53,577 bases of DNA from Vineibacter terrae (lineage in GTDB: Bacteria > Pseudomonadota > Alphaproteobacteria > Reyranellales > Reyranellaceae). Position numbers and translations under genes: made by a program. Of the stretch, positions 1 to 53,577 are shown one piece after another. The stretch covers positions 1-53,577 of the forward strand of contig NZ_VDUZ01000060.1 in assembly GCF_008039615.1 (NCBI RefSeq). Direction: 5' to 3'. Position 1 is the first letter of the stretch. Each line of letters starts with the position of its first letter. The notes below the pieces were generated by a model, which had not been told where the DNA came from, did not search any database, and was given only the letters and a program-made list of their open reading frames with translations.

Positions 1-46
1 CCACGCGCGCTCATGATCCGGCGCTTTCGCGCCGGTGCGCGCGTGG
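1..46. repeat. Nested perfect inverted repeat (cruciform/terminator-like hairpin)
   Basis: Two nested perfect stems are visible. The outer arms are CCACGCGCGC (1-10) and GCGCGCGTGG (37-46); the inner arms are CCGGCGC (18-24) and GCGCCGG (29-35). It lies just downstream of the Rieske gene that ends at 72 on the minus strand, so it may end that transcript, but there is no T-tract. A processing or cruciform structure is equally possible. Confidence 0.5.
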
Positions 47-71
47 ACGCGCGCGGTCCGAAAGAAGAAGA

Positions 72-1265
72 TCACTCCAGGTACTGGCCGGCGTCGAAGG
101 TCACGCAGGCGTCGGCGTCGTTGAAGGCGACGCCGACGGGGTCGCCGCCGGCGGCGACGATATCGAGCTGCTTCTGCAGCAGGACGCGCAGCATGGAGAC
201 GCCCTGGTCGCTGGAGACCAGGTGCTCCTCGGAATGGAAGGTGATCGGGCCCTGCCCGGTCTGCGCCTCGACATCGCCCGGGAAGCGCTGGTGCTCCTCG
301 GGCGTCAGCTCGGCCCAGGTCTTGCCGTTGTAGCGCGATTTCATCTGCGCCAGCTCGCCGGCCGCGCGCACACGGCCGGCGACATAGATGCGGTAATGCG
401 TGTCGTCGATCGGCACGGTCCAGCCGATCGACTCGACCCGGCCATAGCGGCCGACGCGCGGGCTGGGCACCACGCGCAAGGTCGGCAGCACGGCCTCCGT
501 GATGCGCCGCAACGCTCGTCCATCCGGCAGAGCGCGCAGCTGCGTGCTCTTGATGCCGCGCGGCCCATACTCGAACTTCGCCTTGGGCATCACGGCCATC
601 TGCTCGACGAACTGCGCACCGCTGAACGAGCCGTGCAGGATCGGCACGTGGTAGGGATCGACCACGTTCTCGAAATGCTGCAGCCAGTTGCAGGGCGCGA
701 TCACGATGCCGCCGCTGCCGATGCTGGAATCGTCGGCCTCGACGTGCTCGCCCGCCTCCAGGACCTCGAGGCACTCAAAGCGCGGCAGCACGGGCCGGCG
801 TTCGGGCGGACCCATATAGGCGAAGATCAGCCCGTAGCGCTCCTGCACCGGATACCAGGGCTGGCGCACGCGGTCGCGCTGGCGGCCGCCCTCGGGCTCG
901 CAGGGCTGCTCCAGGCAGCGCCCTTCGACGTCGAACAGCCAGCCGTGGTAGCAGCAGCGGATGCCGCGATCCTCGACCTTGCCGTAGTACAGCGTCGTGC
1001 CGCGATGGCAGCAGCGCGGGTAGACCAGGCCCGGCCGGCCGCTGCCGTCGCGGAACAGGATGAGGTCCTCGCCCAGGATCCGCACCGTGCGCGGCGTCGC
1101 GCCGGCATCGCGCGCCATCCCGACCGGATGCCAGTAGCGGCGCAGCAGCTCGCCCATCGGCGTGAAGCGGCCGACCTCGGTCAGACGCGCATTATAGGCC
1201 GGCTTCTCCAGATGATAGGCGCTGCCGTCATGGGCCGGGCGTGATGGCGGCTGGCGTCCGTCCAT
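72..1265 (-). CDS. Rieske aromatic ring-hydroxylating dioxygenase, alpha subunit (phthalate dioxygenase-like)
   Basis: Probable oxygenase component of a ring-hydroxylating or O-demethylating system, 397 residues. The Rieske [2Fe-2S] ligands are visible as C85-x-H87 (CCHRG) and C104-x2-H107 (CCYHGW). A mononuclear iron site is suggested by D203, H206 and H211 in NVVDPYHVPILHG. The ATG at 1265 is chosen because the sequence upstream of it is the palindromic repeat at 1291-1419, not conserved protein. It is the last gene of a minus-strand run after ilvD and a Bug-family binding protein, which may deliver an aromatic acid. No reductase or ferredoxin gene is in the window, so the electron donor must be elsewhere. 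The family is secure; the substrate cannot be told. Confidence 0.88.
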   Translation of the reverse strand: MDGRQPPSRPAHDGSAYHLEKPAYNARLTEVGRFTPMGELLRRYWHPVGMARDAGATPRTVRILGEDLILFRDGSGRPGLVYPRCCHRGTTLYYGKVEDRGIRCCYHGWLFDVEGRCLEQPCEPEGGRQRDRVRQPWYPVQERYGLIFAYMGPPERRPVLPRFECLEVLEAGEHVEADDSSIGSGGIVIAPCNWLQHFENVVDPYHVPILHGSFSGAQFVEQMAVMPKAKFEYGPRGIKSTQLRALPDGRALRRITEAVLPTLRVVPSPRVGRYGRVESIGWTVPIDDTHYRIYVAGRVRAAGELAQMKSRYNGKTWAELTPEEHQRFPGDVEAQTGQGPITFHSEEHLVSSDQGVSMLRVLLQKQLDIVAAGGDPVGVAFNDADACVTFDAGQYLE

Positions 1266-1290
1266 GGATCCACTCCTTCGATTGCGCTCC

Positions 1291-1419
1291 CTTCCCCGCG
1301 CGCAGCGTGGGGAAGGTGCCCGAAGGGCGGATGGGGAGCCAACGTGATGCTTCTTGTGGAGAGACCACGTCGGCTCCCCTCCGGCCCTTCGGGCCACCTC
1401 CCCAACCTCGTTGGGGAGG
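1291..1419. repeat. Composite palindromic intergenic repeat (family B)
   Basis: A long inverted repeat lies between the Rieske gene and the Bug-family gene. Left arm 1319-1340 (CCCGAAGGGCGGATGGGGAG...) pairs imperfectly with right arm 1372-1393 (...CTCCGGCCCTTCGGG). Each side ends in a small hairpin: CTTCCCC...GGGGAAG at 1291-1315 and CTCCCCAAC...GTTGGGGAG at 1398-1418. It resembles dispersed palindromic elements of alphaproteobacteria. A partial, inverted copy is at 22647-22678. Confidence 0.75.
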
Positions 1420-1423
1420 ATAT

Positions 1424-2404
1424 TCATTCCACCCTGGCGCCGGACACACGGATCAGCTCGGCCCATTTCGGCGCCTCGCGGGCGAGCACGGCCTGCAGCT
1501 CGGCCGGCGTGGAGCCGACCGGTGTCTGCCCCTGGTCGAGCATCTTCTGGCGCACGTCGGGCTCGGCGATCACCGCCTTGATCTCGCGCTGCAGGCGCTC
1601 GACGATCGCCGCAGGCGTGCCGGCCGGCGCGTAGGCGGCGACGTAGAGCGTCAGGTCGAGGCCCTCGACGCCCTGCTCCTTGAAGGTCGCCAGCTCGGGC
1701 ATCGCGGCCGAACGCTGCGCGCCGGTCATGGCCAGCGGCTTGATGCGGCCAGCAGCGATCTGCGGCTTGGCCCCGACCGGGCTGCAGAAGGTGCTGTCGA
1801 GGCTGCCGCCATGCACGTCGCCGATCGCCTGCACCTCGCCCTTGTAGGGAACGTGGCTCAGCCGGCCGGACGCCGCCTTCTCCAGCAGGGTGCCGTAGAG
1901 ATGGCCCGACGAGCCGATGCCCCAGCTGCCGTAGCTCACCGGCCGGCCCAGGCCCTTGGCCCAGGCGATGAAGCCGTTGATGTCGTCATGGGGCGCATCC
2001 TTCGCCACCACGAAGAGCACGCTGCCCAGCGAGACCTGGGTGATGGGCGCGAAGTCCTTCACCGGGTGATAGGGCAGGCTCTTGTAGAGCGCCGGATTGT
2101 TGGTGTGTGTCGAGTTGGTGGTGATCAGGAACGTGTAGCCGTCGGCCGGCGCGCGGGCCACGATCTCGGTGCCGATGATCGTGTTGGCGCCCGGCCGTGC
2201 GTCGACGACGACCTGCACGCCCAGCCGCGCCGACAGCCGTTCGCCGATCAGCCGGTTCAGCACGTCGATCGCGCCGCCAGGGTTGAACGGCGAGACCAGC
2301 CGGATCGGCTTGTTGGGGTAGTCCGCCGGCTGGCCCCATGCGGCGCCAGCCACCAGCGCAAAGGCCATCCAAGCCGACGCCAAGAACGCGATCGCCCGTC
2401 GCAT
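1424..2404 (-). CDS. Tripartite tricarboxylate transporter (TctC/Bug family) substrate-binding protein
   Basis: Periplasmic solute-binding protein of 326 residues. It opens with a signal peptide (MRRAIAFLASAWMAFALVAGAAWGQ), followed by the typical Bug start YPNKPIRLVSPFNPGG and the motif DARPGANTIIGTE near residues 70-80. Family members bind carboxylates or aromatic acids for TctAB transport or for signalling. No TctA/TctB membrane gene is nearby, so this is an orphan, as is common for Bug proteins. It lies between ilvD and the Rieske gene on the same strand, separated from the latter by a palindromic repeat, and may serve the Rieske pathway. Ligand unknown. Confidence 0.9.
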   Translation of the reverse strand: MRRAIAFLASAWMAFALVAGAAWGQPADYPNKPIRLVSPFNPGGAIDVLNRLIGERLSARLGVQVVVDARPGANTIIGTEIVARAPADGYTFLITTNSTHTNNPALYKSLPYHPVKDFAPITQVSLGSVLFVVAKDAPHDDINGFIAWAKGLGRPVSYGSWGIGSSGHLYGTLLEKAASGRLSHVPYKGEVQAIGDVHGGSLDSTFCSPVGAKPQIAAGRIKPLAMTGAQRSAAMPELATFKEQGVEGLDLTLYVAAYAPAGTPAAIVERLQREIKAVIAEPDVRQKMLDQGQTPVGSTPAELQAVLAREAPKWAELIRVSGARVE

Positions 2405-2525
2405 GGTCCCCGCCCTTTCCGCCCCGATCGCCCATCTGACGCGGGCTGTGTCGACGGGCGGAACGGTAGACCGGGCCTCTCGGCAGGGTCAATGCCGCCC
2501 CGGGGCGTCCCGGGGCGGCAGCGCA

Positions 2526-4301
<1,776 letters not shown>

Positions 4302-4626
4302 CTCTCCTCCTCATCAAGCGCAGGTCCGCGTTGGGCGCGCACCATAGAGGCAGAGGCGGCGCGACTCCAGCCGCGCGTCACTATCCGGGGCGCCGCACGA
4401 GCCTCCCGGCCGCGACTGCCCCGATCGCCCGATGGGTGAATGAGCAGTCAATAATACAGCTTCGACAATACCTTTTGTAACCGTGTTTTTCAAAAACCTC
4501 TCAATGGTTTATGGACCACATTCAATGAACTTTTCAACACAACGCAGATTGACGTGTGCGCTCCGGGAATGCTCCTATCTCCGCCGCCGCGCACAGGCAC
4601 GACGCGCGAAAGTGGGGGTGTGGGAG
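4302..4626. other. Divergent intergenic region with AT-rich promoter stretch
   Basis: About 325 bases separate divergent ilvD (minus) and an ABC binding-protein gene (plus). Bases 4440-4550 are clearly richer in A+T than their surroundings, with T-runs around 4473-4500, so promoters for both directions probably lie here. No clean -35/-10 pair stood out, and no gene, riboswitch or attenuator was recognised. Confidence 0.4.
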
Positions 4627-6243
4627 ATGACGGTCGATCTACGTCGCTGGGCATGGTCCGGAGCGGCTGCGTTGATGTTGTGCCTGGGTGCCGTGCCGGC
4701 GGCCGAGGCCAAGACGTTCAAGTGGACGAATGCCGGCGACGTCAGCGCCATGGACCCGTACTACCGCAACGAGACGTTCCTGCTGACATTCCTGGAGAAC
4801 ATCTACGAGCCCCTGGTGCGGCGTGACCGGAAGCTGGAGCTGGAGCCGGCTCTGGCCGTGAAGTGGGGCCAGACATCGCCGACGACATGGTTCTTCGATC
4901 TGCGCCGCGGCGTGAAGTTCCACGACGGCACACCGTTCACGGCCGACGACGTGGTGTTCTCGCTGAACCGCGCCGCCGGCGGCGGCTCGAACATGAAATC
5001 CTACTTCGCGTCAGTGAAGACGATCCGCAAGGTCGACGATTTCCGGATCGAGGTCGACACCGCCTATCCCGATCCGCTGCTGGCCTCCAAATGGGCCGTC
5101 GTCCTGATCATGTCCAAGGCCTGGGCGGAGAAGAACAACACCGCCGTGGCTGCCGATGCCACCAAGAACGAGGAGAACTTCGCCACCCGCAACGCCATGG
5201 GCACCGGCCCGTTCATGCTCAAGGAGCGCAAGGCCGGCGAGAAGACGGTCCTGGTCAACAATCCCAACTGGTGGGACACCCCGAAGCACAATCTCACCGA
5301 GGTGATCTTCACGCCGATCGCCAGCCCGGCGACCCGTATCGCCGCCTTGCGGGCCGGCGACATCGACATGACCTACGAGGTGCCGCCGCAGGACACCGAG
5401 AGCCTCAAGCGTGACCCCAAGCTCAAGGTGCTCGAGGGGCCCGAGCTGCGGGTGATCTTTCTCGGCTTCGATGTCGAGCGCAACGAGCTGACGGAGTCCA
5501 ACGTCAAGGGCAAGAACCCGTTCCGGGACCGGCGCGTGCGCGAGGCGTTCTACCGCTCCATCGACGTCGAGGCCATCAAGCGCACGGTCATGCGCGGCCA
5601 GTCCTTCCCCACAGCGCTATTGGTGATGCCGGGGGTCAACGGCTACATCAAGGATCTCGACAAGCGCCCGCCGCTGCTGAAGCCCGAAGAGGCCAAGAAG
5701 CTGCTCACCGAGGCCGGCTATCCCAACGGCTTCGAGGTCGGCATGGATTGTCCCAACGACCGCTACGTCAATGACGAGAAGATCTGCCAGGCGGTCGTGG
5801 CGATGCTGGCGCGCATCGGCGTCAAGGTGAACCTGCTGGCGCAGACTCGTAACAAGTTCTTCGCCAAGATCCTGCGCAAGGCCGACAACAGCCCCGGCGA
5901 CACGGCGTTCTTCATGCTGGGCTGGTCGCCGGTCGTGACCTACGACGTGCACAACGTGATCGAATCGCTGCTGCAGACGCCCAACAAGGACGCCAAGAAG
6001 GGACTGCTGAACGTCGGCGGCTACTCGAACCCGGCGCTCGATGCCCTGGCCGACAAGATGGCGGTCGAGACCGACAAGGCCAAGCGGGATGCCATGATCC
6101 TGGAGGCGACCAAGCTCTACACCGACGACTATGCCGTCATCCCGCTGCACCAGCAGGCGGTGATCTGGGCGACGCGCAGCAACATCGAGCTGTACCAGCC
6201 GGCGGACAACCGCTTCCCGCTGCGCTTTGTTCACGTGAAGTGA
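4627..6243 (+). CDS. ABC transporter substrate-binding protein, family 5 (peptide/nickel/opine type)
   Basis: Periplasmic binding protein of 538 residues from the chosen start. The ATG at 4627 is preferred over upstream in-frame starts because a signal peptide follows directly (MTVDLRRWAWSGAAALMLCL...AEA) and a G-rich ribosome site lies just before it. Family 5 landmarks are YEPLVRRDRKLELEPALAVKW near residues 55-75, VKFHDGTPFTADDVVFSLNRA near 95-115, and a C-terminal region ending in LRFVHVK. Such proteins deliver oligopeptides, opines or related solutes to an ABC permease. No permease or ATPase is adjacent, so it is an orphan here. A perfect 32-bp palindrome follows the stop. Confidence 0.9.
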   Translation: MTVDLRRWAWSGAAALMLCLGAVPAAEAKTFKWTNAGDVSAMDPYYRNETFLLTFLENIYEPLVRRDRKLELEPALAVKWGQTSPTTWFFDLRRGVKFHDGTPFTADDVVFSLNRAAGGGSNMKSYFASVKTIRKVDDFRIEVDTAYPDPLLASKWAVVLIMSKAWAEKNNTAVAADATKNEENFATRNAMGTGPFMLKERKAGEKTVLVNNPNWWDTPKHNLTEVIFTPIASPATRIAALRAGDIDMTYEVPPQDTESLKRDPKLKVLEGPELRVIFLGFDVERNELTESNVKGKNPFRDRRVREAFYRSIDVEAIKRTVMRGQSFPTALLVMPGVNGYIKDLDKRPPLLKPEEAKKLLTEAGYPNGFEVGMDCPNDRYVNDEKICQAVVAMLARIGVKVNLLAQTRNKFFAKILRKADNSPGDTAFFMLGWSPVVTYDVHNVIESLLQTPNKDAKKGLLNVGGYSNPALDALADKMAVETDKAKRDAMILEATKLYTDDYAVIPLHQQAVIWATRSNIELYQPADNRFPLRFVHVK

Positions 6244-6246
6244 CGA

Positions 6247-6278
6247 ACGGGCGGCCGGCAGCGCTGCCGGCCGCCCGT
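6247..6278. terminator. Perfect 32-bp palindrome between convergent genes
   Basis: ACGGGCGGCCGGCAGC (6247-6262) is followed directly by its exact reverse complement (6263-6278). It sits between the convergent stops of the family 5 binding protein and the DUF6065-like gene, so it probably acts as a two-way terminator. There is no T-tract, so Rho-independent ending is not certain. Confidence 0.5.
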
Positions 6279-6283
6279 CGCTG

Positions 6284-7060
6284 CTACTCGTCTTCCTGCT
6301 TGCGCCGCTTGCGCACCTTCACGGCATACTCGCCGCGCGGCCGGTTCTCATCGTTCATCGGATTGACGATGGTGGCACGGAAACGGTCCCAATCGTCGTC
6401 CTTGAAATCCTCGAGCCTCTCGACGAGATCGAAATTCTCGGACACGCCGTCGGCATAGAGCCAGCGCGGAAACGGCTGCAGCTGCAGCAGCGGCACCTCG
6501 CTGCGGATATGGATCGGCGTGCCGGTGCGCGTCAGCCGCACATTGGTGAAGATCGGTCCGAACCAGCGGTCGGTCTCGATGATGCCTTCATAGGCCTCAT
6601 ATCCGGACGGGCGCGGGAAGTTGGCGAGAGGCCGCGCCAGCACGCTCCAGCCGGGGGCCGTCCGAGCGACGTAGCCGCTCCAGATCTGCAGCAGGCCGGG
6701 CTCGTTCGGCGCGCCCAGGAAGGGCAGCGCGAAACCGCGGCAATCCTCCGGCACCCGCTCATCGAAATAAGTGTCGAAGTCGGGATAGTGAGACTGGCCC
6801 AGGGGCAGCCATTGACCGCCCGCGCCCTCGTGGCTCCAGAACGTCTCGCGGCCGTCCCATAGCACCTGAAAATCCATCGGGGGAAACAGGTACCAGCCGA
6901 AGGCCGAGGCTGTCCGCATCGGCTCGCAATAGCGAAAGGCACGCGTTGGATAGGTCCCTCCCGCCGCCTGATCGGCCCGCAGAGGCGGCCGGGCATCCGG
7001 CAGCATCCGGTAGAACGTGATGAGAGGCTTGGGAATTTCCGGTTTGGCTGTCTTGCTCAT
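6284..7060 (-). CDS. Conserved protein resembling DUF6065
   Basis: Function unknown; 258 residues, no signal peptide or membrane span. Distinctive blocks are GTYPTRAFRYCEPM (residues ~36-49), SAFGWYLFPPMDFQVLWDG (~52-70), LQIWSGYVARTAPGWSV (~124-140) and GIIETDRWFGPIFTNVRLTR (~158-177). The order 'GW...WDG ... PGW ... IETDxxF' matches what I recall of DUF6065, but this is recognition from memory, not a search. The C-terminus is highly charged (KVRKRRKQEDE). It lies 197 bases downstream of the tandem-repeat peptide gene on the same strand, past a probable terminator, so it may be expressed by read-through. It is the only candidate enzyme next to that peptide. Start codon choice is fair; the ribosome site is weak (GGTAGAG). 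Confidence 0.72.
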   Translation of the reverse strand: MSKTAKPEIPKPLITFYRMLPDARPPLRADQAAGGTYPTRAFRYCEPMRTASAFGWYLFPPMDFQVLWDGRETFWSHEGAGGQWLPLGQSHYPDFDTYFDERVPEDCRGFALPFLGAPNEPGLLQIWSGYVARTAPGWSVLARPLANFPRPSGYEAYEGIIETDRWFGPIFTNVRLTRTGTPIHIRSEVPLLQLQPFPRWLYADGVSENFDLVERLEDFKDDDWDRFRATIVNPMNDENRPRGEYAVKVRKRRKQEDE

Positions 7061-7186
7061 GACTCTACCAACACAGGCACATCCGATCGGCCGACAAAGA
7101 CGGCTGGTTCGCGTAGTTCTCGCTCAGCCGCAAACGCCGATCAATTCGGTTTTGACCGAAACGTACTCGTCACACCGACGTCGACA

Positions 7187-7222
7187 CAAAAAAAGCAAGC
7201 GCAGCATCCCCGCCACGCTTGC
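7187..7222 (-). terminator. Rho-independent terminator of the repeat-peptide gene
   Basis: On the minus strand the stem GCAAGCG (7222-7216) and CGCTTGC (7201-7195) encloses a 14-nt loop and is followed by TTTTTTT (7194-7188). It lies 36 bases past the stop of the repeat gene and before the DUF6065-like gene, so the peptide is probably made from a short, possibly more abundant transcript, with the downstream gene reached by partial read-through or its own promoter. Confidence 0.8.
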
Positions 7223-7257
7223 CTCTCAAAAAAACTGGATGATTCGCTTGTTGCCGA

Positions 7258-7719
7258 TCAGAACGTCGGCGCCAGCATGCCCAGCTTCACCTTCTTCGCA
7301 CCGAAGGCCGGGGCCAGCATGCCCAGCTGCACCTTCTTCGCACCGAAGGCCGGGGCCAGCATGCCCAGCTGCACCTTCTTCGCGCCGAACGCCGGGGCCA
7401 GCATGCCCAGCTGCACCTTCTTCGCGCCGAAGGCCGGGGCCAGCATGCCCAGCTTCACCTTCTTCGCGCCGAAGGCCGGGGCCAGCATGCCCAGCTGCAC
7501 CTTCTTCGCGCCGAAGGCCGGGGCCAGCATGCCCAGCTTCACCTTCTTCGCGCCGAAGGCCGGAGCCAGCATGCCCAGCTGCACCTTCTTCGCGCCGAAG
7601 GCCGGAGCCAGCATGCCCAGCTTCACCTTCTTCGCACCGAACGACGGCGCGAGCATGCCAAGATTCACCTTCGACGTGCCGAAAGTGGGGGCAAGCATAC
7701 CAATGCGGACCTTAGTCAT
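7258..7719 (-). CDS. Tandem-repeat protein of eleven 14-residue units (KVxLGMLAPxFGxK)
   Basis: A 153-residue protein that, after Met-Thr, consists of ten complete 14-residue units and an eleventh ending at its stop (…LGMLAPTF). The consensus is K-V-(K/Q/R/N)-L-G-M-L-A-P-(A/S/T)-F-G-A-K. Coding on this strand is supported by a strong ribosome site (GAGGAGG, about 7 bases before the ATG), a downstream terminator, and divergent first, second and last units that keep GMLAPxF while varying at synonymous positions (GGT/GGC, CTT/CTC/CTG, GCC/GCG/GCT). Central units are nearly identical 42-bp DNA repeats, a sign of recent expansion; residue 3 mostly alternates K (AAG) and Q (CAG). There is no signal peptide and no cysteine. 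I recognise no family. A multi-core precursor peptide, a filament or solenoid, or an ice- or surface-binding repeat are all possible. Confidence 0.78.
   Translation of the reverse strand: MTKVRIGMLAPTFGTSKVNLGMLAPSFGAKKVKLGMLAPAFGAKKVQLGMLAPAFGAKKVKLGMLAPAFGAKKVQLGMLAPAFGAKKVKLGMLAPAFGAKKVQLGMLAPAFGAKKVQLGMLAPAFGAKKVQLGMLAPAFGAKKVKLGMLAPTF
7264..7713. repeat. Array of 42-bp direct repeats (about 10.8 copies)
   Basis: Eleven head-to-tail 42-bp units make up the repeat gene, with no spacers. Central units differ at only a few positions: GCA/GCG and GGCC/GGAG synonymous sites, and one C/A base that switches Gln and Lys. The units next to the start codon and the final unit are the most diverged, the usual gradient for an array growing by slippage or unequal exchange in its middle. 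Copy number could vary between strains and could be miscounted by short-read assembly. Confidence 0.95.
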
Positions 7720-7927
7720 TTTTGCATCCTCCTCATAAGACCTCGGCTTGAGGGGCGACCGGCTGCGACTGGCAACCGGGGCGACCCGCCCCGCGAACCG
7801 ACCCGCATCAACCCCGATGCGGTGCGTGAGCAGAATGTGTTCTGAGTGACGAAAGCTCCGTTAATCGATCGCGAACGATCTGCGAAAAAAGGCAATCCAA
7901 CAACTTAGGCTCACTTCCTGAACTGTC
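7720..7927 (-). promoter_or_regulatory. Structured leader/upstream region of the repeat-peptide gene
   Basis: This 208-base gap lies between the stop of the BTAD regulator and the repeat-peptide start. It contains a 7-bp hairpin (CCGCATC 7803-7809 with GATGCGG 7816-7822), several G+C-rich inverted segments around 7757-7800 and a less G+C-rich stretch at 7850-7910. The ribosome site GAGGAGG sits at about 7727-7733. A promoter with a structured leader, or an operator for the adjacent regulator, is plausible. I could not fix a -10/-35 pair. Confidence 0.4.
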
Positions 7928-9958
7928 CTAGTGCTCAGAGAGGCCAGCCATTCGCAGACCAATCACATAACGCTCACGGTCCTCAGGCCTCTCAAGCGGC
8001 GTGATTGTTTCGAACATTTTGATGGAGAATCCGGGCTGTACCGCCAGGAGCTGACGTGAAAGATTACGCGCCTCGTCACCCCGTCCCAAATAGGCGAGAC
8101 TGACGATGACAGGAACATACACCGCCATGAAGTTAGGATGCTCACGCAGGATCGGCTGGGCCGCCACGACTGCATCCTGATATCGACCAGCGAGCGTCAG
8201 CGAGATCACTGTCACCGTTTCCCAGAAGTAACGGAAGTTGTCGAACGGCGAGAGCGTGCGATAGCGCTCCATGCGCTCCAACGCATCAAGCGGACGGCCG
8301 CGATAGCAGGCGACGGCCGCGCTCAGTGCCCAGCCGAGGCCAAAGTTGGGATTCACCGTCAGCGAACGTTCGTGAAAGTGCTCGGCAAGATCGTAGTTGT
8401 GCCGCAGAAACGCCTCGACATGGGCCGCGAACGACAACCCCATCGGATCGTCGGGATCAAGCTCTATCGAGGCATGTGCATGACGCTCGGCAGCGGCGTC
8501 ACTCTTCTCACGATCAGTCAGCCACCCCTGGCCGACTCCCATCAGATGCCAGAACGCCATCCAGGCGTGGGCATGCGCATATCCAGGATCCAGCCGCAGC
8601 GCACGTTCCAGAAACTCACCTGCGGTTCGGAACGCAGTTGGCGACGCTTGGTAGATGAGCGGCACAGCGCGCAGCATGCAGTCATAGGCGTTCGCGTTGT
8701 CGGGCGGGCGGCGCCGGACCCGGTCAATCTCGGCCTGCAGGATCTTGGGATTGAGCTGCCCCACGATGCCCCGGACGATCTCGTCCTGCACATCGAACAA
8801 CCGCACGAACTCCACGGTCCGCTGATCGGTCCACAGCGCTCGCGCGTCTTCGCAATCGACCAACCGCACACCGATCCGGACGACGCCGCCCTGACGACGC
8901 ACAGTGCCCTCAATTGCGTAGCGGACATTGAGGCGTCGCCCAATGTCCCGTGGGTCCACATCCTGGCCTCTGAAAACACCTGACGAGGCGCCCGGGATCA
9001 CCGACAACCATTTGAAGCGGGATAGGCCGTTGACGATGTCCTCCGCAAAGCCTTCGCCGAGATACTCCTGCTCCGGATCGCCACCGACATTGCGGAATGG
9101 CAGCACGGCGACGGGCAGTGTCTCGATCTGCCCCTCGGCCACCGCCGGAGCCGGCTTGACGGCAGCGCCGACGGCAGCTGCGGGCGGCGGCGCGGCCGTC
9201 GGCATCGCCGTCTGCAGCTCCGGCATGGGCGTGTCCAGCCGGTCGGCACGGATGCGCTCGTAGAGCTGGATCGTGGGCTGGCCCGGCTTGGCGTCCAGCG
9301 TGCGCTTGAGGGCATCGACGCAGACCTGGAACTGGCGCAGGGCTGCCGCCTTGTCGCCGCTGCGCGCGAAGGCCTCCATCAGGCCGCGATGCGCCTCCTC
9401 GTGCGACGGCTCCAGCGCCAGCATATGGCGCGCGATGGCTTCGGCCGCCGGCAGGTCGCGCAGCACGATCAGCTCGCGCATCGCTGCAGCCATGCCGCCG
9501 AATGCCTGCTCGCGGCGCCAGGCGCGCTCGCCGTACAGCCAGTCCTGAAACGCTCCGCCGATCGCCGACAGGTCAGCCAGCAGATCGCCGCGATACAGCT
9601 CGGGAATCCGCCGCTTCTCCTCCAGCGGCCCGTCCGCCATGCGCTCGACCTCGCGGGCATCGATCCACACCTGGTCGAGATTCACCCGCATCACGTCGCG
9701 ATCGATATGCAGCGCACCGGCATCGCCGTCGCGGAACAAGGCCCGCAGCTCGGTGATCGCCTGGCGCAGCGAGCCGCGCGCCTGCTCCTCCAGGCGGTCG
9801 CTCCAGACCAGGCCGGCGACACGCTCGCGGGTCGCCGACGCATCGGGTGTCAACGCCAGGAAGGCGAGCACGGCGCGGGTCTTCTTCGCCCGTGGCGTTC
9901 CGTCGGAACCATCCGAAAGGGTCACCCGACAGCCGCCCAGCAGGTAAATCCGTAGCAT
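7928..9958 (-). CDS. BTAD-type transcriptional activator with TolB-like and TPR domains
   Basis: A 676-residue regulator of the SARP/BTAD kind found in alphaproteobacteria. Domains: an OmpR-like winged helix at residues ~1-100 (MLRIYLLGGCRVTLSDGSDG at the start), a bacterial transcriptional activator domain ~105-245, an Ala/Pro linker ~250-280, a TolB-N/adenylate-cyclase-associated domain ~285-400 (PVAVLPFRNVGGDPEQEYLG, then FAEDIVNGLSRFKWLSVI), and TPR-like helices to the end. It probably binds DNA and senses a signal through the C-terminal half. It is directly upstream of the repeat-peptide and DUF6065-like genes on the same strand, which makes it their likely regulator. A clear sigma70-type promoter is at 10025-10053. 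Codon usage in the C-terminal third looks less G+C-rich than its neighbours. Confidence 0.88.
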   Translation of the reverse strand: MLRIYLLGGCRVTLSDGSDGTPRAKKTRAVLAFLALTPDASATRERVAGLVWSDRLEEQARGSLRQAITELRALFRDGDAGALHIDRDVMRVNLDQVWIDAREVERMADGPLEEKRRIPELYRGDLLADLSAIGGAFQDWLYGERAWRREQAFGGMAAAMRELIVLRDLPAAEAIARHMLALEPSHEEAHRGLMEAFARSGDKAAALRQFQVCVDALKRTLDAKPGQPTIQLYERIRADRLDTPMPELQTAMPTAAPPPAAAVGAAVKPAPAVAEGQIETLPVAVLPFRNVGGDPEQEYLGEGFAEDIVNGLSRFKWLSVIPGASSGVFRGQDVDPRDIGRRLNVRYAIEGTVRRQGGVVRIGVRLVDCEDARALWTDQRTVEFVRLFDVQDEIVRGIVGQLNPKILQAEIDRVRRRPPDNANAYDCMLRAVPLIYQASPTAFRTAGEFLERALRLDPGYAHAHAWMAFWHLMGVGQGWLTDREKSDAAAERHAHASIELDPDDPMGLSFAAHVEAFLRHNYDLAEHFHERSLTVNPNFGLGWALSAAVACYRGRPLDALERMERYRTLSPFDNFRYFWETVTVISLTLAGRYQDAVVAAQPILREHPNFMAVYVPVIVSLAYLGRGDEARNLSRQLLAVQPGFSIKMFETITPLERPEDRERYVIGLRMAGLSEH

Positions 9959-10024
9959 TCGCCCTTCCCGTCAGAAAGTTACAGACCTCTACGCAACAAT
10001 GTTAACGTCATACATTCAGAATAC

Positions 10025-10053
10025 GTTATAAGGCACTGTTTTATATCGGTCAA
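10025..10053 (-). promoter_or_regulatory. Sigma70-like promoter of the BTAD regulator gene
   Basis: On the minus strand TTGACC (10053-10048), a 17-base spacer and TATAAC (10030-10025) form a near-consensus promoter. Transcription would start near 10018, giving a leader of about 60 bases before the ATG at 9958. The surrounding 9960-10080 stretch is notably A+T-rich. Confidence 0.65.
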
Positions 10054-10266
10054 TTGACATACGCTTCACGCATGCATTGGATATCACCGCCCTCAGCCCC
10101 GGCGAATCCTTACCGTCAACTGTCTGATTATAAAGGCAAAAAATCAAGGCGGCGACTCTCTAGTTGCAGGATGCGTGCGACTCCCGGCGCCACTGCAGGC
10201 GCGGCGCCGGCGCCGATCCTCAGCACCGCCGCGGACGATGAGGCGCAGCTGCCCCGGCCCGCCGCC
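10054..10266. other. Intergenic region upstream of the BTAD regulator promoter
   Basis: About 300 bases without a gene separate the CBS gene stop from the regulator start. The part next to the regulator carries its promoter. The rest moves from A+T-rich (10054-10150) to G+C-rich (10180-10266). A TTGACA at 10053-10058 on the plus strand has no convincing -10 partner and no plus-strand gene to serve. Nothing else was recognised. Confidence 0.35.
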
Positions 10267-10695
10267 TCACGTTGCAATGTATTGCCGCAGATCCTCGGCT
10301 TCTTGACGTGTTTCATCCAGCCGCCATTTGACAACGTCGCCGATCGACACGATGCCCATCAGCACCCCCCGCTGGACCACCGGCAGATGGCGGAAGCGGC
10401 CCTCGGTCATCAGCGCCATGACATGCTCGACCGTGTGATCAGGGCCACAGGTCACCACCGGCGTCGTCATCACCTCCTCGACCCGCAGGCCGAACGCATC
10501 GCCAGCCCGCCGCGCCAAGGCATGCAGGATATCGCGCTCCGACAGGATGCCGACGAGGCTCTTGTCCACGTCAAGAACCAGCACGGCGCCAATGCGCCGC
10601 GCCGACAGCGTCGCGATGGCTGACGCCAACGTCTCGTCGGGCGTGACCGCCACCACCCTTGTGCCCTTATTCTGCAGGATATCGGACACGAACAT
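10267..10695 (-). CDS. CBS domain-pair protein
   Basis: A 142-residue stand-alone protein made of two CBS motifs (~residues 1-60 and 70-130). The first contains ARRIGAVLVLDVDKSLVGIL followed by SERDIL; the second contains EGRFRHLPVVQRGVLMGIVS followed by IGDVVKW. CBS pairs bind adenosyl nucleotides and usually regulate a partner. The start at 10695 is chosen over longer in-frame options because GGGAGGAGA precedes it and the family begins close to this point. No partner gene is adjacent. An A+T-rich block upstream (10880-10980) is the likely promoter region. Confidence 0.88.
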   Translation of the reverse strand: MFVSDILQNKGTRVVAVTPDETLASAIATLSARRIGAVLVLDVDKSLVGILSERDILHALARRAGDAFGLRVEEVMTTPVVTCGPDHTVEHVMALMTEGRFRHLPVVQRGVLMGIVSIGDVVKWRLDETRQEAEDLRQYIAT

Positions 10696-11233
10696 GGGCT
10701 TTCTCCTCCCATGAAGCGGGAAGCTGAGCCCAGGCACGTTCGCCTGACGCGGACGTCGGACCCGACTCCCGCACCCTTTGCCAACAGCGCCCGCTCCCTC
10801 ATCATCCACAGGCCGCAGCGGCAACCACACCGTTCATCATCCCCTAGAGCCGGCCGGATGGCAATGCCGGCGAGGCATCGAATTTCGCTATCTAAATTAT
10901 CAAGAAATACCACTAACTAATTGATCATAAATAGTTTTATTGTTGACATTTCAAATCATAAAGAAGTGATAACTCACTCAGCCGCTCACGCTGATTTCCT
11001 GTTTGCCGAATGATGGCGCCTTGCACCGCAGCCTCCGTGGCCTGCCGCATCCGAACGGACCTCCCGGCCGGCCCGCTGCGCCCACCTGTGCGGGAGCGAA
11101 CCGACTGCTATTCACTTCATCCGGGCGGCCGGCGTCGTACCCTCCCGCGGTGCGCCATTGGCGGGAGATTCCTCGCTGCATCGGGGGTGACAGAGAAACA
11201 CCGTAGCCGCCACGGTGGCGACGCGGCCCGATG
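10696..11233. other. Gene-free region with A+T-rich island and half copy of the family A repeat
   Basis: No convincing gene lies in these ~540 bases. Bases 10880-10980 are A+T-rich; on the minus strand TTGAAA (about 10953-10958) with TTTAT-like hexamers 16-17 bases downstream could be the promoter of the CBS gene. Bases about 11145-11192 match the right half of the 85-bp palindromic repeats seen elsewhere. Short open frames here look random. Confidence 0.45.
11147..11192 (+). repeat. Degenerate half copy of the family A palindromic repeat
   Basis: GGTGCGCCATT.GCGGGAGAT followed by a decayed right arm (CCTCGCTGCATCGGGGGTGAC) matches the centre and right arm of the full copies at 14842 and 31836. 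The left arm is missing, so this copy cannot form the full hairpin. Confidence 0.7.
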
Positions 11234-12364
11234 CTACGGCCGCACCAGCCGCTTCCAGGCCCGCGGCCCGTCGAGGAACTGTCGCAGGTCGTCGAGGACG
11301 GCCTTGAACTCGGGATCCTTGTCAGCCTGCTCACGCAGGACATCCGACGAGGTCTCGCGGAAGGCTTCCATCACCGAGGCCGGCCACACGCGGATCACGA
11401 CACCCTGCTTGCGAAAATACTCCATGGCGCGGGCCTGCTCGACCGGCGCCCGAGCCAGGGTCCAGGTGACGTTGGCACGGCAGGCGGTCTCGATCAGGGC
11501 GCGCCGTTCCGGCGGCAGCTCCTCCCATTTGTCCTTGCGCATGTAGAAGTCGATCAGCGACGCCGGCTGGTGCCAGCCGGGGAAGTAGTAGATCAGCGAC
11601 AGCTTGTCGAAGCCCAGCGCGCGATCGACCGAGGGCATCGAGAACTCCGCCGCATCGATCTTGCCCTGCTGCAGCTTGTAGAAGACCTCACCCGGCTGCA
11701 AGGTGACGATCTCGGCGCCGAAGCGGGCCAGGACCTCGCCCGCCAAGCCTGCATAGCGGACGCGCAGTCCCTTGAGATCGGCGACCGAGCGCATCTCGTT
11801 GCGGAACCAGCCCCCGGCTTCCGACCCGGCCACGCCGCACATGACGGCATGCACGCCGAGCTTGTCGTAGAGGTCGTGATGGAAACGGCCGCCTTCGCCA
11901 GCGATCATCCAGGCGACATACTCCTCGGGCGTGGGCCCGAAGGGCAGCGACGAGAAGACCAGCAGCGCCGGCATCTTGGCCGCGGCGTAGGATGGCGACG
12001 TGAAGGCGGCATCGACGTCGCCATTCAGGACGGCATCCAGCAGGTCAGCCGTCGGCGCCTTGGCGCCCGCCTCGAGCATCTTGATCGACACCATGCCGGC
12101 CGACATCGTCTTCACCGCGGTGGTGAACTGCCGGCTGGCCTCGCCCAGCACCGAGATGCCGGGATTGAACGCCGTCTGCATGCGCAGCTTGGTGCGTCCG
12201 TCGGCGTCGGGCTTGCCGCCCGGTTCCTTCGGCGTCTCCGCCATCGACGGCGCGGGCGCCGGCGCATTGCCGCTCTGCTGCGCCCAGGCGCATGATGGAG
12301 CAGACGCAAGCAGCGCTGCTGCGAAGGCGAACACGCCTGCGATTCTGAGTGATGATGCACGCAC
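11234..12364 (-). CDS. TRAP transporter solute-binding protein (DctP family)
   Basis: Periplasmic binding protein of about 376 residues from a GTG start at 12364, chosen because a signal peptide follows at once (VRASSLRIAGVFAFAAALL...CAWA). The mature part has the DctP pattern: FNPGISVLGEASRQF early, NEMRSVADLKGLRVRYAGLA near the middle, then GGEVFYKLQQGKIDAAEFS-type ligand region (here QPGEVFYKLQQGKIDAAEFS) and PGWHQPASLIDFYMRKDKW. Such proteins feed DctQM permeases with carboxylates or similar solutes. No DctQ or DctM gene is in the window. Upstream in-frame sequence is not conserved-looking, so a longer protein is unlikely. Ligand unknown. Confidence 0.88.
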   Translation of the reverse strand: MRASSLRIAGVFAFAAALLASAPSCAWAQQSGNAPAPAPSMAETPKEPGGKPDADGRTKLRMQTAFNPGISVLGEASRQFTTAVKTMSAGMVSIKMLEAGAKAPTADLLDAVLNGDVDAAFTSPSYAAAKMPALLVFSSLPFGPTPEEYVAWMIAGEGGRFHHDLYDKLGVHAVMCGVAGSEAGGWFRNEMRSVADLKGLRVRYAGLAGEVLARFGAEIVTLQPGEVFYKLQQGKIDAAEFSMPSVDRALGFDKLSLIYYFPGWHQPASLIDFYMRKDKWEELPPERRALIETACRANVTWTLARAPVEQARAMEYFRKQGVVIRVWPASVMEAFRETSSDVLREQADKDPEFKAVLDDLRQFLDGPRAWKRLVRP

Positions 12365-12570
12365 GCTCGATCCTGCCGATGGCGCCGTCTCGCCGCCCCC
12401 CGCCCGTTCGATCCGGACGACGGTGCCGGAGCGATTATGGGCCACCCAAAGGTGGCCGCTTTTGGGTGCATCATCTACGCCCGCGCCGCCGGCGCTGCAA
12501 GCCGCAACCGGTCCGCGCAGTCCCTGCGGGGCTCTGTCCACGGCCAGCCATCTTCTGGTAAGATATTGAC

Positions 12571-13938
12571 ATGGCAAGAAAATTATTCGGAACGGACGGC
12601 GTCCGAGGGCGCGCGAACCTGGAGCCGATGACGGCCGATACGGCACTTCGGCTGGGCATGGCGGCAGGTGCCCGCTTCGTGCGCGGCGATCACCGCCACC
12701 AGGTCGTGATCGGCAAGGACACACGCCTCTCGGGCTACATGATCGAGCAGGCGTTGACCGCGGGCTTCCTGTCCATCGGCATGGACGTGCTGCTGCTGGG
12801 CCCGGTGCCGACCCCGGCGGTCGGCTACTTGACGCGCTCGATGCGTGCCGATATCGGCGTCATGATTTCCGCGTCGCATAATCCGTTCCACGACAACGGC
12901 GTGAAGTTCTTCGGGCCGGATGGCTTCAAGCTGTCGGACCAGATCGAGATCGAGATCGAGCAGCTGATGGCGAACGATCTCGCCGGCCACCGCGCCGAGA
13001 GCCGCGCGCTGGGCCGCGCCCAGCGCATCGACGATGCCGGCGGCCGCTACATCGAGGCGGTCAAGGCGAGCCTGCCGCGCGGATTGACCTTCGATGGCCT
13101 GACGGTGGCGCTCGATTGCGCCAACGGCGCTGCGTACAAGGTGGCGCCGCGCGTTCTGGCCGAGCTGGGCGCGCGCGTGATTCCGCTCGGGGTGGCGCCG
13201 GACGGCTTCAACATCAACCAGGAGTGCGGCTCGACCTTCCCGGGGGTGCTTGCCGAAATCGTGCAGGAGCGCGGCGCCGACATCGGCATCGCGCTCGATG
13301 GCGACGCCGACCGCCTGGTGCTGTCCAGCGAGCGCGGCGAGATCATCGATGGCGACCAGATCATGGCGACCATCGCCGACATCTGGGCCGACGAAGGCCG
13401 TCTCAGGGGCGGCGGCGTGGTGGCGACGCAGATGTCGAACCTGGGCCTGGAGCGCCATCTGCAGGCGCGCGGCCTGCATCTGGAGCGCACTGCGGTCGGT
13501 GACCGCTATGTCCTGGAGCGCATGCGCGAGGCTGGCTACAATCTCGGCGGCGAGCAGTCCGGCCACCTGATCATGACCGACGTCGCCACCACCGGCGATG
13601 GCCTGCTGGCGGCGCTGCAGGTGCTGGCAGCGGTGCAGCAGGCCGGCAGGCCGGTCTCCGAGGTCTGCCGCCGCTTCCGTCCCGTTCCCCAGCTGCTGCG
13701 CAACGTGCAGCTCGCGCCCGGCACCAATGCCAGCCGCCTGCTGGGCACGACACCGATCAAGGCCGCGCTGGCGGCTGCCGAAACCCGCCTGTCGGGCGGA
13801 CGCCTGGTGGTGCGCAAATCCGGGACCGAGCCGCTGATCCGGGTGATGGCCGAAGGTGATGACGCGCGCCTCGTCGAGAGCGTGGTCGCGGAGCTGTGCC
13901 GCACGATCGGCCAAGCCGAGCCACAGGCAGCGGAATGA
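12571..13938 (+). CDS. glmM: Phosphoglucosamine mutase
   Basis: Interconverts glucosamine-6-phosphate and glucosamine-1-phosphate for UDP-GlcNAc, peptidoglycan and LPS synthesis. It has 455 residues, normal for the family. The start [16 protein letters not shown], the phospho-serine loop [12 protein letters not shown] (Ser102), the metal loop DGDADR (~residue 245), the sugar loop GGEQSGH and the phosphate loop [16 protein letters not shown] are all intact. The ribosome site is weak (GGTAAG). A 28-codon ORF overlaps its stop, and thiD follows. Confidence 0.97.
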
Positions 13939-14021
13939 CCGCGGACGGCGAGCGTGAGCATATCTTCGCCAGCATCTTCGTGCTGGCCATCGCCGCGATT
14001 CTCGGAGGCGACAAGGCATGA
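13935..14021 (+). CDS. Possible 28-residue membrane peptide overlapping glmM and thiD
   Basis: An ATG overlaps the glmM stop (ATGA at 13935-13938) and the TGA stop overlaps the thiD start (ATGA at 14018-14021). The peptide would read [20 protein letters not shown] followed by AILGGDKA: a charged start, then a ~16-residue hydrophobic stretch ([16 protein letters not shown]) long enough for a partial or tight membrane span. Codon use is G+C-rich at third positions like a gene. The thiD ribosome site (GGAGG) lies within it. It may simply be a translational coupling ORF, and coding is not proven. Confidence 0.4.
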
Positions 14022-14830
14022 AAGGACGCGTGCTGATCATCGCCGGCTCGGATTCCGGCGGCGGCGCCGGCATCCAGGCCGATATCAAGGCGGTCACCGC
14101 GCTTGACGGCTTCGCGATGACCGCCATCACCGCGTTGACGGCACAGAACACGCACGGCGTGCATGGCGTCGTCGGCATCGAGCCCGCCTTCATCGCGCAG
14201 CAGATCGAGGTGGTCCTGGCCGATCTCGGCGCCGATGCGATCAAGACCGGCATGCTGCACAGCGCGGCGGTGATCCAGGCCGTGGCGAGCGCGCTGGCGG
14301 CGCATGCGCCGGCCACGCCCCTGGTCATCGATCCGGTGATGGTGGCCAAGGGCGGGCATCGATTGCTGCAGGCGGCAGCCGAACGCTCGCTGATCGAGCA
14401 GCTGCTGCCGCGCGCCACACTGGTGACACCGAACCTGCCCGAGGCCGAGGCGCTGGCCGGCTTTGCCGTCGCCAATGAGGCCGACATGGCCCGCGCCGGG
14501 CAGGCGATCCTGGCAATGGGGCCGGCAGCCGTCCTGGTGAAAGGCGGCCATCTCGAGGACAGCGACGCCGTCATCGACCTGCTGGTCGACGCCCATGGCG
14601 TCACACGCTTCACCCATCCCCGGATCGCGACGCGCTCGACGCACGGCACGGGCTGCACGCTCGCCTCGGCGATCGCCTGCGGCCTGGCGCAGCGGCTGAC
14701 GCTAGCCGATGCCGTGACCCGCGCCCGCGACTATGTGCGCCGCGCCATCGAAACAGCGCCTGGCTTCGGCGGCGGCCATGGCCCGCTCAACCATGCCGTG
14801 ACGTTCAACCCCGATTGGCGCTCGCTGTAG
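14018..14830 (+). CDS. thiD: Hydroxymethylpyrimidine/phosphomethylpyrimidine kinase
   Basis: Phosphorylates HMP and HMP-P for thiamine synthesis; 270 residues. The N-terminal IIAGSDSGGGAGIQADIKA (residues ~6-24), the central VIDPVMVAKGG (~104-114), and the C-terminal ATP loop STHGTGCTLASAIACGLA (~207-224) are typical ribokinase-like features. It follows glmM closely with a ribosome site (GGAGG) inside the small intervening ORF. No TPP riboswitch was seen upstream. thiE lies far away at 47919 in this window. Confidence 0.95.
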   Translation: MKGRVLIIAGSDSGGGAGIQADIKAVTALDGFAMTAITALTAQNTHGVHGVVGIEPAFIAQQIEVVLADLGADAIKTGMLHSAAVIQAVASALAAHAPATPLVIDPVMVAKGGHRLLQAAAERSLIEQLLPRATLVTPNLPEAEALAGFAVANEADMARAGQAILAMGPAAVLVKGGHLEDSDAVIDLLVDAHGVTRFTHPRIATRSTHGTGCTLASAIACGLAQRLTLADAVTRARDYVRRAIETAPGFGGGHGPLNHAVTFNPDWRSL

Positions 14831-14841
14831 GCGGTCTTGCT

Positions 14842-14926
14842 GTCATCCCGAGCGCAGCGAGGGATCTCCTGCGAAAGACGCACGGTGCGCCATTCGCGGG
14901 AGATCCCTCGCTGCGCTCGGGATGAC
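14842..14926 (+). repeat. Family A palindromic repeat, copy 1
   Basis: An 85-bp element with long inverted arms: GTCATCCCGAGCGCAGCGAG (14842-14861, arm continues GGATCTCC) and its reverse complement ending in GGGATGAC at 14926. The ~25-base centre contains CACGGTGCGCCATTCGCGGG. It lies between convergent thiD and ftsH and may also act as a bidirectional terminator. Other copies are at 31836, 48606 and 50272, and a half copy is at 11147. Confidence 0.93.
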
Positions 14927-14949
14927 GGCTACGTCGGGATGTCGGCGGA

Positions 14950-16875
<1,926 letters not shown>

Positions 16876-16929
16876 GGCACTCGTCCGATCGGCGCCACCC
16901 GAGAGGCCATCTCCTCCTGGCAGCGGTGG

Positions 16930-18288
16930 TTACAGGTTCACTATTTGGCCCTTGCCAAAGGCAAAACAAGGGAAAAATGGTCCCGCTGCGAGCGGTTGCC
17001 GGGGCTGAAACCGCGCCCAGGCGGCCTCCCGGCCGGCATGCGATGCGATCATGCCGCCTGGGACCGGGACCGGCAACGGCCGCCCCGCCGCGCCGCGGCA
17101 CGGCAATGCTGCCACGATCGCCGGCAGGCCGGCGATGGCCGGCCACGCTTTTTCCCAATCGGACCAATCTGTTCGCGCCACATGTGGTGCTGCTACACGA
17201 ACCGCATCCGTGATTCTTCTGCCATCCTCGCCGCAAATTGTGAACCGGCCATCCCAGGGCTCGTCCTGCCGGCCCCCCTGCGGCTGCAGTCGGATTGACG
17301 CAGGCTCGCGCACCACCAGCCAGCCGCCGCCGCGCCACAGGATGCGGCAGCCGCCCACGGTCAGGCCGGATGGCGGCGAGAGAGACTGCCGCGGCACGGC
17401 GCGCATCCGCTCGACGGCGCGCTGGGTGCGGTCCTGACGCGGCGGATAGGCCGCACCGGCCACGGTCGCGATCACCGACGCCAGCACCACCCGCGCCAGC
17501 GATGCCGGCAGGGCACGCCATGCGGCGTGATCGATCATCACGACCCCCAGCGGGTGCGGCATGGCGCAATCGGCAAGCGCCGCCGCGACGCGGCCCTCTT
17601 GCGTCACCCGGCGTGCCGCAAAGCGCGTGGCCGCGGCCAGCGCCCGCGCCGGCGTCAGGGGCAGGCCCTCGCGCCGCAAGCGGCCGCGGGCAAAGCGCGG
17701 ATCCATGTTGCTCGGATCGTCGATCCAGTCCTGTCCCCGCGCCTGCAGGGTCGCGGTCAAGCGCGCGCGCGTCACGGCCAGCAGCGGCCGCAGCAAGCGA
17801 GCCTCCGGGAACTCGACCAGGGCTGACATCGCGGCCAGCCCGGACGGACCACTGTCGCGCGCTGCGCGCAGGGCATAGGTTTCCGCCTGGTCGTCGGCCT
17901 GATGCGCGGTCAGCAGATGCAGCACCTGGTGCTGCCGGCACCAGTCGAGCAGCAGGCGATAGCGGGCCTGCCGCGCCGCCGCTTGAACGCCAGCCTGCGG
18001 CTTCGCTGCGGGCCGCCAGCACAGCACATGGGCCGGGATGCCGCGGGCGGCCAGCCACCGGCTGGTCTGGGCCGCTTCCGCGGCCGCCTCCGCGCGCAGG
18101 CCGTGATCGACCACCAGGGCGACGACGCGACCGCCGCGACGCGCGGCCCATTGCCACGCCAGCAGGGCCAGCGCCCGCGAATCCCGGCCGCCGGAGACCG
18201 CCAGCGCCAGGACAGGATGGGATTCAAACGGTGCAAACGGCCGCATCAGGGCGGCGAATTCGGATGGCAGGACCGGCGATGTGTCCAT
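16930..18288 (-). CDS. tilS: tRNA(Ile)-lysidine synthase
   Basis: Ligates lysine to C34 of the tRNA(Ile) CAU anticodon so that it reads AUA. It has 452 residues. The PP-loop ATP site is AVSGGRDSRALALLAW (~residues 29-44), followed by LVVDHGLRAEAAAEA and the HQADDQAET motif (~129-137). The C-terminal half is longer than the catalytic core and shows ICGEDGRRI-like substrate-domain sequence. It lies between cpoB and ftsH, the typical position in this order. The start MDTSPVLPSEF sits 32 bases after the cpoB stop. Confidence 0.93.
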   Translation of the reverse strand: MDTSPVLPSEFAALMRPFAPFESHPVLALAVSGGRDSRALALLAWQWAARRGGRVVALVVDHGLRAEAAAEAAQTSRWLAARGIPAHVLCWRPAAKPQAGVQAAARQARYRLLLDWCRQHQVLHLLTAHQADDQAETYALRAARDSGPSGLAAMSALVEFPEARLLRPLLAVTRARLTATLQARGQDWIDDPSNMDPRFARGRLRREGLPLTPARALAAATRFAARRVTQEGRVAAALADCAMPHPLGVVMIDHAAWRALPASLARVVLASVIATVAGAAYPPRQDRTQRAVERMRAVPRQSLSPPSGLTVGGCRILWRGGGWLVVREPASIRLQPQGGRQDEPWDGRFTICGEDGRRITDAVRVAAPHVARTDWSDWEKAWPAIAGLPAIVAALPCRGAAGRPLPVPVPGGMIASHAGREAAWARFQPRQPLAAGPFFPCFAFGKGQIVNL

Positions 18289-18320
18289 CGGCTTGCGTGC
18301 CGCCGGCGTGATGATCCGGC

Positions 18321-19127
18321 TCAGCAGCGGCTGCGCTGGCGTTCGGCGGCGATACGGCGCTTCAGCGCGTCCGTGGCCTGGGGATAGACCTGGTTGAACT
18401 GACCATAGACGATGCAGGCATCGGCCGACTTGCCGCTGGCCTGCAGCGACATGCCGAGCTTCAGGAGATTATCCGGCCCCACCGAGCTGGTGCGATAGGT
18501 CTTGAAGCCGTTGGCATAGGCGGTGGCGGCGTTGGCGTAATCCTTGCGCACGTAGTAGGTCTCGCCCAGCCAGTACTGGGCGTTGCCGGCGAGCTGGTGG
18601 CGCGGGTTCTTGGCGAGGAAGTTGCGGAACTCCCGCTCGGCGACGGCGTACTCGCCGCTGCGCATGGCGATCATGGCCTCGTTGTAGAGATGCTCGGGCC
18701 CGGCCGCGGGTGGCGGCGGCGCCGGCGGCGGTCCGCTGGAGGGCGTCGAGCCCAGCGGCCGCGTATCGGCCTGCTGGCCGGGCGACAAGCCACCCGGCGT
18801 CATCGGCGCGGGTGGCGGCGTGGCGTCACCGCGCGGCCCCGGAGTCGGCCGTGGCGCCGGCGGCCGCGCCCCGCCCCGCCCCGATTCAAGCTGCTGGATG
18901 CGAAAGTCATAGTCCGCCTGCTGGCGATCCAGCTTCTCCTGCAATTGCTGCACCTGGTTCTGCAGCCGCTCCACCTGGCCGGTGAGCTGCGTGATCAGTC
19001 GCTCCATGTCCTGGAAGCGCTGTTCGATCGCATAGTTGCCCTGCGCCATCGCCGGCGGCACGGCCAGGGCCGCCAGGCTCCCAACGGCGAGCATAAGAGC
19101 GATGGTCGCATTCGCGATCCGGTTCAT
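18321..19127 (-). CDS. cpoB: Tol-Pal system protein CpoB (YbgF)
   Basis: Periplasmic coordinator of outer-membrane constriction and peptidoglycan synthesis. From the ATG at 19127 it has 268 residues. It opens with a signal peptide (MNRIANATIALMLAVGSLAA...PAMAQ), then a coiled-coil trimerisation helix (~residues 35-80, MERLITQLTGQVERLQNQVQ), a long Pro/Gly-rich linker and a C-terminal TPR region (EHLYNEAMIAMRSGEYAVAE). In most relatives it directly follows pal. Here pal is more than 5 kb away, separated by a plus-strand transporter cluster. Confidence 0.93.
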   Translation of the reverse strand: MNRIANATIALMLAVGSLAALAVPPAMAQGNYAIEQRFQDMERLITQLTGQVERLQNQVQQLQEKLDRQQADYDFRIQQLESGRGGARPPAPRPTPGPRGDATPPPAPMTPGGLSPGQQADTRPLGSTPSSGPPPAPPPPAAGPEHLYNEAMIAMRSGEYAVAEREFRNFLAKNPRHQLAGNAQYWLGETYYVRKDYANAATAYANGFKTYRTSSVGPDNLLKLGMSLQASGKSADACIVYGQFNQVYPQATDALKRRIAAERQRSRC

Positions 19128-19797
19128 CGTGGCCTCCTCGGCGGTCAAGGCCGCCCGAGGGGCGGGCGGCCACGGCGACTATCGGCAACGGCCTTTTACG
19201 GATCAAGCCTGATGGCCGCCACGCGATCAGACGCGCCGTCGCAGGCTCGCGCCCGAATCGGCCCATGGTCGGGCCGAAGGGCGGCGAATTGAGGGCGATC
19301 GGGGCCCGGCCTGCTCACGACGGCGCCGCCGGCCGGCGCGCAATGCGGCAGATGCCAAAGCTCGGAGCATGCCGCGACCCGCGCGATCGCCAGCGCGCCG
19401 CGGAAGCCGCAGCCGCACCGCCGTTGCGGCTTGGCACGGTCAATGCATCGGCCGGATCAGCGCAGCGTCGCCTCGGCGATGGCTTCGGTGGGCGTGCCAC
19501 GCAGGTGTTGTGGTGATGGCGATGATCGCATCCCTCAACGGTCCTGGCGCGGCAGCGCCGGACCGTCCCGGTGAGCATGCCGGTGGTGACGGCACAGGCA
19601 CCGGCAAATGGCGCGCCCTTCAATCCGCGTCGTCGACGGCACATGCGCCCAGCCATGTCCGGAGAAAGGAGGTGGCCGCGCCGCACCAGACGGCTTGAGC
19701 GTCACGGCCGCCGGCCATCCCGGCCGCCACCCTCCCACGACAACACGCTGGACCGGCCGCGCCCGCGCGCGGCGACCGCCCAACAGGAGCACCCGAC
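19128..19797. other. Gene-free 670-base region upstream of the ABC transporter cluster
   Basis: The region lies between divergent cpoB and an ABC binding-protein gene, at one edge of the segment that splits the Tol-Pal cluster. It is G+C-rich with short inverted repeats, for example GCCGCCGGCCATCCCGGCCGCC near 19709. Short open frames overlap each other in several frames and show no coherent protein. No tRNA, integrase remnant, att-like direct repeat or known riboswitch was recognised. Promoters for both flanking genes are expected here. Confidence 0.35.
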
Positions 19798-20856
19798 ATG
19801 TGCGCACGCTATGGATGCACCACACCACTCCACCTGACGTCGATCGACTTCAGCCGGCGCAGCTTCATGCGCACGGCCGCGGCAAGCGCACTGACGATCG
19901 CGATCGGCCCCGGCCTCGCGGGCATGGCCCACGCCGCCGACGGCATGATCAAGTCGACCCACGGCACCGGCTTCTGCAACCTCAACATCTTCCTGGCGCA
20001 TGCCCTGCAGACCGCCAAGGAGGACGGGCTTGATCTGCAGTTCGTGAACACGCCGACCTTCGCCGAGCAAGTCACGTTCCTGGCCATGGGCCAGGTCGAT
20101 GTCGGCCTGATGCCCTATACCAGCTTCATTGCGCTGTTCGATGCCGGCGCGCCGGTGAAGGTCGTGGCCGGCGGCGGCGTCGAGGGCTGCGTGATCGTCT
20201 CGCGCCCCGGCCTGGACAGCCCCGAGAAGCTGAAAGGCAAGACGCTCGGCACCTTCCAGCTCGATACGCTGGAGGTGATGCCTTACGACTGGCTGAAGAA
20301 GCACGGCGTCGCCTTCAAGGACGTGAAGGTGCGCTACATGGGCTCGACGCCCGAGGCCGTGGAAGCCTTCAAGGCCGGCGCCATCGACTGGACCTGCACC
20401 ATCGAGCCCTACGGCACGGCGCTGCTGAACGATGTCAAAGGCGCCCACAAGCTGTCCGACGGCACCGATATCTACGGCCGGGGCTACACCGACTGCGTGC
20501 TGGCCTGCCGCAGCGAGCTCATCAAGCAGAACCCGGCCGGCTTGAAGGCCCTGATCAAGGGCATGATGAAGGCACAGCTGATGGCCGAGACCAGGCAGGA
20601 CGACGTGCTGAGCAAGGTGGTCGGCACGTACTACAAGACCTCGACCGAGAATGCGCGACTGGCCATGAGCAAGCAGCCGGCCGTGGTCGACGCGCGCGAC
20701 CAGACCCGGTTCATCCTGGAGCGCACCGATTCGCTGGTCGAAATGGGCTACATCAAGAAGAAGCCGGGCCGCGACGCGATCGACTGGACCCTGCTGGAGC
20801 AGGTGATCGCCGAGAACAAGGACCTCCACGCCCAGCTCAAGCACAAGGCCGCCTGA
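19798..20856 (+). CDS. NMT1/SsuA-like ABC transporter substrate-binding protein, Tat-exported
   Basis: A 352-residue periplasmic binding protein of the nitrate/sulfonate/HMP-precursor type. The start at 19798 is supported by a ribosome site (AGGAG) and by a twin-arginine signal, SRRSFMRTAAASALTIAIGP at residues ~21-40, ending near AHA. The mature part has the NMT1 features FCNLNIFLAHALQTAKEDGL, then AEQVTFLAMGQVDVGLMPYT and DSPEKLKGKTLGTFQLDTLE. It heads a three-gene ABC operon followed by an amidohydrolase, so the ligand may be a purine- or pyrimidine-like or other deaminable compound; that is inference only. Confidence 0.9.
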   Translation: MCARYGCTTPLHLTSIDFSRRSFMRTAAASALTIAIGPGLAGMAHAADGMIKSTHGTGFCNLNIFLAHALQTAKEDGLDLQFVNTPTFAEQVTFLAMGQVDVGLMPYTSFIALFDAGAPVKVVAGGGVEGCVIVSRPGLDSPEKLKGKTLGTFQLDTLEVMPYDWLKKHGVAFKDVKVRYMGSTPEAVEAFKAGAIDWTCTIEPYGTALLNDVKGAHKLSDGTDIYGRGYTDCVLACRSELIKQNPAGLKALIKGMMKAQLMAETRQDDVLSKVVGTYYKTSTENARLAMSKQPAVVDARDQTRFILERTDSLVEMGYIKKKPGRDAIDWTLLEQVIAENKDLHAQLKHKAA

Positions 20857-20857
20857 C

Positions 20858-21805
20858 GTGTCGACGGCATCGCACCCGGCCGACGCAGGCGACACGGACG
20901 GGGCCGCCGCTGCCGGCACGCCCAACGCGCCGGCGACACGCCGCTTGCCGCTGGCCGGCCGCCTGGCGCCGGTCCTGTCGCGCCTGGGCACGACCCTGCT
21001 GTCGGTCGGCCTGTTCTGCGGCATCTGGGAGATCCTGTGGGCGCTCGACATCGCCGACCCCAAGCTGCTGCCGCCGCCCCACATCTTCCTTGGCAGCTTC
21101 CCGGAGCAGGCCAAGTTCTTCAACACCGCGCAGCGCTGGCAGATCGGCGTCGGTCTCAATACCGGGCCCAGCCCGCAGGGCGCGGTGCTGATCACGATCC
21201 TGGCATCCGGCGCGCGCGTGCTGGTGGGCCTGCTGATCGCTGCCGTGCTGTCGATCGCGATCGGCGTGGCGATACGCTACTTCGCCGCGGTCGAGAAGCT
21301 GACGCTGCCGACGATCACGCTGCTGTCGCCGGTATCGCCGATCGCCTGGCTGCCGGTGGCGATCTTCCTGTTCGGCATCGGCAACGCGCCGGCGATCTTC
21401 ATGGTGGTGATCGCGCTGTTCTTCCACATGGTGCTGGCGACCATCGCGCAGATCGACGGCGTCAGCCGCAACCTGATCAACGTGGCGCGCACCATGGGCG
21501 CCTCGAAGCGGCAGATCTACGGCCGCGTCATCGTGCCGGCGATCCTGCCCGGCATGCTGATGGTGCTGCGGCTGAACCTGTTCGGCGCCTGGATGGTGGT
21601 GCTGGTCGCCGAATCGACCGGCGTCGGCTACGGGCTGGGCCAGGTCATCATGCTGGCGCGCAACACCTTCAACCCGTCGCTGGTGTTCTTCACCATCGCG
21701 CTGATCGGGCTGCTCGGCTTCCTGTCCGACTGGGTGCTGCGCCTGCTGCAGAAGAAGCTGCTCTACTGGGTTCCCCAGACCGCGGGGGTGCTGCGTGGCC
21801 TCTAG
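20858..21805 (+). CDS. ABC transporter permease (SsuC/TauC-like)
   Basis: Inner-membrane permease of 315 residues with a GTG start one base after the upstream stop. Six or so membrane spans are visible from ~residue 40 on. The EAA-like loop is NVARTMGASKRQIYGRVIVP (~206-225), which docks the ATPase. The N-terminal 30 residues are Ala/Thr/Gly-rich and probably cytosolic. It belongs with the preceding binding protein and the following ATPase, whose start overlaps its last codons. Confidence 0.92.
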   Translation: MSTASHPADAGDTDGAAAAGTPNAPATRRLPLAGRLAPVLSRLGTTLLSVGLFCGIWEILWALDIADPKLLPPPHIFLGSFPEQAKFFNTAQRWQIGVGLNTGPSPQGAVLITILASGARVLVGLLIAAVLSIAIGVAIRYFAAVEKLTLPTITLLSPVSPIAWLPVAIFLFGIGNAPAIFMVVIALFFHMVLATIAQIDGVSRNLINVARTMGASKRQIYGRVIVPAILPGMLMVLRLNLFGAWMVVLVAESTGVGYGLGQVIMLARNTFNPSLVFFTIALIGLLGFLSDWVLRLLQKKLLYWVPQTAGVLRGL

Positions 21806-22610
21806 ATCGACCAAGCCGTTCTCCTCGCGCGACGCCGTCGTCTGCCGCGGCGTCGGCAAGACCTGGTCGGCCGGCACCGACCGTGCCCATGTCGCGCTGC
21901 GCGACGTCGACCTCGACGTGGCGCCGGGCGAGTTCATCGTGCTGCTGGGGCCATCGGGCTGCGGCAAGAGCACGCTGCTGTACCTCATTGCCGGCCTCGA
22001 GGACACGAGCGACGGCGAGATCTGGGCGTTCGGCGATCGTGTCGCCACGCCGTCGCCCGACCGCAGCCTGATCTTCCAGGAGACCTCGCTCTTTCCCTGG
22101 CTCACGGTCTGGCAGAACGTGAGCTTCGGCCTGTCGATCCGGGGCGAGCCGGCGGCGGCCCGCAAGGAGGCCGCCCGCCAGGCCCTGCAGCGCGTCGGCC
22201 TCGTCGAGGCGATGGACAAGCGGCCCGACGAGCTGTCGGGCGGCATGCGCCAGCGCGTCGCCGTGGCGCGGGCGCTGGCCATGCGGCCCAAGGTGCTGCT
22301 GATGGACGAGCCGTTCGCGGCGCTGGACGTCCAGACGCGCGCCAAGATGCAGGACTTCCTGCTCGATGTCTGGCGCGACAGCGAGGCATCGGTGCTGTTC
22401 GTGACCCACCATATCGACGAGGCGGTGGCGCTGGCCGACCGGGTCGTCATCTTCACGGCCCGGCCGGGCCGCATCAAGACCATCGTGCCGATCGACATGC
22501 CGCGGCCGCGCGATCCGTTCTCGGCGCAAAGCGAGGCATTGCGCAAGGAGCTCACCGAGCTGATGCGCGCCGAGGTCGATCGCGCCTTCGCCGAGCAGGA
22601 GGCGGTGTAG
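21795..22610 (+). CDS. ABC transporter ATP-binding protein (SsuB/TauB-like)
   Basis: A 271-residue ATPase with a GTG start overlapping the permease by 11 bases. Walker A is GPSGCGKST (~residues 52-60), the Q-loop is QETSLFPWL, the signature is ELSGGMRQRVAVARAL (~144-159), Walker B is VLLMDEPFAALD and the switch is VTHHIDEA. This is the nitrate/sulfonate/taurine subfamily, matching the NMT1-like binding protein. An amidohydrolase follows after a short gap that carries part of a palindromic repeat. Confidence 0.95.
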   Translation: MASRSTKPFSSRDAVVCRGVGKTWSAGTDRAHVALRDVDLDVAPGEFIVLLGPSGCGKSTLLYLIAGLEDTSDGEIWAFGDRVATPSPDRSLIFQETSLFPWLTVWQNVSFGLSIRGEPAAARKEAARQALQRVGLVEAMDKRPDELSGGMRQRVAVARALAMRPKVLLMDEPFAALDVQTRAKMQDFLLDVWRDSEASVLFVTHHIDEAVALADRVVIFTARPGRIKTIVPIDMPRPRDPFSAQSEALRKELTELMRAEVDRAFAEQEAV

Positions 22611-22646
22611 CAATCCCTTCCCGCGCTTCGCTATACGTCGTGACGC

Positions 22647-22678
22647 TTCCCATCCGCCCCGCTCGGGGCACCTTCTCC
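22647..22678 (-). repeat. Partial copy of the family B palindromic repeat
   Basis: The sequence TTCCCATCCGCCCC..CGGGGCACCTTCTCC matches, in reverse orientation, the left part of the composite palindrome at about 1309-1335 (GGAAGGTGCCCGAAGGGCGG, then ATGGGGA). Only one half of the element is present, between the ATPase and the amidohydrolase. Confidence 0.55.
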
Positions 22679-22719
22679 GCCGCCGCGGAATGAAGGCAAG
22701 ACAGCAAGGAGTTCGTTTC

Positions 22720-24258
22720 GTGGCCACGTCCATCGTTCGCAGTCGCGCCATGATCACGCGCGCGCTCGACCGTCACACCTGGAAGGAGATCGCCGACGGC
22801 GCCGTCCTGCAGGAGGACGGCATCATCGCCGCCGTCGGCACCTATGACGAGCTCAGCCGGCGCTACCCCACCACGCCGGTGATCGGCAGCGGCAATGAGA
22901 TCCTGGTGCCGGGCTTCGTCAACGGCCACCACCATGTCGGCCTGACGCCGGTGCAGCTCGGCTCTCCCGACATGCCGCTGGAGCTGTGGTTCATCACCCG
23001 CCTGGTGAGCCGCAACCTCAACCTCTATCTCGACACGCTCTACTCGGCGTTCGAGATGATCGGCTCGGGCATCACCACGGTGCAGCACATCCATGGCTGG
23101 CTGCCCGGCCACCTGCCCGAGGTCGAGGCCCGGGCCGGCGACGTGATCCGCGCCTACGAGGACGTCGGCATGCGGGTGTCCTATTGCTTCGCGGTGCGCG
23201 ACCAGAACCGTCTGGTCTACCAGGCCGATGAGGAATTCGTGGCCGGCCTGCCCGCCGAGCTGCGGGACCCGATGAAGCGCTGGTTCGAGAGCTTCAAGGT
23301 GGGGCTCGACGACGGCATGGCGATGTTCGAGCACCTGCGCGGGCACCATCACGACAAGCGGCGGGTCAAGATCCAGCTGGCGCCGGCCAACCTGCACTGG
23401 TGCTCCGACCGGGCGCTGGGCGTGCTGGCCGATGCGTCCCGCACGCACGACGTGCCCATGCACATGCACCTCGTCGAGACCGCGCTGCAGAAGGAATACG
23501 CCTGGCGGCGCGGCGGCTGCACCGCCGTCGAGTACATCGACCGCTTCGGCATGCTGGGGCCGCGGCTGACGCTGGGCCACGGCGTATGGCTCAACGAGAA
23601 GGACATCGACCGGCTGGCCGAGACCGGCACCTGCGTCTGCCACAACTGCTCGTCGAACTTCCGCCTGCGCTCCGGCGTGGCGCCGCTCAACGTCTTCGAG
23701 GCCAAGGGCATCAACACCGCGATCGGGCTCGACGAGGCCGGCATCAACGACGACCGCGACATGCTGCAGGAGATGCGGCTGGTGCTGCGGGCGCATCGGG
23801 TGCCGGGCATCGGCGAGGAGGTTCCCACGATGGCCCAGGTCTTCCGCATGGCCACGATCGGCGGCGCCAGGACGACGGCCTTCGGCGAGCGCATCGGCGT
23901 GCTCGAGGAAGGCAAGGCCGCCGACATGGCGCTGCTCGACTGGAAGCAGATATCCTATCCCTACCTCGACACCGAGATGCCGCTGCTGGATGCCGTGATC
24001 CAGCGCGCCAAGGCCGAGGGCGTGAAGATGACCATGTGCGACGGCGAGGTGATCTACCAGGACGGCAAGTTCACCAAGGTCGACCGGGACGGCGCGCTCA
24101 AGGCGCTGCATGACGACCTGGCGCGCGCCCTGTCCGACGACGAGGTCGAGCGGCGCAAGCTGTCGAAGGCCCTGCTGCCGCATGTGAAGAAGTTCTACGC
24201 CAACTATTTCGACCCGGCGCAGCACCAGCCGTTCTATCGCCAGAGCTCGCGGGCCTGA
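22720..24258 (+). CDS. Amidohydrolase family protein (TRZ/ATZ, deaminase-like)
   Basis: Probable metal-dependent deaminase or chlorohydrolase-type enzyme of 512 residues. GTG at 22720 is preferred: an AAGGAG ribosome site lies 8 bases upstream, and the protein then begins VATSIVRSRAMITRALDRH. The metal ligands are NGHHHVGLTP (~residues 68-77), MHMHLVET (~246-253), LGHGVWL (~286-292) and the aspartate in GLDEAGINDDRDM (~338-350). The architecture fits 8-oxoguanine or atrazine-type deaminases. It ends the ABC operon, so it probably processes the imported compound. Substrate unknown. Confidence 0.88.
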   Translation: MATSIVRSRAMITRALDRHTWKEIADGAVLQEDGIIAAVGTYDELSRRYPTTPVIGSGNEILVPGFVNGHHHVGLTPVQLGSPDMPLELWFITRLVSRNLNLYLDTLYSAFEMIGSGITTVQHIHGWLPGHLPEVEARAGDVIRAYEDVGMRVSYCFAVRDQNRLVYQADEEFVAGLPAELRDPMKRWFESFKVGLDDGMAMFEHLRGHHHDKRRVKIQLAPANLHWCSDRALGVLADASRTHDVPMHMHLVETALQKEYAWRRGGCTAVEYIDRFGMLGPRLTLGHGVWLNEKDIDRLAETGTCVCHNCSSNFRLRSGVAPLNVFEAKGINTAIGLDEAGINDDRDMLQEMRLVLRAHRVPGIGEEVPTMAQVFRMATIGGARTTAFGERIGVLEEGKAADMALLDWKQISYPYLDTEMPLLDAVIQRAKAEGVKMTMCDGEVIYQDGKFTKVDRDGALKALHDDLARALSDDEVERRKLSKALLPHVKKFYANYFDPAQHQPFYRQSSRA

Positions 24259-24280
24259 CCAGCGTCCTTCCCGCAACGAA

Positions 24281-24316
24281 AAAAACGCCGGTCGGACGAA
24301 GCCGGCCGGCGTTTTT
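24281..24316. terminator. Bidirectional Rho-independent terminator
   Basis: AAAAACGCCGGTCGG (24281-24295) pairs with CCGGCCGGCGTTTTT (24302-24316), leaving a short loop. A-runs on the left and T-runs on the right make it work on both strands. It lies between the convergent amidohydrolase (plus) and pal (minus). Confidence 0.9.
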
Positions 24317-24333
24317 CAGGGCTCAGCCCCTCG

Positions 24334-24804
24334 CTACTGCAGGACGGTCACGGCGCGGCGGTTGCGCGACCAGGCGCCTTCGTCGCTGCCCACGACCTCG
24401 GGCCGCTCCTTGCCGTAGCTGATGGTGCGCAGCTTGGCCGCGGGAACGCCCTGAGCGGCGAGATAGGTGCGCACCATGTTGGCGCGGCGCTCGCCCAGCG
24501 CCAGGTTGTATTCACGGGTGCCGCGCTCGTCGGCATGGCCTTCGATCATGAAGGTCTGGTAGCGGTCACCGTACTGCCTGATCCAAGCCACCTGCTTATC
24601 GAGCGTCGCGCGTCCGTCGGGCGTCAGGGTGGACTGATCGGTCTCGAAGTAGACGCGGTCACCCGCCACCTGCTGGAAATGTCCCGGCGTTCCCGGCGCC
24701 ACCGAGGCCGTCGCGCCCTCGGGCCCTGGTGTCGTGGAGCTGCCGCAGGCTGCCGCCAGCAACATCACCGCCACCGCGCCGAGTATCTTGATGCTCAATT
24801 TCAT
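24334..24804 (-). CDS. pal: Peptidoglycan-associated lipoprotein Pal
   Basis: Outer-membrane lipoprotein that binds peptidoglycan and TolB; 156 residues from the ATG at 24804, which has a GCAGGAGAG ribosome site. A lipoprotein signal ends in the lipobox LAAAC (Cys20). The OmpA-like domain (~residues 48-156) has VYFETDQSTLTPDGRATLDK, then EGHADERGTREYNLALGERR and YGKERP. The gene ends the tolQRAB-pal run. cpoB, its usual next neighbour, is displaced by the plus-strand transporter segment. Confidence 0.97.
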   Translation of the reverse strand: MKLSIKILGAVAVMLLAAACGSSTTPGPEGATASVAPGTPGHFQQVAGDRVYFETDQSTLTPDGRATLDKQVAWIRQYGDRYQTFMIEGHADERGTREYNLALGERRANMVRTYLAAQGVPAAKLRTISYGKERPEVVGSDEGAWSRNRRAVTVLQ

Positions 24805-24910
24805 TGTCGCTCTCCTGCGCAACCGGTACATGCCGGCTGCGTCATCCGGCTTGCATCGGCGGCCATTGACTGAGGGGAACCGCCATCCCTCTTCCGATCC
24901 GGGATGATCT

Positions 24911-24963
24911 GGAAAAAGGATGACCCGGGTTATCAATCGCTGACGCGCTCGAGCCCCGGGTCA
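24911..24963 (-). terminator. Terminator-like hairpin between tolB and pal
   Basis: On the minus strand TGACCCGGG (24963-24955) pairs with CCCGGGTCA (24929-24921) across a 25-base loop and is followed by TCCTTTTTCC. It lies in the ~258-base gap between tolB and pal, so it could cut or tune transcription into pal. The long loop makes it a modest candidate. Confidence 0.4.
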
Positions 24964-25062
24964 TTTCGCAGTGCATCATAACATTCGCCGGACTCCGTTC
25001 AAGCCGCCGCGGCAGGCGCCGCCGCCACGGTGAAATGCAGGCCGGCGAACACATATCGGGCC

Positions 25063-26400
25063 TTACTGCGGGATCAGCGGCGACCACGCCGGGTCGGACG
25101 CATCGGTGGGTGTCGCCACCGGTCGCAGGATGCGCCCGGTGATGTCGACCATGTGCAGCCGCACGGAACCGGCCCGGCCACCGGCGTTGGGCGCCTGGCG
25201 GAAGAACATCAGGTAGCGTCCGTTCGGCGCCCAGGTCGGGCCCTCGTCGAGATAGCTCGAGGCCAGGATGCGCTCGCCCGAGCCGTCAGGGCGCATGATG
25301 CCGATCGAGAAGCTGCCGCCTTCCTGCTTGGTGAAGGCGATGTAGTCGCCGCGCGGCGACCACACCGGCGTGCTGTAGCGGCCCTGCCCGAAGCTGATGC
25401 GCTGGGCCTCGCCGCCGCCGGCGCTCATGACGTAGATCTGCTGGCTGCCGCCGCGGTCCGAGGTGAAGACGATGCGGCCGCCGTCGGGCGCATAGCTCGG
25501 CGAGGTGTCGATGGCGAGGTGGTTGGTGAGCCGGCTGATCGAGCGCGAGCGCACGTCCATGGCGTAGATGTCGGTGTTGCCGTCGGTCGCCAGGCTCATG
25601 ACCACGCGGTTGCCGTCGGGCGAGAAGCGCGGCGCGAACGTCATGCTGGGGAAGTTGCCCAGCAGCTCCTGGCGCTGGGTGTCGACATTCATCAGGTACA
25701 CCCGGGGCGTTCCCTGGGCATAGGACAGGTAGACGATCTCCTGCAGCGTCGGCGAGAAGCGCGGCGTCAGGGCCAGCGACCGGCCGTCGGTGAGGTAGCG
25801 GTGGTTGGCGCCGTCCTGGTCCATGATCGCCAGCCGCTTGACGCGGGCGTTGCCCGGACCCGTCTCGGCGACATAGACGACGCGCGTGTCGAAGAAGCCG
25901 TCCTCGCCGGTGATGCGCTTGAAGATCTCGTCGGCGATGATGTGGGCAATGCGCCGCCAGTTGGCGGTCTGGGTGAAATAGGCGCGGCCGGTCATCTGGG
26001 CGCCGGCGGCGACGTCCCACAGGCGGAACTCGACCCGCAGCCGCCCGTCGGCCTGCTGCGTGGCCGAGCCGACCACCAGCGCGTCGGCGTTGACGGCCCG
26101 CCAATCCTGGAAGCGCGGCGTGCGGCCGGGATCGCTGATGCGCTCGATGAAGGCGCCGCGGTCGATGGGACGGAACAGGCCGGAGCGCTCGAGATCGGCG
26201 CTGATCACCTGCGAGATCTGCGCGCCGGTCGCATCGCCGACGAAGTCGGTGACGGCGATCGGGATCGGGTTGGCGCTGGCGCCCTCGACCGTGACCTGCT
26301 GCAAGCCCCGGGTCTGCGCCCAGGCCAGCGGCGCGACCAGGACCGCCACCAGGGCGACGCCCACCGCCATCAGGCGGCGGCGCATCGTTGATCGTATCAT
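25063..26400 (-). CDS. tolB: Tol-Pal system beta-propeller protein TolB
   Basis: Periplasmic protein of 445 residues that links Pal to TolA. A signal peptide ([24 protein letters not shown]) is followed by an N-terminal domain (~residues 30-165) and six-bladed propeller repeats of the form 'sPdG..i.f.s...g..qIy.m', e.g. [20 protein letters not shown] and [20 protein letters not shown]. The start at 26400 has a GGGGAG ribosome site; ATG at 26385 is an alternative. It lies 44 bases after tolA. Confidence 0.97.
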
Positions 26401-26444
26401 CTCTCGTTACTCCCCACTCTCTCTCTCTCAGTTTTCGCTCCACG

Positions 26445-27449
26445 TCAGCGCAGGTCGCGCGGATCGAACTTGAACACGAAGCGCTTGAGCTGCTCGTATT
26501 TGTGCTGCGGATAGGGCAGCGGCTGGCAGCGCGGGTTGAGCACCGCGCGCTGGCCTGCTTCCGCATACGACCGCAGGAACGGATTGGCCGCCATCGCCGA
26601 GCGTGTCTCGTCGGAGATGCGGGCCTCGGTGACCCGCCCGTCGGGCGCCATGTCGACGATGATGTAGGCGATCAGCTGCGAGGCATCGCGGCCGCCGTCG
26701 TTGACCGACCAGCACGGCCGCACCTTGTCGGCCATGGCGGCGTTCTCGCTGGCGGTCAGCCGGCCGGCCGCCAACGCCGACTGCTGCGTGCGCGTTCCCG
26801 GCACGTTGGGCCGGCCCTCGCCGGCCACCGGCTGCGGCGGCCGCGGCGAGCGGCTGGTCTGCTCGGCCAGGATCTGGTCCAGCGTCTTGGGCGGCGCCTT
26901 TGGCGGCTCGGGTTTCCTGGTCTCGGTCTTCGGCGGCTCCGGCTTGGGCGGCTCGGGCTTCTTGGCCTCAGGCTTGGGCGGCTCGGGCTTGGTTTCGGGC
27001 TTGCGCTCGACGGCCGGCTCCGGCTTGGGCTTCAGCGGCTCGGCGTCCGGCTCCTTGGGCTTCTCGGCCTTGGGCTCCGGCTTGGGCGCGGGCTTCTCCT
27101 CGGGCTTGGGCTGGACGGCGGCGACCTGCGGCTCCGGCTTGGGCTGCGGCTTGGGATCGGGCTGCGGCTTGGGCGCGGCCTCGACCTGCGGCGCCGGCGG
27201 CGCCGGCGTGTTCTTCTCGGCCTCGGGCAGCTTGCGGTCCTGCGGCCGCTCCTGCGACACCACCGGCGCCTTGGATTGCGGCCCGATCTCGGTGGCGTCG
27301 TAGATCGGCACGTCGGCCAGCGAATCGTCGGGCGGCCGCGTCAAATTCGGGAAGCCGAACAGGGCAGCGGCCAGCAGAACGACATGCGCCCCGGCCGAGA
27401 CCACGGCCGGGGTTGTCATGTCGCCGCTGGAGTCGCCACGCCAGCGCAT
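26445..27449 (-). CDS. tolA: TolA-like cell envelope integrity protein
   Basis: Inner-membrane protein of 334 residues bridging TolQR to the outer membrane. One N-terminal span (~residues 12-35, TTPAVVSAGAHVVLLAAALF) is followed by a Pro/Lys/Glu-rich stalk (~60-200, many KPEP and PKPE repeats) and a C-terminal TonB/TolA-like domain (~240-334) with VNDGGRDASQLIAYIIVDMA and LRSYAEAGQRAVLNPRCQPL. Its place between tolR and tolB confirms the call. The stalk is low-complexity DNA (GGGCTTGGG repeats). Confidence 0.95.
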   Translation of the reverse strand: MRWRGDSSGDMTTPAVVSAGAHVVLLAAALFGFPNLTRPPDDSLADVPIYDATEIGPQSKAPVVSQERPQDRKLPEAEKNTPAPPAPQVEAAPKPQPDPKPQPKPEPQVAAVQPKPEEKPAPKPEPKAEKPKEPDAEPLKPKPEPAVERKPETKPEPPKPEAKKPEPPKPEPPKTETRKPEPPKAPPKTLDQILAEQTSRSPRPPQPVAGEGRPNVPGTRTQQSALAAGRLTASENAAMADKVRPCWSVNDGGRDASQLIAYIIVDMAPDGRVTEARISDETRSAMAANPFLRSYAEAGQRAVLNPRCQPLPYPQHKYEQLKRFVFKFDPRDLR

Positions 27450-27466
27450 GGCCCCTGCTCCTCCGA

Positions 27467-27987
27467 TCAGTTCTTGCGGCCGGGCCCTGCCGGCGCCTTC
27501 GCCCCCGGGGCTGCCGGCGCCGTGCCCGACGGCTTGCTGTCGCCGGTCGCCAGGTCGCCCACCAGGCCGGCCTTGGTGAAGCCGGCGGCGCGCAGCGCGC
27601 CCAGCACTTCCATCACCCTTCCGTAGTCGACCGCCTTGTCGCCGCGCACGAAGATGCGCTGGTCCGGCTTCTCAGCCTGCACGGCCTTGAGCTTGCCGAT
27701 CAGGTCGTCGACCGAATACTCGGTGTCGCCGAGGAAGACCTCGCCCTTGGCCTTGACGCTGACCACCAGCGGCTCGTCCTGGCCCTGGATCGGATCGGCG
27801 GTGGTCTTGGGCAGGTCGACCGGCACGCCGACATTCATCAGCGGCGCCGCCACCATGAAGATGATCAGCAGCACCAGCATCACGTCGACGAACGGCGTGA
27901 CGTTGATGTCGGCCATCGGCGTGTAGATGCGGCGGCGGAACCGGCTGCCGCCGCGCGTCTGCATGGCGCCGCCCATCTGCACGGCCA

Positions 27988-27988
<1 letters not shown>
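27467..27988 (-). CDS. tolR: Tol-Pal system protein TolR
   Basis: ExbD-family inner-membrane protein of 173 residues that with TolQ uses the proton gradient to energise TolA. The span carries the conserved aspartate in [19 protein letters not shown] (~residues 28-46). The periplasmic domain has DLPKTTADP and [20 protein letters not shown]. The C-terminal ~25 residues are Pro/Ala-rich and longer than usual. Its ATG overlaps the tolQ stop by one base (TGATG), so translation is probably coupled. Longer in-frame starts lie inside tolQ and are not real. Confidence 0.96.
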
Positions 27989-28794
<806 letters not shown>

Positions 28795-28895
28795 TGGGAC
28801 TCCAGTTTGTTACAGCCGGGTAGCGAGGGAATGTGGCGTCACGGCGGCGCTGGCAGTTGCATTTCCGCAACACAAACAAGGATTTGGGTGGCCCC

Positions 28896-29378
28896 TCACG
28901 CCCCGCCCCGAGCCGGGGCCACCGCCAGGGCGGCGCGCACGTCGGCCGGCAGGCGCACCGGCCGGCCGTCGGCGCCCATGCACGCCAGCGTCAGCGTGGC
29001 ATCGCTCAAGAGCGCGCCGGTGCCGCCGCCATCGGCGCGGCGGACCTGCTGCACCAGGTCGACCGAGGCGCCGCGCAGCGCCGCCACCTGCGTGACCACC
29101 TCGAGCGCCTCGTCGAGCCGCGCCGGCTTCAGGTAGCGGATCGCCAGGCGCGACACGGTCCAGTTGATCCCCTGCGCCTGCCGCTGGGCGGCAAGGTCGT
29201 GACCGACGACGCGCAGCATCTCGGTGCGGCCGCGCTCCATGAAACGCAGATAATTGGCATGGTAGACGATCCCACCAGCGTCCGTGTCCTCGTAGTAGAC
29301 GCGGACCGGCAGCACGTGGGCCGGCAGCACGTTGGCCGGCGGCACTGGGGGCGACACCGGGGCCGGCCCCCGCATCAC
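28896..29378 (-). CDS. ybgC: Acyl-CoA thioesterase of the YbgC/tol-pal type
   Basis: Hot-dog fold thioesterase of 160 residues, first gene of the classical ybgC-tolQRAB-pal order. The catalytic motif [20 protein letters not shown] (~residues 29-48) contains the conserved aspartate; ERGRTEMLR follows. The N-terminal ~25 residues are Pro/Val-rich, so an internal start is possible. Its first codon overlaps the ruvB stop by four bases (ATGA). Confidence 0.94.
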
Positions 29379-30424
29379 CCGGCGGCCTCCGTGTCGGGGT
29401 CGAGCAGGTCGAGCTGCGCCCGCGCCGTGCGCGGCATCTTCAGCCCGAGATGCCGCCAGCCGCCTTCCGCCAGCACCCGGCCGCGTGGGGTGCGCATCAG
29501 CAGGCCCAGCTGCATCAGGTAGGGCTCGATCACGTCCTCGATGACGTCGCGCTGCTCGCTCAGCGCCGCCGACAGCGTCTCCACGCCCACGGGGCCGCCG
29601 TTGTAGCTCTCGCCGATGCAGGTCAGGTACTTGCGGTCCATCAGGTCGAGCCCGAGATGGTCGACGTCCAGCCGCCGCAGCGCCTGGTCGGCGGCCTTGG
29701 CATCGATCACCGCCGTGCCGGCGACAGCGGCGAAATCACGCACCCGGCGCAGCAGGCGGTTGGCGACACGCGGCGTGCCGCGGCTGCGGCGCGCCACCTC
29801 GGCGGCGCCATCGTCGGTCATGGCGACGTTCAGCACGCGCGCGGCGCGGCGCACGATCGTCTCCAGCTCGTCGGGAGCGTAGAACTCAAGCCGCAGCGGG
29901 ATGCCGAAGCGCTCGCGCAGCGGCGTCGTCATCAGGCCCGAGCGGGTCGTGGCGCCGACCAGGGTGAAAGGCGGCAGGTCGATGCGCACCGAGCGCGCCG
30001 CCGGCCCCTCGCCGATCATGATGTCGAGCTGGAAGTCCTCCATCGCGGGATAGAGGATCTCCTCGATCGCCGGGTTCAGGCGGTGGATCTCGTCGATGAA
30101 CAGCACGTCGCCGCGCTCGAGGTTGGTGAGCAGCGAGGCGAGGTCGCCGGCCTTGGCGATCACCGGCCCCGAGGTGGCGCGGAAGCCCGCCCCCATCTCC
30201 TTGGCGACGATCTGCGACAGCGTCGTCTTGCCCAGCCCCGGCGGGCCATGGAACAGCGTATGGTCCAGCGGCTCGCCACGCGCCCGCGCGGCGGCGATGA
30301 ACACCTTCAGATTCTCGCGCACCTGCCGCTGGCCGATGAAATCGTCCAGGACCTGGGGCCGGAGCTTGACCTCGGCCGCGTCCTCGTCGCTGCGGGCGCC
30401 AGACGTCAGGCGGGAATCGTTCAT
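29375..30424 (-). CDS. ruvB: Holliday junction branch migration helicase RuvB
   Basis: Hexameric AAA+ motor that moves Holliday junctions with RuvA; 349 residues. Motifs: [12 protein letters not shown] (~residues 21-32), Walker [10 protein letters not shown] (~61-69), Walker [12 protein letters not shown] (~105-115), sensor region [20 protein letters not shown] (~152-171), and the C-terminal winged helix ending near [15 protein letters not shown]. It lies in a ruvC-ruvA-ruvB-ybgC run. Confidence 0.98.
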
Positions 30425-30549
30425 TGGTGGTCGTTGTTCTTTGGCCGGCGGCCGGCCATGCAGAGGGTTGAAAGCATTCCTACCATGCCCAGCGGCCCCA
30501 GGGTAGGCAAGCCGTCCGCGGGTGCGCTATCGGCGTGGCGCGCTCCTGG

Positions 30550-31167
30550 CTACCGAGCGAGCTCCCGCAGGCCCTCGCGGATCAGGGTGTCGATGCGGGC
30601 GTCGGTGCCCAGGCGGGTGGCGGCGCGGGCCACGGCGCCGAACGCCTCGGGACGCTTGTAGCCGAGATTGACCAGCGCCGAGACGGCGTCCTCGTTCACC
30701 GATGCGGCCGGCGCCGCGCCGTCGGCCGCAGCGGCCGGCGCCCGCGCCACGCCCGGCGTGGCGCCCCAGGCGATGGCCTTGTCCTTCAGCTCGGTGAGCA
30801 GGCGCGCGGCGAGCTTCGGGCCGACGCCCGGCGCACGGCTGAGCGCGGCCCTGTCCTGCGCCACGATGGCGCTGGCGAGCTGATCGGGCGCCAGCGTCGA
30901 GAGCAGCGACAGCGCCACGCGCGCGCCGACGCCCTGCACCGTGGTGAGGATGCGGAACCAGTCGCGCTCGGCGGTGGCGAGGAAGCCGTACAGCGTGATC
31001 GCGTCCTCGCGCACGATGGTCTCGATCAGCAGCGTGGCCTCGCGCCCGGCCATCAGGTCACGCAGGGTGCGGCCGGAAGCGAAGACGACATAGCCTACGC
31101 CGCCGACATCGACGAGGCATGAATCGTCGGCGACCGCATCGACGATGCCGCGCAGCTTGCCGATCAT
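30550..31167 (-). CDS. ruvA: Holliday junction DNA helicase RuvA
   Basis: Tetrameric junction-binding subunit of RuvAB; 205 residues from [12 protein letters not shown] at 31167. Domain I has [10 protein letters not shown]; the helix-hairpin-helix region has [16 protein letters not shown] and [17 protein letters not shown] Pro/Ala linker leads to the C-terminal RuvB-binding domain ([16 protein letters not shown]). The start overlaps the ruvC stop by four bases. Confidence 0.97.
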
Positions 31168-31802
31168 CGACCGCTCGTTCTGGAAGCGGCGCGCGCCAGC
31201 AGCGCGTTGTGCCATGCCGTCGTCGAGCCGCGCAGCCCGCTCTTGCCGCGGCCGGCGCCGACGCGTCCGCCGCGCACGGCGCCGACATCGCCGCCCTCGG
31301 CGCCGGCCATGACCGCGGCGGTGGTCCATTTGCCCGCGGTGCCGCGGTGGTGCGCATGGCAGATGGCGACGGCCAGCGCATCGGCGGCGTCAGCCGTCGC
31401 ATCGCAGCCCGGCAGCAGGCGGCGCACCATCATCTCCACCTGCCGCTTCTCGGCGTGGCCTGCGCCCACCACGGACTTCTTGATGTGATTGGCGCCGTAC
31501 TCGAGGACCGGCAGGCCGAGCTTGGCCGGCGCCATCAGGACGGCGCCGCGCGCCTGGCCCAGCTTCAGCGTCGAGGCCGGGTTCTTGTTGACGAAGGTCT
31601 CCTCGACGGCGGCCTCGCGCGGCTGCCATTGGCCGATCACGGCGGCGATGCCATCGAACAGCTGGCACAGGCGCTGCGCCAGCGGCCGGTCCTCATCGGA
31701 ATGCACCACGCCGTTGGCGACATGGACCAGCCGGTTGCCTTCGGCGTCGATCACACCCCAGCCGGTATTGCGCAGCCCGGGATCGAGACCGATCAGGCGC
31801 AT
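31164..31802 (-). CDS. ruvC: Holliday junction resolvase RuvC
   Basis: Junction endonuclease of 212 residues. It starts at 31802 with [20 protein letters not shown], where D7 is the first catalytic acid; [32 protein letters not shown] and [18 protein letters not shown] carry the others. In-frame sequence upstream passes through the palindromic repeat at 31836 and is not part of the protein. The C-terminal ~35 residues are an extra Gly/Arg-rich tail. Confidence 0.97.
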
Positions 31803-31835
31803 GGCATGCCGCTGCGGGAGTGTTGCCGCCCTTCC

Positions 31836-31920
31836 GTCATCCCGAGCGCAGCGAGGGATCTCCTGCCGATGAGGCACGGTGCGCCATTCGCGGGAGATCC
31901 CTCGCTGCGCTCGGGATGAC
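31836..31920 (+). repeat. Family A palindromic repeat, copy 2
   Basis: An 85-bp element almost identical to the one at 14842: left arm GTCATCCCGAGCGCAGCGAG, right arm ending GCTCGGGATGAC, centre CACGGTGCGCCATTCGCGGG. It lies between yebC and ruvC, both on the minus strand, in the leader of ruvC, so here it is not at a convergent gene end. Confidence 0.93.
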
Positions 31921-31955
31921 GGACGTGAGCGCTGGCCATCGACCATGCCCTATGG

Positions 31956-32714
31956 CTAGCCCGCGAGGCGGGCGAGCGTGTCTTCGGAGACCTCGAAGTT
32001 GGCGTAGACGGACTGCACGTCGTCGCTGTCCTCGAGCATCTCGATCAGCTTGAACAGCGTCTGCGCCGTGTCGGCGTCGATCGCGGTCGCGCTCTTGGGC
32101 CGCCACACCAGCTTGGCGCTGCTGGGCGCCCCCAGCGATTTCTCCAGCGCATCGCGCACGGCGCTGAAATCGTCCTGGGCGCAGACGATCTCGTGATGGC
32201 CATCCTCGCCCTCGACGGTCTGCACGTCCTCGGCGCCGGCTTCGATCGCCTTCTCCATGATGTCGTCGGCGCTGCCGGCCGCCAGCGGATAACGGAACTC
32301 GCCGACGCGATCGAACATGAAGGACACACTGTTCGTCTCGCCGAGATTGCCGCCGTACTTCGTGAAGGTCGAGCGCACGTCGGAGGCGGTGCGGTTGCGA
32401 TTGTCGGTCAGGGCCTCGACGATCACGGCGACGCCGCCCGGTCCGTAGCCTTCGTAGCGCACCTCGACATAGTTGTCGGCAGCATCGGCGCCGGCGCCAC
32501 GCTTGATGGCACGGTCGACCGTGTCCTTGGGCATGTTGGCCTCGCGCGCCGCAATCACGGCCGCCCGCAGGCGGGGATTGGCCGCCGGGTCAGGCATGCC
32601 GCTGCGCGCCGCCGTCGTCAGCTCGCGGATGATCTTGGTGAACACCTTGGCGCGCTTCGCATCCTGGGCGCCCTTGCGGTGCATGATATTTTTGAACTGG
32701 GAATGGCCGGCCAT
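31956..32714 (-). CDS. yebC: YebC/PmpR family regulator (possible translation factor)
   Basis: Widely conserved protein of 252 residues beginning [20 protein letters not shown], with [20 protein letters not shown] and [20 protein letters not shown] in the middle and an acidic C-terminal domain. The family was described as DNA-binding regulators, and members have also been linked to relief of ribosome stalling. It lies upstream of ruvC, as in many proteobacteria, though separated by a family A repeat. Confidence 0.96.
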
Positions 32715-32870
32715 GCGCGGTCCCGAAATCCTGTATTTGTCGGTAGTGGGCTATACCATAGGGGGCGGGCCGCGCCTATCGGCGCTGCCGCCTCGCCGGC
32801 GTCTGGTAGCGCGGGACCGATGCGGACCGCAAGAGCCGAGATGCCGCCGCGGGCCACGAGGGAGGTGTCG

Positions 32871-33515
32871 TTGGATATCGTCTTCCTGTTCTACGACGGC
32901 ATGACAGCGCTGGATGCCATCGGGCCGTGGGAGGTGCTGTCGCGCCTGCCCGGCGCCCGCGCGCGCGTCGCCAGCCCCAACGGTGGCCGGATCGCCGCCG
33001 ACACCGGCCTGGCCTTCGATCGCTGCGCCCCGATCGCCGACCTGCAGCGCGCCGACGTGCTGCTCGTTCCCGGCGCCGGCGATGTGCGGCCGCTGCTGCA
33101 GGACGCGCGCGTGCTGGACTGGGTGCGCGCCATCGACGCCACGACGCGCTGGACGACCTCGGTCTGCACCGGCGCGCTGGTGCTGGGCGCCGCCGGGCTG
33201 CTGCGCGGCAAGCGCGCGACCACGCATTGGGCAGTGCTCGACAGCCTGCGCAAGCACGCCGCCACGCCCGTCACGGCGCGCATGGTCGAGGCCGGCAAGA
33301 TCATCACCGCCGCCGGCGTCTCGGCCGGCATCGACATGGCGCTTGCGCTGGCGGCGCGGCTTGCCGATCCGATCACGGCGCAGGCCCTTCAGCTCGCCAT
33401 CGAGTACGACCCGCAGCCACCGTTCGACAACGGCGCACCCGCCAAATCCACCCTGGAAATATTGAACCGCAGCCGCGCCCTGCTGGCATCGGCGCCGGCC
33501 CGGCCCGGATCCTGA
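32871..33515 (+). CDS. DJ-1/PfpI family (class I glutamine amidotransferase-like) protein
   Basis: A 214-residue protein of unknown substrate. The TTG at 32871 is preferred: a GGGAGG ribosome site sits five bases upstream, and the protein then begins LDIVFLFYDGMTALDAIGPW, the normal start of this family. ATG at 32841 is the alternative. The nucleophile elbow is SVCTGALVLGAAG (Cys99), followed by KRATTHW. It resembles the amidotransferase-like half of AraC-type GlxA regulators without the DNA-binding half, and isonitrile-hydratase-like proteins. It is a plus-strand gene set between minus-strand yebC and the phosphoesterase gene. Confidence 0.87.
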   Translation: MDIVFLFYDGMTALDAIGPWEVLSRLPGARARVASPNGGRIAADTGLAFDRCAPIADLQRADVLLVPGAGDVRPLLQDARVLDWVRAIDATTRWTTSVCTGALVLGAAGLLRGKRATTHWAVLDSLRKHAATPVTARMVEAGKIITAAGVSAGIDMALALAARLADPITAQALQLAIEYDPQPPFDNGAPAKSTLEILNRSRALLASAPARPGS

Positions 33516-33523
33516 GGGCGCGC

Positions 33524-33556
33524 AAAAAAAGGGCGGGGGTACGAGACCCCCGCCTA
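33524..33556 (-). terminator. Rho-independent terminator (minus strand), second of a tandem
   Basis: On the minus strand AGGCGGGGGT, a five-base loop (CTCGT) and ACCCCCGCC(C)T form a perfect stem followed by TTTTTTT. On the plus strand the stem is followed by A's, so it ends minus-strand transcription, just past the convergent stop of the DJ-1 gene. Confidence 0.85.
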
Positions 33557-33622
33557 AAAAACGTCGGAACCGTGGTTCCGACGCCCCCTCTAACCGTGAA
33601 TTCCGGCGAACGGTCGGGTTAA
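33557..33622 (-). terminator. Further minus-strand hairpins, one with a T6 tract
   Basis: CGTCGGAACC-AC-GGTTCCGACG followed by TTTTTT (about 33583-33555, minus strand) is a second textbook terminator directly before the one at 33524. Another stem, GAACGGT with ACCGTTC (about 33608-33631), precedes it. Such a stack suggests a strongly ended, or small structured, transcript from the A+T-rich gap. Confidence 0.75.
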
Positions 33623-33797
33623 AAACCGTTCAATAACAATGACTTTTGATTCTTTTTGCGACGTCGTCAACAGGGAAGTGCAACCTACTGCCCCTGGGGT
33701 TGTCGCATGATAGGAGCATACAACATCCTGCGTTAATGTGGCATTGCGATGGCGGACTGGCTGGCCCGGCTCCCATTGCGAACCCAGATTCACTCGA

Positions 33798-33917
33798 TCA
33801 GCCCCTCCAAGCCTCATTCAATAGATGAGGAAGATTTTTTATCGATCTGATCTTCATGGATTTTATTTTTGCATATCGACCTAAGTTTTTAATTGCACAA
33901 TACCTGCATAACAACAT
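33798..33917 (-). CDS. Possible 39-residue basic small protein
   Basis: ATG at 33917 is preceded by GGAAGGAG five bases upstream, one of the best ribosome sites in the window. The peptide starts MLLCRYCAIKNLGRYAKIKS and ends LLNEAWRG; it is rich in Lys, Arg and Ile with two Cys (C4, C7). Base composition is far more A+T-rich than neighbouring genes. A TATAAT hexamer lies about 70 bases upstream and stacked terminators ~180 bases downstream. No family recognised; a chance ORF is quite possible. Confidence 0.32.
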   Translation of the reverse strand: MLLCRYCAIKNLGRYAKIKSMKIRSIKNLPHLLNEAWRG

Positions 33918-33988
33918 TCTCGCTCCTTCCTGCAATCCGCCTTCCGCATTGATCGAGTGTCATCTCTTAATGTATTGATTTTTAATGA

Positions 33989-34798
33989 TTATAAGTCAGA
34001 GACCTCGAGATTTGCGCCAAGACGGAGCGGCTTGACGGTCACCGCCAGGCCGGTGCGGTCGTCGGTCTCCACGAAGATGCCACACAGGGTTGCAGCCCCT
34101 TCCGCCGGTGCCAGGCGTTCGCCCGGCAGCTTGCGGATCATGCGCGGCATGGCGATCTCCTTCTTCATGCCGATGATCGAGTCGTAATCGCCGCACATGC
34201 CGGCGTCGGTCTGGTAGGCCGTGCCGCCGGGCAGGATGCGCGCATCGGCCGTGGGCACGTGCGTATGCGTGCCGACCACGAGCGAGGCGCGGCCATCGCA
34301 GGCATAGCCGATGACCTGCTTCTCGCTGGTGGCTTCGCCATGCACGTCGATCAGGATGAAGTCGGCCGTCGCGCCCAGCCGATGCAGCTTGAGCTGGGCC
34401 TCCAGGGCCTGGAAGGGATCATCCAGCGGATCCATGAACAGCCGCGTCATGACATTGATGACCACGACCCGCTTGCGGGCGGCCGTCTCGTACATGCCGC
34501 TGCCGAAGCCCGGCGTGCCGGGCGGATAGTTGACGGGCCGCAGCAGGCGCTTGTCCTGGGCGATGTAGGCCTGAATGTCCTTCTGGTCCCACGAATGATT
34601 GCCGCCCGTGATGACGTCGACGCCGGCGGCATGCAGATCCTCGCAGATCCGGCCGGTGATGCCGAAGCCGGCAGCCGCGTTCTCGCCGTTGACGACGACG
34701 AAGTCCAACCCGAGGCGGACGCGCAGCGCCGGCACCTCGCGGATCACGATATCGCGGCCTGAGCGCCCGACGATGTCGCCGCAGAATAGAACCTTCAT
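33989..34798 (-). CDS. TIGR00282/YmdB-family metallophosphoesterase
   Basis: Cytosolic phosphoesterase of 269 residues; relatives hydrolyse 2',3'-cyclic nucleotides or cAMP. The metal-site motifs are intact: LFCGDIVGRSGRDIV (~residues 4-18), VVNGENAAAGFGIT (~36-49), TGGNHSWDQKDI (~65-76), LIDVHGEATSEKQVIGY (~147-163) and VVGTHTHVPTADARILPGGT (~172-191). In alphaproteobacteria this gene normally sits between fau and yebC, as it does here with extra genes inserted. Confidence 0.94.
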   Translation of the reverse strand: MKVLFCGDIVGRSGRDIVIREVPALRVRLGLDFVVVNGENAAAGFGITGRICEDLHAAGVDVITGGNHSWDQKDIQAYIAQDKRLLRPVNYPPGTPGFGSGMYETAARKRVVVINVMTRLFMDPLDDPFQALEAQLKLHRLGATADFILIDVHGEATSEKQVIGYACDGRASLVVGTHTHVPTADARILPGGTAYQTDAGMCGDYDSIIGMKKEIAMPRMIRKLPGERLAPAEGAATLCGIFVETDDRTGLAVTVKPLRLGANLEVSDL

Positions 34799-34913
34799 GG
34801 CCCCAGCATATCCGGTTCCCAGGGTCCGGTGCCACCCATCGGCATGACCGGTCTGCGTCGTCCTGCTCGCGGGAGCGGCCGCTCTGCGTCATAGTGCATG
34901 GTGGAGGAACACC

Positions 34914-36065
34914 ATGGACGCGACAACACAGCGCCGTTGGGGCGATCAGATGCTTGCCCTGCTGGCCGCCAATACCACCCAGATGGCCGACCGGGAGTAC
35001 GTGCAGCCGGTGGCCGACTACGTCGATCCCGGCCATGCCCGCCGCGAGCGTGACCTGCTGTTTCGCCGCACGCCGCTGATCGTGGCGGCGTCCGACGAGC
35101 TGGCCAGGCCGGGCGAATTCCGCACCGTCGACATCGACGGCATGTCGGCCGTGATCGTGCGCCAGGACGATGGCTCGCTGCGCGCCTTCCACAATGTCTG
35201 CCGGCACCGCGGCTGCCGCGTGGTCGACGCCGAGTGCGGCACGGCGCGCACCTTCACCTGCAAGTTCCACAGCTGGGTCTACGGCGGCGACGGCACGCTG
35301 CGCCACGTCCCGATGGCTGAAGGCTTCCCGGGCATCGACCGCGCGCAGCGCGGGCTGGTGCCGCTGCCGGTGGCGGAGCGGCATGGGCTGGTCTGGCTGC
35401 TGCCGACCGCAGGCCTGGAGCTGGATCTGGACGCGTTCCTCGGCCCGATGGGACCCTGCCTGGCCCAGCTCAAGATGGAGGACGCCGCCGTCTTCCGTTT
35501 TGAGCGCTTCCCGGAGAAGATGAACTGGAAGCTGGTGGTCGACACCTTTCTCGAGCTCTACCACCTGCCCTATCTGCACACCAAGACCGTGGGCCGCTTC
35601 ATCGAGGGCAAGGGCGCGCTGCACGAGCAGTTCGGGCCACACAGCCGCTTCATCGCACCGCGCAAGAGCTTCGTGCCCGCCCTCCGGGACATCCCGCCCG
35701 AGCAGCGCGATGTCGCCGAGCACAGCGTCGTCATCAATCGCGTGTTCCCCAACGGGATCGTGATCTGGCAGCGCGACCACGTCGAGTTCTGGACGGCAGT
35801 GCCGGATGGCGACGACCCCAACCGGTGCATGGTGCGCCTGTGGCTGCTCAGCCCGGAGAAGGTGGTCAGCGAGGCCGAACGCGTGCGCTGGGACAAGAAC
35901 TGGGAGATCCTGCGCGGCACCGTCCAGGTCGAGGATTTCCCGATGGCCCGCACCATCCAGCAGGGCTTCTCCAGCGGCGCCCAGGACCACGTGATCTTCG
36001 GCCGCAACGAGCTTGGCCTGCACGAGTTCCACCGTTCGCTGAAGGAGGCGTTGGCCGCCGCGTGA
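34914..36065 (+). CDS. Rieske aromatic ring-hydroxylating dioxygenase, alpha subunit
   Basis: Second Rieske oxygenase of the window, 383 residues and quite different from the first. The [2Fe-2S] ligands are CRHRGC (C-x-H, ~residues 95-100) and CKFHSW (C-x2-H, ~115-120). The catalytic iron region is VVDTFLELYHLPYLHTKT (~210-227), with two His and an upstream Asp. It has a GGAGGA-like ribosome site before the ATG. No beta subunit, ferredoxin or reductase gene is adjacent. It is convergent with fau, leaving only six bases between stops. Substrate unknown; carnitine/betaine-type as well as aromatic substrates are possible for this architecture. Confidence 0.88.
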   Translation: MDATTQRRWGDQMLALLAANTTQMADREYVQPVADYVDPGHARRERDLLFRRTPLIVAASDELARPGEFRTVDIDGMSAVIVRQDDGSLRAFHNVCRHRGCRVVDAECGTARTFTCKFHSWVYGGDGTLRHVPMAEGFPGIDRAQRGLVPLPVAERHGLVWLLPTAGLELDLDAFLGPMGPCLAQLKMEDAAVFRFERFPEKMNWKLVVDTFLELYHLPYLHTKTVGRFIEGKGALHEQFGPHSRFIAPRKSFVPALRDIPPEQRDVAEHSVVINRVFPNGIVIWQRDHVEFWTAVPDGDDPNRCMVRLWLLSPEKVVSEAERVRWDKNWEILRGTVQVEDFPMARTIQQGFSSGAQDHVIFGRNELGLHEFHRSLKEALAAA

Positions 36066-36071
36066 CGCGCC

Positions 36072-36665
36072 TCATGCGAAGGCCAGCAGGCGGCGGTCGG
36101 TCAGCAGCCAATCGAGCCTGTCGTCATGCGGGCCGCGCGGCACGCGATCGACGCGTTGCGCCTCGAAGCCGACGCCGATGGCGATGACCCGCCGTCGCGC
36201 ACGCAGCTCCAAAAGCGTGCGATCGTAGTAGCCGCCGCCATAGCCCAGCCGATAGCCGTCGGCATCGACAGCCAGGAACGGCACCAGCAGGGCGTCAGGC
36301 TCGACCTCGGGCGCCGCCGCTGCCGGCTCGGACGTGCCGAAGGGCCCGCCGACCAGCAGCGTGCCAGGGGTCCACTGCCGGAAGCGCAGCGGCGCGGCCG
36401 CGGCCGGCGTCACCGGCAAGCCCACCGCGTAGCCGTCATCGTGCAGGGCCCCCAGCAGCGGGCGCAGGTCGATCTCCTCGCCCATTGGCCAGAAGCCGGC
36501 GACCACCGTGGCGCGGCCATCGGGGTGCGGCGTGAGCACCGGCTGCTCGCGCCGCCAGGTCGCAGCCAGCGCCGCGCCCGCCGCCGCCCGATCCGCCGCC
36601 GCCACCGCGGCGCGGCGCGCGTGCATCGCCGACCGCAGCGCCTTCTTGTCTTCCTCGACCGTCAT
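36072..36665 (-). CDS. fau: 5-formyltetrahydrofolate cyclo-ligase
   Basis: Converts 5-formyl-THF to 5,10-methenyl-THF using ATP; 197 residues. It starts MTVEEDKKALRSAMHARRAA at 36665. Family motifs are ATVVAGFWPMGEEID, the substrate/ATP region PDALLVPFLAVDADGYRLGY and GGGYYDRTLLELR. In many proteobacteria the gene lies directly after zapA and 6S RNA. Here a ~4-kb block of four genes has come between them. Confidence 0.94.
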   Translation of the reverse strand: MTVEEDKKALRSAMHARRAAVAAADRAAAGAALAATWRREQPVLTPHPDGRATVVAGFWPMGEEIDLRPLLGALHDDGYAVGLPVTPAAAAPLRFRQWTPGTLLVGGPFGTSEPAAAAPEVEPDALLVPFLAVDADGYRLGYGGGYYDRTLLELRARRRVIAIGVGFEAQRVDRVPRGPHDDRLDWLLTDRRLLAFA

Positions 36666-36963
36666 GCCCTCACCATGCAAAAGGACACCGCCGCGGTCCA
36701 GCGCCACGGAACCTTCCGCACCGGCTCGCGTTGACGTGGCGGCCGGCGAAAGCCGGTTCATCGGCCTTGCTCTTGCGTGGCGTCGGACGGCAGTTCTCCC
36801 CCCAAGTCCGAACTCGTCGCGCGAGGGCAAGGCCACCAAACGGGCACAGGGCGGCCATTCCTCAAGCCTTTACAACGCATGCCGCAGCCTGCGGGATAGC
36901 TGCCCGCAGCGCGCGCCCTCGCGGCGGCGCGGGGAGCCGAACTCACTTTCGTGGAACGACGCC
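36666..36963. other. Intergenic region between divergent fau and mscS
   Basis: About 300 bases, G+C-rich, with small inverted repeats such as GCCGGCGAAAGCCGG near 36740 and a CGTCGGACGG/AGTCCGAAC pair near 36781-36815. Frames through it are open but show no coherent protein. This is the classical 6S RNA site next to fau, but I saw no 6S-like motif here; the better candidate is beside zapA. Confidence 0.35.
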
Positions 36964-37758
36964 GTGCCGATCGAAGAAGCCTTCAAGACCCTGTGGGCGC
37001 TGGTCGCTACCTATGCGCTGAGCGCTATCGGCGGCATCGCGATCCTCATCGCCGGCTGGCTGATTGCCGGATGGGCCAGCCGCACCACGGAACGCGTGCT
37101 GGGCCGCGTGCCGCGCATCGACGGCACGCTGGTCGGGTTCCTCGCGAGCGTCGTGCGCTATGGTGTGCTGGCGCTGGTGGGCGTTGCCGTCCTCAACCAG
37201 TTCGGTGTCCAGACGGCCAGCATCATCGCGATCTTCGGCGCCACGGGCCTGGCGATCGGACTGGCGCTGCAAGGCACCCTCTCGCATCTGGCCTCCGGCG
37301 CGATGCTGCTGCTGTTCCGCCCTTTCACCATCGGCGATCTGGTGCAGCTCGGCAGCCACCGCGGTCATGTGCGCGAGCTCAACATGTTCACCACGCATCT
37401 CGACACGCTGGACAACGTGCGGGTCATCCTGCCCAACGGCAAGGTATGGGGCGACATCATCCAGAACCTCAGCACCAACCCTCGCCTGCGGGTCGCGGCC
37501 AGCTGCGTGGTGCCATGGACCCAGGACCTGGAGAAAGCGCGCGCCGCCGTTCTGAAGGCCGCGGCTGAGACCCCGGGCATGGCGGCCGACGCCGCTCCCA
37601 CCGTCAGCGTCACGGTGATGGATGCGGCCGGCGCGACGCTGCGGGTCGAAGCCTGGGCCGAGCCGGCCCAGGCCGACCGTGCCACCGAGGCCCTGGGCTG
37701 GCAGATCGCGCGCGCCGTCGATGCCCTGCGCCGCGATGCCGCCGGCCGCGCCGCCTGA
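36964..37758 (+). CDS. Small-conductance mechanosensitive channel (MscS family)
   Basis: Inner-membrane channel of 264 residues that opens on osmotic downshock. A GTG at 36964 (VPIEEAFKTLW) is chosen as the start because the upstream in-frame sequence is Arg/Pro-rich and not conserved-looking. Three spans are visible (~residues 12-35, ~60-82, ~88-115). The pore helix region is IAIFGATGLAIGLALQGTLS followed by HLASGAMLLLFRPFTIGDLV, typical TM3/beta-domain sequence. The C-terminal domain has NVRVILPNGKVWGDIIQNLS. It is shorter than E. coli MscS (286). Its stop is 15 bases from the convergent hydrolase stop. Confidence 0.92.
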   Translation: MPIEEAFKTLWALVATYALSAIGGIAILIAGWLIAGWASRTTERVLGRVPRIDGTLVGFLASVVRYGVLALVGVAVLNQFGVQTASIIAIFGATGLAIGLALQGTLSHLASGAMLLLFRPFTIGDLVQLGSHRGHVRELNMFTTHLDTLDNVRVILPNGKVWGDIIQNLSTNPRLRVAASCVVPWTQDLEKARAAVLKAAAETPGMAADAAPTVSVTVMDAAGATLRVEAWAEPAQADRATEALGWQIARAVDALRRDAAGRAA

Positions 37759-37773
37759 CGTCAGCCGGCGTCA

Positions 37774-38397
37774 TCAGGGCAGCGACCGCAGCTGCGAGAG
37801 AATGAAGCGCGTAACCGCCTCGTAGCCGCGGGCGGTGAAGTGGACCTGGTCCGGCTCGCGGTTGTCCGTCACGCAGACACCACTGCGCTCGGTCAACGGC
37901 CGCAGCGAAACATGGCGTGCCTGGCGCAATCCCAGGCGCGACAACGTCTCCTCCTGCAGCGCATCCACCTCGCGCACACGGTCATCGGACAACGTCGTGT
38001 GCCCCGGCAGGATGCATGGCGGTCCGACCCACAGCACCTCGCGCCCGCGCTGCACCAGGTGGGTCACGATGCGTTCGACCTGATGCGTGTAGGCGACGCT
38101 GTTCTCGAGCCCATATTCGAGGCTGTCGTTGGTGCCCAGCACGACCACGACATGGGTCTGGTTGTTGATGCCCGGCGTGTCCTCCCAGTAGTACTGGACC
38201 GACCCGCCGATCACCGCGTGCCGCACCCGGACCTTGAAGAACGGCGCCAACCCGACCGCGAAGCTGTCGCCCAGCAGCGCGATGTTGGGCGGCGGCTCGG
38301 CCTGCACCGGCCAGGCCCAGGCGGACGCCAGCAGGACCATCAGGAAACGCCCCAGCAAGGTGCATCCTCCGGCCGCGATCGAACGCGCGACGCGCAT
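37774..38397 (-). CDS. Exported SGNH/GDSL-type hydrolase
   Basis: Probable periplasmic esterase, lipase or acyl hydrolase of 207 residues. A signal peptide (MRVARSIAAGGCTLLGRFLM...AWPVQA) is followed by the nucleophile block IALLGDSFAVGLAPF (~residues 39-53), the third block VVVLGTNDSLEYG (~83-95) and the catalytic DQVHFTARGYEAV (~183-195) with Asp and His. It belongs to the accessory block between fau and zapA. Substrate unknown. Confidence 0.87.
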   Translation of the reverse strand: MRVARSIAAGGCTLLGRFLMVLLASAWAWPVQAEPPPNIALLGDSFAVGLAPFFKVRVRHAVIGGSVQYYWEDTPGINNQTHVVVVLGTNDSLEYGLENSVAYTHQVERIVTHLVQRGREVLWVGPPCILPGHTTLSDDRVREVDALQEETLSRLGLRQARHVSLRPLTERSGVCVTDNREPDQVHFTARGYEAVTRFILSQLRSLP

Positions 38398-38483
38398 GAT
38401 GAGTCATCAGCTCGTGGTTGCGGAAGCGCTTCCCTCACGCATCAGGTCTGCACCGGGGCCACTTTCCGCCGGGTGACCAAGCG

Positions 38484-39235
38484 TCAGCCGACTTGACCCG
38501 TCACGACGATGATCTCGGCGCTGGCCGGCAGAAACGGGCTGTGGTCCCAGTCGCCATACCAGGCCAGAGCCGCCAATCCGGCCTGCGCCAGCAGGCCGGC
38601 CAGATGCGCCTGGCTGATGAAGCGGATGCGGCTACGGCCGATGCGCTCCACGCCGGTGTCGAGATAGCGATCATGCTGGGCGATATCGACGATTCCAGTC
38701 TCGATATCCGCCACGGCATCGAAGAACTCCTCGATGCGCCCGTGCTCGGGTGTCTCGACCACCGAACGCGTCTGCTGTGGCGTCCAGTGGCGCCATGCTT
38801 GCGCCGCTGGATACGGGTCTCGAAGGCAAAGCGCCCGTCACGTGCCAAGTGCCGCGCCACATTGCCGAGCGTCGCCAGGACGTCCTCGTCGCTCAGCAGC
38901 GTCTGGAACGCATGACCGGTCATGTAGATGAGATCGAAGCGGCACGGCAGTTCCAGGCTCTGGCCACTGCCCTTCACCCACCGGACATTCTCGGTCCCAG
39001 GCCGTGTCCGGGCCACGCGCAGCATGCCGTCGGCTGGATCCACCCCGACCACGTCGCAGCCCTCCGCCGCGATACGACAGGCAAGCATGCCCGTGCCGCA
39101 ACCGAGATCGAGCACGCGGCCGCCTGTCTGGCGCGCCAGGTCGAGGTAGAACGCATCGCTCGCCGACCACCGGTTGAAGTGGTCGTAGATGGCGGCCGAG
39201 GCTTCGTCCTCGAAGACCTGGTCGGCGCCAGTCAC
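38484..39235 (-). pseudogene. Class I SAM-dependent methyltransferase, frameshifted
   Basis: The reading frame is split. The N-terminal part begins with GTG at 39235 (VTGADQVFEDEASAAIYDHF) and has the SAM motif VLDLGCGTGMLACRIA (~residues 40-55), the acidic VGVDPADGML and DLIYMTGHAFQTL. After ...RFAFETR the frame loses homology, but a one-base shift near 38813-38818 restores a continuous sequence (YPAAQAWRHWTPQQTRSVVE) to the family-like C-terminus ending at 38484. A single missing base explains it; a sequencing error is also possible. It follows the amidohydrolase by seven bases, so the two form an operon. Confidence 0.82.
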
Positions 39236-39242
39236 GCGCTGC

Positions 39243-40283
39243 TCACAACCGATAGACCCGGCTCGCCGTGCCGCTGAACAGCGCTGCCTTCTCGGATGCC
39301 GAGGCGGCGGCCGCCAGACGCTTGAAGGCATTCCACAGCACGGCGTAGCTGCACGTGATCTTGTCGACCGGGAAGTTGCTCTCGAACATGCAGCGGTCGG
39401 CGCCGAAGGCTTCGATGCAGGTGTCGACCCAGGGCTTCCACGCAGCGGCAAGCGCCTGCGACGGCGACGGCGCATCGCGCTTGTGGAAATCGAAGACACC
39501 GATGCGCATGCCCAGCCCGCCCAGCTTCACCACGACGTTGGGGCAGCCTGCCAGCGCCCGCATCGAGGCCGTCCAGCGCGCGAACGTCTCGTCCGTTTTG
39601 CCGGCATAGGGACCGTAGCCTAGCGGGCCGCCGACATGATCGAGGATGATGGTGGTGCCGGGGAACGCACGCGCGAGATCCAGCAGATCGTCGAGCTGCG
39701 GATGGTAGAGCCACGCGTCGAACGTCAGGCCAAGCGGCGCCAGGCGTGCATAGCCGGCGCGAAACCCTGAATCGCGCAGCAGGCCCTGCGGCGGATTGGT
39801 GTGGCTGTTGCGGATGTCGGCGCTCGGGTCCCAGCCGGCAGCGTGCCGGATGCCACGGAAGCGCCCGCCGCCGGCGCGGACATGCGCTTCCAGCACCGGC
39901 GCGACGCGGTCGCCCAGGGCGAGGTCAGCAAAGCCCACGATGCCGGCGCAAAGCCGCGTCTCTCCATAGCCGCCGCTGGCGCTCATGGCCGCGACGCCAT
40001 TGACGAACTCGGTCTCGCCCACCGGCTGCAGCGCCTCGGGCCCGCCGGCCTGGTACATGGCCATGCATTCGACGAAGACGGTGGCGGTCACGTTGTGGCC
40101 GCTGCCCGTGTCATCAAGCAGGTCCGACATCAGGTAGCGATGGTCGGGCCGCTCCCACAGATGATGATGCGGATCGACGATCGGCAGGCTCGGCTCCAGC
40201 GCATCCTCGTGCCACTTCGCAAGCCAGTCGGCGTTGGGCGGGAACACGTTGCCGAGGCGAGGCGGCGCGGCTTGCGTGGTCAT
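39243..40283 (-). CDS. Amidohydrolase 2 family (lactonase/decarboxylase-like) protein
   Basis: Metal-dependent hydrolase of 346 residues from the ATG at 40283. The metal motif is PIVDPHHHLW (~residues 34-43); downstream are GIRHAAGWDP (~145-154), TTIILDHVGGPLGY (~229-242) and CMFESNFPVDK (~303-313), as in 2-pyrone-4,6-dicarboxylate lactonase and fucono-lactonase relatives. The C-terminus ends LFSGTASRVYRL, typical of the family. It precedes the frameshifted methyltransferase. Substrate unknown. Confidence 0.9.
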   Translation of the reverse strand: MTTQAAPPRLGNVFPPNADWLAKWHEDALEPSLPIVDPHHHLWERPDHRYLMSDLLDDTGSGHNVTATVFVECMAMYQAGGPEALQPVGETEFVNGVAAMSASGGYGETRLCAGIVGFADLALGDRVAPVLEAHVRAGGGRFRGIRHAAGWDPSADIRNSHTNPPQGLLRDSGFRAGYARLAPLGLTFDAWLYHPQLDDLLDLARAFPGTTIILDHVGGPLGYGPYAGKTDETFARWTASMRALAGCPNVVVKLGGLGMRIGVFDFHKRDAPSPSQALAAAWKPWVDTCIEAFGADRCMFESNFPVDKITCSYAVLWNAFKRLAAAASASEKAALFSGTASRVYRL

Positions 40284-40710
40284 CAGGCATCCTCCAGGTC
40301 TTGTTGCCGGAGGAGCCTGCCACAGCAAAGCACCGATAACGCAGGAAAAGATTGTGGGGCGGCACCACGTTGGCCGTTCGCCGTGTCTAACCTCTGTGGC
40401 CTGCAAACGCAGGTGGGCGCCGTGTGGCCAAGACCAGGGTCAAGGCCAGGGACAGCTCCCTAGAGGAGAGCATTGGCCCCAGGGTTCAGTGCGGCTGACG
40501 CACCACGCAGACATCCGCCCCGCTGCAATGTAGGGGCGGCGCATCCATTCGGCAACCGATCGTGGCGCGGCGTTCGCGCGCGGTGCGCTAGCGAACCTCG
40601 GAGCGCACGCCTGCAGTCGCCCATAGCGCAAGCAAAGGACGAGACGATGAGCCCGGCACTGCGCGTCGATGCGGGCGCGACGTCCGCGCTCCGCCGCCAA
40701 GCGCAATGCG
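40284..40710. other. Region between the amidohydrolase and zapA genes
   Basis: About 430 bases without a protein gene. The zapA-proximal part (40465-40612) folds into an extended hairpin and is the probable 6S RNA (next entry). The amidohydrolase-proximal part (40284-40450) is less ordered and presumably carries that gene's promoter. Nothing else was recognised. Confidence 0.4.
40465..40612 (-). ncRNA. ssrS: Probable 6S RNA (RNA polymerase-binding regulator)
   Basis: It lies directly downstream of zapA on the same strand, the conserved 6S location. On the minus strand CTCCGAGGTTC (about 40604-40594) pairs with GAACCCTGGGG (about 40487-40477) with one mismatch; further in, CGCACC pairs with GGTGCG, and the end is capped by CCGCCCC/GGGGCGG around ACATTGCA. 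The 5' segment GAGGTTCGCTAGCGCACC resembles E. coli 6S (GATGTTCGCAAGCGGGCC). Ends are approximate. Competing local hairpins (GTGCGCT/AGCGCAC) exist, so a covariance search is needed. Confidence 0.5.
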
Positions 40711-41070
40711 CTAGGCAGCGGCCACCTTGCGCGCGATGGTGTCGATGCGGTTCTCCAGCCGGGAGAACAGCTCCTCCACCGGGATGGTCTCGCCCACGGG
40801 CGGCGGCGCGTCGGCCTCAATCGCGGCGCGCGCTTCGGCGAGCTCCGCCTGCACCGTCGCCACCTCGCGCTGGGCCTCCTGGACCCGGTCGGCCATCATC
40901 AGGGCCACGAACACCAGCAGCTTGGCTTCCGGCGCATTGGGCATCTGGATGCGCAGCTCGGTGAGGCACGCGTCGACCTCGGCGGCCAGCGCATGCGTGC
41001 GGTCCTCCTGGCCATCGCCGCAAGCAAGGTCATAGCTGCGGGAGCCGATACGAATGGAGATCTGGGGCAT
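40711..41070 (-). CDS. zapA: Cell division protein ZapA
   Basis: Small FtsZ-ring stabiliser, 119 residues from MPQISIRIGSRSYDLACGDG at 41070, the usual family start; in-frame ATGs at 41106 and 41148 would add N-terminal residues. The N-terminal globular part is followed by a long coiled coil (DRVQEAQREVATVQAELAEA). Its neighbours, a DUF4164-like coiled-coil gene upstream and the probable 6S RNA downstream, match the alphaproteobacterial arrangement. Confidence 0.9.
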   Translation of the reverse strand: MPQISIRIGSRSYDLACGDGQEDRTHALAAEVDACLTELRIQMPNAPEAKLLVFVALMMADRVQEAQREVATVQAELAEARAAIEADAPPPVGETIPVEELFSRLENRIDTIARKVAAA

Positions 41071-41144
41071 GATACGATTCTCTCGAGGGGGAGTGTCGTT
41101 CTTCATTTCTGACGTGAAGACTGTCGCCGAAGCCTCCTCTTCGG

Positions 41145-41390
41145 TCAACGTTGCTGGTCGTCGGCCAGCAGCGTGCGGATGTGTTCCATGGCGCGCTCAA
41201 GCCGCGCCTCTACGTCGGTCGCCACGCGCTTGAGCTGCTCGTGGTCCTGTTCCAGCCGCGTGAGCTTGGCTGCGAGCTCGTCGGCGCGTTCGGTCTCGAC
41301 CCGCAATCGGTCCTCAACCATCCGCTCCAGACGGCTGAGGGCAGTGTTCACCTTGCCCTTCGCTTCGTCGAGTTTCGACATTGCCTGCAT
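41145..41390 (-). CDS. Small coiled-coil protein (DUF4164-like)
   Basis: About 81 residues from the ATG at 41390 (MQAMSKLDEAKGKVNTALSR); a start three codons later at 41381 is possible. Almost the whole protein is one charged heptad-rich helix (ERADELAAKLTRLEQDHEQL). Genes of this type commonly precede zapA in alphaproteobacteria, suggesting a division-related role; the function is not established. It is divergent from tkt. Confidence 0.8.
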   Translation of the reverse strand: MQAMSKLDEAKGKVNTALSRLERMVEDRLRVETERADELAAKLTRLEQDHEQLKRVATDVEARLERAMEHIRTLLADDQQR

Positions 41391-41646
41391 TCCCAACCCG
41401 CTCGATCCTATAGCTTGCGCATAAGCATGAAGCTCAAGGACGGAAAGGTCAATATCTGGCGGTAAAACCCTGATTTCGTCCACTATATCTCGTGGGTTGT
41501 CCACAGAGAAACACCAACGCGCAGAGTTCGGTCGCGGCAAAAGGCGGATTGACGCCACAGCGCATGGCCGGCATTTTGCGGCCGCCTTCCGAGGCCCGGG
41601 CGGTATAACCGTGCCGGCATGCCCACCGACGTCGATCAGGGGTCAG

Positions 41647-43668
41647 ATGCCCGATAACCCCGCCCCCGGGGCGGACACGCCGTCCGTTACCCACAACGCC
41701 ATGGCCAACGCCATCCGGGCCCTGGCCATGGACGCCGTCCAACAGGCCGACTCAGGCCATCCCGGCATGCCGATGGGCATGGCCGACGTCGCCACGGTGC
41801 TGTTCACCAAGTTTCTGAAGTTCGATCCCCTGGCGCCGCGCTGGCCCGACCGCGACCGCTTCGTGCTGTCGGCCGGCCACGGCTCGATGCTGCTGTACGC
41901 GCTGCTGTATCTCACCGGCTATCCCGACATGACGCTGGATGAGATCAAGCGCTTCCGCCAGATCGGCTCGAAGACCGCCGGCCATCCCGAGTATGGCCAC
42001 GCGTCAGGCATCGAGACCACGACCGGCCCGCTCGGCCAGGGACTGGGCAATGCCGTCGGCATGGCATTGGCGGAACGCGTGCTGGCCGCCCGTTTCGGCG
42101 CCGGCATGGTCGACCACTACACCTATGCCATCGTCGGCGATGGCTGCCTGATGGAGGGTGTCGGCCAGGAAGCGACGACGCTGGCCGGCCATCTCGGGCT
42201 GGGCCGCCTGATCGTGCTGTTCGACGACAACGGCATCTCGATCGATGGGCCGACCTCGCTGTCGACGTCCGAAGACCACCTGATGCGCTTCGCCGCCGCG
42301 AACTGGCATGTATCGCGCGTCAACGGCCATGACCCGGCCGAGGTCGAGGCCGCGATCAAGCACGCGCGCGCGGTCACCGACCGGCCATCGCTGATCGCAT
42401 GCCGCACCACCATCGGCTTCGGCGCACCGACCAAGGCGGGCACGGCGGCAACGCACGGCTCGCCGCTGGGCAAGGACGAAGTCGCCGGGGCCCGCGCCAA
42501 GCTGGGCTGGCCTTATCCGGCCTTCGAGGTGCCGGCACCGATCCTCGATGCCTGGCGCGCCGTCGGCCGGCCCGGCGCGGCGCGGCGCGCCGACTGGGAG
42601 AAGCAGGTGGCGGCGCTGCCTGAGGCCGACAGGCTGGAATGGAACCGCCGCCAGTCCCGCGCGTTGCCGGAGTCGCTGGCGCCCGCCATCGATGCCTTCA
42701 AGACGAAGGTCGCGACGGAGAAGCCGGCGTGGGCAACGCGCAAAGCGAGCCAGGAAGCGCTGGAGGTGATCAATCCCCTGCTGCCGGAAACCGTCGGCGG
42801 CTCGGCCGACCTCACCGGCTCGAACAACACCAAGACCGCGACGATGGCGCCGATCAAGCACGGCAGCTACGACGGCCGCTACGTCTACTACGGCATCCGT
42901 GAGCACGCGATGGCTGCGGCGATGAACGGCATCGCGCTGCACGGCGGCGTCATCCCCTATGGCGGCACGTTCCTGGTGTTCACCGACTATTGCCGGCCAT
43001 CCATCCGACTGTCGGCGCTGATGCAGCAGCGCGTCATCTACGTCATGACGCACGATTCGATCGGCCTGGGCGAGGATGGCCCCACACACCAGCCGGTCGA
43101 GCAGCTGGCAGCCCTGCGGGCCATCCCCAACCTGCTGGTGTTCCGTCCCGCCGACGCGATCGAGACCGCGGAGTGCTGGGAGCTGGCGCTACGCACGACG
43201 GAGCATCCCAGCGTCATCGCGCTCACGCGCCAGAATGTGCCGACGGTGCGCGGCGCCGGCCAGGAGAACCGGTCGGCCAAGGGCGCCTACATCCTGGCCG
43301 GCGCGGCGGCGGACAAGGTGCGGCTGATCGCCACCGGCTCGGAGGTCCACCTCGCCATGGCGGCGCGCGAGGCGCTCGCCAAGGACGGCATCGCCGCCGC
43401 CGTGGTATCGATGCCGTCGTGGGAGCTGTTCGAGCGGCAACCCGCCACCTACCGGGCGGAGGTGCTGGGCGCGCCCGGCACCGCGCGCGTCGCCTGCGAG
43501 GCGGCCAGCGGCTTCGGGTGGGAACGCTGGCTGGGCACCGACGGGACCTTCATCGGCATGTCGGGCTTCGGCGGCTCGGGCAAGTACCAGGATCTCTACA
43601 AGCTTTTCGGCATCACGTCCGACGCGATCGCCGCAGCCGCGAGGACAATGGTCACAAGAATGGCGTAG
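41647..43668 (+). CDS. tkt: Transketolase
   Basis: ThDP-dependent enzyme moving two-carbon units between sugar phosphates in the pentose phosphate or Calvin cycle; 673 residues. The start at 41647 ([20 protein letters not shown]) fits; longer in-frame starts cross sequence unlike the family. Landmarks: [14 protein letters not shown] (~residues 35-48), the ThDP motif [13 protein letters not shown]...DDNGISIDG (~164-201), the C-terminal [19 protein letters not shown] (~418-436) and [20 protein letters not shown] (~464-483). It starts a glycolytic/pentose phosphate run with gap. Confidence 0.96.
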
Positions 43669-43721
43669 TCGCGCGCGACGGCTGCGCGATACGATCCGCA
43701 ACGAATGGAGGGTTCATCATC

Positions 43722-44729
<1,008 letters not shown>

Positions 44730-44759
44730 CCTTCGCGCCGCCAGCGCCAAGACCGCGAG

Positions 44760-44789
44760 GGCCCCGTCCATGACGGGGCCTTCTTCTTT
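44760..44789 (+). terminator. Rho-independent terminator after gap
   Basis: GGCCCCGT (44760-44767) pairs with ACGGGGCC (44773-44780), followed by TTCTTCTTT (44781-44789). It lies 31 bases past the gap stop and separates the glycolytic genes from the hypothetical gene and allA. Confidence 0.88.
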
Positions 44790-44831
44790 GAGGGCCGTGC
44801 AATCCCCTTCTCCGGCCGGCCGGCTTGGGCC

Positions 44832-45347
44832 ATGCTCGATCAGCCCGCCCTCGCTTGCCGAACCCGAGCCGCTTCGTTGAACGACAACGTCATCGCCCTG
44901 CCACGACCGCGCCGCCATGCGGCCCCACCGCGCCACGACGCGGTGGTCGTGCGCGTGCATGGCTGGAAGCACGTGGCCGCCGCCCTGACCGCCGCCCGCG
45001 AAGCGGAGCGGCCGGTCACGCTTCTGGCGCCGCCCGGGGCCACCTACACCGGCGGCGTCGGCTTCTGGGCCGCCATCGAGAAGCGTCGGCGGGAGCTGTT
45101 CGCCGATGTCGACGCGGCGCTGATCGTCGACTGCGACGGCGCCCCCGGCCATGTCATGGCGGCGCTGCGGGTCGGCCTCAAGCGGCTGATCTTCGACGGC
45201 AACGCCGCCGCCCATGCGCGGCTGGCCGATATCGCCGCCAAGCACCGTGCCCACCTGCTGGAGCGGCCACAAGCGACCCTCGACCTCGTCCACGAGAAGG
45301 ACGCCCTGCGCGCCTGCCGCCGGCTGCTCGCGCCGGGGCAGGCTTAG
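44832..45347 (+). CDS. Hypothetical protein between gap and allA
   Basis: Function not recognised; up to 171 residues. The ATG at 44832 gives a weakly structured N-terminus, and a TTG at 44877 is an alternative start. The conserved-looking core begins DAVVVRVHGWKHVAAALTAA and continues VTLLAPPGATYTGGVGFWAA, ADVDAALIVDCDGAPGHVMA and LRVGLKRLIFDGN, an alternating beta-alpha pattern suggesting a small Rossmann-like or flavodoxin-like domain. No signal peptide or membrane span. It ends seven bases before allA, so it is probably co-transcribed with allA and puuE. Confidence 0.72.
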   Translation: MLDQPALACRTRAASLNDNVIALPRPRRHAAPPRHDAVVVRVHGWKHVAAALTAAREAERPVTLLAPPGATYTGGVGFWAAIEKRRRELFADVDAALIVDCDGAPGHVMAALRVGLKRLIFDGNAAAHARLADIAAKHRAHLLERPQATLDLVHEKDALRACRRLLAPGQA

Positions 45348-45353
45348 GAGATC

Positions 45354-45833
45354 ATGATGCCATTGATCGTGAAGGCGCTGACGCCCGAGGCGTTCGCACC
45401 CTACGGCGACGTGCTGACCGCGCCCGCCGAAGCCGGGCGGCAGTATTTCGAAGCCGGCCTGGGCAACCTGCGCCCCGGCGCACATGCCAGCCTCTCGATG
45501 GTCAATCGCGCGCCCATCGACGGGCTGCCGCTGGAGGTGACGCTGCTGGAGCGTCACGAGTTCTCGTCGCAGACCTTCGTGCCTACCGACGCGTCGCGAT
45601 GGCTGATCATCGTCTGCCCGCACGCGCCCGGCGGCGGGCCCGATGCCGCGCAGGCTATCGCCTTCGTGGCCAGCGGCGGGCAAGGCGTCACCTACCGTCC
45701 CAACACCTGGCATCACGGACTTACGGTGCTGGACCGACCGGCGAGCTTCGCCGTCTTCATGTGGCGCGACGGCACGCAGGGCGACGAGGAGTTCGTGACC
45801 GTCGAGCCGTTCACGGTCGCAGCGCCGGGCTAA
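45354..45833 (+). CDS. allA: Ureidoglycolate lyase
   Basis: Splits ureidoglycolate to glyoxylate and urea, the last step of allantoin breakdown; 158-159 residues. There are two adjacent ATGs (45354 and 45357); the second is better spaced from the AGGAG at 45346-45350. The cupin fold motifs are PLTPEAFAPYGDV-like (here LTPEAFAPYGDVL), ERHEFSSQTFVP (~residues 63-74) and TYRPNTWHHGLTVLD (~117-131), with the histidines that bind metal or substrate. Next gene is puuE, also of purine catabolism. Confidence 0.92.
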   Translation: MMPLIVKALTPEAFAPYGDVLTAPAEAGRQYFEAGLGNLRPGAHASLSMVNRAPIDGLPLEVTLLERHEFSSQTFVPTDASRWLIIVCPHAPGGGPDAAQAIAFVASGGQGVTYRPNTWHHGLTVLDRPASFAVFMWRDGTQGDEEFVTVEPFTVAAPG

Positions 45834-45878
45834 AGGCGCTTGCTTGCGCATCACGGAGATAGCGGAGGTTCCCCCACC

Positions 45879-46805
45879 ATGGCTTGGCAGCCCCAGCGTG
45901 ACTTCATCGGCTATGGCGCCCATCCGCCGGATCCAAAATGGCCGAACGGCGCGCGGCTGGCGATCAACTTCGTGATCAACTACGAGGAGGGCTCGGAGCC
46001 CTCGATGCAGGATGGCGAAGGCCGCACCGAGACCGGGCTCACCGAGGCCTGGGGACGTGCGCCGGAGCTCAAGGCCGGCCGCGACCTTGCCGGCGAAGGC
46101 ATGTTCGAATACGGCAGCCGTGTCGGCTTCTGGCGCCTGATGCGGCTGTTCCAGGAACGCAGCCTGCCGCTCACGGTCTTCGGCTGCGCGCTCGCCCTGG
46201 AGCGCAACCCGCCTGCGGCGCAGGCGATCCGCGATTCAGGCTTCGATGTCTGCTGCCACGGCTGGCGCTGGATCAACCATTTCGAGCTCAGCGAGGCCGA
46301 AGAGCGCGAGCACATCGAGAAGGCCGTCGCGTCATTGCAGAAGACGGTCGGCGAGCGGCCCCTTGGCTGGTACTGCCGCTATGGACCCAGCGTCAACACG
46401 CGCCGGCTCGTGGCGGCGGAAGGCGGCTTCCTCTACGATTCCGATTCGTATGCCGACGAGCTGCCCTTCTGGCAGACGGTCGATGGCAAGCCGCATCTGG
46501 TCGTGCCCTACTCCCTCACCAACAACGACAGCAAGTACGCCGGCTGGATGGGCACGGGCGAGCAGTGGTTCTCCTTCATCCGCGATGCTTTCGACATGCT
46601 GCATGTCGAGGGCGCGGCCCAGCCCAAGATGATGTCGGTCGGCCTGCACATGCGCCTGATCGGGCACCCCGCCCGCGCCGCCGGCCTGCAGCGGCTGCTC
46701 GACCATGTCATGCAGCACAAGGATGTATGGGTCACGCGCCGCGCCGACATCGCGCGTCACTGGATTGCCACACACCCCTATCCAGGCAAGGGCCTCAACG
46801 AATGA
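45879..46805 (+). CDS. puuE: Allantoinase, polysaccharide-deacetylase type (PuuE)
   Basis: Probable allantoinase opening the hydantoin ring of allantoin; 308 residues from the ATG at 45879 (MAWQPQRDFIGYGAHPPDPK). The NodB-like fold shows FVINYEEGSEPSMQDGEGRT (~residues 31-50), GSRVGFWRLMRLF (~84-96), DVCCHGWRWINHFELS (~126-141) and the C-terminal HMRLIGHPAR (~265-274). The SEPS/E...GR start motif and the neighbouring allA support PuuE over an ordinary chitin or peptidoglycan deacetylase. Confidence 0.9.
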   Translation: MAWQPQRDFIGYGAHPPDPKWPNGARLAINFVINYEEGSEPSMQDGEGRTETGLTEAWGRAPELKAGRDLAGEGMFEYGSRVGFWRLMRLFQERSLPLTVFGCALALERNPPAAQAIRDSGFDVCCHGWRWINHFELSEAEEREHIEKAVASLQKTVGERPLGWYCRYGPSVNTRRLVAAEGGFLYDSDSYADELPFWQTVDGKPHLVVPYSLTNNDSKYAGWMGTGEQWFSFIRDAFDMLHVEGAAQPKMMSVGLHMRLIGHPARAAGLQRLLDHVMQHKDVWVTRRADIARHWIATHPYPGKGLNE

Positions 46806-47001
46806 TGGCCTGCATCTTCTGTCATCGGAACGCAGCCGGGAGTGACAGAAGGTGCCCCAGGGGTAGCCATGCGCCTGTGCGATGACCCTGCGGATAGACA
46901 AATACCCCTTGCATCGCTAAGAAAACGCCGCATTTTCAGCGTGCCGTGATGTCCACCTGCCCCGGTGGGCTGTCGCCAAAATCGATGCAAGGAGTGACAC
47001 C
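46806..47001 (+). promoter_or_regulatory. Leader region of the class I aldolase gene
   Basis: About 195 bases. A short inverted repeat (TTCTGTCA 46816-46823 with TGACAGAA 46842-46849), possibly a decayed family A repeat or the puuE terminator, is followed by a less G+C-rich stretch (46890-46940) that may hold the aldolase promoter. AAGGAG at 46989-46994 is the ribosome site for the GTG start at 47002. Confidence 0.45.
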
Positions 47002-47922
47002 GTGAAAATCACCCGGACGGTCAAGAAGATCCTCGACAACTACGAAAGCGACAATCCCGGCACCAAAGGCAACCTCGCCCGCATGCTCATGCACGGCAAG
47101 CTGGGTGGCAGCGGCAAGATGGTGATCCTGCCGGTCGACCAGGGCTTCGAGCACGGGCCGGCGCGGTCCTTCGCGCCCAACCCGGACGCCTACGATCCGC
47201 ATTATCACTACCAGCTCGCGGTCGACGCCGGGCTCAATGCCTATGCCGCGCCGCTGGGTCCGCTGGAGGCCGGCGCCGACAGCTTCGCCGGCGCGATCCC
47301 GACCATCCTCAAGGTCAACAGCGCCAACAGCCTGTCGACCAACAAGGACCAGGCCGTGACGGCTTCGGTGAAGGACGCGCTGCGCCTGGGCTGCGCCGCG
47401 ATCGGCTTCACCATCTACCCCGGGTCGGAAGACCAGTACGCGATGTTCGAGGAGATCCGCGACATGGCCAGCGAGGCCAAGTCCTACGGACTGGCGGTCG
47501 TGGTCTGGTCCTATCCGCGCGGCGGCAAGCTCGACAAGGCCGGCGAGACGGCGATGGATGTGTGCGCCTACGCCGCCCACATGGCGGCACTGCTGGGCGC
47601 GCACATCATCAAGGTGAAGCCGCCGACGGACGTGCTGTGGCAGCCCGAGGCCAAGGCGGTCTACGAAAAGCAGAACATCGACATCTCGACCCTGCCCAAG
47701 CGCATCGCGCACGTCATGCAGGCCGCGTTCAACAACCGGCGCATCGTCGTGTTCTCGGGCGGCGAAGCCAAGGACCTCGACGGGCTGTACAACGAGATCC
47801 GCGGGCTGCGTGACGGCGGTGCCAACGGCTCGATCATCGGCCGCAACACGTTCCAGCGCCCGCGCGATCAGGCGCTCGACATGCTCGACAAGATCATCGC
47901 GATCTATCAAGGCAAGATGTGA
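47002..47922 (+). CDS. fbaB: Class I fructose-bisphosphate aldolase (FbaB/DhnA type)
   Basis: Schiff-base aldolase of glycolysis and gluconeogenesis; 306 residues, GTG start with a clear AAGGAG site. Motifs: [20 protein letters not shown] (~residues 41-60), [14 protein letters not shown] (~131-144), the lysine-bearing [14 protein letters not shown] (~199-212), [14 protein letters not shown] (~244-257) and the phosphate site [16 protein letters not shown] (~272-287). It replaces the class II enzyme found in some relatives. It overlaps the next gene, thiE, by four bases (GTGA). Confidence 0.95.
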
Positions 47923-48596
47923 CGCGCACCGGCAGCGGTGCTGACATGGACACCCCGGAAACGGCCCGCTGCCGGCTCTATCTGATCACGCCGCCGTCGA
48001 TCGCGCATCCGGCGCTGTTCGCCGACGAGCTGCGCGGGGCGCTCGATGGCGGCGATGTCGCCGTGCTGCAGCTGCGCCTCAAGGAGGTGCCGGACGACGT
48101 CGTCGCACGCACGGCCGACGTGCTGCGGCCGATATGCCAGCAGCGCGGTGTCGCCTTCATCATGAACGACCGGCCCGACCTGGCCCTGAAGCTCGATTGC
48201 GACGGCGTGCATGTCGGCCAGCAGGACGCGCCCTACGCCGATGCGCGCCGCCTGCTCGGCCCCGACCGCATCGTGGGCGTCACCTGCAAGGCATCACGCC
48301 ACCTGGCGATGGAAGCCGCCGAAGCCGGCGCCGATTATGTCGCCTTCGGCGCCTTCTTCACGTCGAGCACCAAGGAAGCGACCACGCCCGCTTCGCCCGA
48401 TATCCTGGCGTGGTGGAGCGAGATCATGACCGTGCCGTCGGTCGCGATCGGCGGCATCACGGCCGACAATTGCCGGCCGCTGGTCGAGGCCGGCGCCGAT
48501 TTCCTTGCCGTCGCCAACGGCGTCTGGGCTCATCCCGACGGGCCGACGCAAGCTGTCCGCCGCTTCAACGCCGTGTTCGACGCCTGCTTTCAGTGA
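47919..48596 (+). CDS. thiE: Thiamine-phosphate synthase
   Basis: Joins HMP-PP and the thiazole phosphate to make thiamine phosphate. GTG at 47919 overlaps the aldolase stop (GTGA) and has AAGG upstream; ATG at 47946 would give 216 residues. TIM-barrel motifs are [11 protein letters not shown] (~residues 48-58), [20 protein letters not shown] (~78-97), [16 protein letters not shown] (~136-151) and [20 protein letters not shown] (~175-194). One difference from many ThiE proteins is RLKEV rather than R-x-K at the pyrophosphate site. Family call is good. Confidence 0.92.
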
Positions 48597-48605
48597 GCTA
48601 CGACT

Positions 48606-48689
48606 GTCATCCCGAGCGCAGCGAGGGATCTTTCCGAGAAGGCGCACGGTGCGTCGTTCGGAAAGATCCCTCGCTGCGCTCGGGATGAC
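48606..48689 (+). repeat. Family A palindromic repeat, copy 3
   Basis: An 84-bp copy with perfect outer arms (GTCATCCCGAGCGCAGCGAG and its complement ending GGGATGAC). The inner arms differ from other copies but stay paired: GGATCTTTCCGA versus TCGGAAAGATCC, a compensatory change. It lies between convergent thiE and the SDR gene. Confidence 0.93.
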
Positions 48690-48697
48690 AGCAACCC

Positions 48698-49378
48698 TCA
48701 ATAGGTCAGCGCCTCACCGTCGAAATTGAAGAACCTGCCCGAATCGGCGGCCTTCAAGCCGGCGATCACCTTGGTCATGCTGGCGACCGACTGCGGCGGC
48801 GTGACCGGCGCCTGCGCCCCGCCCATGTCGGTCGACACCCAGCCCGGGTGCAGCACGACGCAGGTGATGCCCCGGCCCTTCAGGTCGACCGACAGGCTCT
48901 TCCACCCCATGTTCAGCGCCGACTTGCTGGCGTTGTAGGCATAGCGCCCGCCGCCGTCGTTGAGCGAGATGCTGCCCAGGCGGCTGGTGATCGCGATCAT
49001 CAGACGCAGCTTGGACGATGCGACATGCTCGACGAAGGCTTCCGCCAGCTTCACCGGCGCCAGGGCGTTGGTCAGGAATGTCTGCGCCCACACGTCGGGA
49101 TCAATCGTGCCGAGATCGCCGGCCGCCTGGCCGGCAATGCCGGCATTGGCCAGCAGCAGGTCGATCGCCTCGCCGCGCAGCGACTGGGCCAGCGCCGCGA
49201 TGCCGCCCCAGTCCGTCGCCTCGAGCTTGTGGCGGCGCACATCGCCTGCCACCGCCGTCAGCTCAGGCGCCTCGGGCTGGCGCGCGCAGGCATGCACCCG
49301 CCAGCCGGCGCCAGCGTAGTGCTTCACGAACTCGAGCCCCAGCCCGCGGTTGGCGCCCGTGATCAGCAATGTTGGCAT
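48698..49378 (-). CDS. Short-chain dehydrogenase/reductase (CsgA/C-factor-like)
   Basis: NAD(P)-dependent oxidoreductase of 226 residues. The cofactor motif is LITGANRGLGLEFVKHY (~residues 4-20, TGxxxGLG), followed by LLANAGIAG (~78-86) and the catalytic Ser...Tyr-x3-Lys in ITSRLGSISLNDGGGRYAYN followed by ASKSALN. Closest in pattern to the short C-factor group, whose substrates are mostly unknown. It is convergent with thiE across a family A repeat. Confidence 0.9.
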   Translation of the reverse strand: MPTLLITGANRGLGLEFVKHYAGAGWRVHACARQPEAPELTAVAGDVRRHKLEATDWGGIAALAQSLRGEAIDLLLANAGIAGQAAGDLGTIDPDVWAQTFLTNALAPVKLAEAFVEHVASSKLRLMIAITSRLGSISLNDGGGRYAYNASKSALNMGWKSLSVDLKGRGITCVVLHPGWVSTDMGGAQAPVTPPQSVASMTKVIAGLKAADSGRFFNFDGEALTY

Positions 49379-49397
49379 CTCGATCTCCTCAGAAGAC

Positions 49398-50183
49398 TCA
49401 GGTCCGCCAGCTGGGGTCCTTCTCGTCGAGCAGCCGCAGCAGCGCGGGCCATTCGCGGGTGGTCGCGCCGCCGCCGATGCCGGCGGCGCCGCCCTCCCAC
49501 TGCCGGGCGGTGTGCTCCATCACCTGGCCGGGCGGCTGGCGCACCTTGCCGGCGGCCATGGCGTCGATCTGGGTGCGGCACGCCTGCTCGAAATAATACA
49601 GCCGGCGGAAGGCTTCGGCGACGCTGCGGCCGAGCGTCAGCACGCCGTGGTTGCGCAGCACCATCAGGTCGCGATCGCCCAGATCCGCGACCAGCCGCCG
49701 GCGCTCCTCGAGATCGAGCGCGAAGCCCTCGTAGTCGTGGTAGGCGACGCGGTTGTAGAACTGGAAGCCGGCCTGCGTGAGCGGCATGAAGCCCGCCTCC
49801 ACGGTCGAGACCAGCGTGGCGTAGTGGCTGTGGACGTGCAGGACGCAGACCACGTCCTCGCGCGCCTCGTGCACGGCCGAATGGATGACATAGCCGGCCG
49901 GGTTGATCTCGTACGGCGTCGGCTCGCAGAGATTGCCCTTGATGTCAATGCGCACGAGGCTCGACGCCGTGATCTCGTGGTAATTGTGGCCGTACGGATT
50001 GATCAGGTAGCGGTCGTCCTGATCGGGCACGCGCGCCGTGACGTGGTTGTAGATCAGGTCGTCCCAACCGAAATGGCGGATCAGGCGATAGGCGGCGGCC
50101 AGGTCCAGCCGCATCTGCCACTCGGCCTCGCTGTATCGGCTGCGTTTGGTCGTGTCGACGACGGACCGTGACGCCGCGGTCAT
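49398..50183 (-). CDS. Class II aldolase/adducin family protein
   Basis: Zinc-type aldolase or decarboxylase-fold protein of 261 residues; substrate unknown. Motifs: DLIYNHVTARVPDQDDRYLI (~residues 41-60), NPYGHNYHEITASSLVRID (~61-79), the metal histidines in CVLHVHSHYATLVS (~111-124) and LRNHGVLTLG (~175-184). The N-terminal part (RYSEAEWQMRLDLAAAYRLI) is the usual entry helix. It lies 19 bases upstream of the SDR gene on the same strand, so the two may form one operon acting on the same metabolite. Confidence 0.9.
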   Translation of the reverse strand: MTAASRSVVDTTKRSRYSEAEWQMRLDLAAAYRLIRHFGWDDLIYNHVTARVPDQDDRYLINPYGHNYHEITASSLVRIDIKGNLCEPTPYEINPAGYVIHSAVHEAREDVVCVLHVHSHYATLVSTVEAGFMPLTQAGFQFYNRVAYHDYEGFALDLEERRRLVADLGDRDLMVLRNHGVLTLGRSVAEAFRRLYYFEQACRTQIDAMAAGKVRQPPGQVMEHTARQWEGGAAGIGGGATTREWPALLRLLDEKDPSWRT

Positions 50184-50271
50184 GGCTGTCCTCCCGGAAG
50201 TGTCCTGGAGAGGAGCCTAGTCCGCGGCCAGCGCCCCTGTCATCGCCGTCTTGCGGTCAGCGTAGCCCGCT

Positions 50272-50357
50272 GTCATGCCGAGCGCAGCGAGGGATCTCCT
50301 GGAGCAAGGCGCATGGTGCGCTATTCGCACGAGATTCCTCGCTGCCCTCGGGATGGC
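50272..50357 (+). repeat. Family A palindromic repeat, copy 4 (degenerate)
   Basis: About 86 bp; arms match the other copies with several substitutions (GTCATGCCGAGCGCAGCGAG on the left; GAGATTCCTCGCTGCCCTCG then GGATGGCA on the right). The centre GCATGGTGCGCTATTCGCAC is also drifted. It lies between the class II aldolase gene and smpB, upstream of the aldolase. Confidence 0.88.
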
Positions 50358-50366
50358 AATCTTGAT

Positions 50367-50840
50367 TCACTCGCCGCGCTTCAGCAGGCGTTGGCGGTCG
50401 CGCTGCCAGTCACGGGCCTTCTCGCTGTCGCGCTTGTCGTGCTGCTTCTTGCCCTTGGCCAGGCCCAGCTCGACCTTGGCCATGCCGCGGTCGTTGAAGA
50501 AGATCGAGAGCGGCACCAGGGTGTAGCCCTCGCGCTGGATGGCGCCGGTCAGCCGGCTGATCTGGCGGCGGTGCAGCAGCAGCTTGCGCTTGCGCCGCGG
50601 CTCATGGTTGAAACGGTTGCCCTGGGTGTATTCCGGGATATAGGCGTTCACCAGCCATAGCTCATCCCGCTCGACGGCGGCATGCGCATCGATGATGTTG
50701 CTCTTGCCGCCGCGCAGCGACTTCACCTCGGTGCCGCTGAGCGCAATGCCCGCCTCGAGCCGCTCCTCGATGAAATAGTTGTACAGCGCCTTGCGGTTAT
50801 GCGCCGCGATGCGCCCTTCGATCAGCGTCGGCCGTGCCAT
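50367..50840 (-). CDS. smpB: SsrA-binding protein SmpB
   Basis: Binds tmRNA and carries it to stalled ribosomes; 157 residues. It starts [20 protein letters not shown], with the OB-fold motifs [20 protein letters not shown] (~residues 23-42) and [12 protein letters not shown], the YIPEY loop (~68-72) and the basic tail ([20 protein letters not shown]). The gene follows dapA, a common alphaproteobacterial order. No tmRNA gene was seen in the window. Confidence 0.97.
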
Positions 50841-50912
50841 GACGTCAACATCCCTGACGGCACGGGCCGCGCCGACAGCGCCGGCGCGGCCCGCACCTGA
50901 TCTTCTCGTGTC

Positions 50913-51794
50913 CTAATTCAGCAGCCCGGCATTCACCATGGCGTCGCGCACCTGCTTCCTGGTCGCGTCGGACGGCGCCACCAGCGGCAGGCGCACCTTG
51001 CTGTCCGACTTGCCCAGAAGCTCGGCGCCATACTTGACCGGCGACGGGCTGGTCTCGACGAACAGCGCCTTGTGCAGCGGCATCAGCCGGTCCTGGATCT
51101 CGAAAACCTTGTCGAGGTCGCGCGCCTTCCAGGCGTCATGCATCTCGGCGCACAGGCGCGGCGCGATATTGGCCGTCACCGAGATGCAGCCATGGCCGCC
51201 CTGCGCCAGGAAGCCCACCGCCGAGGCATCCTCGCCCGATAGCTGGCAGAAGTCCTTGCCGATCTTCAGCCGGGTCAGGGTCACGCGGGCCATGTCGTAG
51301 GTCGCATCCTTGACGCCGATGATGTTCTTACAGTCGGCCGCCAGCCGCGCCATGGTCTCGATCGACATATCGACCACCGAGCGCGGTGGGATGTTGTAGA
51401 TGATGATCGGCAGGTCGACGGCGTCGTTGATCGCCTTGAAATGCTGGTAGAGGCCTTCCTGCGTCGGCTTGTTGTAGTACGGCGTGACCACCAGGCAAGC
51501 GTCGGCTCCGGCCTTCTTCGCATGGCGGGTGAAGTCGATCGCCTCGGCCGTCGAGTTCGACCCCGTGCCGGCGATGACCGGCACGCCCGTGCCCTTGGCG
51601 GCCTCGATGCAGAGCTCGACCACGCGCTTGTGCTCGTCATGGCTCAAGGTCGGCGATTCGCCGGTGGTGCCGCACGGGATCAACCCGTCGGTGCCCTCCT
51701 TGATCTGCCAGGACACGAAGTCCTGGAAGGCTTTCTCGTCGACGCCGCCGTTCCTGAAGGGCGTGATGAGCGCGACGAGCGATCCGCTGAACAT
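50913..51794 (-). CDS. dapA: 4-hydroxy-tetrahydrodipicolinate synthase
   Basis: Condenses pyruvate and aspartate semialdehyde in lysine and diaminopimelate synthesis; 293 residues. The Schiff-base lysine is K162 in [11 protein letters not shown]; Tyr133 ([10 protein letters not shown]) and Thr44/45 ([17 protein letters not shown]) complete the active site. Ribosome site AAGGAGAT precedes the ATG. It lies upstream of smpB and downstream of the kinase fusion gene on the same strand. Confidence 0.97.
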
Positions 51795-51908
51795 GATGAT
51801 CTCCTTGGGCGCGCGTGCCGAAGCCGAGCCTTGATTTAACTCGGCAAACTAGCCCCTCCCCCCGAGAGGAGCAAGCCGGGCCGCCTGAAAATGAGCCACA
51901 GGAGGCGG

Positions 51909-53577
51909 TCAGTCGACGCGGACCAGGCGGAAACCGACATCGCCGCTGCGGGTGCCCGACGCGGCGCTGGCGCGGGCCGCGGCGCGGATGCGCCACGGAT
52001 CGGCGTTCCATGACCCGCCGCGCGTGGCATGCAGGGCGCAATTGCCGGACGACACGGCGCTGCCGTCCGTCGGCGCCCCGTCATAGCGCGGCGTCCAGCA
52101 ATCCTCGACCCACTCCGAGACATTGCCCAGCATGTCGTACAGGTGGAAGGCATTGGGCCGGAACTGCCCGACCGGCGCGGTGTAGCTGTAGCTGTCCTGG
52201 CATTTGACGGCGGTTTCCAGGACATTGGCATAGGCGCAGACCTGATCGAGGCTGTCGCCCCAATAGCGGGCCGTCGTCGTGTTGGCGCGCGCGGCGTATT
52301 CCCACTCCGCCTCCGTGGGCAGGCGATAGGTCTTGCCGGTGATACGGCTCAGCCAGCCGGCATAGGCCTTGGCATCGTGCCAGGTCACGCACACCACCGG
52401 ATCGCCGTAGGTCTGCTCGAACCCCGGGTTGCGCCAGCACGAATCGCTCATGGAATGCCCGGTGGTCTGCACGAACATCGCGAACTCGCCCAGGCTCACC
52501 TCGTACTTGCCGATCGCGATGCTGTGGCCGATCGTCACTGTCCGCTGCGGCCCTTCCGACTCGGTCCAGATCGCCGGCACGCCCTCACGCTGCCGCTCCT
52601 CGGGCGTCGAGCCCATCACGAACGCCCCGGTCGGCAGCCGCACCATCTCCGGGCAATCGGCACAGTCCCGGAAGCTCTGGCCCGGCGTCGACTGCGCCGC
52701 TTCGCGCCGCTCGATGTCCTGGGTGAGCGCCCGCGCGTCGGCCACATACCGCCCCGCCGGATACCGGCTCAGGTACTCACGCACGGCCGGCATCGTGCCG
52801 GCAGCCTTGGCGCGGTTCCAGGCCGCCTCCTCGGCATCTTCCGCATTCCTGCCTGGTTTCGGCGCCGGTACCGATCCGGCCAAGCCTGCGATCCGGTCCA
52901 TGCCCTCGCTAGCCCAATCCGGCCGCAGAACGCCGATCGCGCCCCCCACCGCGGCCACAGCGGCGACGATGCCCGCCGCGATCCACCAGCGCCGCGTGCC
53001 GGCGCGCGCCCGACGTGGCGCCACGATGCCGTCATCGAGCGCCAGCACCTCGCGCATCGACCCGAGGCGACGCTCGGGGTCCGGTTGCAGCATCGCCGTC
53101 AGTTCGGCGCGCAGCGAGTCCGGCACTGCCGACAGGTCCGGCAGGCGCTTGCGCTGCTCGATGGCCTGCGCCGGCGTGGGCGCCATGCCAAGCGGACGGC
53201 CCAGCGCCGCTTCGGCCAGCACCAGGCCCAGGCTGTAGATGTCCGACCGCTGGTCGACCACGTTGCCGAACAAGCCCATCTGCTCGGGCGAGGCGTACTC
53301 CATCTTGCCGGCGAAGCTGCTGCCGATAAGGCTCGTGGCGATGCCGTCGGTCTTCTTGGCGATGCCGAAATCGATGATGGTCGCCCGATCGAGGTCGCCG
53401 CTGCGCAGCACGACATTGTCCGGCGACAGATCGCGATGGACGATGTTCTGCGGCTCCTCGACGTGGCGAATGGAATTGGGGGGAATTGTTGGTAACCTTC
53501 GCCGAGAGACGGAGCGGGGGTTGGGTTGGACGGGAATCGGGTGCTGGCACTGGGTCTTGGCGTGACGGCGCCGTGGC
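51909..53577 (-). CDS. Protein kinase fused to a formylglycine-generating-enzyme-like (SUMF1) domain, partial
   Basis: A membrane-spanning fusion, cut by the window end. The kinase C-lobe is visible: catalytic loop IVHRDLSPDN (about 53450-53420), DFG in IIDFGIAKKTDG, YASPEQM and RSDIYSLGLVLAE. A single span follows (WWIAAGIVAAVAAVGGAIGV), then a linker (DAEEAAWNRAKAAGTMPAVR, a short helical repeat) and a C-terminal SUMF1 domain with VRLPTGAFVMGS, RLPTEAEWEYAARA, LYDMLGNVSEWVEDCW and RGGSW. Cytosolic kinase plus periplasmic SUMF1/lectin-like sensor is an architecture known from other bacteria. Upstream of about 53470 the frame is still open but no longer looks like a kinase N-lobe, so the 5' end is uncertain. 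Confidence 0.85.
   Translation of the reverse strand, partial: PRRRHAKTQCQHPIPVQPNPRSVSRRRLPTIPPNSIRHVEEPQNIVHRDLSPDNVVLRSGDLDRATIIDFGIAKKTDGIATSLIGSSFAGKMEYASPEQMGLFGNVVDQRSDIYSLGLVLAEAALGRPLGMAPTPAQAIEQRKRLPDLSAVPDSLRAELTAMLQPDPERRLGSMREVLALDDGIVAPRRARAGTRRWWIAAGIVAAVAAVGGAIGVLRPDWASEGMDRIAGLAGSVPAPKPGRNAEDAEEAAWNRAKAAGTMPAVREYLSRYPAGRYVADARALTQDIERREAAQSTPGQSFRDCADCPEMVRLPTGAFVMGSTPEERQREGVPAIWTESEGPQRTVTIGHSIAIGKYEVSLGEFAMFVQTTGHSMSDSCWRNPGFEQTYGDPVVCVTWHDAKAYAGWLSRITGKTYRLPTEAEWEYAARANTTTARYWGDSLDQVCAYANVLETAVKCQDSYSYTAPVGQFRPNAFHLYDMLGNVSEWVEDCWTPRYDGAPTDGSAVSSGNCALHATRGGSWNADPWRIRAAARASAASGTRSGDVGFRLVRVD

Follow-up and report, generated by a model that had tools for sequence, protein, structure and literature searches.

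RiPP clusters with multicore precursors comprise a short precursor gene encoding kept parts and lineage-specific cores in tandem, an adjacent enzyme, a regulator and sometimes a transporter. Regulators of the AfsR/SARP type, which carry a BTAD domain, are cluster-situated activators in Streptomyces. To our knowledge, the dUTPase fold is not known as that of a peptide-tailoring enzyme.

Here we describe a three-gene locus of Vineibacter terrae (the window being the whole stretch of 53,577 nucleotides that was analysed). Like multicore RiPP clusters, the locus and its relatives have a short precursor gene with a strong ribosome site and a terminator, a kept part and a lineage-specific core in tandem, a candidate enzyme, a regulator and sometimes a transporter. 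Unlike them, the locus lacks an enzyme of a known RiPP class, its partner being a DUF6065 protein with a predicted dUTPase fold and a putative modifying role, and no conserved separate leader was seen among 21 N-termini of its family. The regulator shares the BTAD domain with AfsR/SARP-type proteins, but is alphaproteobacterial and has a C-terminal half that is TolB-like with TPRs. The adjacency of a TPR regulator and a repeated-unit peptide gene also recalls RRNPPA systems with tandem propeptides (PMC11343458); the present system differs from these in being proteobacterial and in having a BTAD regulator, a DUF6065 partner, more units and no clear secretion signal.

Results

The three genes lie on the minus strand, with the coordinates and lengths that an earlier sequence-only reading had given for all of them. 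The regulator gene (7928..9958, 676 aa) is preceded by the near-consensus promoter-like sequence TTGACC-17-TATAAC (10025..10053, minus strand) noted in that reading, which by eye matches 10 of 12 consensus bases; a promoter scanner, which demands T as the last -10 base, listed nothing there. The repeat peptide gene (7258..7719, 153 aa) has the strong ribosome-binding site claimed for it, AGGAGG (7728..7733, minus strand), which on direct reading ends 8 bases before the ATG. Between this gene and that of the DUF6065 protein (6284..7060, 258 aa) lies a terminator hairpin followed by a U-run (7190..7227, minus strand). Its folding energy of -24.7 kcal/mol (z -3.35) was equalled by none of 200 shuffles, confirming that the peptide gene has a terminator of its own, although a simple terminator scanner and our own stem-loop rule listed none at this position. 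With the stricter stem-loop rule, 62 intergenic stretches separating a peptide gene from DUF6065 (61 in relatives, one in the window) yielded hairpin-T sites in 27 cases, the window not among them, against 5.2 expected.

The repeat gene contains an array of 11 units with a 42-base period (7261..7710, minus strand). TRF scored this array 689, as against 145 for the next row in the rest of the window. The encoded units read (K)V-x-L-G-M-L-A-P-x-F-G-x-x-K, and the C-terminus reads GMLAPTF. The peptide had been described as built only of 14-residue units; this holds for ten of the 11, but the last has 10 residues and ends at the stop. For the GMxxPxF core, pN/pS computed over 30 units from four genomes was 0.11 for comparisons within arrays and 0.23 for those between genomes; in the three residues preceding the core it was 0.63 and 0.31, respectively. 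The low ratio in the core indicates selection at the protein level, and the array is therefore coding.

Unit architecture was compared in 72 arrays (67 of the 68 locus arrays, the window, L165 and L166, both entered shortened, L174 and L175), which gave 69 distinct units. The kept part is VRLG, usually with D-x-G-K ahead, and the core is lineage-specific. The G at position 0 is invariant, and entropy is 0.5-1.3 bits at V-R-L as against 2.1-2.8 bits at core positions 2, 3 and 5. Core positions 4 and 6 are fairly well kept (1.35 and 1.67 bits), so that the core is not freely variable, and some positions of the recognition side match the core in variability (2.0-2.5 bits at -8, -6 and -5). The division is thus graded rather than sharp, within an encoded precursor that has both parts, as in RiPPs. 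Core type tracks the DUF6065 tree, with 5 changes at core position 4 against a shuffled mean of 16.8, which shared descent alone could produce. Arrays have up to 19 counted units, and their period ranges from 14 to 30 residues across loci and is mixed inside some; one- and two-unit forms occur, among them single-unit peptides of about 30 aa (L106, L114, L115 and L120). Among 21 N-termini no conserved separate leader was seen, and hydropathy was mostly low, with two exceeding a 12-residue mean of 2 and no clear secretion signal. The best AlphaFold2 (AF2) model of the array showed two short strands per unit at a mean pLDDT of 61.1, and the five models ranged from 61.1 to 32.5.

Family searches with the repeat protein gave NCBIfam matches that were all below cut-off and none in PADLOC. 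A Pfam match to HIF-1 (27.9 bits, cut-off 27), in which no single stretch passes, and one of the L086 array to CysA_C_terminal (31.8 bits, cut-off 29.7) are sums of small matches over repeats and were taken as spurious. Long open frames in G017 and G073 that weakly resemble the array were excluded by length alone.

The 258-residue protein was assigned to DUF6065 with 51.4 bits (Pfam PF19541, cut-off 26.6). Across a 385-genome sample of the class, members of its clade scored at least 348 bits and other matches at most 38.8. Structure prediction, proposed in the sequence-only reading as a way to an active site, gave an AF2 model with a pLDDT of 88.9 whose PDB fold matches were dUTPases, suggesting a dUTPase-like fold of the subunit, but most of the catalytic motifs are degenerate. 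In place of PRSG, GxIDxxYxG and IAQ, the reference motifs of the host enzymes, DUF6065 has RPLAN, GIIETDRWFG and LLQ in aligned register, the glutamine being kept; the C-terminal arm motif of the dUTPase family (PF00692), RGxGGFGSTG, is absent from its sequence. Profile-profile alignment with 12 dUTPases was not significant (probability 0.36, E 0.17; 13 controls, 0.04-0.42) and did not establish homology, so the dUTPase claim rests on the predicted structure. Searching PDB sequences with the profile of DUF6065 returned nothing below E 0.7. An ordinary dUTPase is encoded elsewhere in the same genome. Phage origin was considered and rejected: 50,697 phage records contained no match, and PHROG gave a weak one (E 0.001). 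Among predicted viral structures, the model matched uncharacterised phage proteins best (E 5.7e-10).

The regulator had been read as a BTAD/TolB/TPR protein. BTAD (PF03704, 61.5 bits, 1.5e-16, cut-off 22.1) and TPR_19 (32.7 bits, 9.4e-8, cut-off 25) were confirmed, but the TolB part stayed below its cut-off (13 bits, 22.4), as did an N-terminal Trans_reg_C match (20.3 bits, 26.2). The C-terminal half weakly resembles TIGR04510, 'putative peptide modification system cyclase' (NCBIfam), but its 15.9 bits lie far under the 400-bit cut-off, and the regulator is not a member. By Pfam, BTAD is above cut-off also in the regulators near L031, L169 and L174, and not in those of L078 and L147. Homologues that extend over the BTAD half were found close to DUF6065 in 36 of the 80 named loci, in four arrangements; this count excludes three matches to the TPR half only (L078, L147 and L122, the last cut). 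The arrangement changes 5 times on the tree (39 loci before that exclusion, and the window), and in 8 of the 36 loci the regulator is upstream and divergent. No BTAD regulator was found nearby in 14 of 30 loci with ample flanks. Arrays with no DUF6065 gene nearby adjoin a regulator in 8 of 11 loci (seven divergent, one convergent), leaving out L168 and L170, in which contig ends cut the array. Elsewhere in the window genome there are 19 other matches to regulators of the same kind; no array was found beside them at three loci inspected, and inspection of a weak array match on contig C20 yielded nothing.

Co-occurrence of array and DUF6065 across many families, with a BTAD gene in those 36 loci, upheld the earlier claim of a system. 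DUF6065, the regulator and the array were the gene clusters recurring in most loci. An array or unit lies upstream of DUF6065 in 68 of the 80 loci (63 flagged rows minus the spurious L109 and L111, plus L147, L106, L114, L115, L120, L122 and a partial unit in L132). Three of the remaining 12 are untestable at contig ends, and eight of the other nine have an array elsewhere in the genome; L101 has DUF6065 and a weak array match in which nothing was recognised on inspection. In the class sample, all five genomes with the DUF6065 clade have an array, as against 1 of the 380 others, an 82% complete MAG in which the contig stops about 100 bases past the array. Of the 36 candidates in the window genome, the class-sample scan scored eight and so missed the window array, which was counted from a separate search of that genome. 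Repeat proteins lacking the other genes, named beforehand as evidence against a system, were seen at the locus level (L213, L214 and, at a contig end, L215), but DUF6065 is encoded elsewhere in those genomes. Flanks were often short, with under 800 bases before DUF6065 in 26 of 80 loci, and many relatives' contigs start in or near the array. That the peptide, DUF6065 and BTAD genes belong together is strongly supported. The pairing, often with a regulator, occurs in many soil and water bacteria and has the look of an undescribed system for making or using small peptides.

The absence of modifying enzyme, protease and exporter, stated earlier for this locus, was correct there, but exporter candidates occur in a minority of relatives. 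An EamA gene lies downstream in 5 of 80 DUF6065 loci, overlapping DUF6065 by 4 bases in two Roseomonas, and an MFS gene overlaps it by 4 bases on the Rhizobium plasmid pSRDI969_1. No dedicated protease or known modifying enzyme was found in the system, and the three genes of the locus have no Pfam, NCBIfam or PADLOC match to a modifying enzyme of a named RiPP class. TldD (13 loci), glutamate-cysteine ligase (10 loci, named by eye) and SGNH hydrolase (11 loci) were rejected as parts, having the look of housekeeping genes or clade synteny.

Discussion

We propose, with a confidence just short of even, that the locus is one instance of a recurring system in which a precursor of recognition and core units is handled by DUF6065 under control of the regulator, giving a small peptide-derived product. 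The repeat gene would encode the precursor, each unit joining a recognition part that is kept (KVxLG here and, in most lineages, D-x-G-K-V-R-L-G) to a lineage-specific core (here GMLAPAF). The BTAD/TPR regulator would turn on the peptide gene and, because a terminator separates that gene from the next, the peptide would be made in excess. DUF6065, with its predicted dUTPase fold and altered active-site motifs, may bind every unit through the kept part and act on the core or carry it. The output would most likely be a small peptide-derived product, probably exported in some lineages by a transporter, MFS or EamA, that is encoded in overlap with DUF6065.

A repeat arising by chance or without coding function, beside ordinary neighbours, could be suspected, since tandem DNA repeats arise easily and many relatives' contigs begin within or close to the array (under 800 bases before DUF6065 in 26 of 80). 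We regard this reading as refuted, because the unit logic recurs with different sequence in many families, core pN/pS is 0.11 and array and DUF6065 co-occur. The two short strands per unit would suit a folded, structural repeat protein such as a small beta-solenoid, which we consider quite improbable given the low mean pLDDT (61.1) and the spread of the five models down to 32.5, the periods of 14 to 30 residues, mixed in some arrays, and the one- and two-unit forms.

The repeat protein may instead be the end product, a multivalent ligand or scaffold with units for binding many DUF6065 molecules, which they would cluster, inhibit or complete. Tight co-occurrence and the lack of a further kept enzyme in most loci agree with this, and units such as VRLGGFAPTL dimly resemble the dUTPase arm RGxGGFGSTG that DUF6065 is missing. 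That likeness was drawn by eye, however, and single-unit peptides of about 30 aa (L106, L114, L115 and L120) and transporter genes overlapping DUF6065 in two lineages speak against a scaffold, which we judge unlikely. Similarly low is our estimate for peptide signalling, in which the array would be a multi-copy propeptide whose units are released, exported and sensed by the regulator's TPRs in RRNPPA fashion, DUF6065 aiding maturation. Tandem propeptides are known in RRNPPA systems of Bacillota (PMC11343458). In the loci studied here, a TPR regulator adjoins 8 of 11 arrays with no DUF6065 nearby (7 divergent) and is divergent upstream in 8 of the 36 DUF6065 loci that have a BTAD regulator. Against signalling stand the lack of a clear secretion signal (2 of 21 N-termini above a 12-residue mean hydropathy of 2), the abundance of such regulators without arrays (19 other matches in the genome, no array at three inspected loci) and the array size. 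Phr propeptides apparently have far fewer units than the up to 19 counted here.

As to the preferred reading of a processed precursor, the RiPP-like view taken earlier is retained in part: kept parts and lineage-specific cores may form a multicore precursor, and DUF6065 would be a candidate for modifying it. A further, more tentative suggestion, which we think rather doubtful, is that these are a new proteobacterial class of multicore ribosomal peptides, matured via a dUTPase-fold protein, with 1 to about 19 cassettes of recognition part and core per array and a core diversified between lineages alongside DUF6065. The word DUF6065 occurs in no paper of the literature searched, which mostly leaves out subscription journals; searches on multicore RiPPs, RiPPs in these bacteria and dUTPase-like peptide binders gave no title on the system among the matches listed.

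Such a peptide class would be easily overlooked, because assemblies break at its arrays and no meaningful family model matches them. If the units are indeed modified or matured by DUF6065, they would represent a class of bacterial peptide products that has yet to be mined, carried by Acetobacteraceae, Roseomonas, Rhodopila, Elioraea, Sneathiella, Reyranella and relatives. The dUTPase fold would then have a new job, and one branch of DUF6065 gains a testable function.

The repeat-peptide locus

The sequence-only reading had proposed a RiPP-like system, that is, a candidate modified-peptide system, made up of a BTAD/TolB/TPR regulator, an 11-unit repeat peptide and a DUF6065-like protein. The three genes lie on the minus strand and encode a regulator of 676 aa (7928-9958), a repeat protein of 153 aa (7258-7719) and a DUF6065 protein of 258 aa (6284-7060). 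BTAD and TPR in the regulator, and DUF6065 in the 258-aa protein, scored above the Pfam cut-off; the TolB-like and OmpR-like parts of the regulator fell below it. The array contained the expected 11 units; ten have 14 aa each and the last has 10. Unit 1 differs from the other units in its codons, yet encodes the same core, GMLAPxF, and core pN/pS, measured on 30 units from four genomes, was 0.11 for units of one array and 0.23 across genomes, indicating that the protein sequence is what is kept. The strong ribosome site (AGGAGG) and the peptide's own terminator (a hairpin and U-run 3' of the stop; -24.7 kcal/mol, z -3.35) were both recovered, and transcripts should therefore often stop short of the DUF6065 gene.

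The flanking genes in the window (by eye IlvD, GlmM and a binding protein; by Pfam a CBS protein) look like ordinary metabolism, and were not retained next to the system in the wider family. Long open frames on the plus strand, opposite the array (7277-7738 and 7017-7715), result from the repeat together with the high G+C. Further tandem repeats, GGCTCCGGCTTG-like and with periods of 12-57 bases, occur at 26898-27198.

Distribution of the peptide and DUF6065 genes

Peptide, DUF6065 and regulator genes were present in all four genomes examined from the window's genus. They were also found, with units differing from those of the window (including MGGLSPLFGETVDVE and MGGMSPLFVEAVEVE), in G001 of a second genus, where the regulator frame is split into two ORFs, and in G002, G003 and G005 of a third; a DUF6065 match was not found in G004 of that third genus. 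In the fourth and largest genus of the family, no array was found using the window's peptide as query, and a few DUF6065 proteins of the other kind were seen. A second locus in G073 has a 29-residue unit containing RVKVGGMQPTF, together with one gene for a DUF6065 protein and two for regulators; the regulator gene that is complete carries BTAD. Mean column identity was 72% across an alignment of nine DUF6065 proteins from this group.

For the wider family we used the best 80 of 176 relatives from one scan of named genomes; record names and the tree placed these mostly in Acetobacteraceae, Roseomonadaceae, Elioraeaceae and other alphaproteobacterial MAGs, together with Sneathiella, Hyphomicrobiales and a few labelled betaproteobacteria. 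Of the 80 loci, 68 had the peptide directly upstream of DUF6065 and on the same strand, either as an array, as a short form of one or two units or, at a single locus, as a unit truncated where the contig ends. Three loci (L090, L133, L134) have fewer than 160 bases ahead of the DUF6065 gene, so that an upstream peptide could not be judged. Among the other nine, the array lies at a different place in the genome in eight (L081, L098, L109, L111, L127, L135, L141, L142), and L101 had a weak array match alone (E 0.008), with nothing recognisable on inspection. One Hyphomicrobiales MAG has at least four peptide genes with different cores, spread over three loci with regulators (L216, L217, L218), and its DUF6065 gene elsewhere (L135).

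Co-occurrence, which the earlier reading had offered as a check, also held in an independent sample of the class (385 genomes). Five of these carry the DUF6065 clade (at least 348 bits, versus at most 38.8 for other DUF6065 proteins), and the array search matched four of the five and one other genome. The remaining carrier is the window genome; its array is known, though absent among its scored candidates, so that an array is present in 5/5. The sole array genome outside the clade carriers is an 82% complete MAG whose two-unit peptide lies about 100 bases from where its contig ends. Fisher's test gave 9e-11 on the assumption of independent genomes, which these are not.

Contigs started less than 800 bases upstream of DUF6065 in 26 of the 80 loci, often within the array (for example L085, L088, L092, L112, L146). 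Unit counts are therefore lower bounds, and short-read assemblies conceal or truncate this gene family.

Unit design

Over 72 arrays the unit follows D-[AS]-G-[KRT]-[VI]-R-[LM]-G-[GA]-x-[AS]-[PR]-x-[LF], with G invariant and V, R and L strongly kept. The six residues after the invariant G took 43 forms, such as GFAPTL, NMSPAF, GLQRAI, AIARTL and SVFRLP. The passage from kept to variable parts is gradual: conservation is fair at core positions 4 and 6, and some residues ahead of GKVRLG are as variable as the core. Core type tracks the DUF6065 tree: over 68 labelled rows, core position 4 changes 5 times, versus a mean of 16.8 after shuffling, a result that coevolution and plain shared descent would both give.

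The regulator and other neighbours

A regulator homologue that includes the BTAD half was found within the fetched stretch at 36 of the 80 loci. Relative to DUF6065, 18 loci have it downstream and convergent, 8 upstream and divergent, 7 upstream in the same orientation and 3 downstream in the same orientation; at three more loci the match was confined to the TPR half. These 39 loci and the window gave 5 changes of arrangement on the DUF6065 tree, versus a shuffled mean of 18.7. Where the stretch extends at least 3.5 kb upstream and at least 4.5 kb downstream (30 loci), the regulator was present nearby in 16 and lacking in 14. Where the array lies away from DUF6065, a regulator adjoins it in 8 of 11 loci, divergent in L169, L171, L174, L176, L217, L218 and L220 and convergent in L216. 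At the other three, L213, L214 and the contig-cut L215, no regulator was found by the array either. Repeat proteins regularly lacking the other two genes would have counted against the proposed system; these genomes carry the DUF6065 gene elsewhere. Both partners are therefore linked to the peptide, and either can sit apart. Regulator relatives are numerous (19 other matches in the window genome), and no array lay beside the paralogues at three inspected loci of that genome. Beside one array, a TPR-half gene without BTAD by Pfam (L078:4362-6149) encodes a product whose N-terminal half resembles adenylate cyclase by eye.

A transporter of one cluster, EamA by Pfam in the two that were scanned, lies downstream of DUF6065 in five of the 80 loci; its gene overlaps that of DUF6065 in two Roseomonas (4 bases) and in a Rhizobacter MAG (1 base). 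Plasmid pSRDI969_1 of the pea-associated Rhizobium sp. SRDI969 (L202:5556-7862) carries, in order, a hypothetical protein of three units (e.g. DDGKVHIANKSPAF), DUF6065 and an MFS transporter, the last two genes overlapping by 4 bases; the related plasmid of strain WSM4643 (L203) has two hypothetical ORFs in place of the transporter. Hairpin-plus-T sites lay between the peptide and DUF6065 genes in 27 of 62 cases, versus 5.2 in shuffles, an enrichment that one would expect if the precursor has to be made in excess; the rule behind this count does not pick up the window's own hairpin.

In 13 of the 80 loci (L082, L077, L093 and ten more) a gene of one cluster, which Pfam names in L082 as a TldD-type metallopeptidase, precedes DUF6065 on the same strand at a distance of up to about 3 kb. 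Some RiPPs are acted on by TldD/E, but here the neighbourhood may be synteny. An SGNH/NonGDSL hydrolase cluster (by Pfam in L121) lies just downstream of DUF6065 in 11 (L121, L082, L132 and eight more). Distant DUF6065 proteins are fused to a 2OG-Fe(II) oxygenase domain (L037:5234-6847) and to SapC (L151:4084-5733).

Possible roles of the peptide

A rigid solenoid is one way to read a tandem array. AF2 modelled the window array at a pLDDT of 61.1, with models as low as 32.5. Unit periods range from 14 to 30 residues and are at times mixed inside one array, which argues against such a structure. Two other readings, less probable than the RiPP-like one, are that the peptide is a signal sensed by the TPR regulator and that it is a multivalent ligand. 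RRNPPA signalling in Bacillota includes tandem propeptides, which are secreted there (PMC11343458).

The gene set, its recurrence, the unit design and the predicted dUTPase-like fold of the DUF6065 protein come directly from the computation. The RiPP-like reading fits most of these facts, with a putative action of DUF6065 on the peptide, and the tie of two unrelated transporter families to the DUF6065 gene suggests that the system's output may be a small exported product.
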